From positions 1 through 64,000 of the forward strand of contig ONAD01000006.1 of NCBI GenBank assembly GCA_900315735.1: DNA of 64,000 nt, in the 5' to 3' direction. The notes beneath the pieces are model-generated. The model searched no databases. It was not told the DNA's origin and saw only the letters and a program-made list of their open reading frames with translations. Positions 1 through 64,000 of the stretch are shown here, in pieces. The position numbers and the translations under genes were made by a program. Numbering within the stretch: the stretch's first letter is position 1; every line of letters starts with the position of its first letter. The DNA comes from an uncultured Lachnospiraceae bacterium (GTDB lineage Bacteria; Bacillota; Clostridia; Lachnospirales; Lachnospiraceae).

Positions 1-5
1 GCTGG

Positions 6-90
6 CGAATCTTTTCGATGGGTCTTTAGACCCCAGTGCCGGTAACAGCCCCTTCTAGGGGCAGAACAAACCACCGGCTAAGCCGGTGGT
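6..90. other. Stacked hairpins at the window edge, possible IS200/IS605 right end
   Basis: Four short inverted repeats sit one after another: CGAA/TTCG (6-9/14-17), GGGTCT/AGACCC (20-25/28-33), GCCCCT/AGGGGC (48-53/57-62) and ACCACCGGCT/AGCCGGTGGT (70-79/81-90). This density of subterminal hairpins resembles the right ends of IS200/IS605-family elements, where the region also encodes the TnpB guide RNA. That is a resemblance only, because no tnpA or tnpB lies inside the window. The last hairpin could instead be a simple terminator for a gene to the left, although no T-tract follows it. Confidence 0.45.
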
Positions 91-124
91 TGTGATTTAT
101 GTAAATAAATGTAAAGACTTAAAT

Positions 125-1006
125 TTAGATTTCCATCAGGAAGTGAATTGTTCCGAATGGGAAAATAATAGGAAATACATAAATCTTAGTAGCATTTGTA
201 AGCTTTTCTTCTTCATGAACTTCCGGAGGACATAAGTTTAATTCCAGAGAAAATTCATTAGACATATTTACATTGAATAATCCGTTGTGAAGATTTAAGA
301 AATCTTCGATAGAAGCTTTTACATACTCATCGAATTCCTGAAATTCTTCTTTGGCATAACGGGATGCAAAAGCAATCGCAACGGTTTTGCTCATGTCTAC
401 ACCAGAGTTAAAAGCAAGTAAACCTTCATCCTTCTGGGTAACACAATAGTTTGTCATGTACTCGGATTTCATCAGTGGATTTAATGGTGTGAAATCCTTT
501 CCGATAAAACGAACGATATCATTGAAGAGAAGATTAAGGTATGCAACAATCTTTCCGGACATATCAGAATCATCAAAGTGGAAGAACTTATGAATCAGTT
601 TCTCAACCATATCATTTTGTTCATTTGCAACATTCAAATCTTCAATTTCATTACTTGCCTGATATTCTGCAAGTAAATCTTCGAACTGGCTGTTAGTAAG
701 CAGTCCGTCTTCAATCAAAATCTGACCTAACAGCAGATAATCCGGTTTCTGGGAAGAGAGTAGTTCGTCCACCTGTTCTTTGGTAAGGTATCCACCTTCA
801 ATGGCAATTTCACCGAATTTTTTATCTTCGTGAGTCTGACGGCATACGATCGCATCTACCTGAGAAGCATTTAAAAAGCCGGCATGAATTGCCAGAGTTC
901 CCAATTTCAGATAGGAAGAGGACTGTCTCTCTAATGCATCAACCAGCTTATCAGCAGGAACAGCACCTTTGCTTAAAAGAAAGTTTCCAAAAAACTGTGT
1001 ATACAT
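125..1006 (-). CDS. CheX-type phosphatase domain protein with N-terminal MshEN-like repeats
   Basis: A 293-residue protein with two parts. Residues 6-116 hold four copies of a motif repeated every 29 residues (starting at F6, L35, F64 and L93), of the form L/F-G-x-x-hydrophobic-x-x-x-G-x-x-x-x-x-x-hydrophobic-x-x-x-L-x-x-Q. This matches the MshEN/GSPII_E N-terminal motif, known to bind c-di-GMP in some proteins. Residues about 150-293 resemble CheX: D235-x-x-N238-x-x-x-G242 aligns with the E-x-x-N-x-x-x-G phosphatase motif, with Asp in place of Glu. The start has a GGGAGA site 8 bases upstream. The gene lies 3 bases downstream of a CheY-like receiver gene, its likely substrate. The c-di-GMP link is inferred from the motif alone. 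Confidence 0.8.
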   Translation of the reverse strand: MYTQFFGNFLLSKGAVPADKLVDALERQSSSYLKLGTLAIHAGFLNASQVDAIVCRQTHEDKKFGEIAIEGGYLTKEQVDELLSSQKPDYLLLGQILIEDGLLTNSQFEDLLAEYQASNEIEDLNVANEQNDMVEKLIHKFFHFDDSDMSGKIVAYLNLLFNDIVRFIGKDFTPLNPLMKSEYMTNYCVTQKDEGLLAFNSGVDMSKTVAIAFASRYAKEEFQEFDEYVKASIEDFLNLHNGLFNVNMSNEFSLELNLCPPEVHEEEKLTNATKIYVFPIIFPFGTIHFLMEI

Positions 1007-1009
1007 AAA

Positions 1010-1387
1010 TTATCTCCCTTCAAAATGATTCTTCAGTACTCGTTCAATCTGCTCGACATTCAATGGTTTCTGGATGAAATCTTTTGCACCGGCTTCAATC
1101 GCATTCTTTAACTGAGCCTGTGTACCAACAGAAGATACGATAATAATAACCGCTTTCGGGTCAATTTCTGTAATTTCTTTAACAGAAGCAATACCATCTT
1201 TAACCGGCATAACAATATCAAGGAAAATGATATCAGGTTTATCGGATTTAAATTTGTCAATTGCCTCCTGACCATTTGCTGCCTCTACAAAAGTTGTTCC
1301 GCCATATTGTGCAATGACATCTTTTAACTGTTTTCTTGCCAGAATGGAATCGTCTCCAATCAGGATCTTTGCTTCGTCTAATTTCAT
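1010..1387 (-). CDS. CheY-like single-domain response regulator
   Basis: A 125-residue protein made only of a receiver domain. It shows the acidic pocket (GDD near residues 10-12), the phospho-acceptor Asp in FLDIVMP, a switch-region Ser in IIIVSS and the conserved Lys in DFIQKPLN. There is no output domain, so it probably acts by binding a partner, as CheY does, or as a phosphate sink. The start at 1387 is chosen because GGAGGGAT lies just upstream; a TTG five codons earlier would overlap that site. It is first in a two-gene operon with the CheX-type gene. No flagellar or chemoreceptor genes are nearby, so a role in motility is not shown here. Confidence 0.85.
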   Translation of the reverse strand: MKLDEAKILIGDDSILARKQLKDVIAQYGGTTFVEAANGQEAIDKFKSDKPDIIFLDIVMPVKDGIASVKEITEIDPKAVIIIVSSVGTQAQLKNAIEAGAKDFIQKPLNVEQIERVLKNHFEGR

Positions 1388-1432
1388 ATATAATCCCTCC
1401 AAATATAACTAGAATAATTAGAACTTACTACT

Positions 1433-1461
1433 ATACTACAATAGTTGACCAAAAGTTTCAA
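1433..1461 (-). promoter_or_regulatory. Predicted promoter for the CheY/CheX pair
   Basis: On the minus strand TTGAAA (1456-1461) is followed after 17 bases by TAGTAT (1433-1438), about 45 bases before the start codon of the receiver gene. Prediction from sequence only. Confidence 0.45.
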
Positions 1462-1603
1462 TGGTTTTTTCGACAAAATTCGTTGTTTTGCATAAAAAAT
1501 AAGTTGAAATAGAAGATTATATGATAAATATGTTCACATAGCAGCAAAAAGTGTGGTAAGATAGAGCAGAATCAGGAAAAAAGAGTAAAAGAGGTTATAT
1601 ATT

Positions 1604-1948
1604 ATGAAAGTAAACTGGAATTTAGTGGTAGACGTGGTAGTGGCACTGGTAGGTGTCTATGTTCTTATGAATGGCATATGGATGAAAAGCACCGGAAAGA
1701 CCAGCAGCCTTCTGGCTACACCGGAAGAGTTAAAGAAATGTAAGCACCCGGAGAAAATAAGAGAAGAGGTAACACCAAAGATGCTTCTTTGCGGATGCCT
1801 TGCAATAGCATACGGTGTTGTAACAGCATTAGGTGAAACTGTATTCAAATTACCGATTATTATCAAATCGGGAATCCTGTTGTTACTGGTGTTATCCTGC
1901 CTGTTTTTAGTCAGTGCATTAAAGAATGCCAGAGAGAAGTATTTATAA
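1604..1948 (+). CDS. Small three-helix membrane protein, function unknown
   Basis: A 114-residue protein I do not recognise as a named family. It has a hydrophobic segment at about residues 5-25, a charged loop with two cysteine/lysine clusters (about 26-58), and two further hydrophobic segments (about 59-78 and 85-106), ending in a basic tail. It is probably an inner membrane protein with three helices. The start is preceded by AGAGG. It stands alone: divergent from the CheY/CheX pair and convergent with citrate synthase, with a bidirectional terminator in between. Confidence 0.6.
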   Translation: MKVNWNLVVDVVVALVGVYVLMNGIWMKSTGKTSSLLATPEELKKCKHPEKIREEVTPKMLLCGCLAIAYGVVTALGETVFKLPIIIKSGILLLLVLSCLFLVSALKNAREKYL

Positions 1949-1993
1949 GAAATATAAAAAAGTATTAAAAAATATTTATTTAAAATAATTTAT

Positions 1994-2048
1994 AAAAAAA
2001 CTGTAGTTTATATCCGAAAGTAATGCCGGATAAGAACTACAGTTTTTT
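1994..2048. terminator. Bidirectional intrinsic terminator
   Basis: AAAAACTGTAGTT pairs with AACTACAGTTTTTT, with an inner ATCCG/CGGAT stem. The A-run on one side and T-run on the other let it end both the small membrane gene (+) and citrate synthase (-). Confidence 0.8.
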
Positions 2049-2096
2049 GATGCCAGGCAGCCATAAGGAGCTGCCGGTGGCAGGTTATATATAGGT

Positions 2097-3458
2097 TTAA
2101 CGTTTGTCAATCGGAACATATTCCTTACGTTCGCCAATGTTACGATAGGCAGGACGCATAATTTTTCCGTTCTGGGAAAGCTCTTCTAAGCGGTGAGCAC
2201 TCCAGCCTGCAATTCTTGCAATGGCGAAAATCGGAGTATAGAGCTCTAACGGAAGGTCGAGCATATGATAAACAAAGCCACTGAAGAAGTCTACGTTAGG
2301 ACTTACACCTTTATAGATTTTACGTTCTTTCGCAATAATTTCCGGTGCAAGACGTTCTACTAAGGAGTAGAGTGCAAATTCTTTTTCGTATCCCTTTTCC
2401 TGGGAAAGCCGTTCTACGAAGCCACGGAAGATAACTGCTCGTGGGTCGGAAAGAGAATATACCGCATGACCCATTCCATAGATAAGACCGGCATGGTCAA
2501 AAGCTTCTTTATGAAGAAGAGCAGTAAGATATTTGCTGACTTCTTCCTCGTCAGTCCAGTCTTTTACGGTACGTTTCATATCTTCAAACATCTGAACCAC
2601 TTTGATATTGGCACCACCATGTTTCGGTCCCTTCAGGGAACCAAGGGATGCTGCAATAACAGAATAAGTATCGGTTCCGGAGGAAGATACCAGATGGGTA
2701 GTGAAGGTAGAGTTATTTCCACCGCCGTGTTCCATATGTAAGATTAATGCGATATCTAAAAGCTTTGCCTCTAATGGAGTATATTTACTGTCTGGCCGCA
2801 GAATATGAAGAATTGTCTCTGCAGTAGATAATTCCGGCTGCGGGGTATGAATATAAAGACTGGCACCATCATGATAATGGCGGTAAGCCTGATAACCATA
2901 TACAGAAAGCAGTGGGAATAAGCTGATAAGCTGTAAGCACTGTCTCAATACATTTGGAAGTGAAATATCATCGGCACGGTCATCATAGGAATAAAGTGTA
3001 AGCACACTTCGTGCCAGCGTATTCATCATATCTTTACTTGGAGCCTTCATAATAATATCACGTACAAAACTGGTTGGAAGTGTACGGTATTCGGAAAGCA
3101 GTCCACAGAAGCTTTTTAACTGTTCTTTGGTTGGAAGTTCACCAAACATCAGAAGATAAGCACATTCTTCAAATCCAAAATGGCTGTCCGGTGCAATTCC
3201 CTTTACTAAATCTTTTACATTATATCCGCGGTAATAAAGTTCGCCCTCAGCCGGAACGTATTCTCCATTTACCAGCTTGGTAGAGCATACATCAGAAATA
3301 TGTGTAAGTCCTACGAGAACACCCTTTCCGTTTAAATCACGAAGACCACGGTTTACATTATATTTCGTATATAATTCAGAAGGAATGATGGATGATGCGG
3401 AGCATTTATTCGCAAGTTCCATTATTTCCGGTGTGATTTCATAAAAACGTCCTGTCAT
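2097..3458 (-). CDS. gltA: Citrate synthase
   Basis: A 453-residue citrate/2-methylcitrate synthase condensing acetyl-CoA and oxaloacetate to citrate in the cytoplasm. Visible family features are the His in LILHMEHGGGNNSTF, the second catalytic His in GMGHAVYSLSDPRA, and the Asp in NVDFFSGF near the C terminus. The length fits the longer type found in Clostridia. The start at 3458 has an ideal AGGAGG eight bases upstream; an in-frame start 13 codons earlier has none. It is a single-gene unit with no other TCA-cycle gene beside it, so it probably supplies 2-oxoglutarate for glutamate synthesis (inference). Whether it prefers acetyl-CoA or propionyl-CoA cannot be read from the sequence. Confidence 0.93.
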   Translation of the reverse strand: MTGRFYEITPEIMELANKCSASSIIPSELYTKYNVNRGLRDLNGKGVLVGLTHISDVCSTKLVNGEYVPAEGELYYRGYNVKDLVKGIAPDSHFGFEECAYLLMFGELPTKEQLKSFCGLLSEYRTLPTSFVRDIIMKAPSKDMMNTLARSVLTLYSYDDRADDISLPNVLRQCLQLISLFPLLSVYGYQAYRHYHDGASLYIHTPQPELSTAETILHILRPDSKYTPLEAKLLDIALILHMEHGGGNNSTFTTHLVSSSGTDTYSVIAASLGSLKGPKHGGANIKVVQMFEDMKRTVKDWTDEEEVSKYLTALLHKEAFDHAGLIYGMGHAVYSLSDPRAVIFRGFVERLSQEKGYEKEFALYSLVERLAPEIIAKERKIYKGVSPNVDFFSGFVYHMLDLPLELYTPIFAIARIAGWSAHRLEELSQNGKIMRPAYRNIGERKEYVPIDKR

Positions 3459-3681
3459 ATTGTTCCTCCTCTTTGCATTATTTACATATGTTATCATATT
3501 TCAGTTGTAGAAAACAAGAAAAAAGCGTAAATTTTAAAGAAAGTTTAAAATTGTTTTCTAAAAATTTTAGAATTATAGGAAGATAGTACTAATATAAAAA
3601 CGTTTCTCCGATAAAACGCTTTTTACTGGATAAATTACAGAATATATATTACAATTAAGAAAAAATACCGGAGGCATAGAA

Positions 3682-4326
3682 ATGGAAAAAGAAGAATTAT
3701 ATCGTTATGTGGACCATACTGCATTAAAAGCCTTTACCACATGGGAAGACATAGAAAAATTATGTGAAGAAGCAATAAAATACCATACCGCATCGGTCTG
3801 TATCCCAAGCTGTTACATCAGCCGGGTGAAAGAAACTTACGGTGATAAAATAAATATCTGTACCGTAGTAGGATTTCCGTTGGGTTATGCGAACACCGAA
3901 GGAAAGCTGGCAGAGACAAAGAAAGCATTAGAAGACGGAGCAGACGAAATTGATATGGTAATTAATATCTGTGATGTAAAAAATGGTGCATATGATAAAG
4001 TAGAAGATGAAATCCGTCTTTTAAAAGAAGCAACAGGGGATAAAATCTTAAAAGTTATCATCGAAACCTGTTATCTTACAAAAGAAGAAAAGATTGCCAT
4101 GTGTCATGCAGTAACCAATGCCGGGGCAGATTTTATCAAGACATCCACCGGATTTGGAACGGCTGGTGCTACCATGGAAGATGTATTATTAATGAAAGAA
4201 CACATTGGAGCAGATGTTAAGATTAAGGCAGCCGGAGGAATCCGCACCAAAGAAGATATGGAAAATTATATTAAGGCAGGCTGTGCAAGGCTTGGCACAA
4301 GCTCTGCAGTTGATATCTTGGGATAG
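3682..4326 (+). CDS. deoC: Deoxyribose-phosphate aldolase
   Basis: A 214-residue class I aldolase cleaving 2-deoxyribose-5-phosphate to glyceraldehyde-3-phosphate and acetaldehyde in deoxynucleoside catabolism. The Schiff-base Lys lies in ADFIKTSTGFG and the second active-site Lys in KIKAAGGIR. The N-terminal DHTALK motif is typical. CGGAGG precedes the start. It is followed after 83 bases by cdd, giving a two-gene pyrimidine (deoxy)nucleoside salvage unit; no phosphorylase or transporter is present here. Confidence 0.95.
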   Translation: MEKEELYRYVDHTALKAFTTWEDIEKLCEEAIKYHTASVCIPSCYISRVKETYGDKINICTVVGFPLGYANTEGKLAETKKALEDGADEIDMVINICDVKNGAYDKVEDEIRLLKEATGDKILKVIIETCYLTKEEKIAMCHAVTNAGADFIKTSTGFGTAGATMEDVLLMKEHIGADVKIKAAGGIRTKEDMENYIKAGCARLGTSSAVDILG

Positions 4327-4409
4327 CAGACATTTTAATATAATAGAAAGCTATAAGATAATGGAGAAAATAGCAGAACCGGAAACATTTTCAGAAAAGG
4401 GTGAGCGTC

Positions 4410-4817
4410 ATGGAATTAGACAGAAAAAAATTAGTAGAAGCAGCAAAAGAAGCAAAAAAATATTCCTATGCACCGTATTCCAATTTTCATGTAGGTGCAG
4501 CACTTTATTGTAAGGATGGCAGTATCTATACCGGCTGTAATATTGAAAATGCAGCATTTACACCCACAAACTGTGCAGAGCGGACAGCAGTTTTTAAGGC
4601 GGTATCCGAAGGAAAGAAAGAATTTTTAGCCATTGCTGTAGTGGGAGACAAGGAAGAACCCCTTACACCTTGCGGTGTCTGCCGGCAGGTACTGACAGAG
4701 TTTGTAGATGGAAGCACCTTTGAGGTAATTATGGAAGATGGAGCTGGTGGCATCAAAGTTATGAAATTAGAAGAGCTTTTTCCGGCATCCTTTTCACCGA
4801 AAGATCTGCAATCATAA
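4410..4817 (+). CDS. cdd: Cytidine deaminase
   Basis: A 135-residue homotetrameric-type cytidine deaminase converting cytidine and deoxycytidine to (deoxy)uridine. The zinc-binding and catalytic motifs NCAERTAVF and PCGVCRQVL are both complete. The ATG at 4410 is chosen because AAAGGGTGAG sits just upstream; a GTG three codons earlier lies inside that site. It follows deoC, matching the joint role in nucleoside salvage. Confidence 0.94.
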   Translation: MELDRKKLVEAAKEAKKYSYAPYSNFHVGAALYCKDGSIYTGCNIENAAFTPTNCAERTAVFKAVSEGKKEFLAIAVVGDKEEPLTPCGVCRQVLTEFVDGSTFEVIMEDGAGGIKVMKLEELFPASFSPKDLQS

Positions 4818-4847
4818 ATTGTTCCACAATTTGACAGGAATTTTACA

Positions 4848-4876
4848 TTGAAAAACGACACATATTAGAGTATAAT
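4848..4876 (+). promoter_or_regulatory. Predicted promoter of the 6S RNA gene
   Basis: TTGAAA (4848-4853), a 17-base spacer and a perfect TATAAT (4871-4876). The predicted start near 4883 lies about 20 bases before the closing stem of the RNA. Confidence 0.7.
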
Positions 4877-4902
4877 AACAATTACAAAAAGCAAATAGTT
4901 TT

Positions 4903-5077
4903 ATGCCTGGGATGTTCGACACGCCTGTTATTTTGAACCTACATTTACTTTAAACGGGATTCCAATATCTCCAATAGGATGTCAGGCCTCCGTTTGCAGT
5001 GGAAGGCAGAGTATTGGTTGAGGTTACCCACCTAGCTTTGCTAGGAGTCAAAATACAGGAAACGGCATTTTGGGTAT
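4903..5077 (+). ncRNA. ssrS: 6S RNA (RNA polymerase regulator)
   Basis: A structured gene of about 175 nt with no open frame. Its ends form a 12-base-pair closing stem (4903-4914 with 5066-5077) rich in G-U pairs. The interior holds blocks I recognise from clostridial 6S RNAs: TTTTGAACCTACAT, AAACGGGATTCC, GGATGTCAGGCCTCCG, and ACCCACCTAGC...GCTAGGAGTC followed by GGAAACGGCATT. 6S RNA mimics an open promoter and holds sigma-A RNA polymerase in stationary phase. It has its own promoter and a terminator about 130 bases downstream, so the primary transcript may be longer and then trimmed. Assigned from memory of the family, not from a covariance search. Confidence 0.8.
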
Positions 5078-5208
5078 ATTTGCTAAAGATAAGGTATGAA
5101 TATACGAAAGAATCTTTGTGTACAAAAGAATCATAAGGTACGGAAGATAAACATATAGTATACCAAAGAAGCATGTTTACAAAAGAACCGAAAATACAAA
5201 AGAGAAAA

Positions 5209-5237
5209 AAGAAGCTGCTGAAAAGCAGCTTCTTTTC
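5209..5237 (+). terminator. Intrinsic terminator before the SpoIID-family gene
   Basis: GAAGCTGCT/AGCAGCTTC with a GAAA-type loop, followed by TTTTC. It ends the 6S RNA transcript or any deoC-cdd readthrough. The stretch 5078-5208 between the mature 6S end and this hairpin shows no gene. Confidence 0.75.
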
Positions 5238-5262
5238 TGCAACAGACAATAAAGGAGTAATT

Positions 5263-7491
5263 ATGCGAAAAGTGAAAAGTAAAAAAAGTAATTATCTGTT
5301 GCTGGTTTGTGGAGCGGTTCTGACTCTTATACTGGTGGTTCTGATAACGGATACCAAAGGGGAGAAAAATGGATATTCCGAACAATGTGTTTATCGAAAT
5401 GAGATTCCAGCCCTGCTGCAGTTTACTTACTATTCCAAGGAAGAATGGGCTGAGAAACTGCCACAACAGGGAACACTTACCTATGAGGATGTAAGTGAAA
5501 TACTGGAACTGCTTCATTTAAAAGAATATATTCCTTTGGATGCTTCGAAAAAGAACATCGACCGGGCAGCCTGGTTTGCCATATATGATGAGATTTTAAG
5601 TTATCTTGATACCGATGCGTCTGTCTTAAAAAAGGACATTCTTGTACTGGAAAAAGAAAAAAAGCAGCTTACGACACAGGATGGAACTTATACCATCACC
5701 GCTAATCCGAAGTGGTATCAGAAGCTGCACAGCTATGGCATTTACCTGATGGAGGATAAAATAATCGGGGTTGCCGTAAAGGATAAAGAGGATGTGGCAC
5801 TGAAGAATGCCTATCTTATTTCTAATATAGAAGGAGAACTTACTTTTCTTTATCAGGGGGCAGAATACCAGCTGCCGGTTGATACCGAGGAAGATTTATC
5901 CAATGTCGTAGCAGACATTTCCCTAAGTGCAAAAGAGATACATAAAATCAGCCGCAAGGAAGATACCATTACCGGAAAGCTGATTTCAAAAACAGATACC
6001 GCAATGGAGATTAAGGGATATGGACAAGTTGCAATAGATGCAGCCATGAAAATCTATGCAACTTATGATGGAATCCGGGAAGTCTCTATGGATGCACTGA
6101 TGTTGGAAAACATGGAAATCACATTTGTGGTGGCAGAAAAACAAATCTGCGCCATTCTTCTGACAGAGCCTGCCAAAATAGAAAATATCCGTGTACTGTT
6201 ATTAGAAAATGACAGCATGTTCCGCTCTGACGTATCCTTAGTATCAGATGTGCCGGTGCATCTTTATTATGGAGAAACGGAAACTGTATTAGAAGCAGGC
6301 AGCGTGATTACGGCGTCCAATTATGCCAATATACTTGCAACATCGTCTGTTTCATTAGTCGCAGAGGATGGCACATCGCCATTCTATTTTACAGACAATC
6401 AGGGCAGCCGCATATCTCCGGCTTATGCAGGCAGCATGGAGCTTCGTATGTATCCGGAAGGATATACAGTGGTAAATGTAGTTGATTTAGAATCCTATGT
6501 AAAGGGCGTTATCCCCAGTGAGGTTCCATCTTCTTATGGAATCGAAGCACTAAAAGCGCAGGCAGTCTGTGCCAGAAGCTATGCTTATATCCAGATGATG
6601 CACAATAAATATGAAGCCTATGGAGCACATGTAGATGACAGCGTGAATTTTCAGGTGTATAATAAGCAGAATCAGACGCCGGAAACCGTGGCAGCGGTAG
6701 ATGAGACAAAGGGGCAGGTGCTTTCTTATAAGGGTGATATTATAGAGACCTATTATTATTCCACTTCCTATGGTCATACCGGAGATTACGAAGCCTGGAA
6801 TCTTGACAAAGATTCCTATGGTTATTTGCATGGCGTCTGGGTACGCAGTGAAGAAAATCCCATTGATTTATCGGATGAGAAAAGCTTCTCGGATTATATC
6901 AGTAACATAGACAATGCCTGCTATGAATCGGATTTAAAATATTTCCGTTGGAATACCGTGCTTGATTTTCAGGGAAAAGATGAGACACTGCTTCATACCA
7001 TAGCAGACAGGAAAGAGCACCAGCCGGAAGCAATTACTTATTATAAAGATGCTGCTAAGACGGAAACGACAGACAGCTGCAGTAACTTTGGTGCATTGCA
7101 GACAATAAAAGTGGTAAACCGCAATCCAAGTGGTGTGATATTAGAACTGGAACTTGATTTTCAAAATGGTGTCGTCAGCGTACAGTCCGAATATAATATG
7201 CGTGCAATTTTAGGCTGCGGCATCACAAATATTAACCTTTTGGATGGAAGCACTGTGGAAATGAGTATTCTGCCCAGTGCCTATATCAGCATTGGAAATA
7301 ACGGTGACGGAACCTATGCCGTCCATGGCGGCGGTTATGGTCATGGAATCGGCATGAGCCAGAATGGAGCACAAAAGCTTTGCGAGCAGGGCTTTGATTA
7401 TAAGAAAATATTAAATTATTTTTATCAGGATACAGAACTGACGGAATTATATCAGCCAGAAAATTCGACGATGGAAGAAGGGGGGGCATAG
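5263..7491 (+). CDS. SpoIID/LytB-domain protein, membrane-anchored
   Basis: A 742-residue protein with a short basic N terminus, one membrane anchor (about residues 11-28) and a long extracytoplasmic part. The C-terminal third (about 400-730) is a SpoIID/LytB domain: DLESYVKGVIPSEVP, ALKAQAVCARSYA, STSYGHTG and GYGHGIGMSQ. SpoIID-type enzymes are lytic transglycosylases acting on glycan strands without stem peptides, and the Glu in PSEVP matches the catalytic position. The roughly 370 residues between anchor and domain match nothing I know, and the protein is about twice the length of classical SpoIID. The start has AAAGGAG five bases upstream; a longer frame would run back through the terminator. 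The YihY-family gene follows after 2 bases. Confidence 0.85.
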   Translation: MRKVKSKKSNYLLLVCGAVLTLILVVLITDTKGEKNGYSEQCVYRNEIPALLQFTYYSKEEWAEKLPQQGTLTYEDVSEILELLHLKEYIPLDASKKNIDRAAWFAIYDEILSYLDTDASVLKKDILVLEKEKKQLTTQDGTYTITANPKWYQKLHSYGIYLMEDKIIGVAVKDKEDVALKNAYLISNIEGELTFLYQGAEYQLPVDTEEDLSNVVADISLSAKEIHKISRKEDTITGKLISKTDTAMEIKGYGQVAIDAAMKIYATYDGIREVSMDALMLENMEITFVVAEKQICAILLTEPAKIENIRVLLLENDSMFRSDVSLVSDVPVHLYYGETETVLEAGSVITASNYANILATSSVSLVAEDGTSPFYFTDNQGSRISPAYAGSMELRMYPEGYTVVNVVDLESYVKGVIPSEVPSSYGIEALKAQAVCARSYAYIQMMHNKYEAYGAHVDDSVNFQVYNKQNQTPETVAAVDETKGQVLSYKGDIIETYYYSTSYGHTGDYEAWNLDKDSYGYLHGVWVRSEENPIDLSDEKSFSDYISNIDNACYESDLKYFRWNTVLDFQGKDETLLHTIADRKEHQPEAITYYKDAAKTETTDSCSNFGALQTIKVVNRNPSGVILELELDFQNGVVSVQSEYNMRAILGCGITNINLLDGSTVEMSILPSAYISIGNNGDGTYAVHGGGYGHGIGMSQNGAQKLCEQGFDYKKILNYFYQDTELTELYQPENSTMEEGGA

Positions 7492-7493
7492 GC

Positions 7494-8348
7494 TTGATCT
7501 GGAAACTGATTGGAAATGTAAAATCATTTTTAGATAAATGCAAACGGGATAATATCAATGCATTTGCGGCACAGGCAGCATTTTTTATCCTGTTATCCAG
7601 CTTCCCGTTTCTTATGGTGTTCAGTTCCCTGTTACAGTATACTCCTGTAACAGAAGGAATGATTTTACAAATCGTAAATGAAACAATGCCGGAATACATT
7701 GCACCGTTTCTTGTAAATATTATCAATGAAGTCTACACCAAATCCTTTGGAATTGTATCGATTGCGGCTATCGCAGCGGTGTGGTCGGCAGCCAAGGGCG
7801 TACAGTATATGGCTAACGGACTGAATGTGGTAAATGATATTGTGGAGACCAGAAACTGGTTTGTGCTCCGTTTCTGGGCAATCATCTATACCATTGTATT
7901 TGTCATTGCCATTGTAATTTCGCTGGTGCTGCTGGTATTCGGTAAATCACTGGAACATCTTCTTGTGAAACATATTCCGATTATGACACATATTGTAAGC
8001 CTCATATTTGAACGGGGAAGCCTGATTATGATACTGGTATTAATCGTTCTCTTTGTAGTGATTTTTACATTGATACCAAACCGCAAGGCGACCTTTCGTT
8101 CCCAGCTTCCGGGGGCAGTACTTTGTGCCATTGCCTGGTATGTATTTTCCATCGGATTATCCATCTATGTGGACTATTTTAACGGATTTTCCATGTATGG
8201 CAGTCTGACTACACTGGTCTTGATTATGCTGTGGATGTATTTTTGCATGTATATTCTGATGCTTTGTGCGGAATTCAATGTTGTATTTGACGAATATATC
8301 GCAGGCTTTATGCAGCGTAAGAAGGAGCAGAAACGGGATAAAAAATAA
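7494..8348 (+). CDS. YihY/BrkB-family inner membrane protein
   Basis: A 284-residue integral membrane protein with about six hydrophobic segments and the family signature NAFAAQAAFFILLSSFPFL near the N terminus. YihY-family proteins (formerly annotated RNase BN by mistake) have no agreed molecular function. Translation most likely starts at a TTG at 7494, two bases after the SpoIID-family stop, served by an unusually G-rich site (GGGGGGG) in the last codons of that gene, which suggests coupling. The C terminus is strongly basic and should be cytoplasmic. Confidence 0.85.
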   Translation: MIWKLIGNVKSFLDKCKRDNINAFAAQAAFFILLSSFPFLMVFSSLLQYTPVTEGMILQIVNETMPEYIAPFLVNIINEVYTKSFGIVSIAAIAAVWSAAKGVQYMANGLNVVNDIVETRNWFVLRFWAIIYTIVFVIAIVISLVLLVFGKSLEHLLVKHIPIMTHIVSLIFERGSLIMILVLIVLFVVIFTLIPNRKATFRSQLPGAVLCAIAWYVFSIGLSIYVDYFNGFSMYGSLTTLVLIMLWMYFCMYILMLCAEFNVVFDEYIAGFMQRKKEQKRDKK

Positions 8349-8349
8349 C

Positions 8350-8378
8350 TTGAAGTTTTAGAAACCCTGTGGTAATAT
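8350..8378 (+). promoter_or_regulatory. Predicted promoter of the pheST T-box operon
   Basis: TTGAAG (8350-8355), 17-base spacer, TAATAT (8373-8378), immediately ahead of the T-box leader. Confidence 0.5.
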
Positions 8379-8384
8379 AACATT

Positions 8385-8637
8385 TAGTGAAAAAGTAAAA
8401 GGCAATGAAAGTGTTCAGTAGATTATTGTACTTTTTAAAGAGAGAGGAAATCATCGGCTGAAAGTTTCCTTAAGGTAAGGCAGTAATTGAATTTCGCACG
8501 GAAGCTGCACAGGTGAACGTTAGTAGTCTGTGACGTTGTACGCGTTAAGTATTTATGAGTGTCTAATGATTTAGAAATCAGGGTGGTACCGCGGAGTAAT
8601 TTCGTCCCTATGGGAAGAAAATGCTTCGCGTTTTTTT
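8385..8637 (+). promoter_or_regulatory. T-box leader controlling pheST (tRNA-Phe sensing)
   Basis: The leader contains the invariant T-box sequence AGGGTGGTACCGCGG (8580-8594) followed by the complementary CGTCCCT for the antiterminator. A competing terminator stem pairs CGCGGAG (8590-8596) with CTTCGCG (8624-8630), ending in seven T residues. Stem I is visible as AAAAAGTA pairing with TACTTTTT near the 5' end. The probable specifier is a TTC codon in GAATTTCGC, matching phenylalanine and the downstream genes. Uncharged tRNA-Phe would stabilise the antiterminator and allow pheST transcription. Confidence 0.93.
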
Positions 8638-8675
8638 ATGCGGGAAACTCGCAAAGCGTGTTTTTCGTAGTTTAT
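8638..8675. repeat. Short hairpin repeat, copy A
   Basis: Begins straight after the T-box terminator T-run and contains the stem GCGGG/CTCGC with an AAA loop, then AAAGCGTGTTTTTCGTAGTTTAT-like sequence. By eye about 28 of 37 aligned positions match the element at 53947-53983, which also follows a terminator. Confidence 0.5.
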
Positions 8676-8712
8676 TTATGAATGAAATAAAATGATAGAA
8701 GGAGATATTATT

Positions 8713-9732
8713 ATGAAAGAAAAGCTGCAGAAAATCAGGGAAGAAGCAATTCATCAGATTGAATCATCCGGCGAACTTGGCAAACTGAATGATGTCAGAG
8801 TTGCATTTCTTGGAAAGAAAGGTGAACTCACCGCAGTATTAAAAGGAATGAAGGATGTTGCACCGGAGGACAGACCTCTGGTAGGACAGCTGGTAAATGA
8901 AACCAGAGAAGCCATCGAGAAGAAATTAGATGAGACAAAGCAGAAATTAGAAGCTGCACAGATGGAACTGAAATTAAAACATGAAGTAATCGACGTTACC
9001 CTTCCGGCTAAGAAGAACCGTGTCGGACATCGTCATCCGAATACCATTGCTTTGGAAGAAGTAGAGCGTATCTTTACCGGTATGGGCTATGAAGTAGTGG
9101 AAGGACCGGAAGTAGAATATGATTATTATAACTTTGAAGCATTAAATATTCCGGCAAATCATCCGGCAAAGGACGAGCAGGATACGTTCTATATTAATGA
9201 CAAAATTGTGCTTCGTACCCAGACATCACCGGTACAGGTTCGTGTCATGGAAAAAGGCAAGCTGCCAATCCGTATGATTGCACCGGGAAGAGTATTCCGT
9301 GCAGACGAAGTAGATGCAACCCATTCACCATCTTTCCACCAGATTGAGGGAATGGTAATCGATAAGAATATTACATTTGCAGATTTAAAGGGAACCTTAC
9401 AGGAGTTTGCAGCCCGTCTGTTCGGACCGGAAACCAAAGTAAAATTCCGTCCGCATCATTTCCCATTTACAGAGCCAAGTGCAGAGATGGATGTTACCTG
9501 CTTTAAATGTGGTGGTAAGGGATGCCGTTTCTGTAAGGGCGAAGGCTGGATTGAAATTTTAGGCTGTGGAATGGTTCATCCGAAGGTACTTCGTATGAGC
9601 GGTATTGATCCGGAAGAATATTCAGGATTTGCATTCGGAGTTGGTCTTGAGCGTATTGCTTTATTGAAATATGAAATTGATGATATGCGTCTCTTATATG
9701 AGAACGATGACCGTTTCTTAAGACAGTTTTAA
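8713..9732 (+). CDS. pheS: Phenylalanyl-tRNA synthetase alpha subunit
   Basis: A 339-residue catalytic subunit of the alpha2-beta2 class II synthetase that charges tRNA-Phe. It has an N-terminal coiled-coil arm (about 1-90) and the catalytic domain with motifs around FTGMGYEVVEGPEVE, FRADEVDATHSPSFHQIEG and the GIGLERIALLK-like motif 3 (here GVGLERIALLKYEIDD). The CFKCGGKGCRFCKGEGW segment is a cysteine-rich insert of the kind seen in Firmicutes PheS. The ATG at 8713 has GAAGGAGAT upstream; an ATG seven codons earlier would cover that site. Confidence 0.96.
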   Translation: MKEKLQKIREEAIHQIESSGELGKLNDVRVAFLGKKGELTAVLKGMKDVAPEDRPLVGQLVNETREAIEKKLDETKQKLEAAQMELKLKHEVIDVTLPAKKNRVGHRHPNTIALEEVERIFTGMGYEVVEGPEVEYDYYNFEALNIPANHPAKDEQDTFYINDKIVLRTQTSPVQVRVMEKGKLPIRMIAPGRVFRADEVDATHSPSFHQIEGMVIDKNITFADLKGTLQEFAARLFGPETKVKFRPHHFPFTEPSAEMDVTCFKCGGKGCRFCKGEGWIEILGCGMVHPKVLRMSGIDPEEYSGFAFGVGLERIALLKYEIDDMRLLYENDDRFLRQF

Positions 9733-9814
9733 TGAACCGGGAAGTTGAAAGGACATGCTTCCTGTAGTCGGAAAGAAAAGAACACAGTAGAGAGTTGATA
9801 GAAGGAGAAACAAT

Positions 9815-12238
9815 ATGAATACATCATTAAAATGGATAGAAGCTTTGGTTCCGGGGCTTAATGTAGATGCACAGGAATATACCGATGCAATGATTCTGTC
9901 CGGTTCAAAAGTAGAATTTTACAAGAAAATGGATGCCGATTTAGAGAAAATCGTTGTTGGACAGATTAAGAAAATCGAGCCGCATCCGGATGCTGATAAA
10001 TTAATCATCTGCCAGGTAGATGTTGGAGCAGGTGAGGACATCCAGATTGTAACCGGTGCTCCGAATGTAAAAGAAGGAGATAAGGTTCCGGTTGTATTGG
10101 ATGGAGGACGTGTTGCCGGTGGTCATGATGGCAAGATGACAGAAGGCGGCATCAAAATTAAAAAAGGTAAATTAAGAGGAATTGAGTCCAATGGAATGAT
10201 GTGCTCCATTGAAGAACTTGGTTCTACCCGTGATATGTATCCAGAAGCTCCGGAATATGGTATCTACATTTTTGCTGATGATGAAGTAAAACCGGGTGAT
10301 GATGCAATTAAAGCATTAGGCCTTGACGATACTATTGTAGAATATGAGATTACAAACAACCGTGTAGACTGTTTCTCAATCCTTGGAATTGCAAGAGAAG
10401 CAGCAGCAACTTTTAAGAAAGAATTTGTACCGCCGGTTGTAACTGAGACCGGAAATGATGAGGATGTCAATGACTATATTAAAGTAAATGTAGTAGATAA
10501 AGAATTATGTCCTCGCTATACAGCCCGTGTCGTAAAGAATATTAAGATTGCTCCATCACCAAAGTGGATGCAGCGCAGACTTGCAGCCCAGGGAATCCGT
10601 CCAATCAATAACATTGTCGATATTACCAACTATGTTATGGAAGAATACGGACAGCCGATGCATGCATATGACTGGGATACCATCGAGGGAAAAGAGATTG
10701 TCGTAAGACGTGCCGGAAGAGGCGAGTTATTTACAACTTTAGATGGACAGGAGCGTACTTTGGACGAAAACGTTCTGATGATTTGTGATGGCAAGAAAGC
10801 AATCGGCATTGCCGGTATTATGGGTGGCGAGAACTCCATGATTACAGACAATGTAAAAACCATGCTTTTTGAAGCTGCATGTTTTGATGGAACCAATATC
10901 CGTCTTTCCGGTAAGAGAATTGGTCTTCGTACCGATGCTTCTTCCAAATTTGAAAAAGGTCTGGATCCAAACCTTGCAATGGAAGCTATGAACAGAGCCT
11001 GCCAGTTAATTGAAGAATTAGGTGCCGGCGAAGTGGTTGGCGGAGCCATTGATATTTATGAGAATAAGAAAGAGGGCAGACGGATTCCGTTTGAACCGGA
11101 GAAATACAATAAATTATTAGGAACCAATATTGAGCCGGAAGAGATGCTTTCCTACTTCGAGCGTCTGGAATTAGGTTATGATAAAGAAACCAATGAAGTA
11201 TTAGTTCCATCCTGGAGACAGGACTTAGAGTGCGACGCAGACCTTGCAGAGGAAGTGGCAAGATTCTTTGGCTATGCAAATATTCCAACAACACTTCCAA
11301 GCGGAGAAGCTACCACCGGAATGTTATCCTATAAGTTAAGAATTGAAAGAATTGCAAGAGATATTGCAGAATTCTGTGGTTTCTCACAGGGTATGAATTA
11401 TTCCTTTGAAAGTCCGAAGGTATTTGATAAATTATTACTTCCGGCAGATTCACCATTACGCCAGACCGTAACAATTTCCAATCCTTTGGGAGAAGATTTC
11501 AGTATTATGCGTACTACATCCTTAAACGGAATGCTGACCTCTTTATCAACCAACTATAACAGAAGAAATAAAGATGTTCGTCTTTATGAATTAGGCAATA
11601 TTTATCTGCCAAAGAGCGTACCGGTAACGGAGCTTCCGGATGAGAGAATGCAGTTTACCCTTGGTATGTATGGCGAAGGTGATTTCTTTACCATGAAGGG
11701 TGTTGTAGAAGAATTCTTCTACAAAGTTGGAATGACGAAGAAAGCAGAATATGATCCGAATGCCGGAAGACCTTATCTGCATCCGGGCCGCCAAGCAAAT
11801 ATTGTATATGATGGTAAAGTAGTTGGTTACTTAGGAGAGGTTCATCCGCTTGTAGCTGCTAATTACAATATCAAAGACAGAGTTTATGTTGCAGTGATTG
11901 ATATGCCATCTATTATGGATGAAACAACCTTTGACCGTAAATACGAAGATATTGCCAAATTCCCGGCAGCAACCCGTGACATCAGTATGGTTGTTCCAAA
12001 AGAGATTCTTGCAGGAGATATCGAAAAAGTATTCGAAAGCAAGGGTGGTGCTTACTTAGAGAGCTACACACTGTTCGATATTTATGAAGGAGCCCAGATT
12101 AAACCGGGTTATAAATCCATTGCTTACTCACTGACCTTCCGTGCAAAGGATAAGAACTTAGAGGAAGCAGATTTAAGCGGAGCAATGAACCGCATTGTAA
12201 AAGCATTAGAAGCAATGAAGATTGAACTGAGAGCTTAG
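9815..12238 (+). CDS. pheT: Phenylalanyl-tRNA synthetase beta subunit
   Basis: An 807-residue beta subunit with the usual order: a tRNA-binding OB domain (about 40-150, with [17 protein letters not shown]), B3/B4 editing domain (about 200-390), B5 domain, the core synthetase-like fold and a C-terminal ferredoxin-fold anticodon-binding domain (about 710-807, [10 protein letters not shown]). Length is normal. GAAGGAG precedes the start. It lies 82 bases after pheS and shares its T-box control. Confidence 0.96.
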
Positions 12239-12255
12239 AAATAGAGGAAAGAAAC

Positions 12256-13281
12256 ATGGATGTAAAAGCTTTTGATTACGATTTACCGGAGGAACTGATT
12301 GCTCAGGATCCTCTGGAGGATCGTTCCAGTTCCAGACTCATGGTCTTAGATAAGAAAACGGGAGACATTGAACATAAAATATTCCGTGATGTAGTAGATT
12401 ATCTGCAGCCGGGAGACTGCCTTGTGTTAAATAATACCAAGGTAATTCCGGCAAGACTGTTTGGAGTCAAAGAAGGAACGGAAGCCAAAATAGAGATTCT
12501 TCTTTTAAAGAGAAAAGAAAATGATATCTGGGAAACACTGGTAAAACCGGGAAAGAAATGTAAGCCCGGTGTTAAGATTTCTTTTGGAGAGGGACTTTTG
12601 ACCGGAGAAGTCTTAGAGGTCGTAGAAGATGGTAACCGTCTGATTCAGTTCCACTATGATGGAATCTTTGAAGAAATTTTAGACCAGCTTGGTCAGATGC
12701 CATTACCGCCTTATATTACCCATCAGTTAAAAGATAAGAACCGTTATCAGACAGTATATGCCAAATATGACGGTTCTGCGGCAGCTCCGACAGCGGGACT
12801 TCATTTTACACCGGAATTATTACAGCAGATTCGTGATATGGGTGTTGATATAGCAGAAGTTACCCTTCATGTGGGACTTGGCACTTTCCGTCCGGTAAAA
12901 GTGGATACCATCGAAGAACACCATATGCATTCGGAATTCTACCGGATTGAACAGTCGGAAGCCGATAAAATCAATCGTGCCAAAGCAAATGGCCACCGGG
13001 TAATTGCCGTGGGAACCACCAGTACAAGAACGTTAGAGTCTGCAGCAGAAGAAGACGGCACTTTACGGGAAAAGAGCGGCTGGACAGATATCTTTATCTA
13101 TCCGGGCTATAAGTTTAAAGTTATCGATGCTCTGATTACGAATTTCCACCTGCCACAGTCTACCCTTGTGATGTTAGTGTCTGCTCTTGCAGGCAGGGAA
13201 CATATTCTGGCTGCCTATAAGAAAGCGGTAGAAGAAAGATATCGTTTCTTTAGTTTCGGGGATGCTATGCTGATAAAATAA
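12256..13281 (+). CDS. queA: tRNA preQ1(34) S-adenosylmethionine ribosyltransferase-isomerase
   Basis: A 341-residue enzyme transferring the ribosyl part of SAM to preQ1 at tRNA position 34 to make epoxyqueuosine. Family signatures include [13 protein letters not shown] at the N terminus, the GLHFTPELL segment and HLGLGTF-like [12 protein letters not shown]. It follows pheT by 17 bases with an AGAGGAAAG site, so it is probably read from the pheST transcript. No other queuosine gene is in the window. Confidence 0.95.
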
Positions 13282-13355
13282 TTTCTTATTGTCAGAATTC
13301 GAAATATAGGATAAAATAATTTTATTAGCTTTAATCTTGATAGAAGGAGAGGACT

Positions 13356-13697
13356 ATGGACGAGAGAAGAAAACATAAACGCTTGGATTTAGATGTATCT
13401 GTTCAGCTGGAACGTCTGGATCAGGATGATATTACTACTTTAAAATTTATTCATGTGGTCGTTACCGATATTTCACGTTCCGGAATCGGATTTGTTTCTG
13501 ACCAGAATTTGAAAGTTGGAACCTACTATGATACCAAGATTCAGATCTGGACAAAAGAGGTCATTGATGCAGTACTTGAGATTGTCAGATGTGATCCGAA
13601 GGGGGACGGAACCTATAAATATGGCTGCGTATTTGTTGGAATGTCAGATACCGATGCATTAAAAATTGATATTTATCAGATTTTCAATGATGTCTAA
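13356..13697 (+). CDS. PilZ-domain protein (predicted c-di-GMP binding)
   Basis: A 113-residue single-domain PilZ protein. The c-di-GMP motifs are complete: an N-terminal R-x-x-x-R (ERRKHKRLDL, residues 3-8) and D-x-S-x-x-G (DISRSGIG). It has no output domain, so it likely acts by binding a partner when c-di-GMP is present. GAAGGAGAG precedes the start. It is last in the pheST-queA run and followed by a terminator. The only other hint of c-di-GMP biology here is the MshEN-like repeat protein at 125-1006. Confidence 0.88.
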   Translation: MDERRKHKRLDLDVSVQLERLDQDDITTLKFIHVVVTDISRSGIGFVSDQNLKVGTYYDTKIQIWTKEVIDAVLEIVRCDPKGDGTYKYGCVFVGMSDTDALKIDIYQIFNDV

Positions 13698-13752
13698 AAG
13701 AAAAGCTGAATGATAAAAGAAAATAGGTTATAAAAGAAAATAAGTCATAAAA

Positions 13753-13786
13753 GAAAACCATGGAAAGAAATTTCCATGGTTTTTTG
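13753..13786. terminator. Bidirectional intrinsic terminator
   Basis: AAAACCATGGAAA pairs with TTTCCATGGTTTTTT. It lies between the convergent PilZ gene (+) and aroA (-), with T- and A-runs on the two sides. Confidence 0.88.
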
Positions 13787-13797
13787 CTGCCAATCAT

Positions 13798-15075
13798 TTA
13801 CAGATATAATTTCTCTAAATCTTTATAGAAATCAGGATAGGAAACTTCTGCAATTTCGGAATGCTCTAATTCAATACCGCCGTCAATATTTAATGCAGCA
13901 ATGGCAAAGCTCATGGCAATCCGGTGGTCAAGCCCCGCGTCAATGGTTGCTGTATGCAGTGTTTTTCCACCATGAATAATCATGCCATCATCGGTTGGTG
14001 TAACATCACAGCCTAATAACTTTAAGTTTTCCGTTACCGTAAGAATACGGTCTGTTTCCTTTACCTTAAGCTCTGCAGCATCCCGGATTACGGTGGTTCC
14101 TTCTGCAAAGGCTGCCATAACAGCAATCACAGGAATTTCATCGATTAAAGTCGGGATGAGTTCCCCTTCCACCACGGTACCATGAAGAGAACTGCCTTTT
14201 ACAAGAAGGTCGCAGACCGGCTCACCGGATGCGGTTCTTGGATTCAGCCGCTTAATAGAGCCGCCCATAGCTTCCGCAACTTTTAAGATACCGTCTCTTG
14301 TGGGATTGACTCCAACATTGCGGATTAAGACTTCAGAACCAGGAGTAAGTAAAGCTGCCGCAATAAAATAGGCTGCCGAAGAAATATCTCCCGGAACTTC
14401 TACTTTTTGTCCGTTTAAAACAGGATCCGGTGAAATAGATGCAGTTGTTCCTTCGGAGGTGACGTTAGCACCGAAAGAGCGTAACATCAGTTCTGTGTGG
14501 TTGCGGGAGAGTACCGGTTCCGTTACGCTGGTAATTCCGTCTGCATATAAGCCGGCTAAAAGAATACAGGATTTTACCTGGGCAGATGCAACCTTTGAAG
14601 TATAATCAATGGCATGTAATTCATGTCCGGTTATTTTTAAAGGAACACAGTTGTTATCCTTTAAACTTTCGATATCTGCCTGCATGAGACGAAGGGGTTC
14701 CATAATACGTTTCATGGGACGGGTGCGAAGGGAATCATCCCCATCTAACTGGCTGACAAACGGATTACCGGCTAAGATACCGGAAATCAGCCGGGTAGTA
14801 GTTCCGCTGTTTCCTGCGTCTAAGATATGCTGTGGCTCCTTTAAACCATGTAATCCTTTTCCATGGACAAGGACACGGCTTTTTTCCCGTTCAATTTCTA
14901 TCCCCATTTCCTGAAAGCAGGAAATCGTAGAAAGGCAGTCAGCCCCCTCTAAGAAATTCGTGATTTCGGTTGTATCGTTGGAAAGAGAACCAAACATAAT
15001 GGCACGATGGGAAATGGATTTGTCTCCCGGAATATTTATTTCTCCATGCAAGGCATGTGCTTTTTTAATCTGCAT
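13798..15075 (-). CDS. aroA: 3-phosphoshikimate 1-carboxyvinyltransferase (EPSP synthase)
   Basis: A 425-residue enzyme joining phosphoenolpyruvate and shikimate-3-phosphate in chorismate synthesis. It shows the substrate-binding PGDKSISHRA, the hallmark LDAGNSGTTTRL and QLDGDDSLRTRPM motifs, and the late DHRIAMSFAIA segment. The ATG at 15075 has AAGGATT upstream; a TTG-type start 13 codons earlier has no site. It is the last gene of an aroF-tyrA-aroA operon, 54 bases after tyrA. The PGDKS loop has no obvious departure from the common type. Confidence 0.96.
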   Translation of the reverse strand: MQIKKAHALHGEINIPGDKSISHRAIMFGSLSNDTTEITNFLEGADCLSTISCFQEMGIEIEREKSRVLVHGKGLHGLKEPQHILDAGNSGTTTRLISGILAGNPFVSQLDGDDSLRTRPMKRIMEPLRLMQADIESLKDNNCVPLKITGHELHAIDYTSKVASAQVKSCILLAGLYADGITSVTEPVLSRNHTELMLRSFGANVTSEGTTASISPDPVLNGQKVEVPGDISSAAYFIAAALLTPGSEVLIRNVGVNPTRDGILKVAEAMGGSIKRLNPRTASGEPVCDLLVKGSSLHGTVVEGELIPTLIDEIPVIAVMAAFAEGTTVIRDAAELKVKETDRILTVTENLKLLGCDVTPTDDGMIIHGGKTLHTATIDAGLDHRIAMSFAIAALNIDGGIELEHSEIAEVSYPDFYKDLEKLYL

Positions 15076-15129
15076 AATAAAATCCTTTCTGGATGTATTC
15101 TGAAATCTTGTCAAAATTTTATCAAAATA

Positions 15130-16227
15130 TTATCGCTCATAAACCGTATAATGATATTTGCGAAGCAGTGCAATGGCACAGGTAAGGGCTTCTTCTTCAT
15201 ACAATTCAATACGAAGTACACCGTTTTCAAATTCACGGTTATGGATAATTCCAATATTTTTAATGCTGATATTGTTGCTGGCAAGAATCGTTGCAATGGT
15301 TGCAATTCCACCGGCTTCATCAATCAGATCACAATAACATTCAAAGACTTTGCGCAATGGTCCGGAAGAAGTAATGGTGATAGAATCCCGGTAATCTTTG
15401 GCATGAGAGAAAAAATCATAGATTTCATTTTCTTTTCTTTCTGAAATCAGACTACGCATGGAATTTAATTCTTCCGTATAGCGGTCAATGAGTGTTAAAA
15501 TCTGCTCCCGGTTTGAGGCACAGATATGCTGCCACATCACAGGAGAAGAGGATGCAATTCTTGTAATATCTTTAAATCCGCCTGCTGCAATCGTCTTCAT
15601 CGTCTCATTTTCATCATCGGTTTCACGAATCAGATTCACAAGACTTGCTGCAATAATATGCGGCAGATGACTGATGGAAGCGGTTGCATGGTCATGGGTT
15701 TTTGCATCCATAATCATAGGAACAGAGCCTAAGGATGCAATGTAATCCCGGAATGCATGAAGTACTGCAGTATCTGTCTTTGCAGTCGGAGTTAAAATAT
15801 AATAAGCATTTTCTAATAAATATGCGGTTGCAGCCTGATAGCCGGTCTTTTCAGAACCTGCCATCGGATGTCCGCCGATAAAATAAGATTCTAAATCAAG
15901 GGCGGTAATACTTTCGTGAATATCCCCCTTGACACTTCCAACATCAGAAAGAATACAGCCCTTTTTCAAAAAGGGCTTTAATTCTTTTATGTATTCTATA
16001 TTTTTCTGTACCGGACAGCAGAGAAAGATAATGTCACAGTCGGAAAAATCTTTCATTGCAAGCAGCGTATCATTGGAAATGGTATGATCCTCAAAAGCTG
16101 CAGTTATGGTAGAAAGATGACCGGATGTGGCAATCAGTTCTGTTTCCGGGCAAATACGTTTTATGGTCTTAGCCAGCGAACCGCCGATAAGACCAAGACC
16201 AATAAAACCGATTTTCTTAAAGTCCAT
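15130..16227 (-). CDS. tyrA: Prephenate dehydrogenase with C-terminal ACT domain
   Basis: A 365-residue enzyme making 4-hydroxyphenylpyruvate from prephenate for tyrosine. It has an NAD-binding Rossmann motif (GFIGLGLIGGSLAK), HPMAGSEKTGY at the active site, and an ACT domain at about residues 295-365 (IATIATILASNNISIKNIGI), which usually senses tyrosine. The start is one base past the aroF stop, with AAGGAG inside the end of aroF, so the two are translationally linked. Confidence 0.94.
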   Translation of the reverse strand: MDFKKIGFIGLGLIGGSLAKTIKRICPETELIATSGHLSTITAAFEDHTISNDTLLAMKDFSDCDIIFLCCPVQKNIEYIKELKPFLKKGCILSDVGSVKGDIHESITALDLESYFIGGHPMAGSEKTGYQAATAYLLENAYYILTPTAKTDTAVLHAFRDYIASLGSVPMIMDAKTHDHATASISHLPHIIAASLVNLIRETDDENETMKTIAAGGFKDITRIASSSPVMWQHICASNREQILTLIDRYTEELNSMRSLISERKENEIYDFFSHAKDYRDSITITSSGPLRKVFECYCDLIDEAGGIATIATILASNNISIKNIGIIHNREFENGVLRIELYEEEALTCAIALLRKYHYTVYER

Positions 16228-16228
16228 G

Positions 16229-17245
16229 TTACATTAAGCTCCTTCCACTTAAGGAAATGTATGGTTTGATGTGTTCCATAACAGAATCGAACTGTTCGAA
16301 GTTCAGAGACTGCGGACCATCGGAAAGTGCATGTGCAGGGTCGTTATGTACTTCAATCATCAGACCGTCGGCACCGCAGGCAATACCGGCTTTGGCAAGT
16401 GGCTCAACGAAAGAGCGGACACCGGTTGCATGGCTTGGGTCAACGATGACCGGAAGATGGGTACGTTCCTTTAAGACACATACTGCACTTAAATCCAAGG
16501 TGTTTCTGGTGGAAGTCTCAAAGGTACGGATACCACGTTCACATAAAGCAACGTTTGGACTTCCGGAAGAGATAATATATTCAGCTGCATTCAACCATTC
16601 ATCAATCGTAGCAGAAAGACCTCTCTTTAATAAGACCGGAAGACCGGTACGGCCAACCTCTTTTAATAATTCGAAGTTCTGCATATTTCTGGCACCGACC
16701 TGAAGCATGCTGACATATTTTACAGCAGATTCCACGGCATGTGCGCTGGTTACTTCACAAATGGTTGCAAGACCTGTTTCATCCGAAGCAGTCTTCATAT
16801 ATTTTAAACCTTCTTCCTCAAGACCCTGGAAAGAGTATGGGGAAGTACGAGGTTTGTAAGCACCGCCACGAAGAATAGTTGCTCCGGCTTTCTTAACAGC
16901 ATGAGCAATGCAAAGAAGCTGTTCTTCTGTTTCAACGGCACAAGGACCAGCCATAATTGTCATGGTATCAGGGCCGATTACGGTGTCCTTAACCTTGAAG
17001 CTGGTTGGCTGTGGGTGGAACTTCTTATTGGCAAGCTTGTAGCTTTCGGTAATCGGAACTACCTTTTCTACTGCAGAGCTGGCTTCGATACGCTGAATAT
17101 CTAATTTGGTTTTATCGCCGACAACTCCGATAATGGTAACTTCTTCACCATGTGAAAGATGTGTTTTTAAGCCTTCTTTTTCCACTGCATCTACAATTTT
17201 ATCTACATCCTGTGGAAGAGCGGATGGTTTCATAACAATAATCAT
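16229..17245 (-). CDS. aroF: 3-deoxy-7-phosphoheptulonate synthase (DAHP synthase, type I-beta)
   Basis: A 338-residue enzyme for the first shikimate-pathway step, joining phosphoenolpyruvate and erythrose-4-phosphate. Residues about 1-70 form the ferredoxin-like regulatory domain of the I-beta class, followed by a KDO8P/DAHP barrel with MAGPCAVE, GGAYKPRTSPYSFQG, LLKRGLS and VDPSHATG. It is first in the aroF-tyrA-aroA operon behind a strong promoter, so entry and tyrosine branch are expressed together. Feedback specificity cannot be read from the sequence. Confidence 0.95.
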   Translation of the reverse strand: MIIVMKPSALPQDVDKIVDAVEKEGLKTHLSHGEEVTIIGVVGDKTKLDIQRIEASSAVEKVVPITESYKLANKKFHPQPTSFKVKDTVIGPDTMTIMAGPCAVETEEQLLCIAHAVKKAGATILRGGAYKPRTSPYSFQGLEEEGLKYMKTASDETGLATICEVTSAHAVESAVKYVSMLQVGARNMQNFELLKEVGRTGLPVLLKRGLSATIDEWLNAAEYIISSGSPNVALCERGIRTFETSTRNTLDLSAVCVLKERTHLPVIVDPSHATGVRSFVEPLAKAGIACGADGLMIEVHNDPAHALSDGPQSLNFEQFDSVMEHIKPYISLSGRSLM

Positions 17246-17341
17246 AATTTATAATCCTCACTTAAAAAATGTCACCTGACCGAATTATTATAATATGAGA
17301 AGAAACGGAATGCAACCGCATCTCTCCGGTGGTGCATGTAT

Positions 17342-17370
17342 ACTATAACGGAATCCAGATACAATGTCAA
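17342..17370 (-). promoter_or_regulatory. Predicted promoter of aroF-tyrA-aroA
   Basis: On the minus strand TTGACA (17365-17370), 17-base spacer, TATAGT (17342-17347). It leaves a leader of about 90 nt in which I recognise no T-box or known riboswitch. The rest of the 319-base divergent gap up to the EF-G-like gene holds a TATAAT at 17484-17489 on the plus strand without a well-spaced -35, and nothing else I can support. Confidence 0.7.
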
Positions 17371-17564
17371 TACTTTAAAGCGTTGAAGTTTAACGTGTGA
17401 AAAATATAAAAATTCACAATAATATTATCAAAAATAGTGCAAAATGTTTACTTCGTATTTACAATTCATTCATAAATGTTGTGTATAATACATAATATAG
17501 TTGAAGAAAATGAACGGATTTAGTAAAATATATACATAATTCTATCATACAGGAGGAAAGGCAT

Positions 17565-19658
17565 ATGGAAGTATTTACAACGGACAGAATCAGAAACGTC
17601 GTGCTTTTAGGACATGGTGGAGCGGGAAAAACCAGTCTGGTGGAAGCAATGGCATATTTATCCGGCATGACAACCCGTATGGGAAAGATTTCAGACGGAA
17701 ATACTATCAGTGATTTTGATAAAGAAGAAATCAAAAGACAGTTTTCCATCCATACTTCGGTTGTTCCGATTATCTGGGATAATACGAAGATTAATTTCTT
17801 AGATACTCCGGGATATTTCGACTTTGTCGGTGAAGTGGAAGAAGCAGTCAGCGCCGCAGATGCAGCAATTATTGTAGTATCCGGCAAGAACGGAATTGAA
17901 GTCGGTACGAAGAAAGCCTGGGACATCTGCGAGAAATACAATCTTCCGAGAATGATATTTGTTACAGAGATGGATATTGATAATGCAAGCTTCCGTCAGG
18001 TAGTAGAAGATTTACAGCAGTTATATGGCAAACGGATTGCACCATTCCATCTGCCGATTCGTGAAAATGAAAAATTTGTCGGTTATATCAATGTGGTTCG
18101 TAAGAGTGCCCAGAGATGGAATGATAAGGGCGAAGTCGTAGAATGTGAGATTCCGGAATACAGCCAGAACAACCTTGGAATCTGTACGGATGCCCTGATG
18201 GAAGCGGTAGCAGAAACCAGTGAAGAATTTATGGAGCGGTATTTTAATGGTGATGAATTCTCAGAAAACGAAATCCGTCAGGCACTTCGTGTCAATGTGG
18301 CGGATGCCAGCATGGTTCCGGTTTCCATGGGGTCCAGCATTCTTGCACAGGGTATGTATACATTGTTAGATGACATTGTAAAATACTTCCCTAGCCCGGA
18401 TAAACGTTCCTGCACCGGAATTAATGCCAAGAGCAATGAAGTATATTCCGCAGATTATGATTTTTCCAAACCAAAATCAGCATATATTTTCAAAACAATT
18501 GTAGATCCGTTTATCGGAAAGTATTCTCTGATCAAAGTAAATTCCGGTGTGTTAAAAACCGATGATTTACTCTTTAATCACCACCGGGATACGGAAGGCA
18601 AGATTGGAAAACTCTATGTAATGTGCGGAAGCAAACCACAGGAAGTACCGGAGCTTCATGCCGGAGATATCGGAGCATTAGCAAAGCTTTCCGGAGCTAT
18701 GACAACCGATTCCCTTTCCACAAGAGCCAATCCGATACTTTTTATCCGAACAAGCATTTCCGAGCCGTATACCGGCATGCGGTATAAAGCAAAGAATAAG
18801 GGGGATGAAGATAAAATTTCCCAGGCACTGCAGAAAATCATGCAGGAAGACTTAACCATTAAGACAGTGAATGACAGTGCCAACCATCAGACGCTTATTT
18901 ATGGTATCGGAGAACAGCAGCTGGAGGTCCTGGTAGAAACCTTAAAGAATAAGTATAAAGTTGAGATTGAACTGAGCCGTCCGAAGGTTGCATTCCGTGA
19001 AACCATCCGCGGAACATCCGATGTGGAATATAAATATAAGAAACAGTCCGGCGGACATGGACAGTATGGACATGTAAAAATGCGTTTTTCACCATCCGGC
19101 AATCTTGAGGAAGCTTATGAATTTTCACAGGAAGTAGTCGGCGGAGCTGTTCCGAAGAATTTCTTCCCGGCAGTAGAAAAAGGACTTCAGGAAGGTGTAC
19201 AGAAAGGACCATTGGCAGCATATCCTGTACTTGGTATTAAGGCAGTGCTTTATGACGGTTCTTATCATGCAGTAGATTCTTCGGAAATGGCATTTAAGGT
19301 TGCTGCAAGAGAAGCCTTAAAGAAAGGAATCTTAGAAGCAAAGCCAGTGCTTTTAGAGCCGATTGCCAGCCTTAAGATTACATTACCGGATGCTTATACC
19401 GGAGACGTAATGGGAGACCTGAATAAAAAGCGCGCAAGAGTCCTTGGCATGACACCGGATAACAAAGGAAATACCGAGATTTTGGCGGATATCCCTTATA
19501 TCGAATTATATGGCTATGGCACAAGACTTCGTTCCATGACCCAGGGAAGCGGAGATTTCTCCTACCAGTTTGCAAGATACGAACAGGCACCGGAGGAAGT
19601 AGCGAAGGTACAAATGGAAGAGCGGGCATCCAAGCTTGCTTCGGAAGATGATAAATAA
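17565..19658 (+). CDS. Elongation factor G-like translational GTPase (second EF-G type)
   Basis: A 697-residue protein with the EF-G domain order: GTPase (about 1-270), beta-barrel domain II, domain III, domain IV (about 470-600) and domain V. The P loop is GHGGAGKTS (16-24) and DTPG is at 80-83. The base-recognition motif, normally NKMD, reads TEMD at 134-137. It is divergent from aroF and not beside the rpsL-rpsG-tuf cluster where the main fusA lies, and its G domain resembles the EF-G paralog group rather than the canonical factor. The role of these paralogs is not settled. AGGAGGAAAGG precedes the start. Confidence 0.85.
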   Translation: MEVFTTDRIRNVVLLGHGGAGKTSLVEAMAYLSGMTTRMGKISDGNTISDFDKEEIKRQFSIHTSVVPIIWDNTKINFLDTPGYFDFVGEVEEAVSAADAAIIVVSGKNGIEVGTKKAWDICEKYNLPRMIFVTEMDIDNASFRQVVEDLQQLYGKRIAPFHLPIRENEKFVGYINVVRKSAQRWNDKGEVVECEIPEYSQNNLGICTDALMEAVAETSEEFMERYFNGDEFSENEIRQALRVNVADASMVPVSMGSSILAQGMYTLLDDIVKYFPSPDKRSCTGINAKSNEVYSADYDFSKPKSAYIFKTIVDPFIGKYSLIKVNSGVLKTDDLLFNHHRDTEGKIGKLYVMCGSKPQEVPELHAGDIGALAKLSGAMTTDSLSTRANPILFIRTSISEPYTGMRYKAKNKGDEDKISQALQKIMQEDLTIKTVNDSANHQTLIYGIGEQQLEVLVETLKNKYKVEIELSRPKVAFRETIRGTSDVEYKYKKQSGGHGQYGHVKMRFSPSGNLEEAYEFSQEVVGGAVPKNFFPAVEKGLQEGVQKGPLAAYPVLGIKAVLYDGSYHAVDSSEMAFKVAAREALKKGILEAKPVLLEPIASLKITLPDAYTGDVMGDLNKKRARVLGMTPDNKGNTEILADIPYIELYGYGTRLRSMTQGSGDFSYQFARYEQAPEEVAKVQMEERASKLASEDDK

Positions 19659-19717
19659 AATAATGAGAAAAAATATCTGTTAAAACAAACAGATAACGAA
19701 AGAGAGGTGATGGTGAC

Positions 19718-21019
19718 ATGGGAAAGAAAAGAACATTTTTTGCAATTGTTTTGATTATTGCGTTGTTTTTCGATAATTCGCAGTTCTCAGAAGCAAAAGC
19801 ACTTCGTTCTCTGCCAATCACCACCTCTCTTTATTACAGCATGGAACCGGAAGATGCCAATGTATTAAAAGAAGATTATGACATCACCTATTACTTAAAT
19901 GGTGGAATTCCTTCTTCTGATTTAACTTACAATTATATTATAGAAGAGCTTCCGCTGACTCTTGATATACCGGAAAAGCCTGGATATAATTTCGCCGGCT
20001 GGTATACCGAGAGCAGTTACCAGAATAAGATTACGGAGATAAACATTGATAATTTCGGTGATTTGTCCTTGTATGCAAAATGGACCAAGAAGATTGATTC
20101 TGCTTACAGTGTGGAAATGTATCCTTATTCCACAGCATCACAGGTAAGCGGTAACGACAGGATGTTAAAGGATTGCGGATTCAGCTTTGCCTATGATGTA
20201 AATATTCCGGGAATGCCATCCACCAGAGAACAGGATTATGCACAGAATATGACTTCCACGGACAACCAGTGTCCGCAGGGCATCTGTATTACGGAAGATT
20301 ATTATATGATTACAGCATATAATACGGATGATTCGGAAAGCCTTGGAGCCCTTTATATCTTTGACAAAGAGACCGGAGAATATATGGTTACTCTTGGCAT
20401 GAAAAAGAACAGCCATCTTGGAGGACTTACCTACGATGGAAGAAATGTCTGGATCTGCCATTCGGACACGAGGTCTTTGGAGCGGCTTAGTTACAGTTAT
20501 ATAAAAAAGATTGCAGAGTCCAAACCGAAGATTTTTGTGGATGCCACCGGAATGTTTGAAGAATACCGTGTAGCGAATATGCCATCCTGCATTACCTGGC
20601 ATGATGGAATTCTCTGGGTAGCAACACACAATGCCTTATTCAAATCCATTATGATTTCTTATAAATATCAGGATGGAGAACTGATGGAACAGCAGCGCTA
20701 CCAGATACCGGAAAAGGTGCAGGGAATTGCTTTTGATGAACAGGACAGAGTGTATTTAAGCACATCCTATGGAAGAAGCAATTCATCCTATTTAAAGATT
20801 TACCGGAATGTAGATGCAATGGATACAAAGCCGCGGACACCGGAACTTAAGGTAGAAATGCCACCATGTTCCGAAGAAATTAATTATGCAGACGGCAATA
20901 TCTATGTGCTGTTTGAATCGGCAAGCTCGAAATATTTTGAAGGCACAGACGGAAAAGGGAAGAGCATTTGTCCGATAGACCGGATTCTTACAATTGATAC
21001 AAATACCATTTTTCCTTGA
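19718..21019 (+). CDS. Secreted protein with one InlB-type repeat and a predicted beta-propeller-like region
   Basis: A 433-residue protein with a signal peptide (basic MGKKR start, hydrophobic core about 7-18). Residues about 49-113 form a Listeria-Bacteroides (InlB B, Flg_new) repeat, recognisable by YYLNGG...KPGYNFAGWYTE...LYAKWT. The rest (about 160-433) has spaced motifs such as GGLTYDGRNVWICHSD, CITWHDGILWVATH and GIAFDEQDRVYLSTS, a pattern like beta-propeller blades. No sortase motif or membrane anchor is visible at the C terminus, so it may be released or held by the repeat. Ligand and role unknown. GAGAGGTGATGG precedes the start. Confidence 0.75.
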   Translation: MGKKRTFFAIVLIIALFFDNSQFSEAKALRSLPITTSLYYSMEPEDANVLKEDYDITYYLNGGIPSSDLTYNYIIEELPLTLDIPEKPGYNFAGWYTESSYQNKITEINIDNFGDLSLYAKWTKKIDSAYSVEMYPYSTASQVSGNDRMLKDCGFSFAYDVNIPGMPSTREQDYAQNMTSTDNQCPQGICITEDYYMITAYNTDDSESLGALYIFDKETGEYMVTLGMKKNSHLGGLTYDGRNVWICHSDTRSLERLSYSYIKKIAESKPKIFVDATGMFEEYRVANMPSCITWHDGILWVATHNALFKSIMISYKYQDGELMEQQRYQIPEKVQGIAFDEQDRVYLSTSYGRSNSSYLKIYRNVDAMDTKPRTPELKVEMPPCSEEINYADGNIYVLFESASSKYFEGTDGKGKSICPIDRILTIDTNTIFP

Positions 21020-21043
21020 CAAATTGAGGGCATGTGATAGAAT
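21016..21043 (+). promoter_or_regulatory. Predicted leuS promoter
   Basis: TTGACA (21016-21021), 16-base spacer, TAGAAT (21038-21043). The -35 overlaps the stop codon of the InlB-repeat gene and the -10 lies inside a long inverted repeat. Confidence 0.6.
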
Positions 21044-21087
21044 TTTATGAGTATAAGTCTCTAAAAAGGCATTCTATCAGCATGTCC
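21028..21087. repeat. Inverted repeat spanning the leuS -10 element
   Basis: GGGCATGTGATAGAAT (21028-21043) is complementary to ATTCTATCAGCATGTCC (21071-21087) apart from one G-U pair and one bulged C. It could be a terminator for the upstream gene (only a weak TTATTTT tail follows) or a hairpin or operator acting on the leuS leader. Confidence 0.65.
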
Positions 21088-21130
21088 TTATTTTATGGAC
21101 GGAAGCTGTTTAAATTAGGAGGAATTGAAG

Positions 21131-23551
21131 ATGTCACAAACAACAGTACCGTATAATCACAGAGCGGTAGAGCAGAAATGGCGTAAAGTCTGGGAAGATA
21201 AGCCAATTAACGTAAATAATGGCAAGAAGCCGAAATACTATTGTCTGGATATGTTTCCATACCCATCCGGAAACGGACTCCATGTAGGTCACTGGAGAGG
21301 CTATGTAATATCTGATGTATGGAGCCGCTATAAGCTTATGCATGGATATTATGTCATTCACCCGATGGGATGGGATGCATTTGGTCTTCCGGCAGAGAAC
21401 TACGCAATTAAGATGGGTGTTCATCCGGAAAAATCTACCGCTGAAAATATCAGGAATATCAAGCGTCAGATTCAGGAAATTGCTGCAATCTATGACTGGG
21501 ATATGGAAGTAAATACCACCGATCCTGAATTCTACAAATGGACACAGTGGATTTTTGTAAAAATGTTTAAAGCTGGACTTGCTTATGAGAAAGAGATGCC
21601 AATTAACTGGTGTCCATCCTGTAAGACTGGTCTTGCCAATGAAGAAGTTGTAAATGGTAAATGTGAGCGTTGTGGTGCTGATGTTACCAAGAAGAACTTA
21701 AAGCAGTGGATGCTTAAGATTACCAAATATGCTGACCGTCTTCTTGCAGACCTTGATAAGCTTGACTGGCCGGAAAAGGTTAAGAAAATGCAGACTGACT
21801 GGATTGGTAAGAGTAATGGAGCAGAAGTCAACTTTAAGGTGGATGGAAGCGATAAAGAGATTACTGTTTATACCACAAGACCGGATACTCTTCACGGAGC
21901 AACCTTCATGGTACTTGCACCGGAGCATGCTTTGGCAAAAGAGCTTGCAACTGATGAGACAAGAACTGCAGTAGAGGATTATATCTATCAGTCATCCCTG
22001 AAATCTTCTGTAGATCGTTTGCAGGATAAAGAAAAGACGGGTGTATTTACCGGTTCTTATGCAATCAATCCGCTGAATGGTGCAAAGGTTCCAATCTGGC
22101 TTTCTGATTATGTATTAGCTGATTATGGTACCGGAGCAATTATGTGTGTTCCTGCACATGATGACCGTGACTTTGAATTTGCAAAGAAATTCAATATTCC
22201 AATCATCCAGGTTATTGCCAAAGATGGTAAGGAAATTGAAAATATGGCCGAAGCTTATACCGAAGCAAAAGGTATTATGATTAATTCTGGTGACTGGAAT
22301 GGAATGGAGTCATCTGTTCTTAAGAAAGAAGCTCCGGAAATGATTGAAAAGATGGGCTTTGGTAAGAAGACAACCAACTATAAATTGAGAGACTGGGTAT
22401 TCTCCCGCCAGCGTTACTGGGGCGAGCCAATCCCAATCGTACACTGCCCGGATTGTGGAGCAGTTCCGGTTCCGGAAGAAGAGCTTCCATTACTGTTACC
22501 TGAGGTTGAATCCTATCAGCCGACAGGTACCGGAGAGTCACCATTAGCAGATATTCCTGAATGGGTAAATACCACATGTCCTTGCTGTGGTAAGCCTGCA
22601 AAACGTGAAACCAACACCATGCCTCAGTGGGCAGGTTCATCCTGGTATTTCTTACGTTATGTAGATAACAAGAATAAAGATGAATTAGTAAGCCGCGAGA
22701 AAGCAGATAAATACCTTCCGGTTGATATGTATATCGGTGGTGTAGAGCATGCAGTACTGCATCTTCTGTATTCCCGTTTCTATACCAAATTCTTATATGA
22801 TATCGGAGTAATTGACTTTGATGAGCCATTCACCAAGCTGTTTAATCAGGGTATGATTACCGGTAAGAATGGTATCAAGATGAGTAAATCCAAAGGAAAT
22901 GTCGTTTCACCGGATGATCTGGTTCGTGACTACGGCTGTGACTCCTTAAGATTATATGAGCTGTTTGTTGGACCACCAGAATTAGATTCTGAGTGGGATG
23001 ACCGTGGAATCGATGGCGTATACCGTTTCATCACCAGATTCTGGAATCTTGTAATGAGCCAGAAGGATGCAGATGTTGCTGAGACCAAAGAACTGGTTAA
23101 GATTCGTCATAAACTGGTATATGATATTACCCAGAGACTGGAAAGCTTCAGCTTAAATACTGTAATTTCCGGATTCATGGAATACAATAACAAACTGATT
23201 GACCTTTCCAAGAAGGGTGGCGTAGATAAGAAGACTCTTGAGACTTACGTTCTTCTTCTTGCTCCGTTTGCACCACATATTGCAGAAGAACTGTGGAGCG
23301 AGCTTGGTCATGACACATCTGTATTTGCAGAGAAATGGCCGGAGTATGATAAAGAAGCTATGGAAGATGATGAAGTTGAAATTGCAGTACAGATTAACGG
23401 CAAGACCAAAAGCGTTGTCAGCATTGCAAAAGATGCTTCCAAAGAGGATGCGCTTGCTACAGGAAAAGCTGCAATTGCAGATAAGCTTACCGGCAATGTA
23501 ATCAAAGAGATTTATGTTCCGGGCAAAATCATTAATATTGTAATGAAATAA
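21131..23551 (+). CDS. leuS: Leucyl-tRNA synthetase
   Basis: An 806-residue class I synthetase charging tRNA-Leu. It has the HIGH-type motif (PYPSGNGLHVGHWRGY), a zinc-type insert (CPSCKTGLANEEV...CERCG), the CP1 editing domain (TTRPDTLHGATFMVLAPEH, DYGTGAIMCVPAHDDRD) and the KMSKS loop (GIKMSKSKGNVVSPDD). The ATG at 21131 follows AGGAGG at normal spacing. It has its own promoter and no T-box that I can see, unlike pheST. Confidence 0.97.
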   Translation: MSQTTVPYNHRAVEQKWRKVWEDKPINVNNGKKPKYYCLDMFPYPSGNGLHVGHWRGYVISDVWSRYKLMHGYYVIHPMGWDAFGLPAENYAIKMGVHPEKSTAENIRNIKRQIQEIAAIYDWDMEVNTTDPEFYKWTQWIFVKMFKAGLAYEKEMPINWCPSCKTGLANEEVVNGKCERCGADVTKKNLKQWMLKITKYADRLLADLDKLDWPEKVKKMQTDWIGKSNGAEVNFKVDGSDKEITVYTTRPDTLHGATFMVLAPEHALAKELATDETRTAVEDYIYQSSLKSSVDRLQDKEKTGVFTGSYAINPLNGAKVPIWLSDYVLADYGTGAIMCVPAHDDRDFEFAKKFNIPIIQVIAKDGKEIENMAEAYTEAKGIMINSGDWNGMESSVLKKEAPEMIEKMGFGKKTTNYKLRDWVFSRQRYWGEPIPIVHCPDCGAVPVPEEELPLLLPEVESYQPTGTGESPLADIPEWVNTTCPCCGKPAKRETNTMPQWAGSSWYFLRYVDNKNKDELVSREKADKYLPVDMYIGGVEHAVLHLLYSRFYTKFLYDIGVIDFDEPFTKLFNQGMITGKNGIKMSKSKGNVVSPDDLVRDYGCDSLRLYELFVGPPELDSEWDDRGIDGVYRFITRFWNLVMSQKDADVAETKELVKIRHKLVYDITQRLESFSLNTVISGFMEYNNKLIDLSKKGGVDKKTLETYVLLLAPFAPHIAEELWSELGHDTSVFAEKWPEYDKEAMEDDEVEIAVQINGKTKSVVSIAKDASKEDALATGKAAIADKLTGNVIKEIYVPGKIINIVMK

Positions 23552-23580
23552 GCAACGATAAAATCAAAACAGATATTTCA

Positions 23581-23614
23581 AAAACGAGGATATGCAAAAT
23601 GCATATCCTCGTTT
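23581..23614. terminator. Terminator between leuS and the convergent small genes
   Basis: AAACGAGGATATGC (23582-23595) pairs perfectly with GCATATCCTCGTTT (23601-23614), loop AAAAT. The T-run is on the minus strand (TTTTT after the stem), so it best fits the end of the 23628-24312 transcript, but the hairpin also follows leuS directly. Confidence 0.75.
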
Positions 23615-23627
23615 GCGTTATAAGCGC

Positions 23628-23918
23628 CTATTTTTTCCTTTTCTGTAACATCTGCATCATCTGCAGCATTTTATCGGTTTTTGCCCGTTCTGCTTCGGAC
23701 ATATTCTGTTTTAGCAATTCGATTAACAGAGTCGTTTCGGTATTCGAAAATGTCATGCCGTTCTGCTTGGCATTGTTGGCAGCATTCATGACGGTAGAAG
23801 CCATGGATTTAGCATCCTTTGCATCGGTGTTATTGGATGCAAAGTCCATAAGAAACTGTAACTTTTCCGGTGAAATATCGTTTAAGGCAGGATTGCCTTT
23901 CAAAAAGTCTAAATTCAT
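23628..23918 (-). CDS. Small helical cytoplasmic protein, unknown
   Basis: A 96-residue protein with no signal or membrane segment, predicted to be almost all alpha-helix and rich in Asn, Met and Lys (two Met-Gln-Met-Leu type runs near the C terminus). I do not recognise it beyond a memory of similar small proteins in Lachnospiraceae. GGAGGATT precedes the start. It follows the 109-residue gene by 64 bases; the two share composition and size and probably one transcript. Confidence 0.6.
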   Translation of the reverse strand: MNLDFLKGNPALNDISPEKLQFLMDFASNNTDAKDAKSMASTVMNAANNAKQNGMTFSNTETTLLIELLKQNMSEAERAKTDKMLQMMQMLQKRKK

Positions 23919-23982
23919 AAAATCCTCCGTTCTTAAAAATTTGGCTGGGAACCATAAAATAACAAATTATAAAGTGGTGAAC

Positions 23983-24312
23983 TCAGGAAAACAAGGTATC
24001 ATAAGCGGACAGCACCTGATACATATTTAAAAAGTTATCAATATTTTCTTTTTCACTGGGTGTACATTGCTCGCTGATGTCGGTAAGCATCTGAAACATC
24101 CGCTCCTGTGGAGACTGGTTGTTGACTTCCTGAATCGTAAGGGCGTCATTGGAAAAAAGCTGGGCTGTTTTTTGAAGTTCCATATATTTGATGAGAAGCG
24201 CAAAGGGACGCTGCTGACCGGCGGAAAGATATGGAATCATGGTTTTCATAATCTGTAACTGGTGACTCTGCAACTGTGAGTCGAAGAAGGTTGGTTTATA
24301 ATCAGAATCCAT
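23983..24312 (-). CDS. Small helical cytoplasmic protein, unknown
   Basis: A 109-residue soluble protein, Gln-, Ser- and Met-rich, predicted helical (for example LQSHQLQIMKTMIPYLSAGQ and ERMFQMLTDISEQ). Function unknown. AAGGATT lies upstream of the start. Its central pattern (a conserved-looking K-x-M-E-L-Q/K-x-Q region followed by a C-terminal helix) is reminiscent of the protein encoded at 23628-23918, so the pair may be distant relatives or partners; that is inference. Confidence 0.6.
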   Translation of the reverse strand: MDSDYKPTFFDSQLQSHQLQIMKTMIPYLSAGQQRPFALLIKYMELQKTAQLFSNDALTIQEVNNQSPQERMFQMLTDISEQCTPSEKENIDNFLNMYQVLSAYDTLFS

Positions 24313-24423
24313 AAATAATCCTTTTTCTTTTAAATTATGATAGAACAGCGGAAAATATAACTTTAGCGCATATAATAAAATGTAGAACCTTTTTATAGAA
24401 ACAGGAAAGGATTTGGCACCAGC

Positions 24424-24564
24424 ATGGGAAAATTAATCATTGATGGAAATGAAGTATATGAAATAGATGAAGAATGCATGAAGAAAAAGGAAGCGGAAAA
24501 GAAGAAGCGGATTGCACCGGCAAAAGGCAGCCAACGATATGGCATGAAAAAGGGACCTCGTTAA
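24424..24564 (+). CDS. 46-residue basic mini-protein, unknown
   Basis: An open frame of 46 codons starting MGKLIIDGNEVYEIDEEC and continuing into a lysine/glutamate helix (KKKEAEKKKR), then a glycine-containing basic tail ending YGMKKGPR. A TATAAT lies at 24371-24376 and AGGAAAGGA ends 12-13 bases before the ATG, longer than usual spacing. The stop codon falls in the loop of an intrinsic terminator, so coding end and terminator are fused, a common layout for real small genes. Function unknown; too short for an automated caller to find easily. Confidence 0.55.
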   Translation: MGKLIIDGNEVYEIDEECMKKKEAEKKKRIAPAKGSQRYGMKKGPR

Positions 24565-24578
24565 GAGGTCCCCCTTTT
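24547..24578. terminator. Bidirectional intrinsic terminator
   Basis: GGGACCTC (24552-24559) pairs with GAGGTCCC (24565-24572), flanked by AAAAA and CCTTTT. It ends the 46-codon gene (+) and the cysteine-rich gene (-). Confidence 0.85.
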
Positions 24579-24587
24579 GCAGATAAA

Positions 24588-24815
24588 TTAGCATCCGCAA
24601 CCGTTGTTGTTAAATCCGAAGCTGTCACCACAGCCGCCGCAGAAGAGCAACAGTAAAATAATCCAGATACAGCTGTCGTTGCCGCATCCATTGCCACATC
24701 CACCGAATCCATTGTTGCCACAGCAGGAGAGTAACAGGATAATCCAGATTAAAGAACAGCAGTTATTTCCCTCGTTACATCCACATCCGCAGCCAGTAGC
24801 AGCTAAATCACTCAT
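24588..24815 (-). CDS. Cysteine- and glycine-rich mini-protein (chorion-class high-cysteine type)
   Basis: A 75-residue protein with 14 cysteines (positions 9, 11, 13, 19, 20, 31, 32, 40, 44, 49, 59, 62, 73, 75) and many Gly and Asn. Two hydrophobic segments, LIWIILLLS (22-30) and IWIILLLLF (50-58), are near-duplicates, each flanked by Cys-rich runs. Such proteins in gut Lachnospiraceae are often labelled chorion class high-cysteine HCB protein; the name reflects composition only. Possible roles are a metal-binding or disulfide-linked membrane or spore-coat component (speculative). GGAGGATT lies before the ATG at 24815. It is 65 bases downstream of rqcH. Confidence 0.7.
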   Translation of the reverse strand: MSDLAATGCGCGCNEGNNCCSLIWIILLLSCCGNNGFGGCGNGCGNDSCIWIILLLLFCGGCGDSFGFNNNGCGC

Positions 24816-24880
24816 TTTCAAATCCTCCAAAATTTATCTTACACTTCATAATATGGAGGAAGTAAAAATGTGTGACTAAA

Positions 24881-26632
24881 TTATTCGGAAATTTTTTCGA
24901 TACCGGAAATATCCGGATGAATGGTCAGGGAATAATTCGTATAGTAAATAACATAACCGGCAACGGCACCATTTGGCTTCTTTACATTTTTACGCTGCAA
25001 ATAGTCGATTTCAATTTTTTCATTATCACGGCCGGAAGAATAGTATCCTGCCAGTCTGCCGGCTTCCTCAAAGGTACGATCCGGCAGTTCCTTGCCTTCG
25101 GTTTTTACAATAACATGGGAACCCGGCATTCCTTTGGCGTGGAACCACCAGTCATTTCCGTTGGCAACTTTGAAAGTAAGTTCGTCATTCTGGAAATTAT
25201 TTTTGCCGACATAAATATCAAAACCGTCGCTGGAACGATAGTGGAATGGTTTGCTTTTCGATTTCTGTTTCTTCTTGCCATTGGTTTTCCTGCGGATATA
25301 GCCATAGGTTTCCAACTCGTCCCGGATCTGGGCAAGGTCATCTTCGGATTCTGCAATGGCAAGCGCAGCCTGAATGGTCTGTAAATGTGCCATTTCTGTC
25401 TTTGTTTCTTCGGTCTGGGTATTTAATGCTTCAAAGGTACGCTTTAATTTATTGTACCGGGCAAAATATTTTTTTGCATTGTCCAGCGGAGAAAGTGTTT
25501 CGTCCAGTGGAATCGTAAGCATTTCACCGGTATAGTAATTTGGTACCTCTACTGATTTGGCTCCTTCGGTAACCTGATAGCCATAGGTATTTAATAATTC
25601 GCCGTATACTTTATATTTATCACGTTTTTCCGTATCTTTTAACTGCTTTAACTGTAAATCCAGCTTTTTGCTGCTTCGCTCTAAGTGGGTGGATACAATT
25701 TTTCGCAAATCCACGGATTTCTGCCGCATACGGGTATAGAGACTGCGGCTGGCATAAAACTGCTCCAACACGGCGGAAATAGAATCCACCGGCTCAATGT
25801 GATAGCCTTCCGTATGTTCGTAGCGGGTTGGTAAGATGGCAGCATATTCTACCGGTTCTTCTCCCTTATATAAAATGCATGGCTTGAAATTTTTATTTTC
25901 CACATCCTCCATCAGCCAGTTGAAATTGTGATAAAGGTGCAGCAGTGCGTCTTCTTCTAAGGTATTAATCGGCGTATCTGCATCTAAAGAAGCACGATAA
26001 CAGATTTCTGTTGCGACCTGTCCGCTGATTCCGGTAAAAGCAGAAGTAAGTGCTTTGGCAAGTGGCAGTGGAAGAGAAGCTGCCTTTTCACAGAACTGTT
26101 CGAAAGAACAGTCAAGGGGATTCCGTTTGTCCTGAGTCTCAGGGATAAAATAGTCTCTTCCCGGCAGAACTTCCCGGACAGAGCTCATCTGGGATGGAAC
26201 ACGCTTGATACTGTCAATGATGCGTTCGTTTTCATCGCAGAAAATGATATTGCTGTATTTTCCCATTAATTCAATAATCAGATTTTTTTTCTTAAGGTCG
26301 CCCATTTCATCTAAATGTTCGACGGTAATCCGGATAATTCGTTCTAATCCCGGCTGGCTGATGTCAATAATCCGTCCATTGGCAATATGTTTTCGCAATA
26401 CCATGCAGAAATTCGGTGCAGTCATGGGACTGACTTTATTCTGAGCCGTAAGATAAATATAAGGCAGTGAAGCACTGGCACTTAAAGAAAGCCGGTACTG
26501 ACCGGATGATGCCTTTATGGTAAGCAGCAGCTCGTCCGCCTCCGGCTGGGCAATTTTGCTGATTCGTCCATTTAAAATTGTCTGATTTAATTCTGCAGTA
26601 AGTGCAGCTACGGTAATTCCGTCTAGTGCCAT
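24881..26632 (-). CDS. rqcH: Rqc2 homolog RqcH (NFACT protein, FbpA/fibronectin-binding-like)
   Basis: A 583-residue NFACT-family protein. RqcH binds obstructed 50S subunits carrying peptidyl-tRNA and adds C-terminal alanine tails in ribosome quality control. The NFACT-N start (MALDGITVAALTAEL), the coiled-coil middle (about 290-440) and the NFACT-R domain (GFDIYVGKNNFQNDELT...WWFHAKGMPGSHVIV) are all present, so it looks complete. Older annotation as a surface fibronectin-binding protein is unlikely, as there is no signal peptide. AGGAGGT precedes the start. It is divergent from yloC. Confidence 0.92.
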   Translation of the reverse strand: MALDGITVAALTAELNQTILNGRISKIAQPEADELLLTIKASSGQYRLSLSASASLPYIYLTAQNKVSPMTAPNFCMVLRKHIANGRIIDISQPGLERIIRITVEHLDEMGDLKKKNLIIELMGKYSNIIFCDENERIIDSIKRVPSQMSSVREVLPGRDYFIPETQDKRNPLDCSFEQFCEKAASLPLPLAKALTSAFTGISGQVATEICYRASLDADTPINTLEEDALLHLYHNFNWLMEDVENKNFKPCILYKGEEPVEYAAILPTRYEHTEGYHIEPVDSISAVLEQFYASRSLYTRMRQKSVDLRKIVSTHLERSSKKLDLQLKQLKDTEKRDKYKVYGELLNTYGYQVTEGAKSVEVPNYYTGEMLTIPLDETLSPLDNAKKYFARYNKLKRTFEALNTQTEETKTEMAHLQTIQAALAIAESEDDLAQIRDELETYGYIRRKTNGKKKQKSKSKPFHYRSSDGFDIYVGKNNFQNDELTFKVANGNDWWFHAKGMPGSHVIVKTEGKELPDRTFEEAGRLAGYYSSGRDNEKIEIDYLQRKNVKKPNGAVAGYVIYYTNYSLTIHPDISGIEKISE

Positions 26633-26678
26633 ATAATATGACCTCCTTTGGAAAGAATAGATTCTTTTACAGGATTTT

Positions 26679-26707
26679 ATTATAAAGAAATCTTTCTAAA
26701 ATTTCAA
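26679..26707 (-). promoter_or_regulatory. Predicted rqcH promoter
   Basis: On the minus strand TTGAAA (26702-26707), 17-base spacer, TATAAT (26679-26684). Confidence 0.65.
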
Positions 26708-26726
26708 TAAATACGGCATTTTGAAT

Positions 26727-26755
26727 TTGACTAATAAAGAAAATTCTACTATAAT
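26727..26755 (+). promoter_or_regulatory. Predicted promoter of yloC-remA-gmk-rpoZ
   Basis: TTGACT (26727-26732), 17-base spacer, TATAAT (26750-26755), 28 bases before the yloC start. The two divergent -35 boxes are only about 20 bases apart. Confidence 0.75.
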
Positions 26756-26783
26756 ACATATATCTATGCATTAGGAGGCAGAT

Positions 26784-27662
26784 ATGATTAAAAGTATGAC
26801 CGGCTTCGGCAGGTGTGAGATAGAGGAAGACAACCGTAAGATAACGGTAGAGATTAAATCAGTAAATCACCGCTATCTGGATGTAAATGTTAAGCTTCCT
26901 AAAAAATTAAGCTTCTTTGAAAGTGCCGTGCGTAACTTAATCAAAGAATACATACAGCGTGGAAAGGTAGATATTTTCATTACCTGTGAAGATTTTAACG
27001 AAGCAAATTTTTCGCTGAAATACAATGAAGAGCTTGCCGGCGAATATTTAAAATATTTACAGCAGATGGCAGAACATTTCCAGCTGGAAAATGATATCCG
27101 TGTCAGCACATTGTCGCGTTATCCGGATGTCTTTGTAATGGAAGAACAGGATAATGATGAAGAAGAGCTCTGGGCACTTCTTGAGAAGACATTACGCAAA
27201 GCATGCGAAGCATTTGTTGAAACCAGAGAAAAAGAAGGCGGGAATTTAAAATCAGACCTTCTGAATAAATTAGATGAAATGATTGGCTATGTGGACTTTA
27301 TCGAAGAACGTTCTCCAATCGTTATGAAAGAATACCGTGAACGTTTAGAAGCTAAGGTAAAAGAAATCTTAGAAGATAAGCAGATGGATGATGCAAGAAT
27401 TGCAACGGAAGTTACAATATTTGCGGATAAGATTTGTGTGGATGAAGAAACTGTCCGCTTAAAGAGCCATATCGAAGCGATGAAAGCTGCTTTAACAGGC
27501 GGCGGAACCGTTGGAAGAAAGCTTGACTTTATTGCGCAGGAGATGAACCGGGAAGCAAATACGATTCTTTCCAAGGCAAGTGATCTTGCAATTTCAGATA
27601 CCGGTATTAATCTGAAAACGGATATTGAAAAAGTCCGCGAACAGATTCAGAATATTGAATAA
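26784..27662 (+). CDS. yloC: YicC/YloC-family endoribonuclease
   Basis: A 292-residue protein of the YicC/YloC family, whose members are endoribonucleases. The hallmark N-terminal MIKSMTGFGR and the C-terminal DUF1732 part (GGGTVGRKLDFIAQEMNREANTI) are intact. It opens the yloC-remA-gmk-rpoZ run, the order known from Bacillus. AGGAGGC precedes the start. Confidence 0.93.
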   Translation: MIKSMTGFGRCEIEEDNRKITVEIKSVNHRYLDVNVKLPKKLSFFESAVRNLIKEYIQRGKVDIFITCEDFNEANFSLKYNEELAGEYLKYLQQMAEHFQLENDIRVSTLSRYPDVFVMEEQDNDEEELWALLEKTLRKACEAFVETREKEGGNLKSDLLNKLDEMIGYVDFIEERSPIVMKEYRERLEAKVKEILEDKQMDDARIATEVTIFADKICVDEETVRLKSHIEAMKAALTGGGTVGRKLDFIAQEMNREANTILSKASDLAISDTGINLKTDIEKVREQIQNIE

Positions 27663-27704
27663 ATGATTTCCGTAAACCCTGCAGTAAGAATGGAATGGTG
27701 AAAA

Positions 27705-27962
27705 ATGGCAGCACTTATGAATATTGGATTTGGAAATGTAGTAAATACAGACAAGATTGTTGCTGTGATTCAGCCGGATTCTGCACCTGCCAAGCGTATG
27801 ATTCAGAAAGCCAAAGAAGAAGAATGTGTGGTGGATGCGACCCAGGGAAGACGTACCCGTGCAGTGATTATTACCAATGCCGGATATATTGTTCTTTCTG
27901 CATTGCAGCCGGATACACTGACCGGCAGATTTAACGAGATTAGCGGAAATAAAACTGAGTGA
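27705..27962 (+). CDS. remA: RemA-family regulatory protein (DUF370)
   Basis: An 85-residue DUF370 protein. In Bacillus, RemA is a DNA-binding activator of biofilm matrix and osmoprotection genes. The core NIGFGNVVN...VVDATQGRRTRAVIITNAGYIVLSALQPDTL is complete. The ribosome site is weak (GGTGA close to the start). It lies between yloC and gmk, as in Bacillus. The target genes in this organism are unknown. Confidence 0.9.
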   Translation: MAALMNIGFGNVVNTDKIVAVIQPDSAPAKRMIQKAKEEECVVDATQGRRTRAVIITNAGYIVLSALQPDTLTGRFNEISGNKTE

Positions 27963-27972
27963 GGAATAGCAA

Positions 27973-28608
27973 ATGAAAAGAAAAGGTATATTAACCGTAG
28001 TATCCGGTTTCTCCGGTGCCGGAAAAGGCACAGTGATGAAGGCTCTGATGGCAGAGTACAAGGATACTTATGCATTATCTGTTTCAGCTACCACGAGAAA
28101 TCCGAGACCCGGAGAAGTGGATGGTGTTGATTATTTCTTCCGTACCAAAGAAGAATTTGAACAGATGATAGCAGACAATGCGTTAATTGAGCATGCCTGT
28201 TATGTAGGAAATTATTATGGTACACCAAAAGCCTATGTAGATGAACAGTTAGAGGCTGAAAAAGATGTAATTCTTGAGATTGAGATTCAGGGAGCACTTG
28301 ACGTAAAGAAACGTTTTCCGGACACCATCTTAATCTTTGTAACACCACCGGATGCGGATGAATTAAAAAAACGCCTGGTGAACCGTGGAACTGAAGATAT
28401 GGCAACCATCAATGCAAGATTAAGCAGAGCATCCCAGGAAGCCGAGTTTATGAATCAGTATGATTACATTGTGGTGAACGATACCGTCCCGGCATGCGTG
28501 GAGAATATCCACAGCATCATTGAGAACGAACATGATTGTGCATCACGTAATATAAATTTCATCAATAAAATCAGAGAAGAGCTGAAGTGCTTTTCGAAAG
28601 GAGAATAA
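27973..28608 (+). CDS. gmk: Guanylate kinase
   Basis: A 211-residue kinase phosphorylating GMP to GDP. The P-loop reads SGFSGAGKGT, the GMP-binding part SATTRNPRPGEVDGVDYFF is complete, and the length is normal. It begins 10 bases after remA and ends 3 bases before rpoZ, the same pairing with the omega subunit seen across many bacteria. Confidence 0.96.
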   Translation: MKRKGILTVVSGFSGAGKGTVMKALMAEYKDTYALSVSATTRNPRPGEVDGVDYFFRTKEEFEQMIADNALIEHACYVGNYYGTPKAYVDEQLEAEKDVILEIEIQGALDVKKRFPDTILIFVTPPDADELKKRLVNRGTEDMATINARLSRASQEAEFMNQYDYIVVNDTVPACVENIHSIIENEHDCASRNINFINKIREELKCFSKGE

Positions 28609-28611
28609 ATT

Positions 28612-28866
28612 ATGATACATCCATCTTATGTTGAGTTAATGAAGGTCGTAAATAACGACGTTGAAATCGGAGAGGAACCGGTAGTAAACAGCAGATATTC
28701 TATTGTAATTGCTACTGCAAAGAGAGCAAGACAGATTATCGGTGGAGATGAACCATTGGTTGAAAATGCCAAAGGAAAGAAACCACTTTCTATCGCAGTA
28801 GAAGAGCTTTATACCGGAAAGGTAAAAATCATGGGAGAAGATGCTGTTTCAGAAGATAACGAGTAG
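28612..28866 (+). CDS. rpoZ: DNA-directed RNA polymerase omega subunit
   Basis: An 84-residue omega subunit. Omega helps assemble RNA polymerase around the beta' subunit. The signature region NSRYSIVIATAKRARQI is present, and the gene follows gmk by three bases with AAAGGAG at good spacing. The acidic C-terminal tail (GEDAVSEDNE) is short. Confidence 0.92.
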   Translation: MIHPSYVELMKVVNNDVEIGEEPVVNSRYSIVIATAKRARQIIGGDEPLVENAKGKKPLSIAVEELYTGKVKIMGEDAVSEDNE

Positions 28867-28873
28867 CATAGCG

Positions 28874-28902
28874 GGGTTGCCAACATGGTTTGGTAACCCT
28901 TT
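28874..28902 (+). terminator. Terminator-like hairpin after rpoZ
   Basis: GGGTTGCCAA (28874-28883) pairs with TTGGTAACCC (28890-28899), one G-U pair, followed only by TTTC. A leaky terminator or processing hairpin before rimO is likely. Confidence 0.5.
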
Positions 28903-28955
28903 CATCATGTAAGAGAAAAATATACACAGGACTCTTTCCTGTTACGGAGGAATGA

Positions 28956-30278
28956 ATGAATATTTTCTTTGTATCACTGGGTTGTGATAAGAACCTGGTA
29001 GATTCAGAATATATGCTTGGTATGATCCGTGATGCCGGATATACCATTATTGATGATGAAACGCAGGCAGATGTGATAGTAATTAATACCTGTTGTTTTA
29101 TCAATGATGCCAAAGAAGAGAGTATTAACACAATACTTGAAATGGCAGAATATAAGAAAACCGGACATGCAAAGGCATTGATTGTAACCGGGTGCCTTGC
29201 CCAGCGTTACCGGAGTGAGATTGAGGAAGAAATACCGGAAGTAGATGCAATTCTTGGAACCAATTCCTATGATAATATTGTTTCTGCTGTGAAAGAAGTT
29301 ATGGCAGGAAAACATTATACCAATTTAAATTCACTGGAAGGACTTCCGACCTTGCATACCAAACGATGTGTTACCACCGGTGGACATTATGCCCATTTAA
29401 AAATTGCAGAAGGCTGTAACAAACGCTGTACTTACTGCATCATTCCATATATCAGAGGTAACTACCGCAGTATTCCGATCGAAGAACTGGTAGCAACAGC
29501 CAGAGAACTGGTAGAGGGCGGTGTAAAGGAACTGATTCTGGTAGCCCAGGAGACCACCCTTTACGGAATTGACCTCTATGGAAAAAAATCCCTGCACCGG
29601 CTTTTGGATGAATTAAACAAGATTCCGGGATTGTACTGGATTCGTATTCTTTATTGTTATCCGGAAGAGATTGATGATGAACTGATTGAAGCAATCAAAC
29701 GAAATGATAAAGTCTGCCATTATCTGGATATTCCGATTCAGCATGCAAATTCAGATGTATTAAAGAGAATGGGAAGAAAGACCAATAAGGATGACCTGGT
29801 TCGCATTATTCATCATCTGCGGGAAGAAATTCCGGATATTACGCTTCGGACCACTTTAATCTGTGGCTTCCCGGGAGAGACAGAAGAGCAGCATAAAGAG
29901 CTGTTGGAATTTGTACAGGAAATGAAATTTGACCGTCTGGGCGCATTTACCTATTCTCCGGAAGAAGGAACGAAAGCAGCTGAGATGGAAAATCAGATTC
30001 CGGAAGAGACGAAAAAACTGTGGCAACAGGAAGTCATGGAGCTTCAGGAAGAAATTATTTTTGAGAAAAATGAAGATATGGTTGACCGTGAACTTTATGC
30101 TTTTATCGAAGGAAAAGTTGCAGATGAGAATGCTTATGTAGGAAGAACCTACCGTGATGCGCCATCTATTGACGGATATATTTTTGTAAATACAGAGGAA
30201 ACCTTAATGACCGGAGACTTTGCCAAAGTAAAAGTAACCGGAGCTTATGAATATGATTTGATAGGAGAATTAGCATGA
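28956..30278 (+). CDS. rimO: Ribosomal protein S12 methylthiotransferase
   Basis: A 440-residue radical SAM methylthiotransferase that modifies the conserved Asp of ribosomal protein S12. It has the N-terminal MTTase domain (FVSLGCDKNLVDSE, NTCCFINDAKEES), the radical SAM Cys motif CNKRCTYCIIP and a C-terminal TRAM domain. The IPxxHxNxxVLKRMGR-type segment (IPIQHANSDVLKRMGRK) is typical. The S12 target follows from closeness to RimO rather than MiaB by the SLGCDKN start. Its last four bases overlap pgsA. Confidence 0.93.
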   Translation: MNIFFVSLGCDKNLVDSEYMLGMIRDAGYTIIDDETQADVIVINTCCFINDAKEESINTILEMAEYKKTGHAKALIVTGCLAQRYRSEIEEEIPEVDAILGTNSYDNIVSAVKEVMAGKHYTNLNSLEGLPTLHTKRCVTTGGHYAHLKIAEGCNKRCTYCIIPYIRGNYRSIPIEELVATARELVEGGVKELILVAQETTLYGIDLYGKKSLHRLLDELNKIPGLYWIRILYCYPEEIDDELIEAIKRNDKVCHYLDIPIQHANSDVLKRMGRKTNKDDLVRIIHHLREEIPDITLRTTLICGFPGETEEQHKELLEFVQEMKFDRLGAFTYSPEEGTKAAEMENQIPEETKKLWQQEVMELQEEIIFEKNEDMVDRELYAFIEGKVADENAYVGRTYRDAPSIDGYIFVNTEETLMTGDFAKVKVTGAYEYDLIGELA

Positions 30279-30817
30279 ATTTACCAAACAAATTAACAAT
30301 TTTCAGAGTGATTTTGATTCCGTTTTTTGTAGTGTTTATGTTGGCACCGATTTGTCCGGGCTATGCAAATTATATTGCTGTAGCAATCTTTATTGTAGCA
30401 AGTCTTACAGACCTTTTGGATGGAAAGATTGCAAGAAAGTATAATCTTGTGACAGATTTCGGCAAATTTATGGACCCGCTTGCGGATAAACTGCTGGTAT
30501 GTGCCGCAATGATCTGCCTGATTGAAACCGGACAGCTTGCAGCCTGGATTGTAATCGTAATTATCAGCCGTGAGTTTATCATCAGTGGTTTTCGTCTGGT
30601 AGCAGCTGATAACGGCGTTGTAATTGCAGCCAGCTACTGGGGCAAATTTAAGACCACATTCCAGATGCTTATGGTCATTGTATTGATTCTTAATTTTGAT
30701 AACTGTTACTTCCAGTTATTAGGAACCGTACTTACTTATATTGCACTGGTATTAACGGTTGTATCTCTAATTGATTATCTCTGGAAAAACAGAGCTGTTT
30801 TAAAAGAACAGAAATAA
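30275..30817 (+). CDS. pgsA: CDP-diacylglycerol-glycerol-3-phosphate 3-phosphatidyltransferase
   Basis: A 180-residue integral membrane enzyme making phosphatidylglycerol-phosphate. The CDP-alcohol phosphotransferase signature D-G-x-x-A-R-x8-G-x3-D-x3-D is complete (LLDGKIARKYNLVTDFGKF then MDPLADK). Several hydrophobic helices are present. The start overlaps the rimO stop (ATGA-type junction). Confidence 0.95.
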   Translation: MNLPNKLTIFRVILIPFFVVFMLAPICPGYANYIAVAIFIVASLTDLLDGKIARKYNLVTDFGKFMDPLADKLLVCAAMICLIETGQLAAWIVIVIISREFIISGFRLVAADNGVVIAASYWGKFKTTFQMLMVIVLILNFDNCYFQLLGTVLTYIALVLTVVSLIDYLWKNRAVLKEQK

Positions 30818-30828
30818 AGAGGATTCCC

Positions 30829-31323
30829 ATGGAAAAAAGACAGGAAAATCTGGAAGATAAAATTGTAAAACGGCTGGCGGAGAATCATTTATCCATTGCT
30901 ACCGCAGAATCCTGTACCGGAGGACTTGTAGCCGCAACTTTGATTAATGTGCCGGGTGCTTCGGACGTGCTGGAAGAATCTTATATCACTTACTCGGATG
31001 CGGTAAAGCATAAAGTACTAGGTGTATCGGAAGAGACCTTGCAGAAACACACTGCAGTAAGTAAAGAAGTAGCAGAAGAAATGGTTCGTGGCGTAACAAA
31101 AGTTGCAGGTACGAATGTCGGAATCTCAGTAACCGGTATTGCAGGTCCCGGCGGTGGAAGTGAAAAGTTCCCGGTAGGACTGGTATACATTGGTTATAAA
31201 ATAAATGATTTTGTGAAAGTTATACGTTATGTATTTCCCGGAGACCGTAGTGAAGTGCGTATGCATGCGGTGGAGACGGCATTGCAGGAACTGGATGATT
31301 TACTGATAAAAGAGGGATTTTAA
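30829..31323 (+). CDS. pncC: Nicotinamide-nucleotide amidohydrolase (CinA C-terminal family)
   Basis: A 164-residue protein made only of the CinA C-terminal domain, which deamidates NMN to nicotinate mononucleotide. Family motifs TAESCTGGLVAATLINVPGASD, SYITYSDAVKHKVLGV and VTGIAGPGGGSEKFPVG span the active site. The N-terminal competence-damage domain of long CinA is absent, which is normal for this short form. It overlaps rsmD by one base. Confidence 0.92.
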   Translation: MEKRQENLEDKIVKRLAENHLSIATAESCTGGLVAATLINVPGASDVLEESYITYSDAVKHKVLGVSEETLQKHTAVSKEVAEEMVRGVTKVAGTNVGISVTGIAGPGGGSEKFPVGLVYIGYKINDFVKVIRYVFPGDRSEVRMHAVETALQELDDLLIKEGF

Positions 31324-31877
31324 TGAGAATAATAGCCGGAAAAGGAAGAAGCCTTCCATTGAAAACAATTGAAGGGATAGACACAAGACCGACAACAGAC
31401 CGTATTAAGGAAACACTTTTTAATATGCTGCAATACGAGATTGCAGACTGCCGGTTCTTAGATTTGTTTGCAGGAAGCGGACAGATTGGATTGGAAGCTG
31501 TCAGCCGTGGAGCGAAAGAAGCTGTTTTTGTGGAAAGCGGGAAAAAAGCAGCAGCGTGTATACAGGATAATATTAACTTTACCAAATTTAATGACCAGTG
31601 CCGTTTACTGCAGATGGATGTCATGGCAGCTATCCGGAGCCTGGAAGGAAAAGGGGCATTCCAGATTATTTTTATGGATCCACCTTACAATCAGGAGCTG
31701 GAAAAGGATGTGTTGATGCTGCTTTCAAAATCGACCTTGGTAGATGTGGATACGGTAATTATTGTAGAAGCGTCCTTACAGACCGGTTTTGATTATCTTG
31801 ATGAGCTTGGTTTTACACTTGATAAATGCAAAAAATATAAGACAAATTTACATGCCTTTATATCCAGAAAGGAATAA
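31323..31877 (+). CDS. rsmD: 16S rRNA (guanine(966)-N(2))-methyltransferase
   Basis: A 184-residue SAM-dependent methyltransferase of the RsmD family. It begins MRIIAGKGRS, carries RPTTDRIKETLFN, the SAM-binding FLDLFAGSGQIGLEA and the catalytic DPPY. The rsmD-coaD order is the same as ylbH-ylbI in Bacillus. Confidence 0.95.
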   Translation: MRIIAGKGRSLPLKTIEGIDTRPTTDRIKETLFNMLQYEIADCRFLDLFAGSGQIGLEAVSRGAKEAVFVESGKKAAACIQDNINFTKFNDQCRLLQMDVMAAIRSLEGKGAFQIIFMDPPYNQELEKDVLMLLSKSTLVDVDTVIIVEASLQTGFDYLDELGFTLDKCKKYKTNLHAFISRKE

Positions 31878-31880
31878 CCT

Positions 31881-32369
31881 ATGATGAAAAAAGCAATCTA
31901 TCCGGGCAGCTTTGACCCGGTCACAAATGGTCATGTTGACATGATTGAACGTGCTTCGAAAATAGTGGACGAGCTGGTTGTGGGAGTTTTAAATAACAGT
32001 GCAAAAAACTCATTGTTTTCTTTAGATGAACGTGTTAGTATGTTAAAAGAGATAACAAAAGATATGCCGAATGTAACAGTTGCTTCTTTTGATGGCCTTT
32101 TAGTTGACTTTATGGAAAAAATTGATGCAACCATTATCGTCAGAGGATTGCGTGCAGTAACGGACTTTGAATATGAACTTCAGATTGCACAGTCGAACCA
32201 TCGTGTAAATCCAAAGATAGATACGGTATTTCTTACAACGAATGTAAAGTATTCCTATCTCAGCTCTACAATTGTAAAGGAATATGCTTCTTATGGTGGC
32301 GATATTTCACATTTTGTCCCACCACAGTTTATAGAGCGGATTTATGATAAATATAATATCAAAAAATAA
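31881..32369 (+). CDS. coaD: Pantetheine-phosphate adenylyltransferase
   Basis: A 162-residue enzyme of coenzyme A synthesis, joining AMP from ATP to phosphopantetheine. It has the nucleotidyltransferase motif [14 protein letters not shown] and the late [13 protein letters not shown] (ISSTxVRE type). Three bases separate it from rsmD. Either of two adjacent ATG codons could be the start. Confidence 0.96.
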
Positions 32370-32381
32370 GGAGTGTGGACG

Positions 32382-33023
32382 ATGAGTAGCAGAATGGAAC
32401 AAATCATAGAAGAAATCGAAGAATATATTGATAATTGCAAATATCAGCCATTATCCAGTACGAAAATTGTTGTTAATAAGGATGAGTTAGAAGAACTTCT
32501 GACGGAATTAAAAATGAAAACGCCGGAAGAAATCAAGCGTTATCAGAAGATTATCAGCAACAAAGAAGCTATTCTGGCAGATGCCCAGGCAAAAGCAGAT
32601 GCCATTATTGCTCAGGCACAGGTACAGACCAGCGAGCTTGTCAGTGAACACCAGATTATGCAACAGGCTTATGCCCAGGCAAATGAGGTTGTTATGATTG
32701 CTACCAAACAGGCTCAGGAGATTCTCGACAAAGCAACCAATGATGCCAATAATATTCGTATGGGTGCAATTCAGTATACGGACAGCAGTCTTAAGAATAT
32801 TGAAGAGATTTTAAGTCATGCCATTGAAGGTTCACAGGCAAGATATGATAATCTGATTCATACCCTTCAGGGTTGTTTGGATGTTGTAACGGCAAACCGG
32901 AATGAACTGCTTCCAGAGGAAGAAGAAGCTTCCATGGAACAGGAAAAACAGGAAACCAAACCTGCAGCAGAAGCGCCGGCAGCACAGGCAGCTCCTGCAA
33001 CACCAGAGACTCCGGAAGAATAA
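32382..33023 (+). CDS. Coiled-coil protein, unknown (DivIVA/ATPase-subunit-like helix)
   Basis: A 213-residue soluble protein. Residues about 45-165 are one long helical, Ala/Gln/Glu-rich coiled-coil region; the last 35 or so residues are a low-complexity Glu/Pro/Ala tail. Similar proteins in this family of bacteria are loosely annotated as V-type ATPase subunit H-like or DivIVA-like because of the coiled coil; neither is supported here. The ATG at 32382 is preferred over a GTG three codons earlier because AAGGAG is eight bases before it. It sits between coaD and the convergent ylbJ-like gene. Confidence 0.7.
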   Translation: MSSRMEQIIEEIEEYIDNCKYQPLSSTKIVVNKDELEELLTELKMKTPEEIKRYQKIISNKEAILADAQAKADAIIAQAQVQTSELVSEHQIMQQAYAQANEVVMIATKQAQEILDKATNDANNIRMGAIQYTDSSLKNIEEILSHAIEGSQARYDNLIHTLQGCLDVVTANRNELLPEEEEASMEQEKQETKPAAEAPAAQAAPATPETPEE

Positions 33024-33029
33024 TTATTT

Positions 33030-33941
33030 TCATGCTGGATATATGCAATAGCTGAGTAAAAATGCAAGGAACGCTAAAAGTATCCGAATCAGAAGATAGA
33101 AGCCAATGGACAGCTTTTGCTTTATTACCATCGAGTAGGTCTGGGCGAAGCCACAGAAACCGCCAAATGCAGTAAGACTCAGAATCAGGGCATAAGTAAG
33201 CTGACCGGAAAAATGTTCTATGGACAGCATATGGATTCCGTTGGTGACTTCTAAAGGAATGCTAAGAAGCAGTCTTGGAATTTTATGCGGCACATAAAAG
33301 GTAATCTGTTTTAACAGAATGGAAAAAAGCATAATATATCCACCGAGTTTACAAAGAATTTCAAAACCGTTCATGATACCGGCATCTATGATTGAAAAGT
33401 TTAATTTTAATCGAGGTGCCGTTTCTTTTTGCCTGAGACTATCACGCCGAAAAGCATAAAGAATGCGGCAGAGTATCAACGGCGGCAGATAGAGAATTGC
33501 AAGTGTCGGCAGCAAAAGACTGTCCTGCTGCAGTGTATCATGAACAATATAGCTTGCAATAAACATAGGGCTGATATTATTACAAATTACAAAGAGAATC
33601 GTTGCTTCTTCTTTGGAAAGCTGATTTTCATCCAACATCTGGGCGCAGATACGGCTTCCCATGGGAAAACCGAAAAGGAAGCCCGCAAGCAGCGGAAAGC
33701 AGGCATTTCTGCTGCAGGGAATCAGCTTATGAATCAATGGATAGAGAATCCCTGAAATATGATAAAAAGCCCCGGAAGTAATCAGAATATCGGATAGTAT
33801 GGCAAAAGGAAGTAATGCCGGCAGGATATTCTGATACCAGAGCATAAGCCCGTTTGCTGCGGCAGATACCGTAAGCATGGGATGCACAAATAATAAAAGT
33901 AAACTCAAAAAAAGAATCAGAAGAGAAATAGTTTTTTTCAT
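33030..33941 (-). CDS. YlbJ-like integral membrane protein (sporulation/nucleoside-recognition family)
   Basis: A 303-residue membrane protein with about eight hydrophobic segments and the Gate/nucleoside-recognition look (LLAGFLFGFPMGSRICAQM, VICNNISPMFIASYI, LSLTAFGGFCGFAQT). YlbJ is a sporulation membrane protein in Bacillus, where its gene follows ylbH-ylbI (rsmD-coaD), the same neighbourhood as here, though on the opposite strand. I see no clear ribosome binding site before the ATG. Its substrate is not known. Confidence 0.75.
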   Translation of the reverse strand: MKKTISLLILFLSLLLLFVHPMLTVSAAANGLMLWYQNILPALLPFAILSDILITSGAFYHISGILYPLIHKLIPCSRNACFPLLAGFLFGFPMGSRICAQMLDENQLSKEEATILFVICNNISPMFIASYIVHDTLQQDSLLLPTLAILYLPPLILCRILYAFRRDSLRQKETAPRLKLNFSIIDAGIMNGFEILCKLGGYIMLFSILLKQITFYVPHKIPRLLLSIPLEVTNGIHMLSIEHFSGQLTYALILSLTAFGGFCGFAQTYSMVIKQKLSIGFYLLIRILLAFLAFLLSYCIYPA

Positions 33942-33970
33942 AGTTCAATATATTGTATAAAATAACAATT

Positions 33971-34837
33971 ATGCGAACTATTATGAAGAAGAAAATTTGT
34001 ATGATTATTCTTTTTTTCCTGCTGGCAGTCACAGATTGCAGTCTGCTGCATCAGATTCAGAAACGAGCAGCCTTTTATATTGCTTTCGACCGGCAGGAAG
34101 TATTTCAGAAGCTTCGGAATCAGGAAGTGTCTCTGGAAATCGTGTTACAGTTTCAGGAATATGAGTCCAAGGAATGTGAGTCTTGGGACGATATGACATT
34201 TGCTCAATATCTTCTGGCATATTATGCTTCAGATATGACTGGAAAAAGCGAACTTAAAGATGTATACAAAAGATTAATGCATTTTCATAAAGAAGAAATT
34301 GAACAGCAGGAAGCCTATTTAAACAGCATCTGGTCTGACATTATCTATTTTCCGATTCCGGATACCATCTGGGATGAGGATAAAAAAGTGACCTTTGGTG
34401 ATACCTGGATGCAGAGCCGGGCATACGGCGGTGACAGAGGGCATGAAGGCTGTGATATTATGGCAGATATTAATGAACGGGGAAATTACCCAATAATCAG
34501 TGTCAGTGATGGCATTGTAGAGCAGATGGGCTGGCTGGAGCTGGGCGGCTACCGCATCGGAATCCGAAGTCCCCATGGAGCATATTTTTACTATGCACAT
34601 CTGTCGGATTATGCGGAAGGACTTTCCATCGGAGATGAAGTGCATGCCGGAGAACTGATTGCATTTATGGGAGACACCGGCTATTCTAAAGCGGAAGGCA
34701 CTACCGGAAATTTTGATGTGCATCTTCACTTCGGGATTTATTTAAATGATGAAAATAAGCAGGAATTCAGCGTGAATTCATACTCCATCCTGCAATATCT
34801 CTATCAGCAGAAGAAAATATTACATTATCAATATTAA
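33971..34837 (+). CDS. M23-family peptidase, membrane-anchored or secreted
   Basis: A 288-residue protein with a basic start and hydrophobic segment (about 8-22, signal or anchor), a helical stretch (about 30-120), and an M23 LytM-type metallopeptidase domain: RGHEGCDIMA carries the first zinc His and Asp (H-x3-D), and HLHFGIY the H-x-H motif. M23 enzymes cleave peptidoglycan cross-bridges, and the LytM partner in sporulation (SpoIIQ) has this architecture, but identity with SpoIIQ is not shown. The start is uncertain (33971 or 33983) since neither has a clear ribosome site. It is divergent from the ylbJ-like gene with only 29 bases between. Confidence 0.8.
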   Translation: MRTIMKKKICMIILFFLLAVTDCSLLHQIQKRAAFYIAFDRQEVFQKLRNQEVSLEIVLQFQEYESKECESWDDMTFAQYLLAYYASDMTGKSELKDVYKRLMHFHKEEIEQQEAYLNSIWSDIIYFPIPDTIWDEDKKVTFGDTWMQSRAYGGDRGHEGCDIMADINERGNYPIISVSDGIVEQMGWLELGGYRIGIRSPHGAYFYYAHLSDYAEGLSIGDEVHAGELIAFMGDTGYSKAEGTTGNFDVHLHFGIYLNDENKQEFSVNSYSILQYLYQQKKILHYQY

Positions 34838-34880
34838 GATTAAAACTAAAACTAAGACTAAGACTAAGATTGAGATTAAA
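34836..34880 (+). repeat. Degenerate hexamer tandem repeat
   Basis: About seven copies of a six-base unit of the form A/G-A-C/T-T-A-A (GATTAA, AACTAA, AACTAA, GACTAA, GACTAA, GATTGA, GATTAA) directly after the M23 peptidase stop codon. No hairpin or terminator accompanies it. Confidence 0.8.
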
Positions 34881-34946
34881 TTAATATAAATATAAATAAT
34901 TTGCATTTATATGATATGAATTTTAATATGAAAAGGAATATATCAG

Positions 34947-35663
34947 ATGAAAGACTTGCGATTAGATAAATTTTTAACAGAAATGGGCATGGGAAGCAGA
35001 AGCCAGGTGAAAAACTATATTTCCAAGGGACGTGTCACTGTAAATGGTGAAATCATCAAGCGTCCGGAATATAAGCTTTCACCGGAAAAAGACATTGTAA
35101 ACCTCGACAATGAAAGAGTAAACTATGCAGAATATGAATATTATATGCTAAATAAACCAGCCGGCTGTGTCAGTGCTACAGAGGACAGACGTTTTCCAAC
35201 GGTAGTTTCTTTGATTGAAGATGCTGCAAGAAAAGATTTGTTTCCGGTAGGCAGACTGGATAAAGATACAGAAGGACTGCTTCTTATTACCAATGACGGT
35301 GCGTTATCCCATGAACTTTTATCTCCGAAGAAACATGTGGCGAAAACTTATTATGCCAGAATTGATGGAAAAGTTACGGGGGATGATGTAAAAGCCTTTT
35401 GGGAAGGCTTAGATATTGGAGAGAAAAAGATAACAAAACCGGCTGAACTTGTGATTTTAAAAAGTGATGCAGAATCAGAAATAGAAGTTACCATTACCGA
35501 AGGAAAATATCATCAGATTAAACGGATGTTTGAAAAAACAGGAAAAAAGGTTATTTATTTAAAACGGCTTTCCATGGGAAGCTTAAAGCTGGACGAAACT
35601 CTGGCAATAGGAGCGTATCGTCCGTTGACAGAGTCAGAATTACAGGCATTAAAGGAAGGATAA
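34947..35663 (+). CDS. RsuA/RluB-family rRNA pseudouridine synthase
   Basis: A 238-residue enzyme with an N-terminal S4 RNA-binding domain (LDKFLTEMGMGSRSQVKNYI) and a pseudouridine synthase domain with GRLDKDTEGLLLITNDG, which includes the catalytic Asp. It belongs to the RsuA/RluB/E/F group; RsuA, acting on 16S U516, is the commonest assignment for this length, but the target cannot be fixed by eye. AAAAGGA precedes the start. Confidence 0.88.
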   Translation: MKDLRLDKFLTEMGMGSRSQVKNYISKGRVTVNGEIIKRPEYKLSPEKDIVNLDNERVNYAEYEYYMLNKPAGCVSATEDRRFPTVVSLIEDAARKDLFPVGRLDKDTEGLLLITNDGALSHELLSPKKHVAKTYYARIDGKVTGDDVKAFWEGLDIGEKKITKPAELVILKSDAESEIEVTITEGKYHQIKRMFEKTGKKVIYLKRLSMGSLKLDETLAIGAYRPLTESELQALKEG

Positions 35664-35667
35664 GAGA

Positions 35668-37749
35668 ATGCAGAACGGTTTTTTACCAATTTCAAGAAAA
35701 GACATGGAAGAAGCAGGGATAGAGCAGCTGGATTTCGTCTATGTATGCGGAGATGCATATGTAGACCATCCTTCCTTTGGACATGCTATTATCAGCAGAA
35801 TATTGCAGGCACATGGTTATACCGTGGGTATCATTGCCCAGCCGGATTACCGGGATAAGGAAAGCGTAACCATATTGGGAGAGCCACGGCTTGGCTTTTT
35901 AGTTTCCGGTGGCAATATGGATTCCATGGTAAATCATTATTCCGTATCGAAAAAAAGACGTGCTCACGATGCCTTTACACCGGGTGGTGTTATGGGAAAA
36001 CGCCCGGATTATGCGGTGGTAAGTTACTGCAATCTGATTCGGCAGACCTATAAGCATAATCCAATCATTATTGGTGGTATCGAAGCAAGTCTTAGAAGAC
36101 TGGGGCATTATGATTACTGGTCCAATAAGGTAAAACGTTCCATTCTTTTGGACTCCGGTGCTGACCTGATCTCTTATGGAATGGGTGAACACAGTATTGT
36201 TGAGATAGCAGATGCGTTAGCTTCCGGTCTTGCGGTAAAAGACATTACTTATATCGATGGAACAGTCTTTAAGACCAGAAATAAGGAAGATATTTATGAT
36301 GCGTTGGAATTGCCGTCTTTTAATAAAATCAAAGAGGATAAGACGGCATATGCCAAGAGCTTTTACCTGCAATATCAGAATACAGATCCGTTCACGGCAA
36401 GAAGAATTTATGAAACCTATGATGAGAAAATGTTTGTCGTGCAGAATCCACCGGCAAAGCCATTGACCCAGATGGAAATGGATGATGTCTATGCATTACC
36501 ATATATGAGAACCTATCATCCGATTTATGAAAAAGATGGCGGAGTACCGGCTATCGAAGAAGTGAAATTTTCCCTGGTCAGTAACCGCGGCTGCTTTGGA
36601 GGCTGCAGTTTCTGTGCTTTAACTTTTCATCAGGGCAGAATCATCCAGACCCGAAGCCATGAATCCATTCTTGCGGAAGCAAAGAAGATGACACAGGATA
36701 AAGATTTTAAAGGATATATCCATGATGTAGGCGGCCCGACTGCTAATTTCCGGGCACCGGCATGTACGAAACAGCTCACAAAGGGTGTTTGTAAGAACCG
36801 GCAATGTCTGTTCCCGACACCATGTAAAAATCTTGTGGCAGACCACAGTGATTATATCAGTCTGCTTCGGAAATTGCGGAATATCAAAGGCGTGAAAAAA
36901 GTATTTGTCCGTTCCGGTATCCGTTTTGACTATCTTTTATGTGATACGAAAAATAATTTCTTGGAAGAACTTTGTAAATATCATGTCAGCGGACAGCTTA
37001 AGGTGGCACCGGAACATATTTCAGACCCGGTATTACAGAAAATGGGAAAACCTCCGGTTTCCGTCTATAATGAATTTGTCCGCAAGTACCATGATATGAA
37101 TGAGCGGTTAGGCTTAAAGCAGTATCTGGTGCCATATCTAATGTCATCCCATCCGGGCTCGACCCTGCAGGAAGCAGTGGATTTGGCAGAGTATTTAAGA
37201 GATTTAGGTTATATGCCTCAGCAGGTACAGGATTTCTATCCGACACCATCGACCATATCGACCTGTATGTACTATACGGGCTTAGACCCGCGAACTATGG
37301 AGCCGGTATACGTGGCAACCAATCCCCATGAGAAAGCCATGCAGCGTGCACTGATACAGTATCGGAATCCGGAAAATTATGATCTGGTGCATGAAGCGTT
37401 AGTTAAGACGAACCGAACAGATTTAATTGGTTTTGAAGCCCATTGCCTCATCCGCCCACGAAAACTTGCAAAAGAAGAAGGATTTTCAGATAAGAAAAAA
37501 ACGAAGCGGACACCGAATCAAAATCAGACAAAGTCTGCAGCCGGAAATTCCGATAAAAATGCGGAAAAGTATAAGCATAACGGAAAGCATAAAAATGCCG
37601 GAAATTCCAGAAACTCCGGAATTTCCAGAAGCTCTGGAAATTCAAGAATATCTGAAACTTCCAGAAATACAGAAAAATTTTCAGGAAAGACTTCCGGTCA
37701 GAATATGAAGAAGAAACATACGATTCGAACCGTCCATAAAAAGAAATAA
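35668..37749 (+). CDS. YgiQ-family radical SAM protein
   Basis: A 693-residue YgiQ-type protein. The N-terminal part (GFLPISRKDMEE, YGMGEHSIVEIA) and the radical SAM core with cluster motif NRGCFGGCSFCALTFH are complete, followed by the DUF3362 C-terminal region (ending near RPRKL). The last 75 or so residues are low complexity, built from Asn/Ser/Arg/Lys repeats (NAGNSRNSG, SRSSGNSRIS) and end in KKKHTIRTVHKKK. The reaction of the family is unknown. It begins 5 bases after the pseudouridine synthase gene. Confidence 0.85.
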   Translation: MQNGFLPISRKDMEEAGIEQLDFVYVCGDAYVDHPSFGHAIISRILQAHGYTVGIIAQPDYRDKESVTILGEPRLGFLVSGGNMDSMVNHYSVSKKRRAHDAFTPGGVMGKRPDYAVVSYCNLIRQTYKHNPIIIGGIEASLRRLGHYDYWSNKVKRSILLDSGADLISYGMGEHSIVEIADALASGLAVKDITYIDGTVFKTRNKEDIYDALELPSFNKIKEDKTAYAKSFYLQYQNTDPFTARRIYETYDEKMFVVQNPPAKPLTQMEMDDVYALPYMRTYHPIYEKDGGVPAIEEVKFSLVSNRGCFGGCSFCALTFHQGRIIQTRSHESILAEAKKMTQDKDFKGYIHDVGGPTANFRAPACTKQLTKGVCKNRQCLFPTPCKNLVADHSDYISLLRKLRNIKGVKKVFVRSGIRFDYLLCDTKNNFLEELCKYHVSGQLKVAPEHISDPVLQKMGKPPVSVYNEFVRKYHDMNERLGLKQYLVPYLMSSHPGSTLQEAVDLAEYLRDLGYMPQQVQDFYPTPSTISTCMYYTGLDPRTMEPVYVATNPHEKAMQRALIQYRNPENYDLVHEALVKTNRTDLIGFEAHCLIRPRKLAKEEGFSDKKKTKRTPNQNQTKSAAGNSDKNAEKYKHNGKHKNAGNSRNSGISRSSGNSRISETSRNTEKFSGKTSGQNMKKKHTIRTVHKKK

Positions 37750-37761
37750 TAAGGATATGTT

Positions 37762-38730
37762 ATGAAAACATTTATCATTAAAGAAAATGAAGCAGGACAA
37801 CGATTTGATAAATATTTAAAAAAACTTTTAAAGGAAGCTCCGTCAAGCTTTGTCTATAAAATGCTTCGGAAGAAGAATATTGTATTAAACGGAAAAAAAG
37901 CAGATGGCTCCGAAAAACTGGCCGCGAAAGATGAAGTAAAGCTGTTTTTAGCAGATGAAACGTATGATAAGTTTGCAGGAGCAGAGGTAAAAGAGACTTT
38001 TCCGACTGCAAAATTAGATATTGTTTATGAAGATGAAGATATTTTAATCATCAATAAACCTGCCGGAATGCTGTCACAGAAGGCACAGCCATCCGATGTC
38101 TCTGCCAATGAATATATTATCGGCTATCTGCTTCAAAGTGGTGCTCTTAAGGAAACGGATTTAAGGACTTTCCGTCCCTCAGTCTGTAACCGGCTTGACC
38201 GCAATACCTCTGGGCTTCTGACAGCCGGAAAGACCTTAAAGGGATTGCAGGATTTATCTGAGACTTTGAAAAAAAGAACCGTAAAGAAATATTACCTTTG
38301 TCTGGTAGCTGGATGCCTTAAGACACCGCAGCATTTAAAGGGCTATCTTACGAAGGATGAAAGAAAAAATCAGGTATTTATTTCAAAAGAAAAAACAGAA
38401 GATGCGCTCTACATTGAAACAGAGTATGAGCCGCTAAAAGTATATCAGGATGCAACATTGTTACAGGTACATCTGATTACCGGACGCAGCCATCAGATTC
38501 GCGCCCATTTAGCATCTATCGGTCATCCGATTATCGGAGACAGCAAATACGGCAACGAGAAAATCAACCGCTTTTACTGGGAGCACGCCGGTGTAAAACA
38601 TCAGCTTTTACATGCTTACCGCATGGTATTTGCCGATGGCAGATGCGTAGAAGCAGCTCCGCCGGATGATTTTAATAAGGCAATTTGTTATGCAAATCAG
38701 AGTGCAAATCAGAATGTTTTAGAGCGGTAA
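37762..38730 (+). CDS. RluA-family pseudouridine synthase
   Basis: A 322-residue synthase with an N-terminal S4 domain (FDKYLKKLLKEAPSSFVYKMLRKKNIVLNG) and the catalytic motif CNRLDRNTSGLLTAGKT. The RSHQIRAHLASIGHPIIGD block is typical. Its likely substrate is 23S rRNA (RluC/RluD group), but the short C terminus and lack of a neighbour clue leave the site open. It lies 12 bases after the YgiQ gene. Confidence 0.88.
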   Translation: MKTFIIKENEAGQRFDKYLKKLLKEAPSSFVYKMLRKKNIVLNGKKADGSEKLAAKDEVKLFLADETYDKFAGAEVKETFPTAKLDIVYEDEDILIINKPAGMLSQKAQPSDVSANEYIIGYLLQSGALKETDLRTFRPSVCNRLDRNTSGLLTAGKTLKGLQDLSETLKKRTVKKYYLCLVAGCLKTPQHLKGYLTKDERKNQVFISKEKTEDALYIETEYEPLKVYQDATLLQVHLITGRSHQIRAHLASIGHPIIGDSKYGNEKINRFYWEHAGVKHQLLHAYRMVFADGRCVEAAPPDDFNKAICYANQSANQNVLER

Positions 38731-38779
38731 TTTATTTTAACGAAAGACTGCTGATGTTACAGGAGGATGAAGAAGTAAG

Positions 38780-39427
38780 ATGAAAGTATATCTGATGCGG
38801 CATGGAGAAACCGATTATAATAAAAAGGGCTTGATACAGGGGACACTTGATATTCCACTAAATGAATTTGGGCTGGAATTAGCCGAAAAGACGAAAACAG
38901 GCTTTGAAAAAGAAGGCTTAACATTTGACTACTGTTATTGCAGTCCGTTGATTCGTGCCAGACAGACGGCAGAGATTATTCTGCGTGGAACGGATACACC
39001 GGTTTCTTATGATGAACGTATCCGCGAAATGAATTTCGGCGAAGGAGAAGGACAAAAACTCGCTGACCTTAGCTGGAATCCGGAACTTAAGAATATTGAT
39101 GATTTATTTCATGCACCGGAACAGTATCATGCCACAAAACAGGGGGAAAGCTACGAAGCATTGCTTGCCCGCACAGAAGATTTTTTAAAGCAGGAAATTC
39201 TTCCCCTGGAGGGAAAAATGGAGCATGTGCTCGTCTGTTGCCACGGTGGAATTATCCGGGCATTTCTTGCATACATAAAAGGACTTGAAATCAAGGACTT
39301 CTGGAACAGCCACCAGCCCAACTGCAGTGTAAATATATTAGAAGTAAAGAATCAGAAGATAAACATTCTCGAAGAACATAAAATCTATTACACACTGCCG
39401 GAAGAGAAGAAAGGAAGTATACTCTAA
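38780..39427 (+). CDS. Histidine phosphatase family protein (phosphoglycerate mutase-like)
   Basis: A 215-residue cytoplasmic phosphatase with catalytic LMRHGETDYN at the N terminus and the second His in CCHGGIIRAF. This superfamily includes cofactor-dependent phosphoglycerate mutases, cobalamin-pathway CobC and general sugar-phosphate phosphatases; no feature singles one out. AGGAGG lies upstream. Its stop overlaps the recU start by one base (TAATG), so they are translationally coupled. Confidence 0.85.
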   Translation: MKVYLMRHGETDYNKKGLIQGTLDIPLNEFGLELAEKTKTGFEKEGLTFDYCYCSPLIRARQTAEIILRGTDTPVSYDERIREMNFGEGEGQKLADLSWNPELKNIDDLFHAPEQYHATKQGESYEALLARTEDFLKQEILPLEGKMEHVLVCCHGGIIRAFLAYIKGLEIKDFWNSHQPNCSVNILEVKNQKINILEEHKIYYTLPEEKKGSIL

Positions 39428-39960
39428 TGCCAACTTGGAATTCCAGAGGTTTAAGAGGTTCTACGTTAGAGGAATTTATCAACCGGGCCAATGAAAAATA
39501 TGCAGAGCATAAGTTAGCATTGATGCAGAAAATTCCAACACCGATTACACCAATTAATATTGATAAAGAAACAAGGCATATTACGCTTGCCTATTTTGAC
39601 CAGAAAAGTACCGTAGACTATATCGGCGCAGTGCAGGGCATTCCGGTCTGCTTTGATGCAAAAGAGTGTCACACCGATACCTTTCCCCTTGCCAACGTAC
39701 ATGCGCACCAGATTCAGTTTATGGAGGATTTCGAAAATCAGCAGGGCATTTCCTTTATCCTGATTTTCTATACCCACCGGGATGAATTTTACTATATGCC
39801 GTTCCGGCAGCTTTATGAATTCTGGGAACGTGCCCAGAATGGTGGACGAAAGAGTTTTCGGTTAGAAGAATTAAATCCGGAATTTTTCCTGCCGAAGAAG
39901 TCGGGAATCCTGGTTCCTTATCTGGAAGGCTTGAAAAAAGATTTGGAGCTAAGGGATTGA
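39427..39960 (+). CDS. recU: Holliday junction resolvase RecU
   Basis: A 177-residue Firmicutes-type junction resolvase acting in recombination and chromosome segregation. The nuclease core is visible as STVDYIGAVQGIPVCFDAKEC, carrying the metal-binding Asp and the D-x-K element, and the first catalytic segment near the N terminus (NSRGLRGSTLEEFINRAN). In Bacillus recU is paired with a penicillin-binding protein gene; here it follows a phosphatase instead. Confidence 0.9.
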   Translation: MPTWNSRGLRGSTLEEFINRANEKYAEHKLALMQKIPTPITPINIDKETRHITLAYFDQKSTVDYIGAVQGIPVCFDAKECHTDTFPLANVHAHQIQFMEDFENQQGISFILIFYTHRDEFYYMPFRQLYEFWERAQNGGRKSFRLEELNPEFFLPKKSGILVPYLEGLKKDLELRD

Positions 39961-39985
39961 CAAGTTCTTATATGTAATATATACT
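39957..39985 (+). promoter_or_regulatory. Predicted promoter of the his operon
   Basis: A perfect TTGACA (39957-39962) overlapping the recU stop codon, 17-base spacer and TATACT (39980-39985). The short leader holds two tandem copies of ATGGTAGC (40003-40018) but no T-box or attenuator that I can recognise. Confidence 0.75.
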
Positions 39986-40053
39986 AGGAAAAGCAATTCA
40001 CCATGGTAGCATGGTAGCACGCTAAAGTGTTTTGAGAAAAACTGGAGGTTTAT

Positions 40054-41247
40054 ATGAAAAATCAATTGTTACATACACCAGAGGGTGTCCGGGATATTTA
40101 TAATGAAGAGTGTGAAAAAAAATTAGAGCTGCAGGATCGGCTGCATAAGGCTTTAAAACGACACGGATACCACAGTATTCAGACACCGACCTTTGAATTT
40201 TTCGATATATTTGGAAAAGAAGTTGGAACCATTCCGTCCAGCGAATTATATAAATTTTTTGACCGGGAAGGAAATACCCTTGTATTAAGACCGGATATTA
40301 CACCGTCTATTGCACGGTCAGCGGCAAAATATTTTATGGATGAGGATATGCCAATCCGTCTTTCCTATATGGGAAATACCTTTATCAACAACCATAGCTA
40401 TCAGGGACGATTAAAGGAATCCACCCAGCTTGGTGCAGAGTTAATCGGCGATGATACCGTAGATGCTGATGCAGAAATGATTGCCATGGCAATTGATGCA
40501 TTAAAGAGCAGTGGTTTAAGGGATTTTCAGATTAGTGTAGGACATGTGGAATTCTTCCGTGGCTTAATGGAAGCGGCAGGACTTTCCGAAGAACAGGAAG
40601 AAGTCATCCGGGAACTGATTGCTAATAAGAATTTCTTTGGCGTGGAAGAAGAGATTTCCGACTGTTCCATGAATCAGAATTTAAAAGAATTATTCGGAAT
40701 GCTTGGAACCATTTATGATAATGCAGCTTCCTTTGAAGAAGCAAAGACCTATGCGGCTGATTATCCAAAGGTTTATAAAGCAATACGCAGATTGGAAGAC
40801 TTAGATGCGGTGCTTAAAGTATATGACGTAGACAAATATGTGACCTATGAATTTGGTATGTTAAGCAGCTATCATTATTATACCGGAGTAATTTTTGCCG
40901 GTTATACTTATGGAAGCGGTGAACCGATTGTAAAGGGTGGCCGTTATGACAAGCTTCTTACTTATTTTGGAAAAGATGCAGCTTCCATTGGATTTGCGAT
41001 TGTAGTAGACCAGTTAATGGCAGCAATTTCAAGGCAGAAAATTGAGATTACCGTAAAACATGACAATCAGTTAATTGTATACAAACCGGAGTATCGCAGT
41101 GAAGCAATAAAGAAAGCAATTGCGCTGCGGGCAAAGGACTGCAACGTGGAACTGATTGCCTGGGCAATGGATAAATCAAAAGCAGATTACGAAGCATATG
41201 CAGCACGAAATCAGATTGCAGAACTGACATTTATGGATGGAGAATAA
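40054..41247 (+). CDS. hisZ: ATP phosphoribosyltransferase regulatory subunit
   Basis: A 397-residue HisRS paralog that serves the short HisG enzyme as its regulatory subunit, binding histidine for feedback control. The class II synthetase-like fold is recognisable (HTPEGVRDIY, LRPDITPSIARSAAKYF, GGRYDKLL), while the C-terminal anticodon-binding part is short. It lies 2 bases upstream of the short-form hisG, which confirms the assignment over HisRS. AACTGGAGG precedes the start. Confidence 0.92.
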   Translation: MKNQLLHTPEGVRDIYNEECEKKLELQDRLHKALKRHGYHSIQTPTFEFFDIFGKEVGTIPSSELYKFFDREGNTLVLRPDITPSIARSAAKYFMDEDMPIRLSYMGNTFINNHSYQGRLKESTQLGAELIGDDTVDADAEMIAMAIDALKSSGLRDFQISVGHVEFFRGLMEAAGLSEEQEEVIRELIANKNFFGVEEEISDCSMNQNLKELFGMLGTIYDNAASFEEAKTYAADYPKVYKAIRRLEDLDAVLKVYDVDKYVTYEFGMLSSYHYYTGVIFAGYTYGSGEPIVKGGRYDKLLTYFGKDAASIGFAIVVDQLMAAISRQKIEITVKHDNQLIVYKPEYRSEAIKKAIALRAKDCNVELIAWAMDKSKADYEAYAARNQIAELTFMDGE

Positions 41248-41249
41248 AA

Positions 41250-41903
41250 ATGGAAGATATGAGATATTTAACCTTTGCATTAGGCAAAGGAAGACTAGCA
41301 AATAAAACCTTAGAGACCTTTGAAAAAATCGGCATTACCTGTGAAGAAATGAAAGACAAGAATACCAGAAAACTTATTTTTGTCAATGAAGAATTAAAAC
41401 TTCGTTTCTTCCTTGCCAAGGGACCGGACGTACCGACTTATGTAGAATATGGTGCGGCAGATATCGGTATCGTAGGAAAAGATACGATTTTAGAGGAAGC
41501 AAGAAATATTTATGAAGTATTGGATTTGGGCTTCGGTAAATGCAGAATGTGTATCTGCGGTCCAAAAGAATCCAAAGAATTATTACAGCATCACGAACTG
41601 ATCCGCGTGGCAACCAAATATCCACGCATTGCAAAAGACTATTTCTATAACAAGAAACATCAGACCGTAGAAATCATCAAATTAAACGGTTCTATCGAAC
41701 TTGCTCCGATTGTTGGACTTTCTGAGGTAATATGTGATATTGTAGAGACAGGCTCAACCTTACGTGAAAACGGACTTGAAGTTTTAGAAGAAGTTTGTCC
41801 GCTTTCTGCCCGGATGGTAGTAAACCAGGTTAGTATGAAAATGGAACATGAGCGGATTACGAAATTAATTACAGATTTAAAATCGGTATTAAAGGAGGCA
41901 TAA
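41250..41903 (+). CDS. hisG: ATP phosphoribosyltransferase, short form
   Basis: A 217-residue catalytic subunit for the first histidine-pathway step. It has TFALGKGRLANKT at the N terminus, VEYGAADIGIVGKD, and the PRPP-binding EVICDIVETGSTLRENGLEV. It lacks the C-terminal regulatory domain of long HisG, which is why hisZ lies beside it. The first ATG (41250) has GGAGA upstream. Confidence 0.95.
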   Translation: MEDMRYLTFALGKGRLANKTLETFEKIGITCEEMKDKNTRKLIFVNEELKLRFFLAKGPDVPTYVEYGAADIGIVGKDTILEEARNIYEVLDLGFGKCRMCICGPKESKELLQHHELIRVATKYPRIAKDYFYNKKHQTVEIIKLNGSIELAPIVGLSEVICDIVETGSTLRENGLEVLEEVCPLSARMVVNQVSMKMEHERITKLITDLKSVLKEA

Positions 41904-41905
41904 AC

Positions 41906-43204
41906 ATGCGTATTTTAGAGTTGACAGAAGAGACAAAGGATAATATATTAGAGAATCTTTTAAAGAGAAGCCCCAACAGCTACGGCAAATTTGAAGCCAG
42001 CGTACAGGAAATCATTGAAACGGTACGTGCCAACAGAGATGCTGCATTATTTGACTATACAGCGAGATTTGATGGTGCAACGATTAATAAAGATAATATT
42101 TTAGTAACAGAAGAAGAGATTAAGGAGGCTTATGATGCAGTAGATCCGAAGCTCCTTGAAGTCATCCGGAAATCTCTTGTAAATATCCGCACCTATCATG
42201 AAAAACAGCGTCAGAACAGCTGGTTTGACAGCCAGGATAAAGGTATTATCTTAGGTCAGAAGGTAACCGCATTAGCCCGTGTCGGTGTTTATGTACCGGG
42301 TGGAAAAGCCGTTTATCCTTCTTCTGTACTGATGAATATTGTTCCGGCCAAGGTTGCCGGTGTCGATGAAATTATTATGACAACACCGCCTGGAAAAGAT
42401 GGTAAGGTAAATCCTTCTACCCTGGTTGCGGCAAGAGAAGCAGGAGCAGACCGAATCTATAAAGTAGGCGGCGCACAGGCGATTGCAGCTCTTGCCTTTG
42501 GTACCGAAAGCATTCCAAAAGTAGATAAAATCGTAGGACCTGGAAATATCTATGTAGCTTTAGCAAAAAAAGCTGTATTTGGTTATGTCAGCATTGATTC
42601 CATCGCAGGACCAAGTGAGATTTTAGTATTAGCAGATGAGACAGCCAATCCAAGATATGTTGCAGCCGACCTTTTATCCCAGGCAGAGCATGATGAAATG
42701 GCTTCCGCAATTTTGATTACCACAAGCCGTGAACTGGCAGAGCGTGTTTCTGAGGAAGCGGCAAAATTTACTGCACAGCTTTCCAGAAAAGAAATCATCC
42801 AGAAATCCTTAGATAACTATGGATATATTTTAATTGCAGATAATATGGAGGAAGCCATTGCTGCAGTAAATGAAATTGCATCCGAACATATGGAAATCGT
42901 AACCAAGAATCCGTTTGAAGTTATGACCAAGGTAAGAAATGCCGGAGCTATCTTCATCGGAGAATACAGCAGCGAACCGCTGGGTGATTATTTTGCAGGA
43001 CCAAACCATGTACTTCCAACCAATGGAACCGCAAAATTCTTCTCTGCATTATCCGTAGATGATTTCATTAAGAAATCCAGTATTATTTCCTATTCCAGAG
43101 AAGCATTAGAGGAAGTATATAAAGATATTGCCCAGTTTGCAGAGTGCGAACAGTTGACGGCACACGCAAATTCCGTTAAAGTAAGATTTGAAGACGAAAA
43201 CTAA
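41906..43204 (+). CDS. hisD: Histidinol dehydrogenase
   Basis: A 432-residue zinc enzyme for the last two oxidation steps of histidine synthesis. The signature block GPSEILVLADETANPRYVAADLLSQAEHD and the catalytic Glu-His pair near EIASEHMEI are present. AAGGAGG precedes the start, two bases after hisG. Length is normal. Confidence 0.96.
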   Translation: MRILELTEETKDNILENLLKRSPNSYGKFEASVQEIIETVRANRDAALFDYTARFDGATINKDNILVTEEEIKEAYDAVDPKLLEVIRKSLVNIRTYHEKQRQNSWFDSQDKGIILGQKVTALARVGVYVPGGKAVYPSSVLMNIVPAKVAGVDEIIMTTPPGKDGKVNPSTLVAAREAGADRIYKVGGAQAIAALAFGTESIPKVDKIVGPGNIYVALAKKAVFGYVSIDSIAGPSEILVLADETANPRYVAADLLSQAEHDEMASAILITTSRELAERVSEEAAKFTAQLSRKEIIQKSLDNYGYILIADNMEEAIAAVNEIASEHMEIVTKNPFEVMTKVRNAGAIFIGEYSSEPLGDYFAGPNHVLPTNGTAKFFSALSVDDFIKKSSIISYSREALEEVYKDIAQFAECEQLTAHANSVKVRFEDEN

Positions 43205-43219
43205 ACGGGGGTTTGTTTC

Positions 43220-43813
43220 ATGGAACAAAGACGTATTGCAGAATATACAAGAAAAACAAAAGAAACAGATATTTACCTTTCCTTTGATTTAGACGGCAGA
43301 GGGGATGCAAAGTTAGATACCGGAATCGGATTTTTCGACCATATGTTAGATGGTTTTGCAAGACATGGATTATTTGATTTAAATGTAAAAGTAACGGGAG
43401 ATCTGGTGGTGGACTGCCACCATACCATCGAAGATACCGGAATCGTTCTTGGCAATGCCATTAAAAAAGCAGTCGGTGACAAAAAGGGCATCAAACGTTT
43501 TGGAAGCTGCATGCTGCCGATGGATGAGACTCTGGTGCTTTGTGCGGTAGATTTATCCGGAAGACCGTATTTATCCTTTGATGCAGAATTTACCACAGGC
43601 CGCGTAGGTTATATGGATACCGAGATGGTAAAGGAATTTTTCTACGCCATTTCCTACAGTGCCGGAATGAATTTACATCTTAAGGTTATCACCGGCGGAA
43701 ATAACCATCATATGATTGAAGCCATGTTTAAAGCATTTGCAAAGGCTTTGGATGAAGCAACCATCATTGACCCGCGTATTACCGATATATTATCAACGAA
43801 AGGCAGTTTATAG
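43220..43813 (+). CDS. hisB: Imidazoleglycerol-phosphate dehydratase
   Basis: A 197-residue single-function dehydratase. Its metal-binding repeats [24 protein letters not shown] and [15 protein letters not shown] are complete. There is no histidinol-phosphatase domain, as is usual outside the enterobacteria. The start is served by a GGGGG-type site. Confidence 0.96.
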
Positions 43814-43821
43814 GTGAGTAT

Positions 43822-45102
43822 ATGAAACACAAGAATATTGTAGCAACCATTTATCTGAAAAACGGAGAAGCAGTGAAGAGTCCCAGTGACCTTAGTTCTG
43901 CAGGAGATTTAAAAGAACTTACCAAGCTTTATAATGACAGCGGAATTGATAAAATTTTAATTTATGACTTATCAACCGGTGATGAAGAGCATGAGAAAAA
44001 CATTCATACAGTAAAAGATATTTTCCGTACCGTAGAGATTCCGATTTATGCAGGTGGAAATATCAACCGTCTGGAAGATATTAAGAAATTTATCTATGCC
44101 GGATGCAAACAGGTTGTCTTAAACGGTGCCAAATCCGTCAGCATGTCTTTAGCAGAGGAAGGGGCAAAACGTTTCGGAAAAGACCGCATGATTGTTTCCG
44201 TAAAGAACATTGATTTCTTATTCAAACACAAAGATGAACTGGATGAATATTTCCATGAAATGATTGTTCTTGACCCATCCATGATGGATGGAGCAGAAAA
44301 TATTACGGATCTGCCATATGTAGTTCAGTATGATAATTATGACAAGGATGCACTGGTTGACGTATTAAACCGTGAAAATGTCAGAGGTATCTGTGGTGCA
44401 TTTATCAATGATACCAAAACAGATATTATGAAATTAAAGACAGAATTTGCAGCCAGCGGAATCTGTATGGATAATTTTGCTCCGGCATTAAAATGGAGTG
44501 ATTTTAAATTAAATTCAGACGGAATGGTACCTGTTGTTGTTCAGGATTATCGTACCGATGAAGTACTTATGGTAGCTTATATGAATGAAGAAGCTTTCAA
44601 TACTACCATTTCCAGCGGAAAAATGACTTACTACAGCCGCAGCCGCAAGGCTCTGTGGATGAAGGGTGAGACCAGCGGACACATCCAGTATGTAAAATCC
44701 TTAACTGCAGACTGTGACTTTGATACGATTCTTGCAAAAGTATCTCAGGTCGGTGTTGCATGTCATACCGGAGCACCAAGCTGCTTCTTTAATGAAATTG
44801 TAAAGAAAGAATATGCGGAGAAGAATCCACTTCAGGTATTTGAAGATGTTTATTCCATTATCGCTGACCGTAAGATTCATCCGAAGGAAGGCTCTTATAC
44901 CAACTACCTTTTCGATAAGGGAATCGATAAGATTTTAAAGAAGGTCGGTGAAGAGGCAACTGAGATTGTCATTGCCGCAAAGAATCCAGAACCGGAAGAA
45001 ATTATCTATGAAATTTCAGATTTCCTTTATCATGCAATGGTATTGATGGTAGAAAAGGGTGTAACCTGGGAAGATGTTACCCAGGAACTTGCCCAGAGAT
45101 AA
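43822..45102 (+). CDS. hisIE: HisF-like domain fused to phosphoribosyl-AMP cyclohydrolase/phosphoribosyl-ATP pyrophosphatase
   Basis: A 426-residue three-part protein. Residues about 1-215 have the HisA/HisF barrel pattern, including a phosphate site ([24 protein letters not shown]). The catalytic aspartates of HisF are missing: Tyr11 stands where Asp11 would be (ATIYLKNG against CLDVKDG) and Lys128 in place of Asp130 (IVSVKN). Residues about 222-330 form HisI with the metal motifs DCDFD and [11 protein letters not shown], and about 337-426 form HisE ([16 protein letters not shown]). The barrel is probably a structural or regulatory remnant. hisA, hisH, hisF and hisC are not in this operon. 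Confidence 0.9.
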
Positions 45103-45177
45103 CATAGTTCCTGCACTTTTCGCATAAATTACAGCAGAATAATAATCAGGCGATGATAGCAGAAAGGTGTGACTTAT

Positions 45178-45486
45178 TTGGAACAGGATTATATTGCAAA
45201 CAGACGGGAATATATTCTTCGTGCCAGAAATTCTTTTTCGGATTCACCGAAAGAATCGGACGAGGAGCTGATAAACACAGGAAAAGCAGCCATTTGGAAA
45301 GTAAAATGGCTGCTTTGTATTTGCCTTTTTGTGGGTTTTGTTTTATGCGATAAAGGAAAGCTTCCTATGCCAGAAGCTGCCGGTGTAAAAGATACCAAAT
45401 GGATGTACCAGCAGTTAGAAGAAAACTATGATTATACAAAACTCAAAAAGTATGTTATGATGATTTCGGATTTTACAAAAAAATAA
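45178..45486 (+). CDS. Small single-pass membrane protein, unknown
   Basis: A 102-residue protein with a charged N-terminal half, one hydrophobic segment (about residues 46-58, LLCICLFVGFVLC, preceded by KWKV-type basic residues) and a C-terminal extracytoplasmic part of about 40 residues. I do not recognise the family. The TTG at 45178 fits an AAAGGTG site; a GTG three codons earlier is the alternative. A 10-base-pair perfect inverted repeat lies within the coding region at 45286-45313, which looks like a terminator stem but coincides with codons for the membrane segment. Confidence 0.5.
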   Translation: MEQDYIANRREYILRARNSFSDSPKESDEELINTGKAAIWKVKWLLCICLFVGFVLCDKGKLPMPEAAGVKDTKWMYQQLEENYDYTKLKKYVMMISDFTKK

Positions 45487-45503
45487 GTAATCGTTATTTT
45501 TTT
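45477..45503. terminator. AT-only terminator-like hairpin
   Basis: AAAAAAATAA (45477-45486) pairs with TTATTTTTTT (45494-45503) around a 7-base loop. It overlaps the stop codon of the small membrane gene. A pure A-T stem is weak, so function is doubtful. Confidence 0.35.
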
Positions 45504-45545
45504 CACAAATCGGATTATGATATTTAAGAATGATTGAGGTACCAG

Positions 45546-47411
45546 ATGAACACTTTAGCATTAAGTGACGAAATACTTTTAACGATTGATAAACCGGCCC
45601 GTTATATCGGAAACGAGCTGAATATGGTAAAGAAGAATCCGAAGGACGTTGACATTCGTTTTGCAATGTGTTTCCCGGATGTCTATGAAATCGGAATGTC
45701 CCACCTTGGCATTCAGATTTTATACGATATGTTTAATAAACGGGATGATGTATACTGCGAACGTGTCTATTCTCCATGGCCGGATTTACACAAGATTATG
45801 AAGGAGAAAAATATTCCTTTATTTGCATTGGAAAGTCAGGAGCCGATTAAGAATTTTGATTTTCTTGGTATCACCATCCAGTATGAGATGTGCTATACCA
45901 ATATTTTACAGATTCTTGATTTATCCCAGATTGCCATGCTGTCTTCTGAGCGAAAAGAAGATGACCCGATTGTAATCGGTGGTGGTCCTTGTACCTATAA
46001 CCCGGAGCCAATTGCTGATTTTTTTGATATGTTCTATATAGGAGAAGGTGAAATTTCTTATACCGAATTATTTACGCTTTATAAGCAGTGCAAGAAAGAG
46101 AAGGTCAGCAGAAAGGACTTTTTACGCCGTGCAGCCTCTATTCCCGGAATCTATGTGCCGTCCATGTATGACGTGGCTTATAAAGAAGATGGAACCATTG
46201 CATCCTTTACACCCAAATATGAGGATGTTCCGACTACGGTAAAGAAGCAGATTCAGATGGATATGTCCCATTCTGTTTACCCGGAAAAACCGGTTGTTCC
46301 TTTTATTAAAGCAACTCAGGACCGTGTGGTATTAGAGATTCAGCGTGGCTGTATCCGTGGCTGCCGTTTCTGTCAGGCAGGAATGATTTACCGCCCGGTT
46401 CGTGAAAAAAATGTAGAGGTCTTAAAGCATTATGCTTACGAGATGTTAAAGAATACCGGACATGAAGAGATTTCTTTAAGTTCTTTAAGTTCCAGTGACT
46501 ATTCACAACTGGAAGAACTGGTTAATTTCCTGATTGATAACTTCAAAGAAAAAGGTGTAAACATTTCGCTGCCATCTCTTCGTATCGATGCATTTTCCTT
46601 AGATGTTATGGGAAAAGTGCAGGATATCAGAAAGAGCAGCCTTACCTTTGCTCCGGAAGCCGGTTCCCAACGTCTCCGTAATGTAATTAATAAAGGACTG
46701 ACGGAAGAAGTGATTTTAAACGGAGCCGGAATGGCATTTGAAGGTGGCTGGAATAAAGTAAAGCTTTATTTCATGTTAGGACTTCCGACCGAGACGGAAG
46801 ATGATATGCGTGCCATAGCAGAGCTTGCCAATAAAATTGCAGTCCGCTATTATGAGATTCCAAAGGAAGAGCGGAATGGGAAATGTCAGATTACCATCAG
46901 TACCTCTTTCTTTGTACCAAAGCCGTTTACCCCATTCCAGTGGGCGAGAATGTATGATAAAGACAGCTATCTTGGCAGAGCCAAGGTAGTAAATGATGCG
47001 GTAAAAGAACAGTTAAACCGCAAGAGCATCAAATATAACTGGCATGAAGCGGATGTTACAGTATTAGAGGGAATTCTTGCAAGAGGAGACCGCCGGATTG
47101 CACCGGCATTGCTTAAGGTTTATGAAAAAGGCGGAATTTTCGATGCCTGGACGGAATTTTTCGATAATAACCGCTGGGTAGAAGCTTTCGCGGAATGTGG
47201 CATCGATACCGATTTCTATACCATGAGGGAACGACCTTTAGATGAAATCTTCCCATGGGATTTTATTGATGATGGTGTTTCGAAAAAGTTCTTAATCCGT
47301 GAATGGGAACGTGCCAGAAAAGAAGAAGTAACTCCAAACTGCCGGATGCAGTGTCAGGGCTGTGGAGCTGCTCAGTTTAAGGGAGGTGTCTGCTTTGAAA
47401 ATAAGAATTAA
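45546..47411 (+). CDS. TIGR03960-family B12-binding/radical SAM protein
   Basis: A 621-residue protein with a B12-binding-like N-terminal domain (DIRFAMCFPDVYEIGMSHLGIQILYD) and a radical SAM core with cluster motif EIQRGCIRGCRFCQAGMIYRP. The family is always paired with the DUF2344 protein that follows, and its reaction is unknown. Inference from the usual context (RNase G, ribosomal proteins) is a role in RNA or ribosome modification. The ATG at 45546 has GAGGT upstream. The gene overlaps the next by 17 bases. Confidence 0.88.
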   Translation: MNTLALSDEILLTIDKPARYIGNELNMVKKNPKDVDIRFAMCFPDVYEIGMSHLGIQILYDMFNKRDDVYCERVYSPWPDLHKIMKEKNIPLFALESQEPIKNFDFLGITIQYEMCYTNILQILDLSQIAMLSSERKEDDPIVIGGGPCTYNPEPIADFFDMFYIGEGEISYTELFTLYKQCKKEKVSRKDFLRRAASIPGIYVPSMYDVAYKEDGTIASFTPKYEDVPTTVKKQIQMDMSHSVYPEKPVVPFIKATQDRVVLEIQRGCIRGCRFCQAGMIYRPVREKNVEVLKHYAYEMLKNTGHEEISLSSLSSSDYSQLEELVNFLIDNFKEKGVNISLPSLRIDAFSLDVMGKVQDIRKSSLTFAPEAGSQRLRNVINKGLTEEVILNGAGMAFEGGWNKVKLYFMLGLPTETEDDMRAIAELANKIAVRYYEIPKEERNGKCQITISTSFFVPKPFTPFQWARMYDKDSYLGRAKVVNDAVKEQLNRKSIKYNWHEADVTVLEGILARGDRRIAPALLKVYEKGGIFDAWTEFFDNNRWVEAFAECGIDTDFYTMRERPLDEIFPWDFIDDGVSKKFLIREWERARKEEVTPNCRMQCQGCGAAQFKGGVCFENKN

Positions 47412-48117
47412 ATTTCGAAAATATGGTGTAATGAAATTTATCGGACACCTTGATATGATGCGTTATTTCCAGAAGGCAATGCGCCGTGCTGAAATTGACA
47501 TTGCCTATTCCGAAGGATTTTCCCCCCATCAGATTATGTCTTTTGCGGCACCGCTTGGTGTTGGAATCACCAGTGACGGAGAATATCTTGACATTGAAGT
47601 ACATTCCACAAGAAGTTCCAGTGAATCTGTTAAGGCTTTAAATGATACCATGGTGGAAGGCGTTGAAATCGTATCTTACCGGATGCTGCCGGAACATGCC
47701 AAAACAGCGATGTCCATTGTTGCCGCAGCAGACTATAAGGTATTTTATAAAGATAAAGGAAACTGTCCCTTCACTTTAGATGAATTAAAAGAAAAAGTGA
47801 AAGCATTTTATGAAGATGCTCCTGAGATTCTGGTTACAAAAAAGACGAAAAAAAGCGAAAAAGTCATGGACTTAAAGCAGTTAGTATATGATTTTCAGGT
47901 TGATGAAGCCGATGGCTGTCCGTTCTTTTATCTTAAAGTATCCACAGGAAGCGTAGATAATGTAAAACCGGAGCTTTTACTAGAAGCCTTTTACCTGTAT
48001 CTGGAACTTCCTTATAACGAAATGCAGTTTCAGATTCATCGTGTGGACGTCTATGCCAGAAAGGAAGATGGCACGCTGATTGCATTGGATGAAATGGGAG
48101 ATGACATTCTTGAATAA
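47395..48117 (+). CDS. TIGR03936-family protein (DUF2344), partner of the radical SAM protein
   Basis: A 240-residue DUF2344 protein. It has the typical IRIKFRKYGVMKFIGHLDMMRYFQKAMRRA and YSEGFSPHQIMSFAAPLGVG segments. Start assigned to TTG 47395 because GGGAGG precedes it by eight bases; upstream GTG and ATG codons lie deep in the preceding gene. It overlaps the radical SAM gene by 17 bases and the RNase G gene by 8, so the three are tightly coupled. The biochemical role is unknown. Confidence 0.85.
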   Translation: MKIRIKFRKYGVMKFIGHLDMMRYFQKAMRRAEIDIAYSEGFSPHQIMSFAAPLGVGITSDGEYLDIEVHSTRSSSESVKALNDTMVEGVEIVSYRMLPEHAKTAMSIVAAADYKVFYKDKGNCPFTLDELKEKVKAFYEDAPEILVTKKTKKSEKVMDLKQLVYDFQVDEADGCPFFYLKVSTGSVDNVKPELLLEAFYLYLELPYNEMQFQIHRVDVYARKEDGTLIALDEMGDDILE

Positions 48118-49375
48118 ATTTATCATTACAAGACAGCATTATGTGGGGGACTCCTATTTTACAGCACTGTTAGATGAAAAGGACAAGTTTCGGGAGATTG
48201 CGTTTCATCCGTTATCGGAAGAGCATCAGGTGGTACCGGGAATGATCTGTATCGCCAGAGTAAAAAAGATTGCCGCGAACTTAGATGCTGCCTTTGTGGA
48301 CATTGCAAAGGGCGTGACCTGTTATCTGGAAACAGCTCATATAAAGGATGCCTGGTTTTCCAAGCAGTGTAGAAGCGGAAAGCTGACGGAAGGGGACGAA
48401 CTTGTGGTGCAGATTACCAAAGAGGCAATTAAGACCAAGTATCCCATTACAGATACCAAGCTTTCCCTTGCGGGAAAATACTTTGTCCTGACAAACGAAA
48501 ACCGTCCCCTTGCCATTTCATCCAAATTAAATACCGATGAAAAAGAAAGACTAAGCAGTCAGGTACAGCTTTTTGAAGAGATGCCGCTTTTCGGAAAAGA
48601 AGCAGCTACCGACACAACGCAAAATGCCGGGCAGAAAGAAAAAAGAAAGCCACATAGTCTGATTGTAAGAACCAATGCGGCAGGTGCTTCCCCGGAAGAA
48701 TTAGAAGCAGAATACCGGAAACTTTTATCCGACTATCAGAAGTTAGCTGCAACTTTTCTTTTCCGTACCTGTTACAGTATTCTGCTTCCGCCAAAGAAAT
48801 TTTATGAAAATGCCATCAATCACCTTTATCAGGAAGAGCTTGGCGAAATTATCACGGATAATAAGTATATCTATGAAGAACTTCAACAGCTTTATGCCGG
48901 AAATCCGGATATTTTATCAAAGATACGTTTTTATGAAAATGATGCCCTTTCCTTAGGAACCCTCTATTCCTTTGAAACGCAGATACAGCGGGCAATATCA
49001 GAACGGGTCTGGATGAAGTCCGGTGCCTATCTTATCATTCAGCCAACAGAAGCCCTGACGGTTATTGATGTAAACAGCGGCAAGAATACTTCCGGTAAAA
49101 ATGCAGAAGAATATTATTATAAGATTAATTTAGAAGCTGTATCAGAGATTGCAAGACAGCTTCGGCTTCGCAATATTTCAGGAATTGTCATCGTGGATTT
49201 CATCAATATGGCAAAAGAAGAGCATAGAAAAGAGCTGATGCACCAGTTCCGGTTATTCTTAAAGGAAGACCCGGTTCCGGTACGACTTGTGGATATTACA
49301 AAGCTTGGTTTAGTGGAACTGACCCGGAAGAAGGAGCGTAAGACTCTTTTAGAACAGGTGGCTCAGCTAAGATAG
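48110..49375 (+). CDS. rng: Ribonuclease E/G family protein (RNase G)
   Basis: A 421-residue RNase G-type endonuclease acting in rRNA and mRNA processing. It has an S1-like domain (VPGMICIARVKKIAANLDAAFVDI) and the DNase I-like catalytic part with metal-binding aspartates in LTVIDVNSGK and IVIVDFINM. The C-terminal scaffold of RNase E is absent. Translation probably starts at a TTG (48110) with GGGAG nine bases upstream, inside the end of the preceding gene. Confidence 0.9.
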   Translation: MNKFIITRQHYVGDSYFTALLDEKDKFREIAFHPLSEEHQVVPGMICIARVKKIAANLDAAFVDIAKGVTCYLETAHIKDAWFSKQCRSGKLTEGDELVVQITKEAIKTKYPITDTKLSLAGKYFVLTNENRPLAISSKLNTDEKERLSSQVQLFEEMPLFGKEAATDTTQNAGQKEKRKPHSLIVRTNAAGASPEELEAEYRKLLSDYQKLAATFLFRTCYSILLPPKKFYENAINHLYQEELGEIITDNKYIYEELQQLYAGNPDILSKIRFYENDALSLGTLYSFETQIQRAISERVWMKSGAYLIIQPTEALTVIDVNSGKNTSGKNAEEYYYKINLEAVSEIARQLRLRNISGIVIVDFINMAKEEHRKELMHQFRLFLKEDPVPVRLVDITKLGLVELTRKKERKTLLEQVAQLR

Positions 49376-49471
49376 CAGTTGTGAAAGCTGCATCAAAGTA
49401 TGTATCGCGATATGCAGAGAAATATCCGAATACAATACCTGAAAAATAATTAAAATTATAGCGTGAAATAG

Positions 49472-49500
49472 TTGACGAATCGCAATTCGTGTGCTATGAT
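49472..49500 (+). promoter_or_regulatory. Predicted promoter of the rplU operon
   Basis: TTGACG (49472-49477), 17-base spacer, TATGAT (49495-49500). The -35 to -10 spacing is ideal. Confidence 0.7.
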
Positions 49501-49507
49501 ACAACAG

Positions 49508-49581
49508 TATGCCGCACAGTGAGGTATAAGTCTATCCGTAAGGATAGCACCACAACTGGCGAGTAATGATAATAGGAGGTG
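49508..49581 (+). promoter_or_regulatory. Ribosomal protein L21 leader
   Basis: The untranslated leader between the promoter and rplU holds a conserved-looking structure: GCCGCACAGTGAGG, the hairpin CTATCC-GTAA-GGATAG and the ACTGGCGAGTAA tail just before the ribosome binding site. This matches the L21 leader known upstream of rplU-prp-rpmA in Firmicutes, thought to give L21-mediated feedback. Identified by memory of the motif and by position. Confidence 0.75.
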
Positions 49582-49585
49582 CCAT

Positions 49586-49891
49586 ATGTACGCAATTATA
49601 GCAACAGGTGGTAAACAGTACAAAGTATCTGAAGGCGATATCATTACCATTGAAAAGCTTGGTGTTGAGGCTGGTGAGAAAGTAACTTTCGATCAGGTTT
49701 TAGCAGTATCTGACAACGGATTAAAAGTTGGTGCAGACGCAGCTAACGCAACTGTAGAAGCTTCTGTAGTTAAAGAAGGCAGAGCTAAGAAAGTTATCGT
49801 TTACAAGTATAAGAGAAAAACCGGCTATCACAAGAAGAACGGTCATAGACAGGCGTTCACACAGGTGAAAATCGAAAAAATTAATGCGTAA
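49586..49891 (+). CDS. rplU: 50S ribosomal protein L21
   Basis: A 101-residue L21 protein starting [18 protein letters not shown] and ending [10 protein letters not shown]-type sequence, with the [13 protein letters not shown] 23S-binding region. TAGGAGGTG precedes the start. First gene of the rplU-prp-rpmA operon. Confidence 0.97.
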
Positions 49892-49907
49892 TCGATAGGA
49901 AATTGTT

Positions 49908-50237
49908 ATGACAAAGATAACGATTTTTCGAAACCAGAAACAGGAGTATCTTGCTTTTTCCTGTGTCGGACATGCTGAATATGCAGATGCCGGAGAGGAT
50001 ATTGTATGTGCAGGAATTTCGGTTCTTGTGATTAATACAATCAATGCCCTTGGAATGTTCACAAAAGAGCATTTTAAGACCAATCAGGACGAAGAGACCG
50101 GATTGATTTCCGTATCTTTTGAGCAGCCGGCAGGACATGATGCAAAGTTACTTTTGGACACAATGGTTTTAGGCTTACAGGGAATACAAAACAATTATGG
50201 AAATGATTACATCATTTTAAACTTCAAGGAGGTGTAG
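49908..50237 (+). CDS. prp: Ribosomal-processing cysteine protease Prp
   Basis: A 109-residue cysteine protease (YsxB family) that removes the N-terminal extension of L27. The catalytic pair is visible as His22 (CVGHAEYADAGEDIVCAG) and Cys34. It lies between rplU and rpmA, the invariant place in Firmicutes, and its substrate gene rpmA in this window carries the matching cleavage site. Confidence 0.93.
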   Translation: MTKITIFRNQKQEYLAFSCVGHAEYADAGEDIVCAGISVLVINTINALGMFTKEHFKTNQDEETGLISVSFEQPAGHDAKLLLDTMVLGLQGIQNNYGNDYIILNFKEV

Positions 50238-50240
50238 AAC

Positions 50241-50531
50241 ATGTTGAATATGAACCTTCAGTTTTTTGCTCATAAAAAGGGAGTTGGTTCTACTAAGAAC
50301 GGTAGAGATTCCGAATCCAAGAGATTAGGTGCAAAAAGAGCAGACGGACAGTTCGTTAAGGCTGGTAACATTTTATACAGACAGCGTGGAACAAAGATTC
50401 ATCCAGGCGTTAACGTTGGTATCGGCGGAGATGATACTTTATTCGCATTAACAGACGGTGTTCTTAGATTTGAAAGAAAAGGCAGAGATAAGAAACAGGC
50501 TTCTGTTTATCCAGTAGCAACAAACGAATAA
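50241..50531 (+). CDS. rpmA: 50S ribosomal protein L27 (with Prp-cleaved N-terminal extension)
   Basis: A 96-residue L27 whose first nine residues, MLNMNLQFF, are a Firmicutes-type extension; the following [12 protein letters not shown] is the mature start that reaches towards the peptidyl transferase centre. Prp is expected to cut between Phe9 and Ala10. The first ATG is therefore the right start, and GGAGGTG precedes it. Confidence 0.96.
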
Positions 50532-50540
50532 GATGCATGA

Positions 50541-50571
50541 TAGACCCGACACGAAAGCGCCGGGTCTATTT
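50541..50571 (+). terminator. Intrinsic terminator after rpmA
   Basis: TAGACCCG (50541-50548) pairs with CGGGTCTA (50561-50568), followed by a short T-run. It may be partial, since obgE follows on the same strand without a clear promoter. Confidence 0.8.
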
Positions 50572-50673
50572 TCACTTATAGGAAACTATATTTTTAACTT
50601 GAAGTAATTTTAAAGTTATCATTCGATTACAGTAACTGATATGAAATCACAATTAATAATGAGGTAGAAAATT

Positions 50674-51963
50674 ATGTTTGCCGATAGTGCAAAAATTATT
50701 ATAAAATCAGGAAAAGGCGGCGACGGTCATGTAAGCTTCCGCCGTGAAAAATATGTTCCGGATGGCGGTCCGGACGGTGGTGACGGAGGAAAAGGCGGCG
50801 ATATCATCTTTGAAGTAGATGACAGCATGAACACCTTAAATGATTTCCGTCATAAACACAAATGGGCTGCGGAAAACGGAGAAGAAGGAAAGAAACGAAA
50901 CTGCCATGGTAAAAAGGGTGAAGACCTTGTGATTCATGTTCCGGCAGGAACCATTATCCGTGATGCGGCTACCGATAAGGTAATTGCAGATATGTCCGGA
51001 GAGAATAAAAGACAGATTATTTTAACAGGTGGAAAAGGTGGCCTTGGAAATCAGCATTTTGCGACTTCTTCCATGCAGGCACCAAAATACGCACAGCCGG
51101 GTCAGGAAGCATTGGAACTTGAAGTTCGACTGGAACTTAAAGTAATTGCTGACGTTGGATTGGTCGGTTTTCCGAATGTTGGAAAATCAACTTTATTATC
51201 CAGTTCCACCAATGCAACACCAAAGATTGCAAATTACCATTTTACAACGTTAAATCCGATTCTCGGTGTGGTTGACCTGGGCGAAGGAGCCGGATTTGTC
51301 ATGGCTGATATTCCGGGACTGATTGAGGGAGCATCGGAAGGAATCGGTCTTGGACATGAATTCTTAAAGCACATTGAGCGTACCAAGGTTATCATTCACG
51401 TTGTGGATGCTGCCGGAACAGAAGGTAGAGACCCGATTGCAGATATTCATGCCATTAATCAGGAGCTGGAATCCTTTAACCCGGAATTATTAAAGAAACC
51501 TCAGGTCATTGCAGCAAATAAAATTGATGCAATATATGAAGGCAATAATGAAATCATCGAGAAATTAAAAGAAACCTTTGAGCCATCCGGCATCAAGGTA
51601 TTTCCAATTTCTGCAGTCAGCCGTCAGGGTGTCCGTGAGTTAATGTTCTATGTAAAGAGCCTTTTAGATGAAATGGACGATACTCCGGTTATCTATGAGC
51701 AGGAATTCTTCCCTGATTCAAGAGCATTAGAGGGTGAACCTTATACCATTGAAGTGGATCCGGAAGATGGCGCTTATGTAGTGGAAGGACCTAAGATTGA
51801 TAAAATGCTTGGTTATACCAATATTGATTCTGAGAAAGGTTTCCTTTTCTTCCAGAAATTCTTAAAAGAACAGGGTATCTTAAAAGAATTAGAGGCTAAG
51901 GGTATTCAGGAAGGTGACACTGTCCGTATGTATGGACTTGAATTCGATTATTATAAGGAGTAA
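50674..51963 (+). CDS. obgE: GTPase Obg (ObgE/CgtA)
   Basis: A 429-residue essential GTPase in 50S assembly and stress signalling. It has the glycine-rich Obg fold (FRREKYVPDGGPDGGDGGKGG), the GTPase with P-loop GFPNVGKSTLL, ANKID guanine motif, and a C-terminal OCT domain (about 345-429). GAGGTAG precedes the start. It follows rpmA as in most Firmicutes. Confidence 0.96.
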   Translation: MFADSAKIIIKSGKGGDGHVSFRREKYVPDGGPDGGDGGKGGDIIFEVDDSMNTLNDFRHKHKWAAENGEEGKKRNCHGKKGEDLVIHVPAGTIIRDAATDKVIADMSGENKRQIILTGGKGGLGNQHFATSSMQAPKYAQPGQEALELEVRLELKVIADVGLVGFPNVGKSTLLSSSTNATPKIANYHFTTLNPILGVVDLGEGAGFVMADIPGLIEGASEGIGLGHEFLKHIERTKVIIHVVDAAGTEGRDPIADIHAINQELESFNPELLKKPQVIAANKIDAIYEGNNEIIEKLKETFEPSGIKVFPISAVSRQGVRELMFYVKSLLDEMDDTPVIYEQEFFPDSRALEGEPYTIEVDPEDGAYVVEGPKIDKMLGYTNIDSEKGFLFFQKFLKEQGILKELEAKGIQEGDTVRMYGLEFDYYKE

Positions 51964-51969
51964 ATCATT

Positions 51970-52263
51970 ATGGAATTAACGAGTAAGCAGCGTTCCCATT
52001 TAAGAGGAATGGCAAGTACAATAAATCCGATTTTTCAGATTGGCAAATCATCTCTTACACCAGAAATTATTTCAGCAGTAGATGATGCCATTGAAAAACG
52101 TGAATTAATCAAGATTTCTGTATTAAAAAACTGTGCAGATGACCCGCGCGAATTAGGTGAAATGATTGCAGAGCGTACCCATGCACAGGTAGTTGCGGTA
52201 ACTGGCAAGAAAATCGTGCTTTACCGCAAATCTAAAAAACATCCAAAGATTGAACTTTCATAA
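51970..52263 (+). CDS. yhbY: YhbY-family RNA-binding protein (CRM domain)
   Basis: A 97-residue CRS1/YhbY (CRM) protein binding pre-50S particles. It starts MELTSKQRSHLRGMAS and has the GKSSLTPE loop and the GKKIVLYRKSKK end. Six bases separate it from obgE, fitting a shared role in 50S assembly. Confidence 0.93.
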   Translation: MELTSKQRSHLRGMASTINPIFQIGKSSLTPEIISAVDDAIEKRELIKISVLKNCADDPRELGEMIAERTHAQVVAVTGKKIVLYRKSKKHPKIELS

Positions 52264-52299
52264 ACAGGGATTTTCATCCCTTAGAAGGGTGGTAGAAGC

Positions 52300-53511
52300 T
52301 TGAAAAAAGTGCGTATTGGGATTATTGGCGGAACCTTTGACCCGATTCATATCGGACATCTGATTATTGCACAGAATGCAGTATCGCAGTATCATTTAGA
52401 CCAGATTTTATTTATTCCGACGGGACATTCTCCCCATAAGGATGATAAGTATATTGAGCAGTCAGCCCACCGGCTGGAAATGATTCGTCTGTCGATTAAA
52501 AATAATCCGGATTTTTATTTCTCGGCCATGGAGATTAATGCAGCCCGTACCAGTTACACGTATCTGACGCTGCAGGAGCTTCACCGGACATATCCGGACT
52601 GGGAACTGTATTTCATTATGGGGGCAGATTCTCTTGACTATCTGGATAAATGGATGGAACCGGCAGAGATATGCCGCCTTGCAACGCTTTTAGTTGCCGT
52701 CAGAGACGATTTGGACATAAACCGGATAAAGGATAAGGCTGCAGAGTTAAAACGTCTCTATGAGGCAGATATCAGGCCAATCATTACACCAAATGTTTCC
52801 GTTTCTTCTCACAATATCCGGGAACGTGTGGCAAAAGGAGAACCGATACGTTATCTCGTCACACCGGAGGTAGAAGAATATATTACCCACCAGTGTTTAT
52901 ATCAGGAGGATGAAATTCAGACACCAATGAACGAAAGATTTAATAAGATAAAGAAATCATTAAAAAAAGAACTGGATAAAGACCGTTATGAGCATACCTT
53001 AGGCGTTATGTATACCTCTGCCTGTCTTGCCATGGCAAACGGCTATGACATGGAAAAGGCGCAGCTTGCAGGTCTGCTTCACGATTGCGCAAAATGTATT
53101 CCAAATGAAAAGAAATTAAAAATCTGTGCCAAGAATAATATTCCGGTTACGCAGGTAGAAAAGGATAATCCATTTTTACTTCATGCAAAGGTGGGAGCCT
53201 TTCTTGCCAAAGCCTTATATGAAGTAGAAGACGAAGAGATTCTTCATGCAATTTCCGTTCATACCACCGGAGCACCGGCAATGAATACGCTGGATAAAAT
53301 CGTATTTATCGCAGATTATATTGAACCAAAACGGGATAAAGCAGCAAACTTAAAGGAAATCCGGAAAACAGCCTTTGAAGATTTAGATGAAGCATTGAAA
53401 ATGATTTTGTGTGATACCATCCATTATCTCAATGGCAGCAAAAATGATAAAAATATCGACCCAATGACACTTGAAACATATCAATACTATACAGGAGGTT
53501 CCCATGAATAA
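52300..53511 (+). CDS. nadD: Fused nicotinate-nucleotide adenylyltransferase and YqeK-type HD phosphohydrolase
   Basis: A 403-residue fusion. Residues about 1-200 are NadD, making deamido-NAD: GGTFDPIHIGHL (10-21), the SSHNIRERV block (169-177). Residues about 210-403 are YqeK, an HD-domain hydrolase known to cleave symmetric dinucleoside tetraphosphates (Ap4A): H232 and the HD pair H261-D262 (LLHDCAK), later HTTGAPAMNTLDKIVFIADYIEP. In Bacillus these are the separate neighbours yqeJ-yqeK. No internal start or stop is visible. The start is TTG with AGGGTGG upstream. Confidence 0.93.
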   Translation: MKKVRIGIIGGTFDPIHIGHLIIAQNAVSQYHLDQILFIPTGHSPHKDDKYIEQSAHRLEMIRLSIKNNPDFYFSAMEINAARTSYTYLTLQELHRTYPDWELYFIMGADSLDYLDKWMEPAEICRLATLLVAVRDDLDINRIKDKAAELKRLYEADIRPIITPNVSVSSHNIRERVAKGEPIRYLVTPEVEEYITHQCLYQEDEIQTPMNERFNKIKKSLKKELDKDRYEHTLGVMYTSACLAMANGYDMEKAQLAGLLHDCAKCIPNEKKLKICAKNNIPVTQVEKDNPFLLHAKVGAFLAKALYEVEDEEILHAISVHTTGAPAMNTLDKIVFIADYIEPKRDKAANLKEIRKTAFEDLDEALKMILCDTIHYLNGSKNDKNIDPMTLETYQYYTGGSHE

Positions 53512-53857
53512 ACAGTCAAAAGAAATGGCAAAGCTTGCATACCAGGCTTTATCAGAAAAGAAAGCAGAAGATATCCGTATCATTGATATCAGCGAGATTT
53601 CTGTTATCGCAGATTATTTTATTATTGCCAGCGGAAGCAATGCCAACCAGTTACAGGCTATGCAGGACAGCGTAGATGAGCAGTTATATAAAGCAGGATA
53701 TCATGCAAAACAGATTGAAGGAAATCAGCGTTCCAGTTGGATTCTGATGGACTACAGCGATATTATCGTTCACATCTTCTCAAAAGAAGACCGTCTTTTC
53801 TATGATTTAGAACGTATCTGGAGAGATGGAAAAGATATTGATCCGGAAGAACTTTAA
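53504..53857 (+). CDS. rsfS: Ribosomal silencing factor RsfS
   Basis: A 117-residue RsfS protein that binds L14 and blocks subunit joining in starvation. It shows the typical ISVIADYFIIASGSNANQLQAM and DYSDIIVHIFSKEDRLFYDLERIW. The ATG at 53504 has AGGAGGT seven bases upstream. The start lies inside the end of the NadD/YqeK gene (8-base overlap), the same order as yqeJ-K-L of Bacillus. Confidence 0.95.
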   Translation: MNKQSKEMAKLAYQALSEKKAEDIRIIDISEISVIADYFIIASGSNANQLQAMQDSVDEQLYKAGYHAKQIEGNQRSSWILMDYSDIIVHIFSKEDRLFYDLERIWRDGKDIDPEEL

Positions 53858-53915
53858 AATACCGGAAGAATTTTTTTAGTAATAGAATTTTAATAACCAA
53901 AATTTTTATGACAGA

Positions 53916-53946
53916 AGAACCTGCCCTCAGGGCAGGTTCTTTTTTT
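53916..53946 (+). terminator. Intrinsic terminator of the obgE-rsfS operon
   Basis: AGAACCTGCCCT (53916-53927) pairs perfectly with AGGGCAGGTTCT (53929-53940), followed by seven T residues. Confidence 0.92.
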
Positions 53947-53983
53947 ACGCGAGTAGCTCGCATAGCATGTTTCACATAGTTAT
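53947..53983. repeat. Short hairpin repeat, copy B
   Basis: Starts directly after the rsfS terminator T-run. It contains a perfect GCGAG/CTCGC stem (53949-53961) with a TAG loop, then ATAGCATGTTTCACATAGTTAT. Related to the element at 8638-8675 with about 28 of 37 identical positions. The 70 bases from here to lexA hold one more small imperfect hairpin (near 54011-54033) without a T-run. Confidence 0.5.
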
Positions 53984-54051
53984 GAGCTTTCGCTTGTTGA
54001 GTGTATCCGTAAGAGTCTGCCGATAGCAGGCTCTATAGTTAATATTTACAA

Positions 54052-54669
54052 CTAAGCAAGGAAACGGAATACTCCAAATACTTTTCCGAGAATCGAACAT
54101 TCTTTTACAATAATCGGATCCATGGTATCATTTTCCGGCTGAAGACGATAGTAGCCATCTTCCTTATAGAATGTCTTAACGGTTGCAGAATCATCCACAA
54201 GAGCAACTACAATATCTCCGTTGGATGCAGTAGACTGACGCTGTACCAGAACATTATCTCCATCAAAAATACCGACATTAATCATACTTTCACCCTTTAC
54301 ATGAAGCATAAAGCTTTCTGCATTCGGCATAAATTCCGCCGGAATCGGGAAATAGCTGGTGATATTCTCAACCGCAAGAATCGGCTGTCCTGCAGCAACA
54401 CTGCCTATCATAGGAACATTAACAACCTCACGTCGGGTTAAATTAAAGTTATCGTCAATAATCTCAATTGCTCTTGGCTTTGTCGGGTCACGTCTGATAT
54501 ATCCGTTCTTCTCAAGTGTTTCCAGATGGGAATGAACAGAAGATGTTGATTTCAGATTAACTGCCTCACAGATTTCACGAACAGCAGGTGGGTATCCTTT
54601 ATTTAAAATTTCCTGTTTAATATATTCAAGAATTTCCTTTTGTTTTGAACTGATTTTTCCGTATGCCAT
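54052..54669 (-). CDS. lexA: LexA repressor
   Basis: A 205-residue SOS repressor-protease. It has an N-terminal winged-helix DNA-binding domain (about 1-66, with REICEAVNLKSTSSVHSHL), the Ala93-Gly94 self-cleavage site (GSVAAGQ), catalytic Ser128 (KGESM) and Lys165 (SATVKTF). The ATG at 54669 has AGGAGGT six bases upstream. It is divergent from a LysM gene across a 165-base region rich in LexA-type boxes, so it is very likely autoregulated. Confidence 0.96.
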   Translation of the reverse strand: MAYGKISSKQKEILEYIKQEILNKGYPPAVREICEAVNLKSTSSVHSHLETLEKNGYIRRDPTKPRAIEIIDDNFNLTRREVVNVPMIGSVAAGQPILAVENITSYFPIPAEFMPNAESFMLHVKGESMINVGIFDGDNVLVQRQSTASNGDIVVALVDDSATVKTFYKEDGYYRLQPENDTMDPIIVKECSILGKVFGVFRFLA

Positions 54670-54697
54670 CACATTACCTCCTTTTTATATTTCAAGT

Positions 54698-54819
54698 CTA
54701 ACATATGTTCGCAAAAAAAGCAAACACATATTCCGAAAATTTGTTCGTTTTTCTTCTTGACAAACGAATGTTCTCTATATATAATGCATATATAAACAAA
54801 TGTTCGCAACAGATGTTCG
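54698..54819. promoter_or_regulatory. Five LexA-type (SOS) boxes
   Basis: The Gram-positive box is CGAAC-N4-GTTCG. Five near matches lie in the lexA/LysM gap: CTAACATATGTTCG (54698-54711), CGAAAATTTGTTCG (54734-54747), CAAACGAATGTTCT (54761-54774), TAAACAAATGTTCG (54793-54806) and GCAACAGATGTTCG (54806-54819). The third covers the spacer of the LysM promoter, and the last ends 15 bases before the LysM start codon. None is a perfect match, and boxes 4 and 5 share one base. Confidence 0.8.
54757..54785 (+). promoter_or_regulatory. Consensus promoter of the LysM gene
   Basis: A perfect TTGACA (54757-54762), 17-base spacer and perfect TATAAT (54780-54785). A LexA-type box occupies the spacer, as expected of a tightly repressed strong promoter. 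Confidence 0.85.
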
Positions 54820-54834
54820 AAAGGAGACAGAACA

Positions 54835-55311
54835 ATGAATCGTGATAATAGAGTATATGGATACAACGAATATAAAGAATACTACGGAAGGGGAAATAAA
54901 ATGGACAACAGACGCAGATATATGGATGGAACTCAGTACACATCAAATCGTACAATGGCAATTCGTGCAAATGGAAGAAGAAACAGAGCATATGTGTGCC
55001 AGATTCAAAGATATCTTATTGTTTCTTTCCTGGCAGTGCTTTTAACCATCCTTGGTGTTATTTTAGGAAGCAATCTGCTTGCTTCTTCACAGAGCAAGGC
55101 TTCCAACGAAGTAAATACCTATAAATATTATACCAGCATTGAAGTACAGAAAGGAGATACTCTCTGGACTATTGCCCAGCAGTATGCCGATGATGATGCC
55201 GATTATGCATCCTATATCGAAGAAGTAAAAGAGATGAACCAGTTGACCAGTGATACCATCCATGCAGGAGAGTACCTTACGGTTTCCTATTCTTCCAATG
55301 AATTCAAATAA
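54835..55311 (+). CDS. LysM-domain membrane protein, YneA-like SOS candidate
   Basis: A 158-residue protein with a long basic, Tyr/Asn/Arg-rich cytoplasmic N terminus (about 1-58), one membrane segment (about 60-82) and an extracytoplasmic LysM domain (about 101-150, VQKGDTLWTIAQQYA...LTSDTIHAGEYLTV). In Bacillus, yneA is divergent from lexA, SOS-induced, has a membrane anchor plus LysM and delays cell division; the same arrangement here argues for that role. AAAGGAG lies eight bases upstream. An internal ATG at 54901 with its own GGGGA-type site could give a shorter form. The 58-residue N-terminal tail is longer than in YneA. Confidence 0.85.
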   Translation: MNRDNRVYGYNEYKEYYGRGNKMDNRRRYMDGTQYTSNRTMAIRANGRRNRAYVCQIQRYLIVSFLAVLLTILGVILGSNLLASSQSKASNEVNTYKYYTSIEVQKGDTLWTIAQQYADDDADYASYIEEVKEMNQLTSDTIHAGEYLTVSYSSNEFK

Positions 55312-55340
55312 AGCTTTTCATATGAAACGGAGTTAATAGT

Positions 55341-55937
55341 ATGACAGAAGAAAGACCAGTTTTAGATAAAACGCTTGACAGTAAAACATTTCAGAAATTT
55401 TATTATACAAAAAATGAATTGCTGGATTTTTGCAGGGAAAATCATATTCCGACATCCGGCGGGAAATTAGAACTTGCCGAAAGAATCATTTCTTTTTTAG
55501 ATACCGGATATGTTCCTAAGCTTTCTTTGACTGCAAAAAGGAAAATTCATAATTCCCAGCCTCAGGTGATTACAACCTCAACTTTAATTGAAGATAATTT
55601 TGTTTGTTCGCAAAAGCATCGTACTTTTTTCGAAGATCATATCGGAAAACAATTTTCCTTTTTTGTTTCTTTTCAAAAGTGGCTGAAATCAAATTCCGGA
55701 AAAACATATGGTGATGCGATTGCTGCCTATTATCAGCTCCTGGATGAAAAAAGAAAGGGGCGGTCTGCAATTGATAAGCAGTTTGAGTATAATACCTATA
55801 TTCGTGATTTCTTTGCAGATAATAAAGGCTTAAGTTTACAGGATGCAATTACATGCTGGAATAAAAAGAAAAGTCTGCCGGGGCACAACCGGTATGAAAA
55901 GACAGACCTTTCTGCATTAGAGGAACCTTTTAGATAA
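55341..55937 (+). CDS. SAP-domain protein with C-terminal DUF6434-like region
   Basis: A 198-residue protein. Residues about 20-56 look like a SAP-type DNA-binding helix pair (FYYTKNELLDFCRENHIPTSGGKLELAERIISFL). Residues about 75-150 (DNFVCSQKHRTFFEDHIGKQFSFFVSFQKWLK) fit the DUF6434 group that often accompanies SAP. Molecular role unknown. GGAGTT precedes the start. It lies 29 bases after the LysM gene on the same strand, so it may share the SOS promoter; no promoter of its own is evident. Confidence 0.7.
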   Translation: MTEERPVLDKTLDSKTFQKFYYTKNELLDFCRENHIPTSGGKLELAERIISFLDTGYVPKLSLTAKRKIHNSQPQVITTSTLIEDNFVCSQKHRTFFEDHIGKQFSFFVSFQKWLKSNSGKTYGDAIAAYYQLLDEKRKGRSAIDKQFEYNTYIRDFFADNKGLSLQDAITCWNKKKSLPGHNRYEKTDLSALEEPFR

Positions 55938-56097
55938 ATAAGACACACAAGAAAAGTTTTTTAATGCTATTTTAGATATTATTTTTAATTTTATATTGAC
56001 TTTTCATAGTAACCATATTAATATAGTAGGAAATAAGAAGATTATTATTTTCAACTATATATCAAACGACGTTATTTTAGACAAATGGAGGTTTACT

Positions 56098-56715
56098 ATG
56101 AAAGAAATATTATGCTTTGGTGACTCAAATACTTATGGCTTAATTCCTGGCACAAAAGAAAGATATGGACGTGATACCAGATGGACAGGTCTTTTAGAAC
56201 AGCATTTATATGAAAAGGGTTATCGTATCATAGAAGAGGGTTTATGCGGAAGAACCACCGTCTTTGAAGATGAACTAAGAGAGGGACGGAAGGGGGCTGC
56301 TTTACTTCCGACACTGTTAGAAAGCCATGCTCCAATTGACCGTGTTGTTCTGATGCTGGGAACCAATGACTGCAAAAGCTTATACAATGCATCTGCAGAA
56401 GTAATCGGACTTGGAATTGAACAATTATTAAAACAGATTCGGAAAATTGATCCGGATACCCGCATCTTATTAATCTCTCCAATTCAGTTAGGGGAAGGCG
56501 TATGGGAACCGGAATTTGATCCGGAATTTAACGAGAAATCAGTTGAAGTATCTAAAAAATTAAAATCGGTTTATCAGAAAATTGCCCTGAAATATAACTG
56601 CGACTTTCTGGCAGCATCTGATATTGCTGCACCAAGCAGTGCTGACAGAGAGCACTTAAATGAAGAAGGACATCAAAAGCTGGCTGAAGCAGTCCTGAAA
56701 GTAATTGCTGCATAA
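56098..56715 (+). CDS. SGNH/GDSL hydrolase family protein
   Basis: A 205-residue cytoplasmic esterase-like protein with block I CFGDSNTYG (nucleophile Ser), block III LGTNDCK (oxyanion Asn) and block V DREHLNEEGH (Asp and His). The group includes arylesterases and acyl-CoA thioesterases; substrate unknown. The ATG at 56098 has TGGAGGT upstream; the frame stays open 34 codons further back without a ribosome site. A TTGACT and a TATAGT lie near 55996 and 56022 but with a 20-base spacer. Confidence 0.85.
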   Translation: MKEILCFGDSNTYGLIPGTKERYGRDTRWTGLLEQHLYEKGYRIIEEGLCGRTTVFEDELREGRKGAALLPTLLESHAPIDRVVLMLGTNDCKSLYNASAEVIGLGIEQLLKQIRKIDPDTRILLISPIQLGEGVWEPEFDPEFNEKSVEVSKKLKSVYQKIALKYNCDFLAASDIAAPSSADREHLNEEGHQKLAEAVLKVIAA

Positions 56716-56760
56716 TTCACTTGAATTTAAAGTGAAAAATTATCAGAAAGGAAAGAGGAG

Positions 56761-56788
56761 TTGTCGAATTTTCGGAATGTGGTATAAT
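56761..56788 (+). promoter_or_regulatory. Predicted promoter of the acyltransferase gene
   Basis: TTGTCG (56761-56766), 16-base spacer, TATAAT (56783-56788), 53 bases before the start codon. Confidence 0.55.
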
Positions 56789-56841
56789 AGATATGTATTA
56801 TTTTATCTATAATACAAGACTAAAAAACAAGGAGTTAGAAA

Positions 56842-57552
56842 ATGTTACGTTTTATATATGTTATTATAATGAATCTTTTTCGAGCCCCATATATTATACC
56901 AAAAATGAGAAAGTGGGCAGACCATCCGGAAAAGTATTCGGAAGAAGAACGTTATAAACTGGTTCGTCATGTAATTTATTTAATGAAGCGTTCCGGTAAG
57001 ATTAAGACTGTTGCTTATGGTGAAGAGAATCTTCCCAAAGAGGGCGGATACGTTATGTATCCGAATCATCAGGGAAAATATGATGCACTTGGTATTATAA
57101 GTACCCATAAAGAACCATGTTCTCTTGTTATGGATGAAGCAAAATCCCATACTATTCTAGTCAGTGAATTTGTTGATTTGCTTCAGGGCAAACGCTTAAG
57201 AAAAGATAATGTCCGTCAGGCGTTAAAGATTATTACCGAAGTTTCAGAGGATGTTAAAAACGGAAAGAAATATATTCTCTTCCCGGAAGGCGGTTATGAA
57301 TTCAATAACAGAAACCATGTCTGTGACTTCAAGGCAGGAAGTTTTAAATCTGCAATCAAAGCTCGTGTACCGATTGTTCCAATCGCATTGATTGATTCCT
57401 ACAAGGTTTTCAATAGTTTTTATCTGTGGCCAATTACCACACAGGTTCATTATCTGGAGCCAATTTATTATGAAGAGTATAAAGATATGAAGTCCAAAGA
57501 AATTGCTGAATTAGTAAAGCAGCGTATTCAGGATAAAATATCCAGTATTTAA
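56842..57552 (+). CDS. Lysophospholipid acyltransferase family protein (PlsC-like)
   Basis: A 236-residue membrane-associated acyltransferase. It has the H-x4-D catalytic motif (PNHQGKYDALG) and the FPEGG motif, with a short hydrophobic N terminus. Probably 1-acylglycerol-3-phosphate acyltransferase or a relative in phospholipid synthesis; the acceptor is not proven. AAGGAGTT precedes the start, and a convergent terminator follows. Confidence 0.88.
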   Translation: MLRFIYVIIMNLFRAPYIIPKMRKWADHPEKYSEEERYKLVRHVIYLMKRSGKIKTVAYGEENLPKEGGYVMYPNHQGKYDALGIISTHKEPCSLVMDEAKSHTILVSEFVDLLQGKRLRKDNVRQALKIITEVSEDVKNGKKYILFPEGGYEFNNRNHVCDFKAGSFKSAIKARVPIVPIALIDSYKVFNSFYLWPITTQVHYLEPIYYEEYKDMKSKEIAELVKQRIQDKISSI

Positions 57553-57565
57553 TAAGATTTATTCT

Positions 57566-57629
57566 AAAAACAGTTTCCAGACTGGTGATTATAATATATT
57601 TTATAATGCCAGAATGGAAACTGTTTTTT
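57566..57629. terminator. Bidirectional terminator, long hairpin
   Basis: AAAACAGTTTCCA pairs with TGGAAACTGTTTTTT, with an inner ATTATAA/TTATAAT stem. It serves the convergent acyltransferase (+) and tyrosine recombinase (-). Confidence 0.8.
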
Positions 57630-58677
57630 ATTCATCCCGTAAGTGAATATATTTTGGAGCAGTTCTTCGCCGTTCGTCCTCTAAGGCCGCATAATGCTTT
57701 TTCGTGGTATTTACATCTTTATGGCCTAAGACATCGGCTACCAGGTATATATCACCTGTTTCACGGTACAGAGACGTTCCATAGGTGCTTCTCAATTTAT
57801 GTGGAGTAATATTCTTCATCGTGGTAATTAATTTTGAATATTTTTTTACCAGATTTTCTACTGCACGGACACCGATTCGTTTCTTCTGTAGAGAAAGAAA
57901 AAGAGCATTGGTGCTTCCTTCCGCCGCTTCAATCGTATTTCTTTCTTCCAGATAATTTAAGAGAGCAGTGCGAACTTCATCTCCAAAGTATACAACAACC
58001 TCTGCGCCACCTTTACGGTGTACTTTGATTCCATTGTTACGAAAATCTACATCTGTTATATCCAGCCCTACGCACTCAGAAACACGGATTCCGGTTCCTA
58101 AAAGCAGTGTCATAATAGCAAGGTCACGACATTTGGTCTGTTCATGAAACTTTTGCTGACGTTCGGTTAATTTCTCACCAGATTCAACCTCATCTAACAG
58201 CATAGCAACTTCATCTACGTCAAGTCTTGTTATGGTTTTTTCATGCTTTTTTGGCATACGGACAAGCTGCGCCGGATTTTTTGTTATCATTTCTTTACAG
58301 AAATAGTAATTATAGAAGCTTCGTAAGCTTGCCAGCTTGCGTGAAATACCACGTTCATCATTGGTATGTGCAACACCATCTTTTTCGTAAACACGTAAAT
58401 AATCCAGATATTCTTCAATGTCCATCGGTGATATCTGGTCCAATAAATCAATCGTAAATTCATTTATTGGCTTTTTGGCACAGACAGGATTATTCTGGTG
58501 TATAAAGTCAAAAAATATTCCCAAATCATAAGCATAGGCTAATAACGTTCTGGAAGAAACAGAGGCTTTCATTCCAATAAAAAATTCACGACAAAAGGGT
58601 GGTAATTCCTTCTGAAGTTCACGTAATTTTAATTCATTTTTTGTATTTACCGATTCATAATATGCTTTTTCATTCAT
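57628..58677 (-). CDS. Tyrosine recombinase of the XerC/D type
   Basis: A 349-residue integrase-family recombinase with an N-terminal SAM-like core-binding domain (about 20-140) and the catalytic domain. The R-K-H-R-H-Y set is visible: TGIRVSEC, VHRKGG, HKLRSTYG, LGHKDVNTTKKHYAAL with the Tyr nucleophile. There is no phage gene, excisionase, tRNA or att-like repeat nearby, so a chromosomal Xer-type role is likelier than a prophage integrase. The ATG at 58677 has GGAGGTT upstream. The start overlaps the TtcA-type gene by 8 bases. Confidence 0.85.
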   Translation of the reverse strand: MNEKAYYESVNTKNELKLRELQKELPPFCREFFIGMKASVSSRTLLAYAYDLGIFFDFIHQNNPVCAKKPINEFTIDLLDQISPMDIEEYLDYLRVYEKDGVAHTNDERGISRKLASLRSFYNYYFCKEMITKNPAQLVRMPKKHEKTITRLDVDEVAMLLDEVESGEKLTERQQKFHEQTKCRDLAIMTLLLGTGIRVSECVGLDITDVDFRNNGIKVHRKGGAEVVVYFGDEVRTALLNYLEERNTIEAAEGSTNALFLSLQKKRIGVRAVENLVKKYSKLITTMKNITPHKLRSTYGTSLYRETGDIYLVADVLGHKDVNTTKKHYAALEDERRRTAPKYIHLRDE

Positions 58678-59398
58678 TTGATGATAACCTCCAATCCGGG
58701 ATATTTCCATTCAAAATTGCTGTAAATAAGCGATTCTTTACATCGGGATGATCTTTATTAAGCTGTTGCAGCAAATCTTTGGCATATTGACGTTGTGTTT
58801 TACCATCAAATGCACATGGATTCTTGACAACGGGAAGATTATAATGATTTTTGAAGCCGATGACATCAACCTCCGGAACATACATCAGCGGACGGATAAC
58901 ATCGAGATTGCTCCGGTCAAGATGCGTAACCGGCGGAAATGCATAAAATCTTCCTTCAAACATAAGCGAAAGCAGCATCGTTTCTATCATGTCATCTTTA
59001 TGATGAGCATAAGCAACCTTGTTGCAGCCAAGCTCAATTACCGCCTGATTCAATGCTCCTTTACGAAGCTTTGCGCAAAGAGAGCAGGGGCTGTTCTTTT
59101 TGTTCTGCTCTTTTATAATTGCCCCAATCTGTGTTGGAATAATATGATATGGCACATCCAGCTTCTGACACAATGCTTTAATTTCTGTTAAATCAAAATC
59201 CGGATATCCCAAATCAACTGTTACGGCAGTAAGAGAGTAGTGTACCGGATAAAATCTGCGTAAACCAGCCAGAGCATATAGCAGCGTAAGGCTGTCTTTT
59301 CCTCCGGATATACCAACAGCAATAGAATCATTTTCCTTAATCATATGAAAATCATCCAGCGCCTTTCTGGTATAACTATATAATTTTTGAAGTTTCAT
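58670..59398 (-). CDS. TtcA-family tRNA-thiolation PP-loop ATPase
   Basis: A 242-residue PP-loop protein resembling TtcA, which adds sulfur to tRNA cytidine 32 using an Fe-S cluster. The PP-loop SGGKDSLTLLYAL, the CxxC pair in SPCSLCAKLRKG, and a third Cys in VKNPCAF are all present, matching the cluster ligands of TtcA. TGGAGGT lies before the ATG at 59398. The stop overlaps the recombinase start by 8 bases, an odd functional pairing. TtcA itself versus a TtcA-like relative cannot be settled by eye. Confidence 0.88.
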   Translation of the reverse strand: MKLQKLYSYTRKALDDFHMIKENDSIAVGISGGKDSLTLLYALAGLRRFYPVHYSLTAVTVDLGYPDFDLTEIKALCQKLDVPYHIIPTQIGAIIKEQNKKNSPCSLCAKLRKGALNQAVIELGCNKVAYAHHKDDMIETMLLSLMFEGRFYAFPPVTHLDRSNLDVIRPLMYVPEVDVIGFKNHYNLPVVKNPCAFDGKTQRQYAKDLLQQLNKDHPDVKNRLFTAILNGNIPDWRLSSNE

Positions 59399-59525
59399 AA
59401 ATAACCTCCAAATTTTCACAATAATTGTGTTTTACGAATACATTATACATGAAAATCACTGGAAAATCCATGCTCTTACATATATAATAGGATGAGAATA
59501 CGGAAAAAGAAAGGAATTTGCTAAT

Positions 59526-59975
59526 ATGAAATTCGTAATACAGCGTGTTACGCATGCCGAAGTTGAAGTAGAACAGGAAATTATTGGTTCCATCCAGAAT
59601 GGCTATCTGGTTTTAATCGGCATCGCCGAGGATGACACCGAAGAAATTGCAGATAAATTAATGAAAAAGCTGCTGGGATTGAGAATCTTTGCAGATGAAA
59701 ATGGTAAGACAAACTTAAGCCTGAAGGATGTAAATGGCTCCCTTTTATTAGTTTCACAATTTACATTATATGCGGATTGCCGCAAGGGAAATCGTCCATC
59801 CTTTGTTCATGCCGGCAACCCAGAAAAAGCCAACGCATTGTATGAATATATCATTGAGAAATGTCGTGTTGAAGTTCCGGATGTGCAGACAGGTTCCTTC
59901 GGAGCAGATATGAAAATATCATTGCTGAATGATGGACCATTTACAATTATATTAGATTCAAAAGAATTGATGTAA
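59526..59975 (+). CDS. dtd: D-aminoacyl-tRNA deacylase
   Basis: A 149-residue Dtd that frees D-amino acids from mischarged tRNA. It begins [16 protein letters not shown], carries [19 protein letters not shown], which holds the cross-subunit active site, and DGPFTIIL near the C terminus (the usual Gly-cisPro element reads GPF). GAAAGGA precedes the start; a TATAAT (59483-59488) lies upstream. Confidence 0.94.
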
Positions 59976-59985
59976 AGCTTGCTTT

Positions 59986-60180
59986 GTGCGTCGGTGAGAG
60001 CATATGGAAGTAATAAGTATCTATTCGCAAAACACAGCTTTTACGAATAATTGCTGCCATTTTAAGCCGATTAGTGCCGACGCACGCATAAAATGCCTTT
60101 GAGTGATACAGGCATTCCCTTATGGTTGTTTTAGAGCTTTTTATACCCAGTTTGGCAGTTCGACTTTATAGAACTGACTG
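59986..60180 (+). other. Structured non-coding region after dtd, candidate RNA
   Basis: The 348-base gap 59976-60323 has no plausible gene but strong pairing. GTGCGTCGG (59986-59994) pairs perfectly with CCGACGCAC (60077-60085); inside it ATGG/CCAT, AGTAAT/ATTGCT and TATTCG/CGAATA stack into one long arm with an AAAA/TTTT tip and a seven-base bulge on one side only. Two further hairpins follow: ATGCCT/AGGCAT (60093-60098/60110-60115) and CAGTTC/GAACTG (60156-60161/60171-60176), then a strong terminator. I match it to no known RNA class. It may be a 3' element of dtd or an independent RNA; strand is assumed plus. Confidence 0.5.
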
Positions 60181-60205
60181 TTTTTCCCCGAGTGGCGAAC
60201 CAAAA

Positions 60206-60262
60206 GAAAAACGCATGCCCCTAAAGCATTCTATTGAAACACTTCAAAGGGTCATGCGTTTT
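60206..60262. terminator. Bidirectional intrinsic terminator
   Basis: AAAACGCATG plus CCC pairs with GGG plus CATGCGTTTT (one T bulge), large loop. It ends the dtd/structured-RNA transcript on the plus strand and the cytidylate-kinase-like gene on the minus strand. Confidence 0.8.
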
Positions 60263-60323
60263 ATCTAACTACCAATTATCATTTAAACATTCAAGAAGCT
60301 GTACAGTTGTTCATTTACATTTC

Positions 60324-60953
60324 TTATTTCATAAGATGTAATGCACGATACTGTAAAATCATTTCTACGCACTTATCAATGCCAAGCGCACTGCTGTCTA
60401 AGGTCAGATGATAGCTTCTGGAGTCGCCCCATTTCTTGCTGGTGTAGTAATTGTAATAGCTGGCACGCTGTTTATCCTTTTTCTGGATGGCATCCTTTGC
60501 TTTTGATTCATTCACTTCCAGTTCCGCAGCTACACGTTTCGCACGAAATTCTTTATCTGCGTGAATAAATACATTGATGCAGTTTGGATTCTCTGCCAGT
60601 GCATAATCAGCGCAACGACCAACAATAACACAGGATTCTTTTTCTGCAATTTTCTTGATGGTTTCAAACTGCGCTAAAAATACCTTGTGATTTAACGGCA
60701 TATCTAAAAACGGTGCAGATGAATATCCATTTATGGAATATGTATCCATAACCAGAGAATATAAAAAGCTGTTGGTTGGTTTTTCATCCTGATTTTCAAA
60801 AATCTCACGGCAGAAACCGCTTTCTTTTGCAGCTTCCTGTAAAAGCTCTTTATCATAAAACTTTATGCCAAGACGATCTGCAACTTTCTTGCCAATTTCT
60901 CTTCCGCCACTTCCAAATTCACGTCCGATGGTTATAATAACATTATTTCCCAT
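60324..60953 (-). CDS. Cytidylate kinase-like family protein
   Basis: A 209-residue P-loop kinase of the Cytidylate_kin2 group. The P-loop reads TIGREFGSGGREIG, and a later CVIVGRCADYAL is the VxxRG-like segment typical of this group. These proteins resemble CMP kinase but have an unproven substrate. The ATG at 60953 has AGAGGTG upstream; a TTG seven codons earlier lies over it. It is a lone gene with a TATAAT-like box about 50 bases upstream and AT-rich sequence (61020-61080) that shows no gene. Confidence 0.85.
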   Translation of the reverse strand: MGNNVIITIGREFGSGGREIGKKVADRLGIKFYDKELLQEAAKESGFCREIFENQDEKPTNSFLYSLVMDTYSINGYSSAPFLDMPLNHKVFLAQFETIKKIAEKESCVIVGRCADYALAENPNCINVFIHADKEFRAKRVAAELEVNESKAKDAIQKKDKQRASYYNYYTSKKWGDSRSYHLTLDSSALGIDKCVEMILQYRALHLMK

Positions 60954-61117
60954 AGCAATCACCTCTTTATGCAAAATATATAACTTGATAGATGAATTAT
61001 AACATATTTAGTGCATTATTCCTAGTATTTTCTGAAAATAAATAAAATTTTAAAATTTTTCAAAATTGCAAACAGCAATTTACGAAATAATGCCGAAAAT
61101 AATACCGGAGAAAGCAT

Positions 61118-61159
61118 AAAAAAATTGAAGAAGAATCCCAATTAATTCTTCCTCAATTT
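61118..61159 (-). terminator. Intrinsic terminator of the sepF-ylmH-lspA-rluD operon
   Basis: On the minus strand AAATTGAGGAAGAAT pairs with ATTCTTCTTCAATT (one mismatch), followed by seven T residues. The 5' arm overlaps the last codons of the pseudouridine synthase gene. Confidence 0.75.
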
Positions 61160-62062
61160 ATTTAATAGTTCTTCAAAATATTCCGGAATCGGTGCTTCAA
61201 ACTCAACATATTCTCCGGTTGTCGGATGCACAAATCCAATGATATACGCATGAAGGGTCTGTCCCTGCAGATGATATGGATTCTTCAGACTGCCATATAC
61301 CGTATCACCCAGTAATGGATGTCCGATGCTTGCCATATGCACGCGGATCTGATGAGTACGTCCTGTTTCTAATTTGAATTCCATGTAAGTTGCGTCTTTT
61401 AGCCGTTCCAATACTCGGTAATGGGTAATTGCCGGTTTTCCGTTTCGTTCATTAATTGCCATTTTCTTGCGGTCTTTTGGATGACGCCCAATTGCGCCTT
61501 CAATGGTGCCGGAATCCTCTTTTACAATACCTTTTACAATGCCACGATACAGCCGGTTGACAGAATGCACTTTAATTTGTTCTGCAATCAGCCGATGGCT
61601 CTGGTCATTTTTGCAGATAATCAGGGAACCGGTGGTATCTTTATCAATTCGATGAACGATACCCGGCCGGATTTCGCCATTGATTCCGGAAAGATTATCC
61701 CTGCAATGGTACATAATCGCATTTACAAGCGTTCCACTGTAATGACCGGGACATGGATGTACCACCATGTCTTTTGGCTTATTTACGATAATTACATCCT
61801 CATCCTCATATAGAATATCCAATGAAATATCTTCCGGTAAAATTGCCGTCTTTACGGCATCCGGTATGGTCACAGAGACCATATCTTCCATATGCATCCG
61901 ATAATTTGCTTTTGCCTGTGGTACATCATTGACCGATACCAGTCCATCTTTTATCAGTTTCTGAAAGAAGCTTCTGGACTGTTCCGGGTAGATAGCAGCC
62001 AGAAATTTATCCAGACGTTCCTCTTCATATTCATCCGTAACTTCAAAAGTTTCATTATGCAT
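61142..62062 (-). CDS. rluD: RluD-type 23S rRNA pseudouridine synthase
   Basis: A 306-residue RluA-family synthase with an N-terminal S4 domain (EERLDKFLAAIYPEQSRSFFQKLI) and catalytic GIVHRIDKDTTGSLI. In Firmicutes the synthase next to lspA (ylyB) is generally assigned to RluD-type 23S U1911/1915/1917 modification; the exact sites are inferred from position. GGGGAAA precedes the start, and 15 bases separate it from lspA. Confidence 0.9.
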   Translation of the reverse strand: MHNETFEVTDEYEEERLDKFLAAIYPEQSRSFFQKLIKDGLVSVNDVPQAKANYRMHMEDMVSVTIPDAVKTAILPEDISLDILYEDEDVIIVNKPKDMVVHPCPGHYSGTLVNAIMYHCRDNLSGINGEIRPGIVHRIDKDTTGSLIICKNDQSHRLIAEQIKVHSVNRLYRGIVKGIVKEDSGTIEGAIGRHPKDRKKMAINERNGKPAITHYRVLERLKDATYMEFKLETGRTHQIRVHMASIGHPLLGDTVYGSLKNPYHLQGQTLHAYIIGFVHPTTGEYVEFEAPIPEYFEELLNKLRKN

Positions 62063-62077
62063 AAATGAAATTTCCCC

Positions 62078-62599
62078 CTACTCTTCCGCTTTTTTGCTCT
62101 TCATAAATGGGAAAATCTGGCCTAATTCCTCTTCCTTATAATAAAACAGCATCAGCAGAATAAAGAGAATACATGCCACTACCACATAAATATCTGCCAC
62201 ATTAAAAATTGGGAAATTAATCAGCTTAAAATAAAAGAAATCGATGACATACTGGTGCGCAACACGGTCAATCATATTTCCAATAGCACCGGCAACAATC
62301 AATACCGCAACAATGCGAATCGGCGTAAATCTTTTCGTCAATGGAATATTATGATAAAGAATTACCACTATCACAAGGAAAATCAATGTTCCGATTACAA
62401 AAAATGTTTTCTTTCCCTGCATAATACCAAAGGCTGCCCCCTGATTTTCCAGATACTGCAGTTCGAAAACATCTTTGATAATAGGAATTGCGGTCTGTCC
62501 TTTGAGATGAAGCACGGCTAAATATTTTGCCAACTGGTCGAGAAAAAGTAATACTGCTGTACTCAATATGGTAATTACATACATGATTTTCTTATTCAT
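62078..62599 (-). CDS. lspA: Signal peptidase II (lipoprotein signal peptidase)
   Basis: A 173-residue membrane aspartyl protease removing lipoprotein signal peptides. It has four hydrophobic segments and the catalytic aspartates in GNMIDRV and NVADIYV, with the ENQGAAFG motif before them. The ATG at 62599 has AAAGGTGAT upstream. The frame stays open 19 codons further back, and that extension is a repeat of the ylmH C terminus (see the tandem repeat), not a likely part of the protein. Confidence 0.95.
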   Translation of the reverse strand: MNKKIMYVITILSTAVLLFLDQLAKYLAVLHLKGQTAIPIIKDVFELQYLENQGAAFGIMQGKKTFFVIGTLIFLVIVVILYHNIPLTKRFTPIRIVAVLIVAGAIGNMIDRVAHQYVIDFFYFKLINFPIFNVADIYVVVACILFILLMLFYYKEEELGQIFPFMKSKKAEE

Positions 62600-62612
62600 A
62601 AATCTATCACCT

Positions 62613-62766
62613 TTCGTCTTTTTTAGTGAAACATACTGCCGGAACCGGAGTTTCATCTTTTAATGAAATATACTGCCGGAAACGAAGTTTCATCTTTTAG
62701 TGAAACATACTGTACCGGAAGTGGATTTTCATTATCTAATTAAACATACTGTCGGAACCGGATTTT
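62613..62766 (-). repeat. Tandem repeat derived from the 3' end of ylmH
   Basis: About four copies of a 37-39 base unit: 62727-62766 (inside the end of ylmH), 62688-62726, 62651-62687 and 62613-62650. On the minus strand each unit reads ATGAAA, then a CCGGTTCCGG-like core, then CAGTATGTTTCACTAAAA. In frame it gives peptides near MKLRFRQYVSLK, the same as the ylmH C terminus MKIRFRQYV. Copies differ partly at third codon positions (CTC CGG against CTT CGT). One copy has an indel. Confidence 0.85.
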
Positions 62767-63492
62767 CATCTTACTTTTCTTTGTCGTGCCAATTTCTCCA
62801 TCAAAAATGAATTTTCCGGTGCCCCGGATGGAAATCACGTCGCTTTGTTTACATAAGTATGTGTTATGTAAACATTCGGCTCCATTGATAAAAATTTTTC
62901 CGGATTGTATCAGCACAACGGACTGGCTTCTTGATTTTCCACTCATGGCAGCTACCACACTGTCTAAGCGATTCGATGCCACAATTTTTTCAAATTCTTT
63001 TAATTCCGGCTCCACTGCCATCGCAGATGGCTCTTCTAAAATGCAATGCACTATCGTATGACGCACCTGTTGAAGTTCCTCTGCTATATAATCGGCTATT
63101 TCCCTTTTTACAAAAAGGTAAGCCTTATTATCCTTTATCAGAATATCTCCAAGCTTCTCCCTTGCAATACCAAGATTCATCAATGCTCCCAATACATCCC
63201 GATGGGAAATTTCATCTGCAAATTTCAGATAAGCCGGTGCAATTTCGAGACATTTAATCGGATAACTCCACTCATAATAAAGAGCATCAGGAAGAAATGC
63301 TGCTATCTGACGCTCTGCATAAAAACAGCCGCCCGATAATTCATAGGTAATTCCCAATGATCCGGCGCAGCTATTTAAGATATTCTGTTCATTTAGAGTA
63401 AGGAAATCGCTGAAACAGACAATTCCCTTACGTCGTGCCTGCTGGAACAAGTCCAGAAAACGTTTTTTGATTAATTGTTCATCCTGCATCAT
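62740..63492 (-). CDS. ylmH: YlmH-family S4-domain RNA-binding protein
   Basis: A 250-residue YlmH protein. The C-terminal S4 domain is at about 175-240 (LDSVVAAMSGKSRSQSVVLIQSGKIFING); the N-terminal part carries the YlmH fold (FLTLNEQNILNSCAG, CLEIAPAYLKFADEISHRDVLGALMNLGIAREKLGDI). Members bind ribosomes and, in Bacillus, help rescue stalled translation; the gene is named for the ylm cluster next to ftsZ. No clear ribosome site precedes the two tandem ATG codons. It lies 38 bases after sepF. Its last codons begin the tandem repeat. Confidence 0.9.
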   Translation of the reverse strand: MMQDEQLIKKRFLDLFQQARRKGIVCFSDFLTLNEQNILNSCAGSLGITYELSGGCFYAERQIAAFLPDALYYEWSYPIKCLEIAPAYLKFADEISHRDVLGALMNLGIAREKLGDILIKDNKAYLFVKREIADYIAEELQQVRHTIVHCILEEPSAMAVEPELKEFEKIVASNRLDSVVAAMSGKSRSQSVVLIQSGKIFINGAECLHNTYLCKQSDVISIRGTGKFIFDGEIGTTKKSKMKIRFRQYV

Positions 63493-63530
63493 AGCTATAT
63501 CTTATCAAATATCTTATATTAAAAGTCTAT

Positions 63531-64000
63531 TTAACGAAAATCTGTCTGAATGGATGAACCGGAAAAACTGTCTAAAATCTCCTGGAAATCACCTGAAATG
63601 TCAACAGATTCCGGTGTAATAATAAAGATATAATTGGATATCTTCTGCAAATTTCCATTGATTGCAAAACAGGAACCGGATGTAAAGTCAATAATTCTCT
63701 GAGCAATCTCAACATCCAGACCCTCTACATTCAATACAACCGTACGGTTCATAAGAAGAGTCTCGGTAATCTCTCTTGCATCCTCAAAAGAGGTTGGTTT
63801 AATCACACAGACTGCCATATTGCCGTTCTGTTTCCGGCTGCTGCGCATTGGAGTAATCTTGCTGACTGCCTTTGGTTTCTCCTTTACAACAGGTTCGTCA
63901 AAATCATCATCCTCTTCCTCATGTTTATGGAAAAGTTTTTTCTTCGGCTGTTCTTCTTCCTCATCATCATAATAATCGTCATCATAGAAATCATCGTCGT
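63531..64000 (-). CDS. sepF: Cell division protein SepF (5' end outside the window)
   Basis: The visible part is the C-terminal 155 or so residues. It has a long acidic and lysine-rich linker (runs of Asp/Glu and Tyr, then KKKLF, HKHEEEDD) and the DUF552 core (AVCVIKPTSFEDAREITETLLMNRTVVLNVEGLDVEIAQRIIDFTSGSCFAINGNLQKIS). SepF tethers and bundles FtsZ at the division site. The N-terminal membrane-binding helix is outside the window. It heads the visible sepF-ylmH-lspA-rluD operon. Confidence 0.93.
   Translation of the reverse strand, partial: DDDFYDDDYYDDEEEEQPKKKLFHKHEEEDDDFDEPVVKEKPKAVSKITPMRSSRKQNGNMAVCVIKPTSFEDAREITETLLMNRTVVLNVEGLDVEIAQRIIDFTSGSCFAINGNLQKISNYIFIITPESVDISGDFQEILDSFSGSSIQTDFR

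Follow-up and report, generated by a model that had tools for sequence, protein, structure and literature searches.

Two described systems lie closest to the locus reported here. The first is the MshEN/GSPII domain of Vibrio cholerae MshE, Thermus PilF and E. coli NfrB, which is built from 24-residue motifs with 5-residue spacers and forms a four-helix bundle with conserved Gly and Gln contacts. According to Wang et al. 2016, the polar contacts of MshE with c-di-GMP involve the backbone of two motif Gly and two Gln residues, an isolated 62-residue MshE subdomain binds the ligand, and XpsE/GspE illustrate that MshEN domains are able to lose binding (PMC5013675). PilF GSPII-B, which has Lys and Leu in the first-residue positions, binds c-di-GMP with an affinity of 6 nM (PMC11731258). 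The second system is the CheX phosphatase of Borrelia burgdorferi (with CheY3) and Thermotoga maritima. CheX requires an acid and an amide; in CheZ the acid is an Asp, found in a DxxxQ motif (PMC3510030).

The protein analysed here shares the motif length, spacers, predicted bundle and contact residues of the first system, and the fold, active-site helix position and CheY partner of the second. It differs from MshE, PilF and NfrB in having four repeats, Lys first residues and no MshEN_C subdomain, and its repeats are joined to CheX whereas theirs are joined to an ATPase or glycosyltransferase. It differs from the Borrelia and Thermotoga CheX proteins in its N-terminal c-di-GMP-type domain, in its dedicated, linked CheY and, within its own clade, in an Asp that replaces the catalytic Glu.

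The MshEN-CheX architecture is not new. It is known by bioinformatics, since Wang et al. 2016 name CheX, together with CheA and REC, among the domain associations of MshEN, in one clause; this is the same pair of domains in one protein, and the available portion of that paper attaches no operon, CheY pairing or motility link to it (PMC5013675). An earlier note, made from the sequence of this DNA alone, knew of no described system with this combination. For the architecture that has to be qualified; the conserved operon, the gene fusions and the motility link appear to be undescribed in the literature searched. We found no paper besides Wang et al. 2016 that names both MshEN and CheX, and, of 30 papers on CheX with c-di-GMP, the 25 judged by title and abstract opening do not describe the system.

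Results

A two-gene operon

The window, a 64,000-nucleotide stretch of DNA from an uncultured Lachnospiraceae bacterium, contains a two-gene operon on the minus strand in which a lone CheY comes first and the fusion gene follows after a gap of 3 nt (Table 1). The open reading frames bear out the earlier note on the positions of both genes and on the lone CheY neighbour. Below, the window clade is the clade of the fusion protein at 125-1006(-), and the sister clade is the other main clade compared. Sigma-A-like sites lie upstream in 19/56 clade members against 0.3 expected. Control by sigma-28 was rejected, as none of the 56 clade members, the window operon included, has a sigma-28 site upstream of the operon. 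Citrate synthase and the other flanking housekeeping genes were also rejected as functional partners; the neighbours vary between clades and show no link.

Table 1 Features of the operon (window coordinates)
Feature	Position	Strand	Basis and remarks
MshEN-like x4 - CheX fusion, 293 aa	125..1006	-	ORF, NCBIfam NF053729, AF2 pLDDT 88, fold matches; stop codon 125-127
Repeat 1, residues 5-28	923..994	-	FFGN start invariant; first residue not basic
Repeat 2, residues 34-57 (K34-L-G...Q57)	836..907	-	First half of predicted c-di-GMP site; relaxed published motif fits
Repeat 3, residues 63-86 (K63-F-G...Q86)	749..820	-	Second half of predicted c-di-GMP site; relaxed motif fits; residues 32-89 on 5htl_B
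Repeat 4, residues 92-115	662..733	-	Leu first, Tyr115 replaces Gln; degenerate in sister clade
CheX domain, residues 145-293	128..574	-	VIA-align Z 18.4 to 3hzh_B; profile match to Borrelia CheX
Catalytic motif D235-F-L-N238 (CheX ExxN position)	293..304	-	Alignment with Borrelia and Thermotoga CheX
Lone CheY receiver, 125 aa, from ATG	1010..1387	-	Response_reg 2.9e-24; first operon gene
Likely sigma-A type promoter TTGAAA-N17-TAGTAT, before cheY	1433..1461	-	Sequence motif

MshEN-type repeats and the predicted ligand site

Four 29-residue repeats lie within residues 5-115 of the fusion protein. The exact period, first seen in the earlier note, is clear within residues 1-126, where 25/97 residue pairs are identical at offset 29 and no other offset between 20 and 39 gives more than 15. 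The accompanying reading of all four repeats as c-di-GMP motifs stands for two of them. The relaxed 24-residue MshEN motif of Wang et al. (PMC5013675) has two exact matches, in repeat 2 (34-57) and repeat 3 (63-86), with the 5-residue spacer 58-62 between them; the other two repeats, at 5-28 and 92-115, have no basic residue in first place and fit only when that position is relaxed. Nor does every repeat end in Gln (the fourth ends in Tyr115), and in repeats 2 and 3 the Leu said to stand at the fifth position is replaced by Ala, five residues on from the basic one. Shuffling the segment produced one or more matches to the published motif in 0.03% of cases, and the motif occurred in none of 1036 neighbouring ORFs. 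Across relatives the alignment indicates that the complete motif is kept in repeats 2 and 3 only, and the idea of four equal c-di-GMP sites was rejected on this ground.

The MshE polar contact positions correspond to G36, G65, Q57 and Q86 of the fusion protein, each of which is near invariant in the window and sister clades. In most homologues repeats 2 and 3 start with Lys or Arg (121/129 rows at position 34), but repeat 1 does not. The affinity for c-di-GMP is uncertain, because the positions of MshE Leu25/Leu29 are Val and those of R9/R38 are Lys; by analogy with PilF GSPII-B, Lys or Leu in place of Arg would be compatible with nanomolar binding. Within the window clade, repeats 3 and 4 could form a pair. 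Since repeat 4 is degenerate in the sister clade, the predicted site common to both clades is formed by repeats 2 and 3.

A search with MshEN models, proposed in the earlier note, gave a divided answer. NCBIfam NF053729, a model of the MshE-related c-di-GMP motif, gives 72.3 bits (cut-off 38) and matches in 55/55 close homologues, but the Pfam MshEN model PF05157 has no match anywhere in the genome, and the MshEN-type claim therefore does not lean on it. A sequence profile aligns residues 32-87 to VcMshE 7-62 without gaps. With the full AF2 model (pTM 0.78), Foldseek pairs 53 columns with c-di-GMP-bound MshE (5htl_B) at rmsd 0.9 and probability 1.00, yet with E 1.1; the N-terminal half alone gives no significant Foldseek E-value (best 1.0). 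In VIA-align, residues 32-89 of the model, spanning repeats 2 and 3, superpose on c-di-GMP-bound MshE with Z 10.2, and the N-terminal model alone has MshE as its top row at a Z of only 7.1, followed by PilF GSPII-B entries. In view of the weak Foldseek E-values, the MshEN claim is based on the HMM match, the residues of the motif and the superposition without gaps. The predicted structure has the four-helix bundle fold expected of the ligand site, and the MshEN-type assignment of the earlier note is supported.

Weak Pfam matches to FumaraseC_C, RTX_C and DUF4388 fall on the helical repeats and were set aside as motif resemblance. FumaraseC_C matches residues 57-86 (window 749-838) in 49/55 homologues, with E down to 1e-6, and aspartase C-termini are among the structural matches, possibly reflecting a distant resemblance to the MshEN-type helical module.

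The CheX domain

The C-terminal domain is confirmed as CheX by profile, fold and sister-clade evidence, despite a Pfam CheX score below cut-off (E 0.0088). A profile of the domain finds Borrelia CheX at E 3.7e-4, and the Pfam scores of sister-clade proteins are near or above the cut-off. In VIA-align, residues 148-293 match eight CheX-type entries with Z from 15.6 to 18.4, as expected of the CheX/CheC fold; the best is Borrelia CheX of the CheX-CheY-BeF3 complex (3hzh_B; 142 residues, rmsd 2.1).

The D-x-x-N-x-x-x-G motif of the earlier note is found as D235-F-L-N238-x-x-x-G242, in which D235 and N238 take the places of the catalytic Glu and Asn when aligned with Borrelia CheX. Asn238 and Gly242 are invariant. 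Asp at the catalytic Glu position is fixed in the window clade and present in 58/67 rows of the wider group, on one branch, whereas Glu is found in 60/62 sister-clade homologues and in all out-of-family homologues. D-x-x-N is a derived state with a single origin on the branch to the window clade. The replacement is not in itself a sign of inactivity, because the CheZ acid is also an Asp. Stand-alone CheX proteins without repeats that resemble the C-terminal domain occur as frames of 152-173 residues (G230:C53:83950-84381, G162:C13:21827-22321 and G201:C94:87009-87470).

Linkage to CheY

The operon CheY conserves D12, D13, D57, S85 and K107 and, at 125 aa without an output domain, is a single-domain receiver. 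The genome encodes only one other lone receiver, the canonical CheY that stands with FliM-FliY in the flagellar operon. CheY lies directly upstream of the fusion gene in 55/55 close homologues. Over 129 loci (the window, the 55 close homologues and 73 further loci from genome surveys), CheY adjoins or is fused to the MshEN-CheX gene in 125: 68 upstream, 47 downstream and 10 C-terminally fused. Gene order is reversed between clades, and the fused state requires two changes on the tree, i.e. about two origins; because order differs and fusion arose about twice, the CheY pairing has survived rearrangement. The linkage, including the ten REC fusions, supports a CheX domain that would act on CheY-P, and the dedicated partner suggested in the earlier note is thereby upheld. 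The natural MshEN(x4)-CheX-REC proteins have 432-467 residues (L070, L075, L076, L089, L093, L096, L098, L100, L111 and L116).

Distribution and genomic setting

The fusion protein is present in 93/298 Lachnospiraceae genomes, about a third. In Fisher tests that ignore ancestry, carriers are enriched for GGDEF proteins, i.e. diguanylate cyclases (93/93 against 150/205 others; p 1e-10), CheW (92/93 against 68/205; p 2e-31) and flagellin (89/93 against 64/205; p 2e-28). As 68 CheW-positive genomes are without it, the fusion is dispensable for chemotaxis. Other families of the phylum have a match, mostly over full length, in 17/398 genomes. Carriers include the named cultured species Roseburia hominis, R. 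faecis, Eubacterium plexicaudatum and Lachnobacterium bovis.

In the window genome there are 18 matches to GGDEF and three to the CheW domain, together with a che cluster whose ORFs read as CheB-CheA-CheW-CheC-CheD and a flagellar operon containing FliM-FliY-CheY. In one relative (L077) the CheY-fusion pair stands at the end of a flagellar-chemotaxis operon. At five sister-clade loci (L062, L063, L095, L099 and L103) a GGDEF gene lies next to the fusion gene in divergent orientation; those of L062, L099 and L103 are GGDEF-EAL, with weak Pfam matches to Cache and HAMP in L062 and L099.

Discussion

We propose, as the probable reading of the sequences and models, that c-di-GMP gates dephosphorylation of a second CheY (CheY2) and so joins c-di-GMP to flagellar signalling. 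Motile Clostridia would have, in addition to the canonical flagellar CheY, a further single-domain receiver, CheY2, phosphorylated most likely by the CheA of the cell, and the fusion protein would be the CheX-type phosphatase of CheY2. The N-terminal repeats would bind c-di-GMP in a pocket formed by repeats 2 and 3, and binding would alter the engagement or dephosphorylation of CheY2 by CheX. The level of CheY2-P, set by c-di-GMP, would then act on flagellar switching or on phosphate flow from CheA. The proposal builds on the domain identities, the motif residues, the CheY pairing, the CheX-CheY fusions and the tendency to occur together with chemotaxis, flagella and diguanylate cyclases. Its predicted parts are binding of the ligand, activity as a phosphatase, the role of CheA as kinase, the direction of regulation and the output. 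Several points count against it: the Val and Lys at MshE contact positions make the affinity uncertain, the catalytic Glu of CheX is replaced in the window clade, 68 CheW-positive genomes do without the fusion, and the cells already have CheC- and FliY-like proteins, types known as CheY-P phosphatases elsewhere.

A tentative and rather unlikely alternative concerns the output only. CheY2, having no output of its own, would drain phosphate from CheA at a rate set by CheX. The position of CheY2 apart from the flagellar operon, whose own CheY adjoins FliM and FliY, would fit such a sink, though present data do not separate it from a motor-binding CheY2, and it may hold together with c-di-GMP gating.

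That the repeats are an MshEN-derived scaffold which has lost c-di-GMP binding and makes protein contacts, e.g. with the motor or the chemoreceptor array, seems improbable. The degeneracy of repeats 1 and 4 points this way, as does the MYTQFFGN of repeat 1, almost invariant in the 55 homologues and suggestive of a contact unrelated to ligand, and the loss of binding in XpsE/GspE, described by Wang et al. 2016, is a precedent (PMC5013675). Against this, both clades keep the contact Gly and Gln and, in repeats 2 and 3, a basic residue in first place, and every carrier genome encodes GGDEF proteins. We consider it quite improbable that the CheX domain is a reader and not an eraser, binding CheY2-P with poor hydrolysis so that the bound receiver controls c-di-GMP capture or protein localisation: the single-branch fixation of D235 could be taken that way, but Asn238 and Gly242 are invariant, the sister clade retains ExxN with the same CheY partner, and Asp can be the acid in a related mechanism, as in the DxxxQ of CheZ (PMC3510030).

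Returning to the gating proposal, we see an even chance that this is a widespread, previously uncharacterised system in which a CheY phosphatase, directed at a dedicated second CheY, is under direct gating by c-di-GMP, with sister-clade versions that would place sensor, phosphatase and receiver in one polypeptide. Gut Clostridia would then possess a post-translational link by which c-di-GMP reaches the phosphate flow of chemotaxis. PilZ proteins such as YcgR allow c-di-GMP to slow or stop flagella; gating of a CheY phosphatase by c-di-GMP would open a distinct route that targets the chemotaxis signal itself. As about a third of the sampled Lachnospiraceae carry the unit, cultured species among them, the system is testable and relevant to common gut bacteria.

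Other features of the window

A palindrome-rich repeat occupies window 1-97 at the contig start. An identical 97-bp copy opens contig C24 (G000 C24:3-99) and a second copy, at 82%, lies at C19:95117-95175; given these copies, the repeated element probably broke the assembly here. Rfam identifies a 6S RNA gene at 4901-5080 (+) (RF00013, 81 bits) and a T-box leader at 8396-8612 (+) (RF00230, 117 bits), the latter directly 5' of a pheS-like ORF at 8692.
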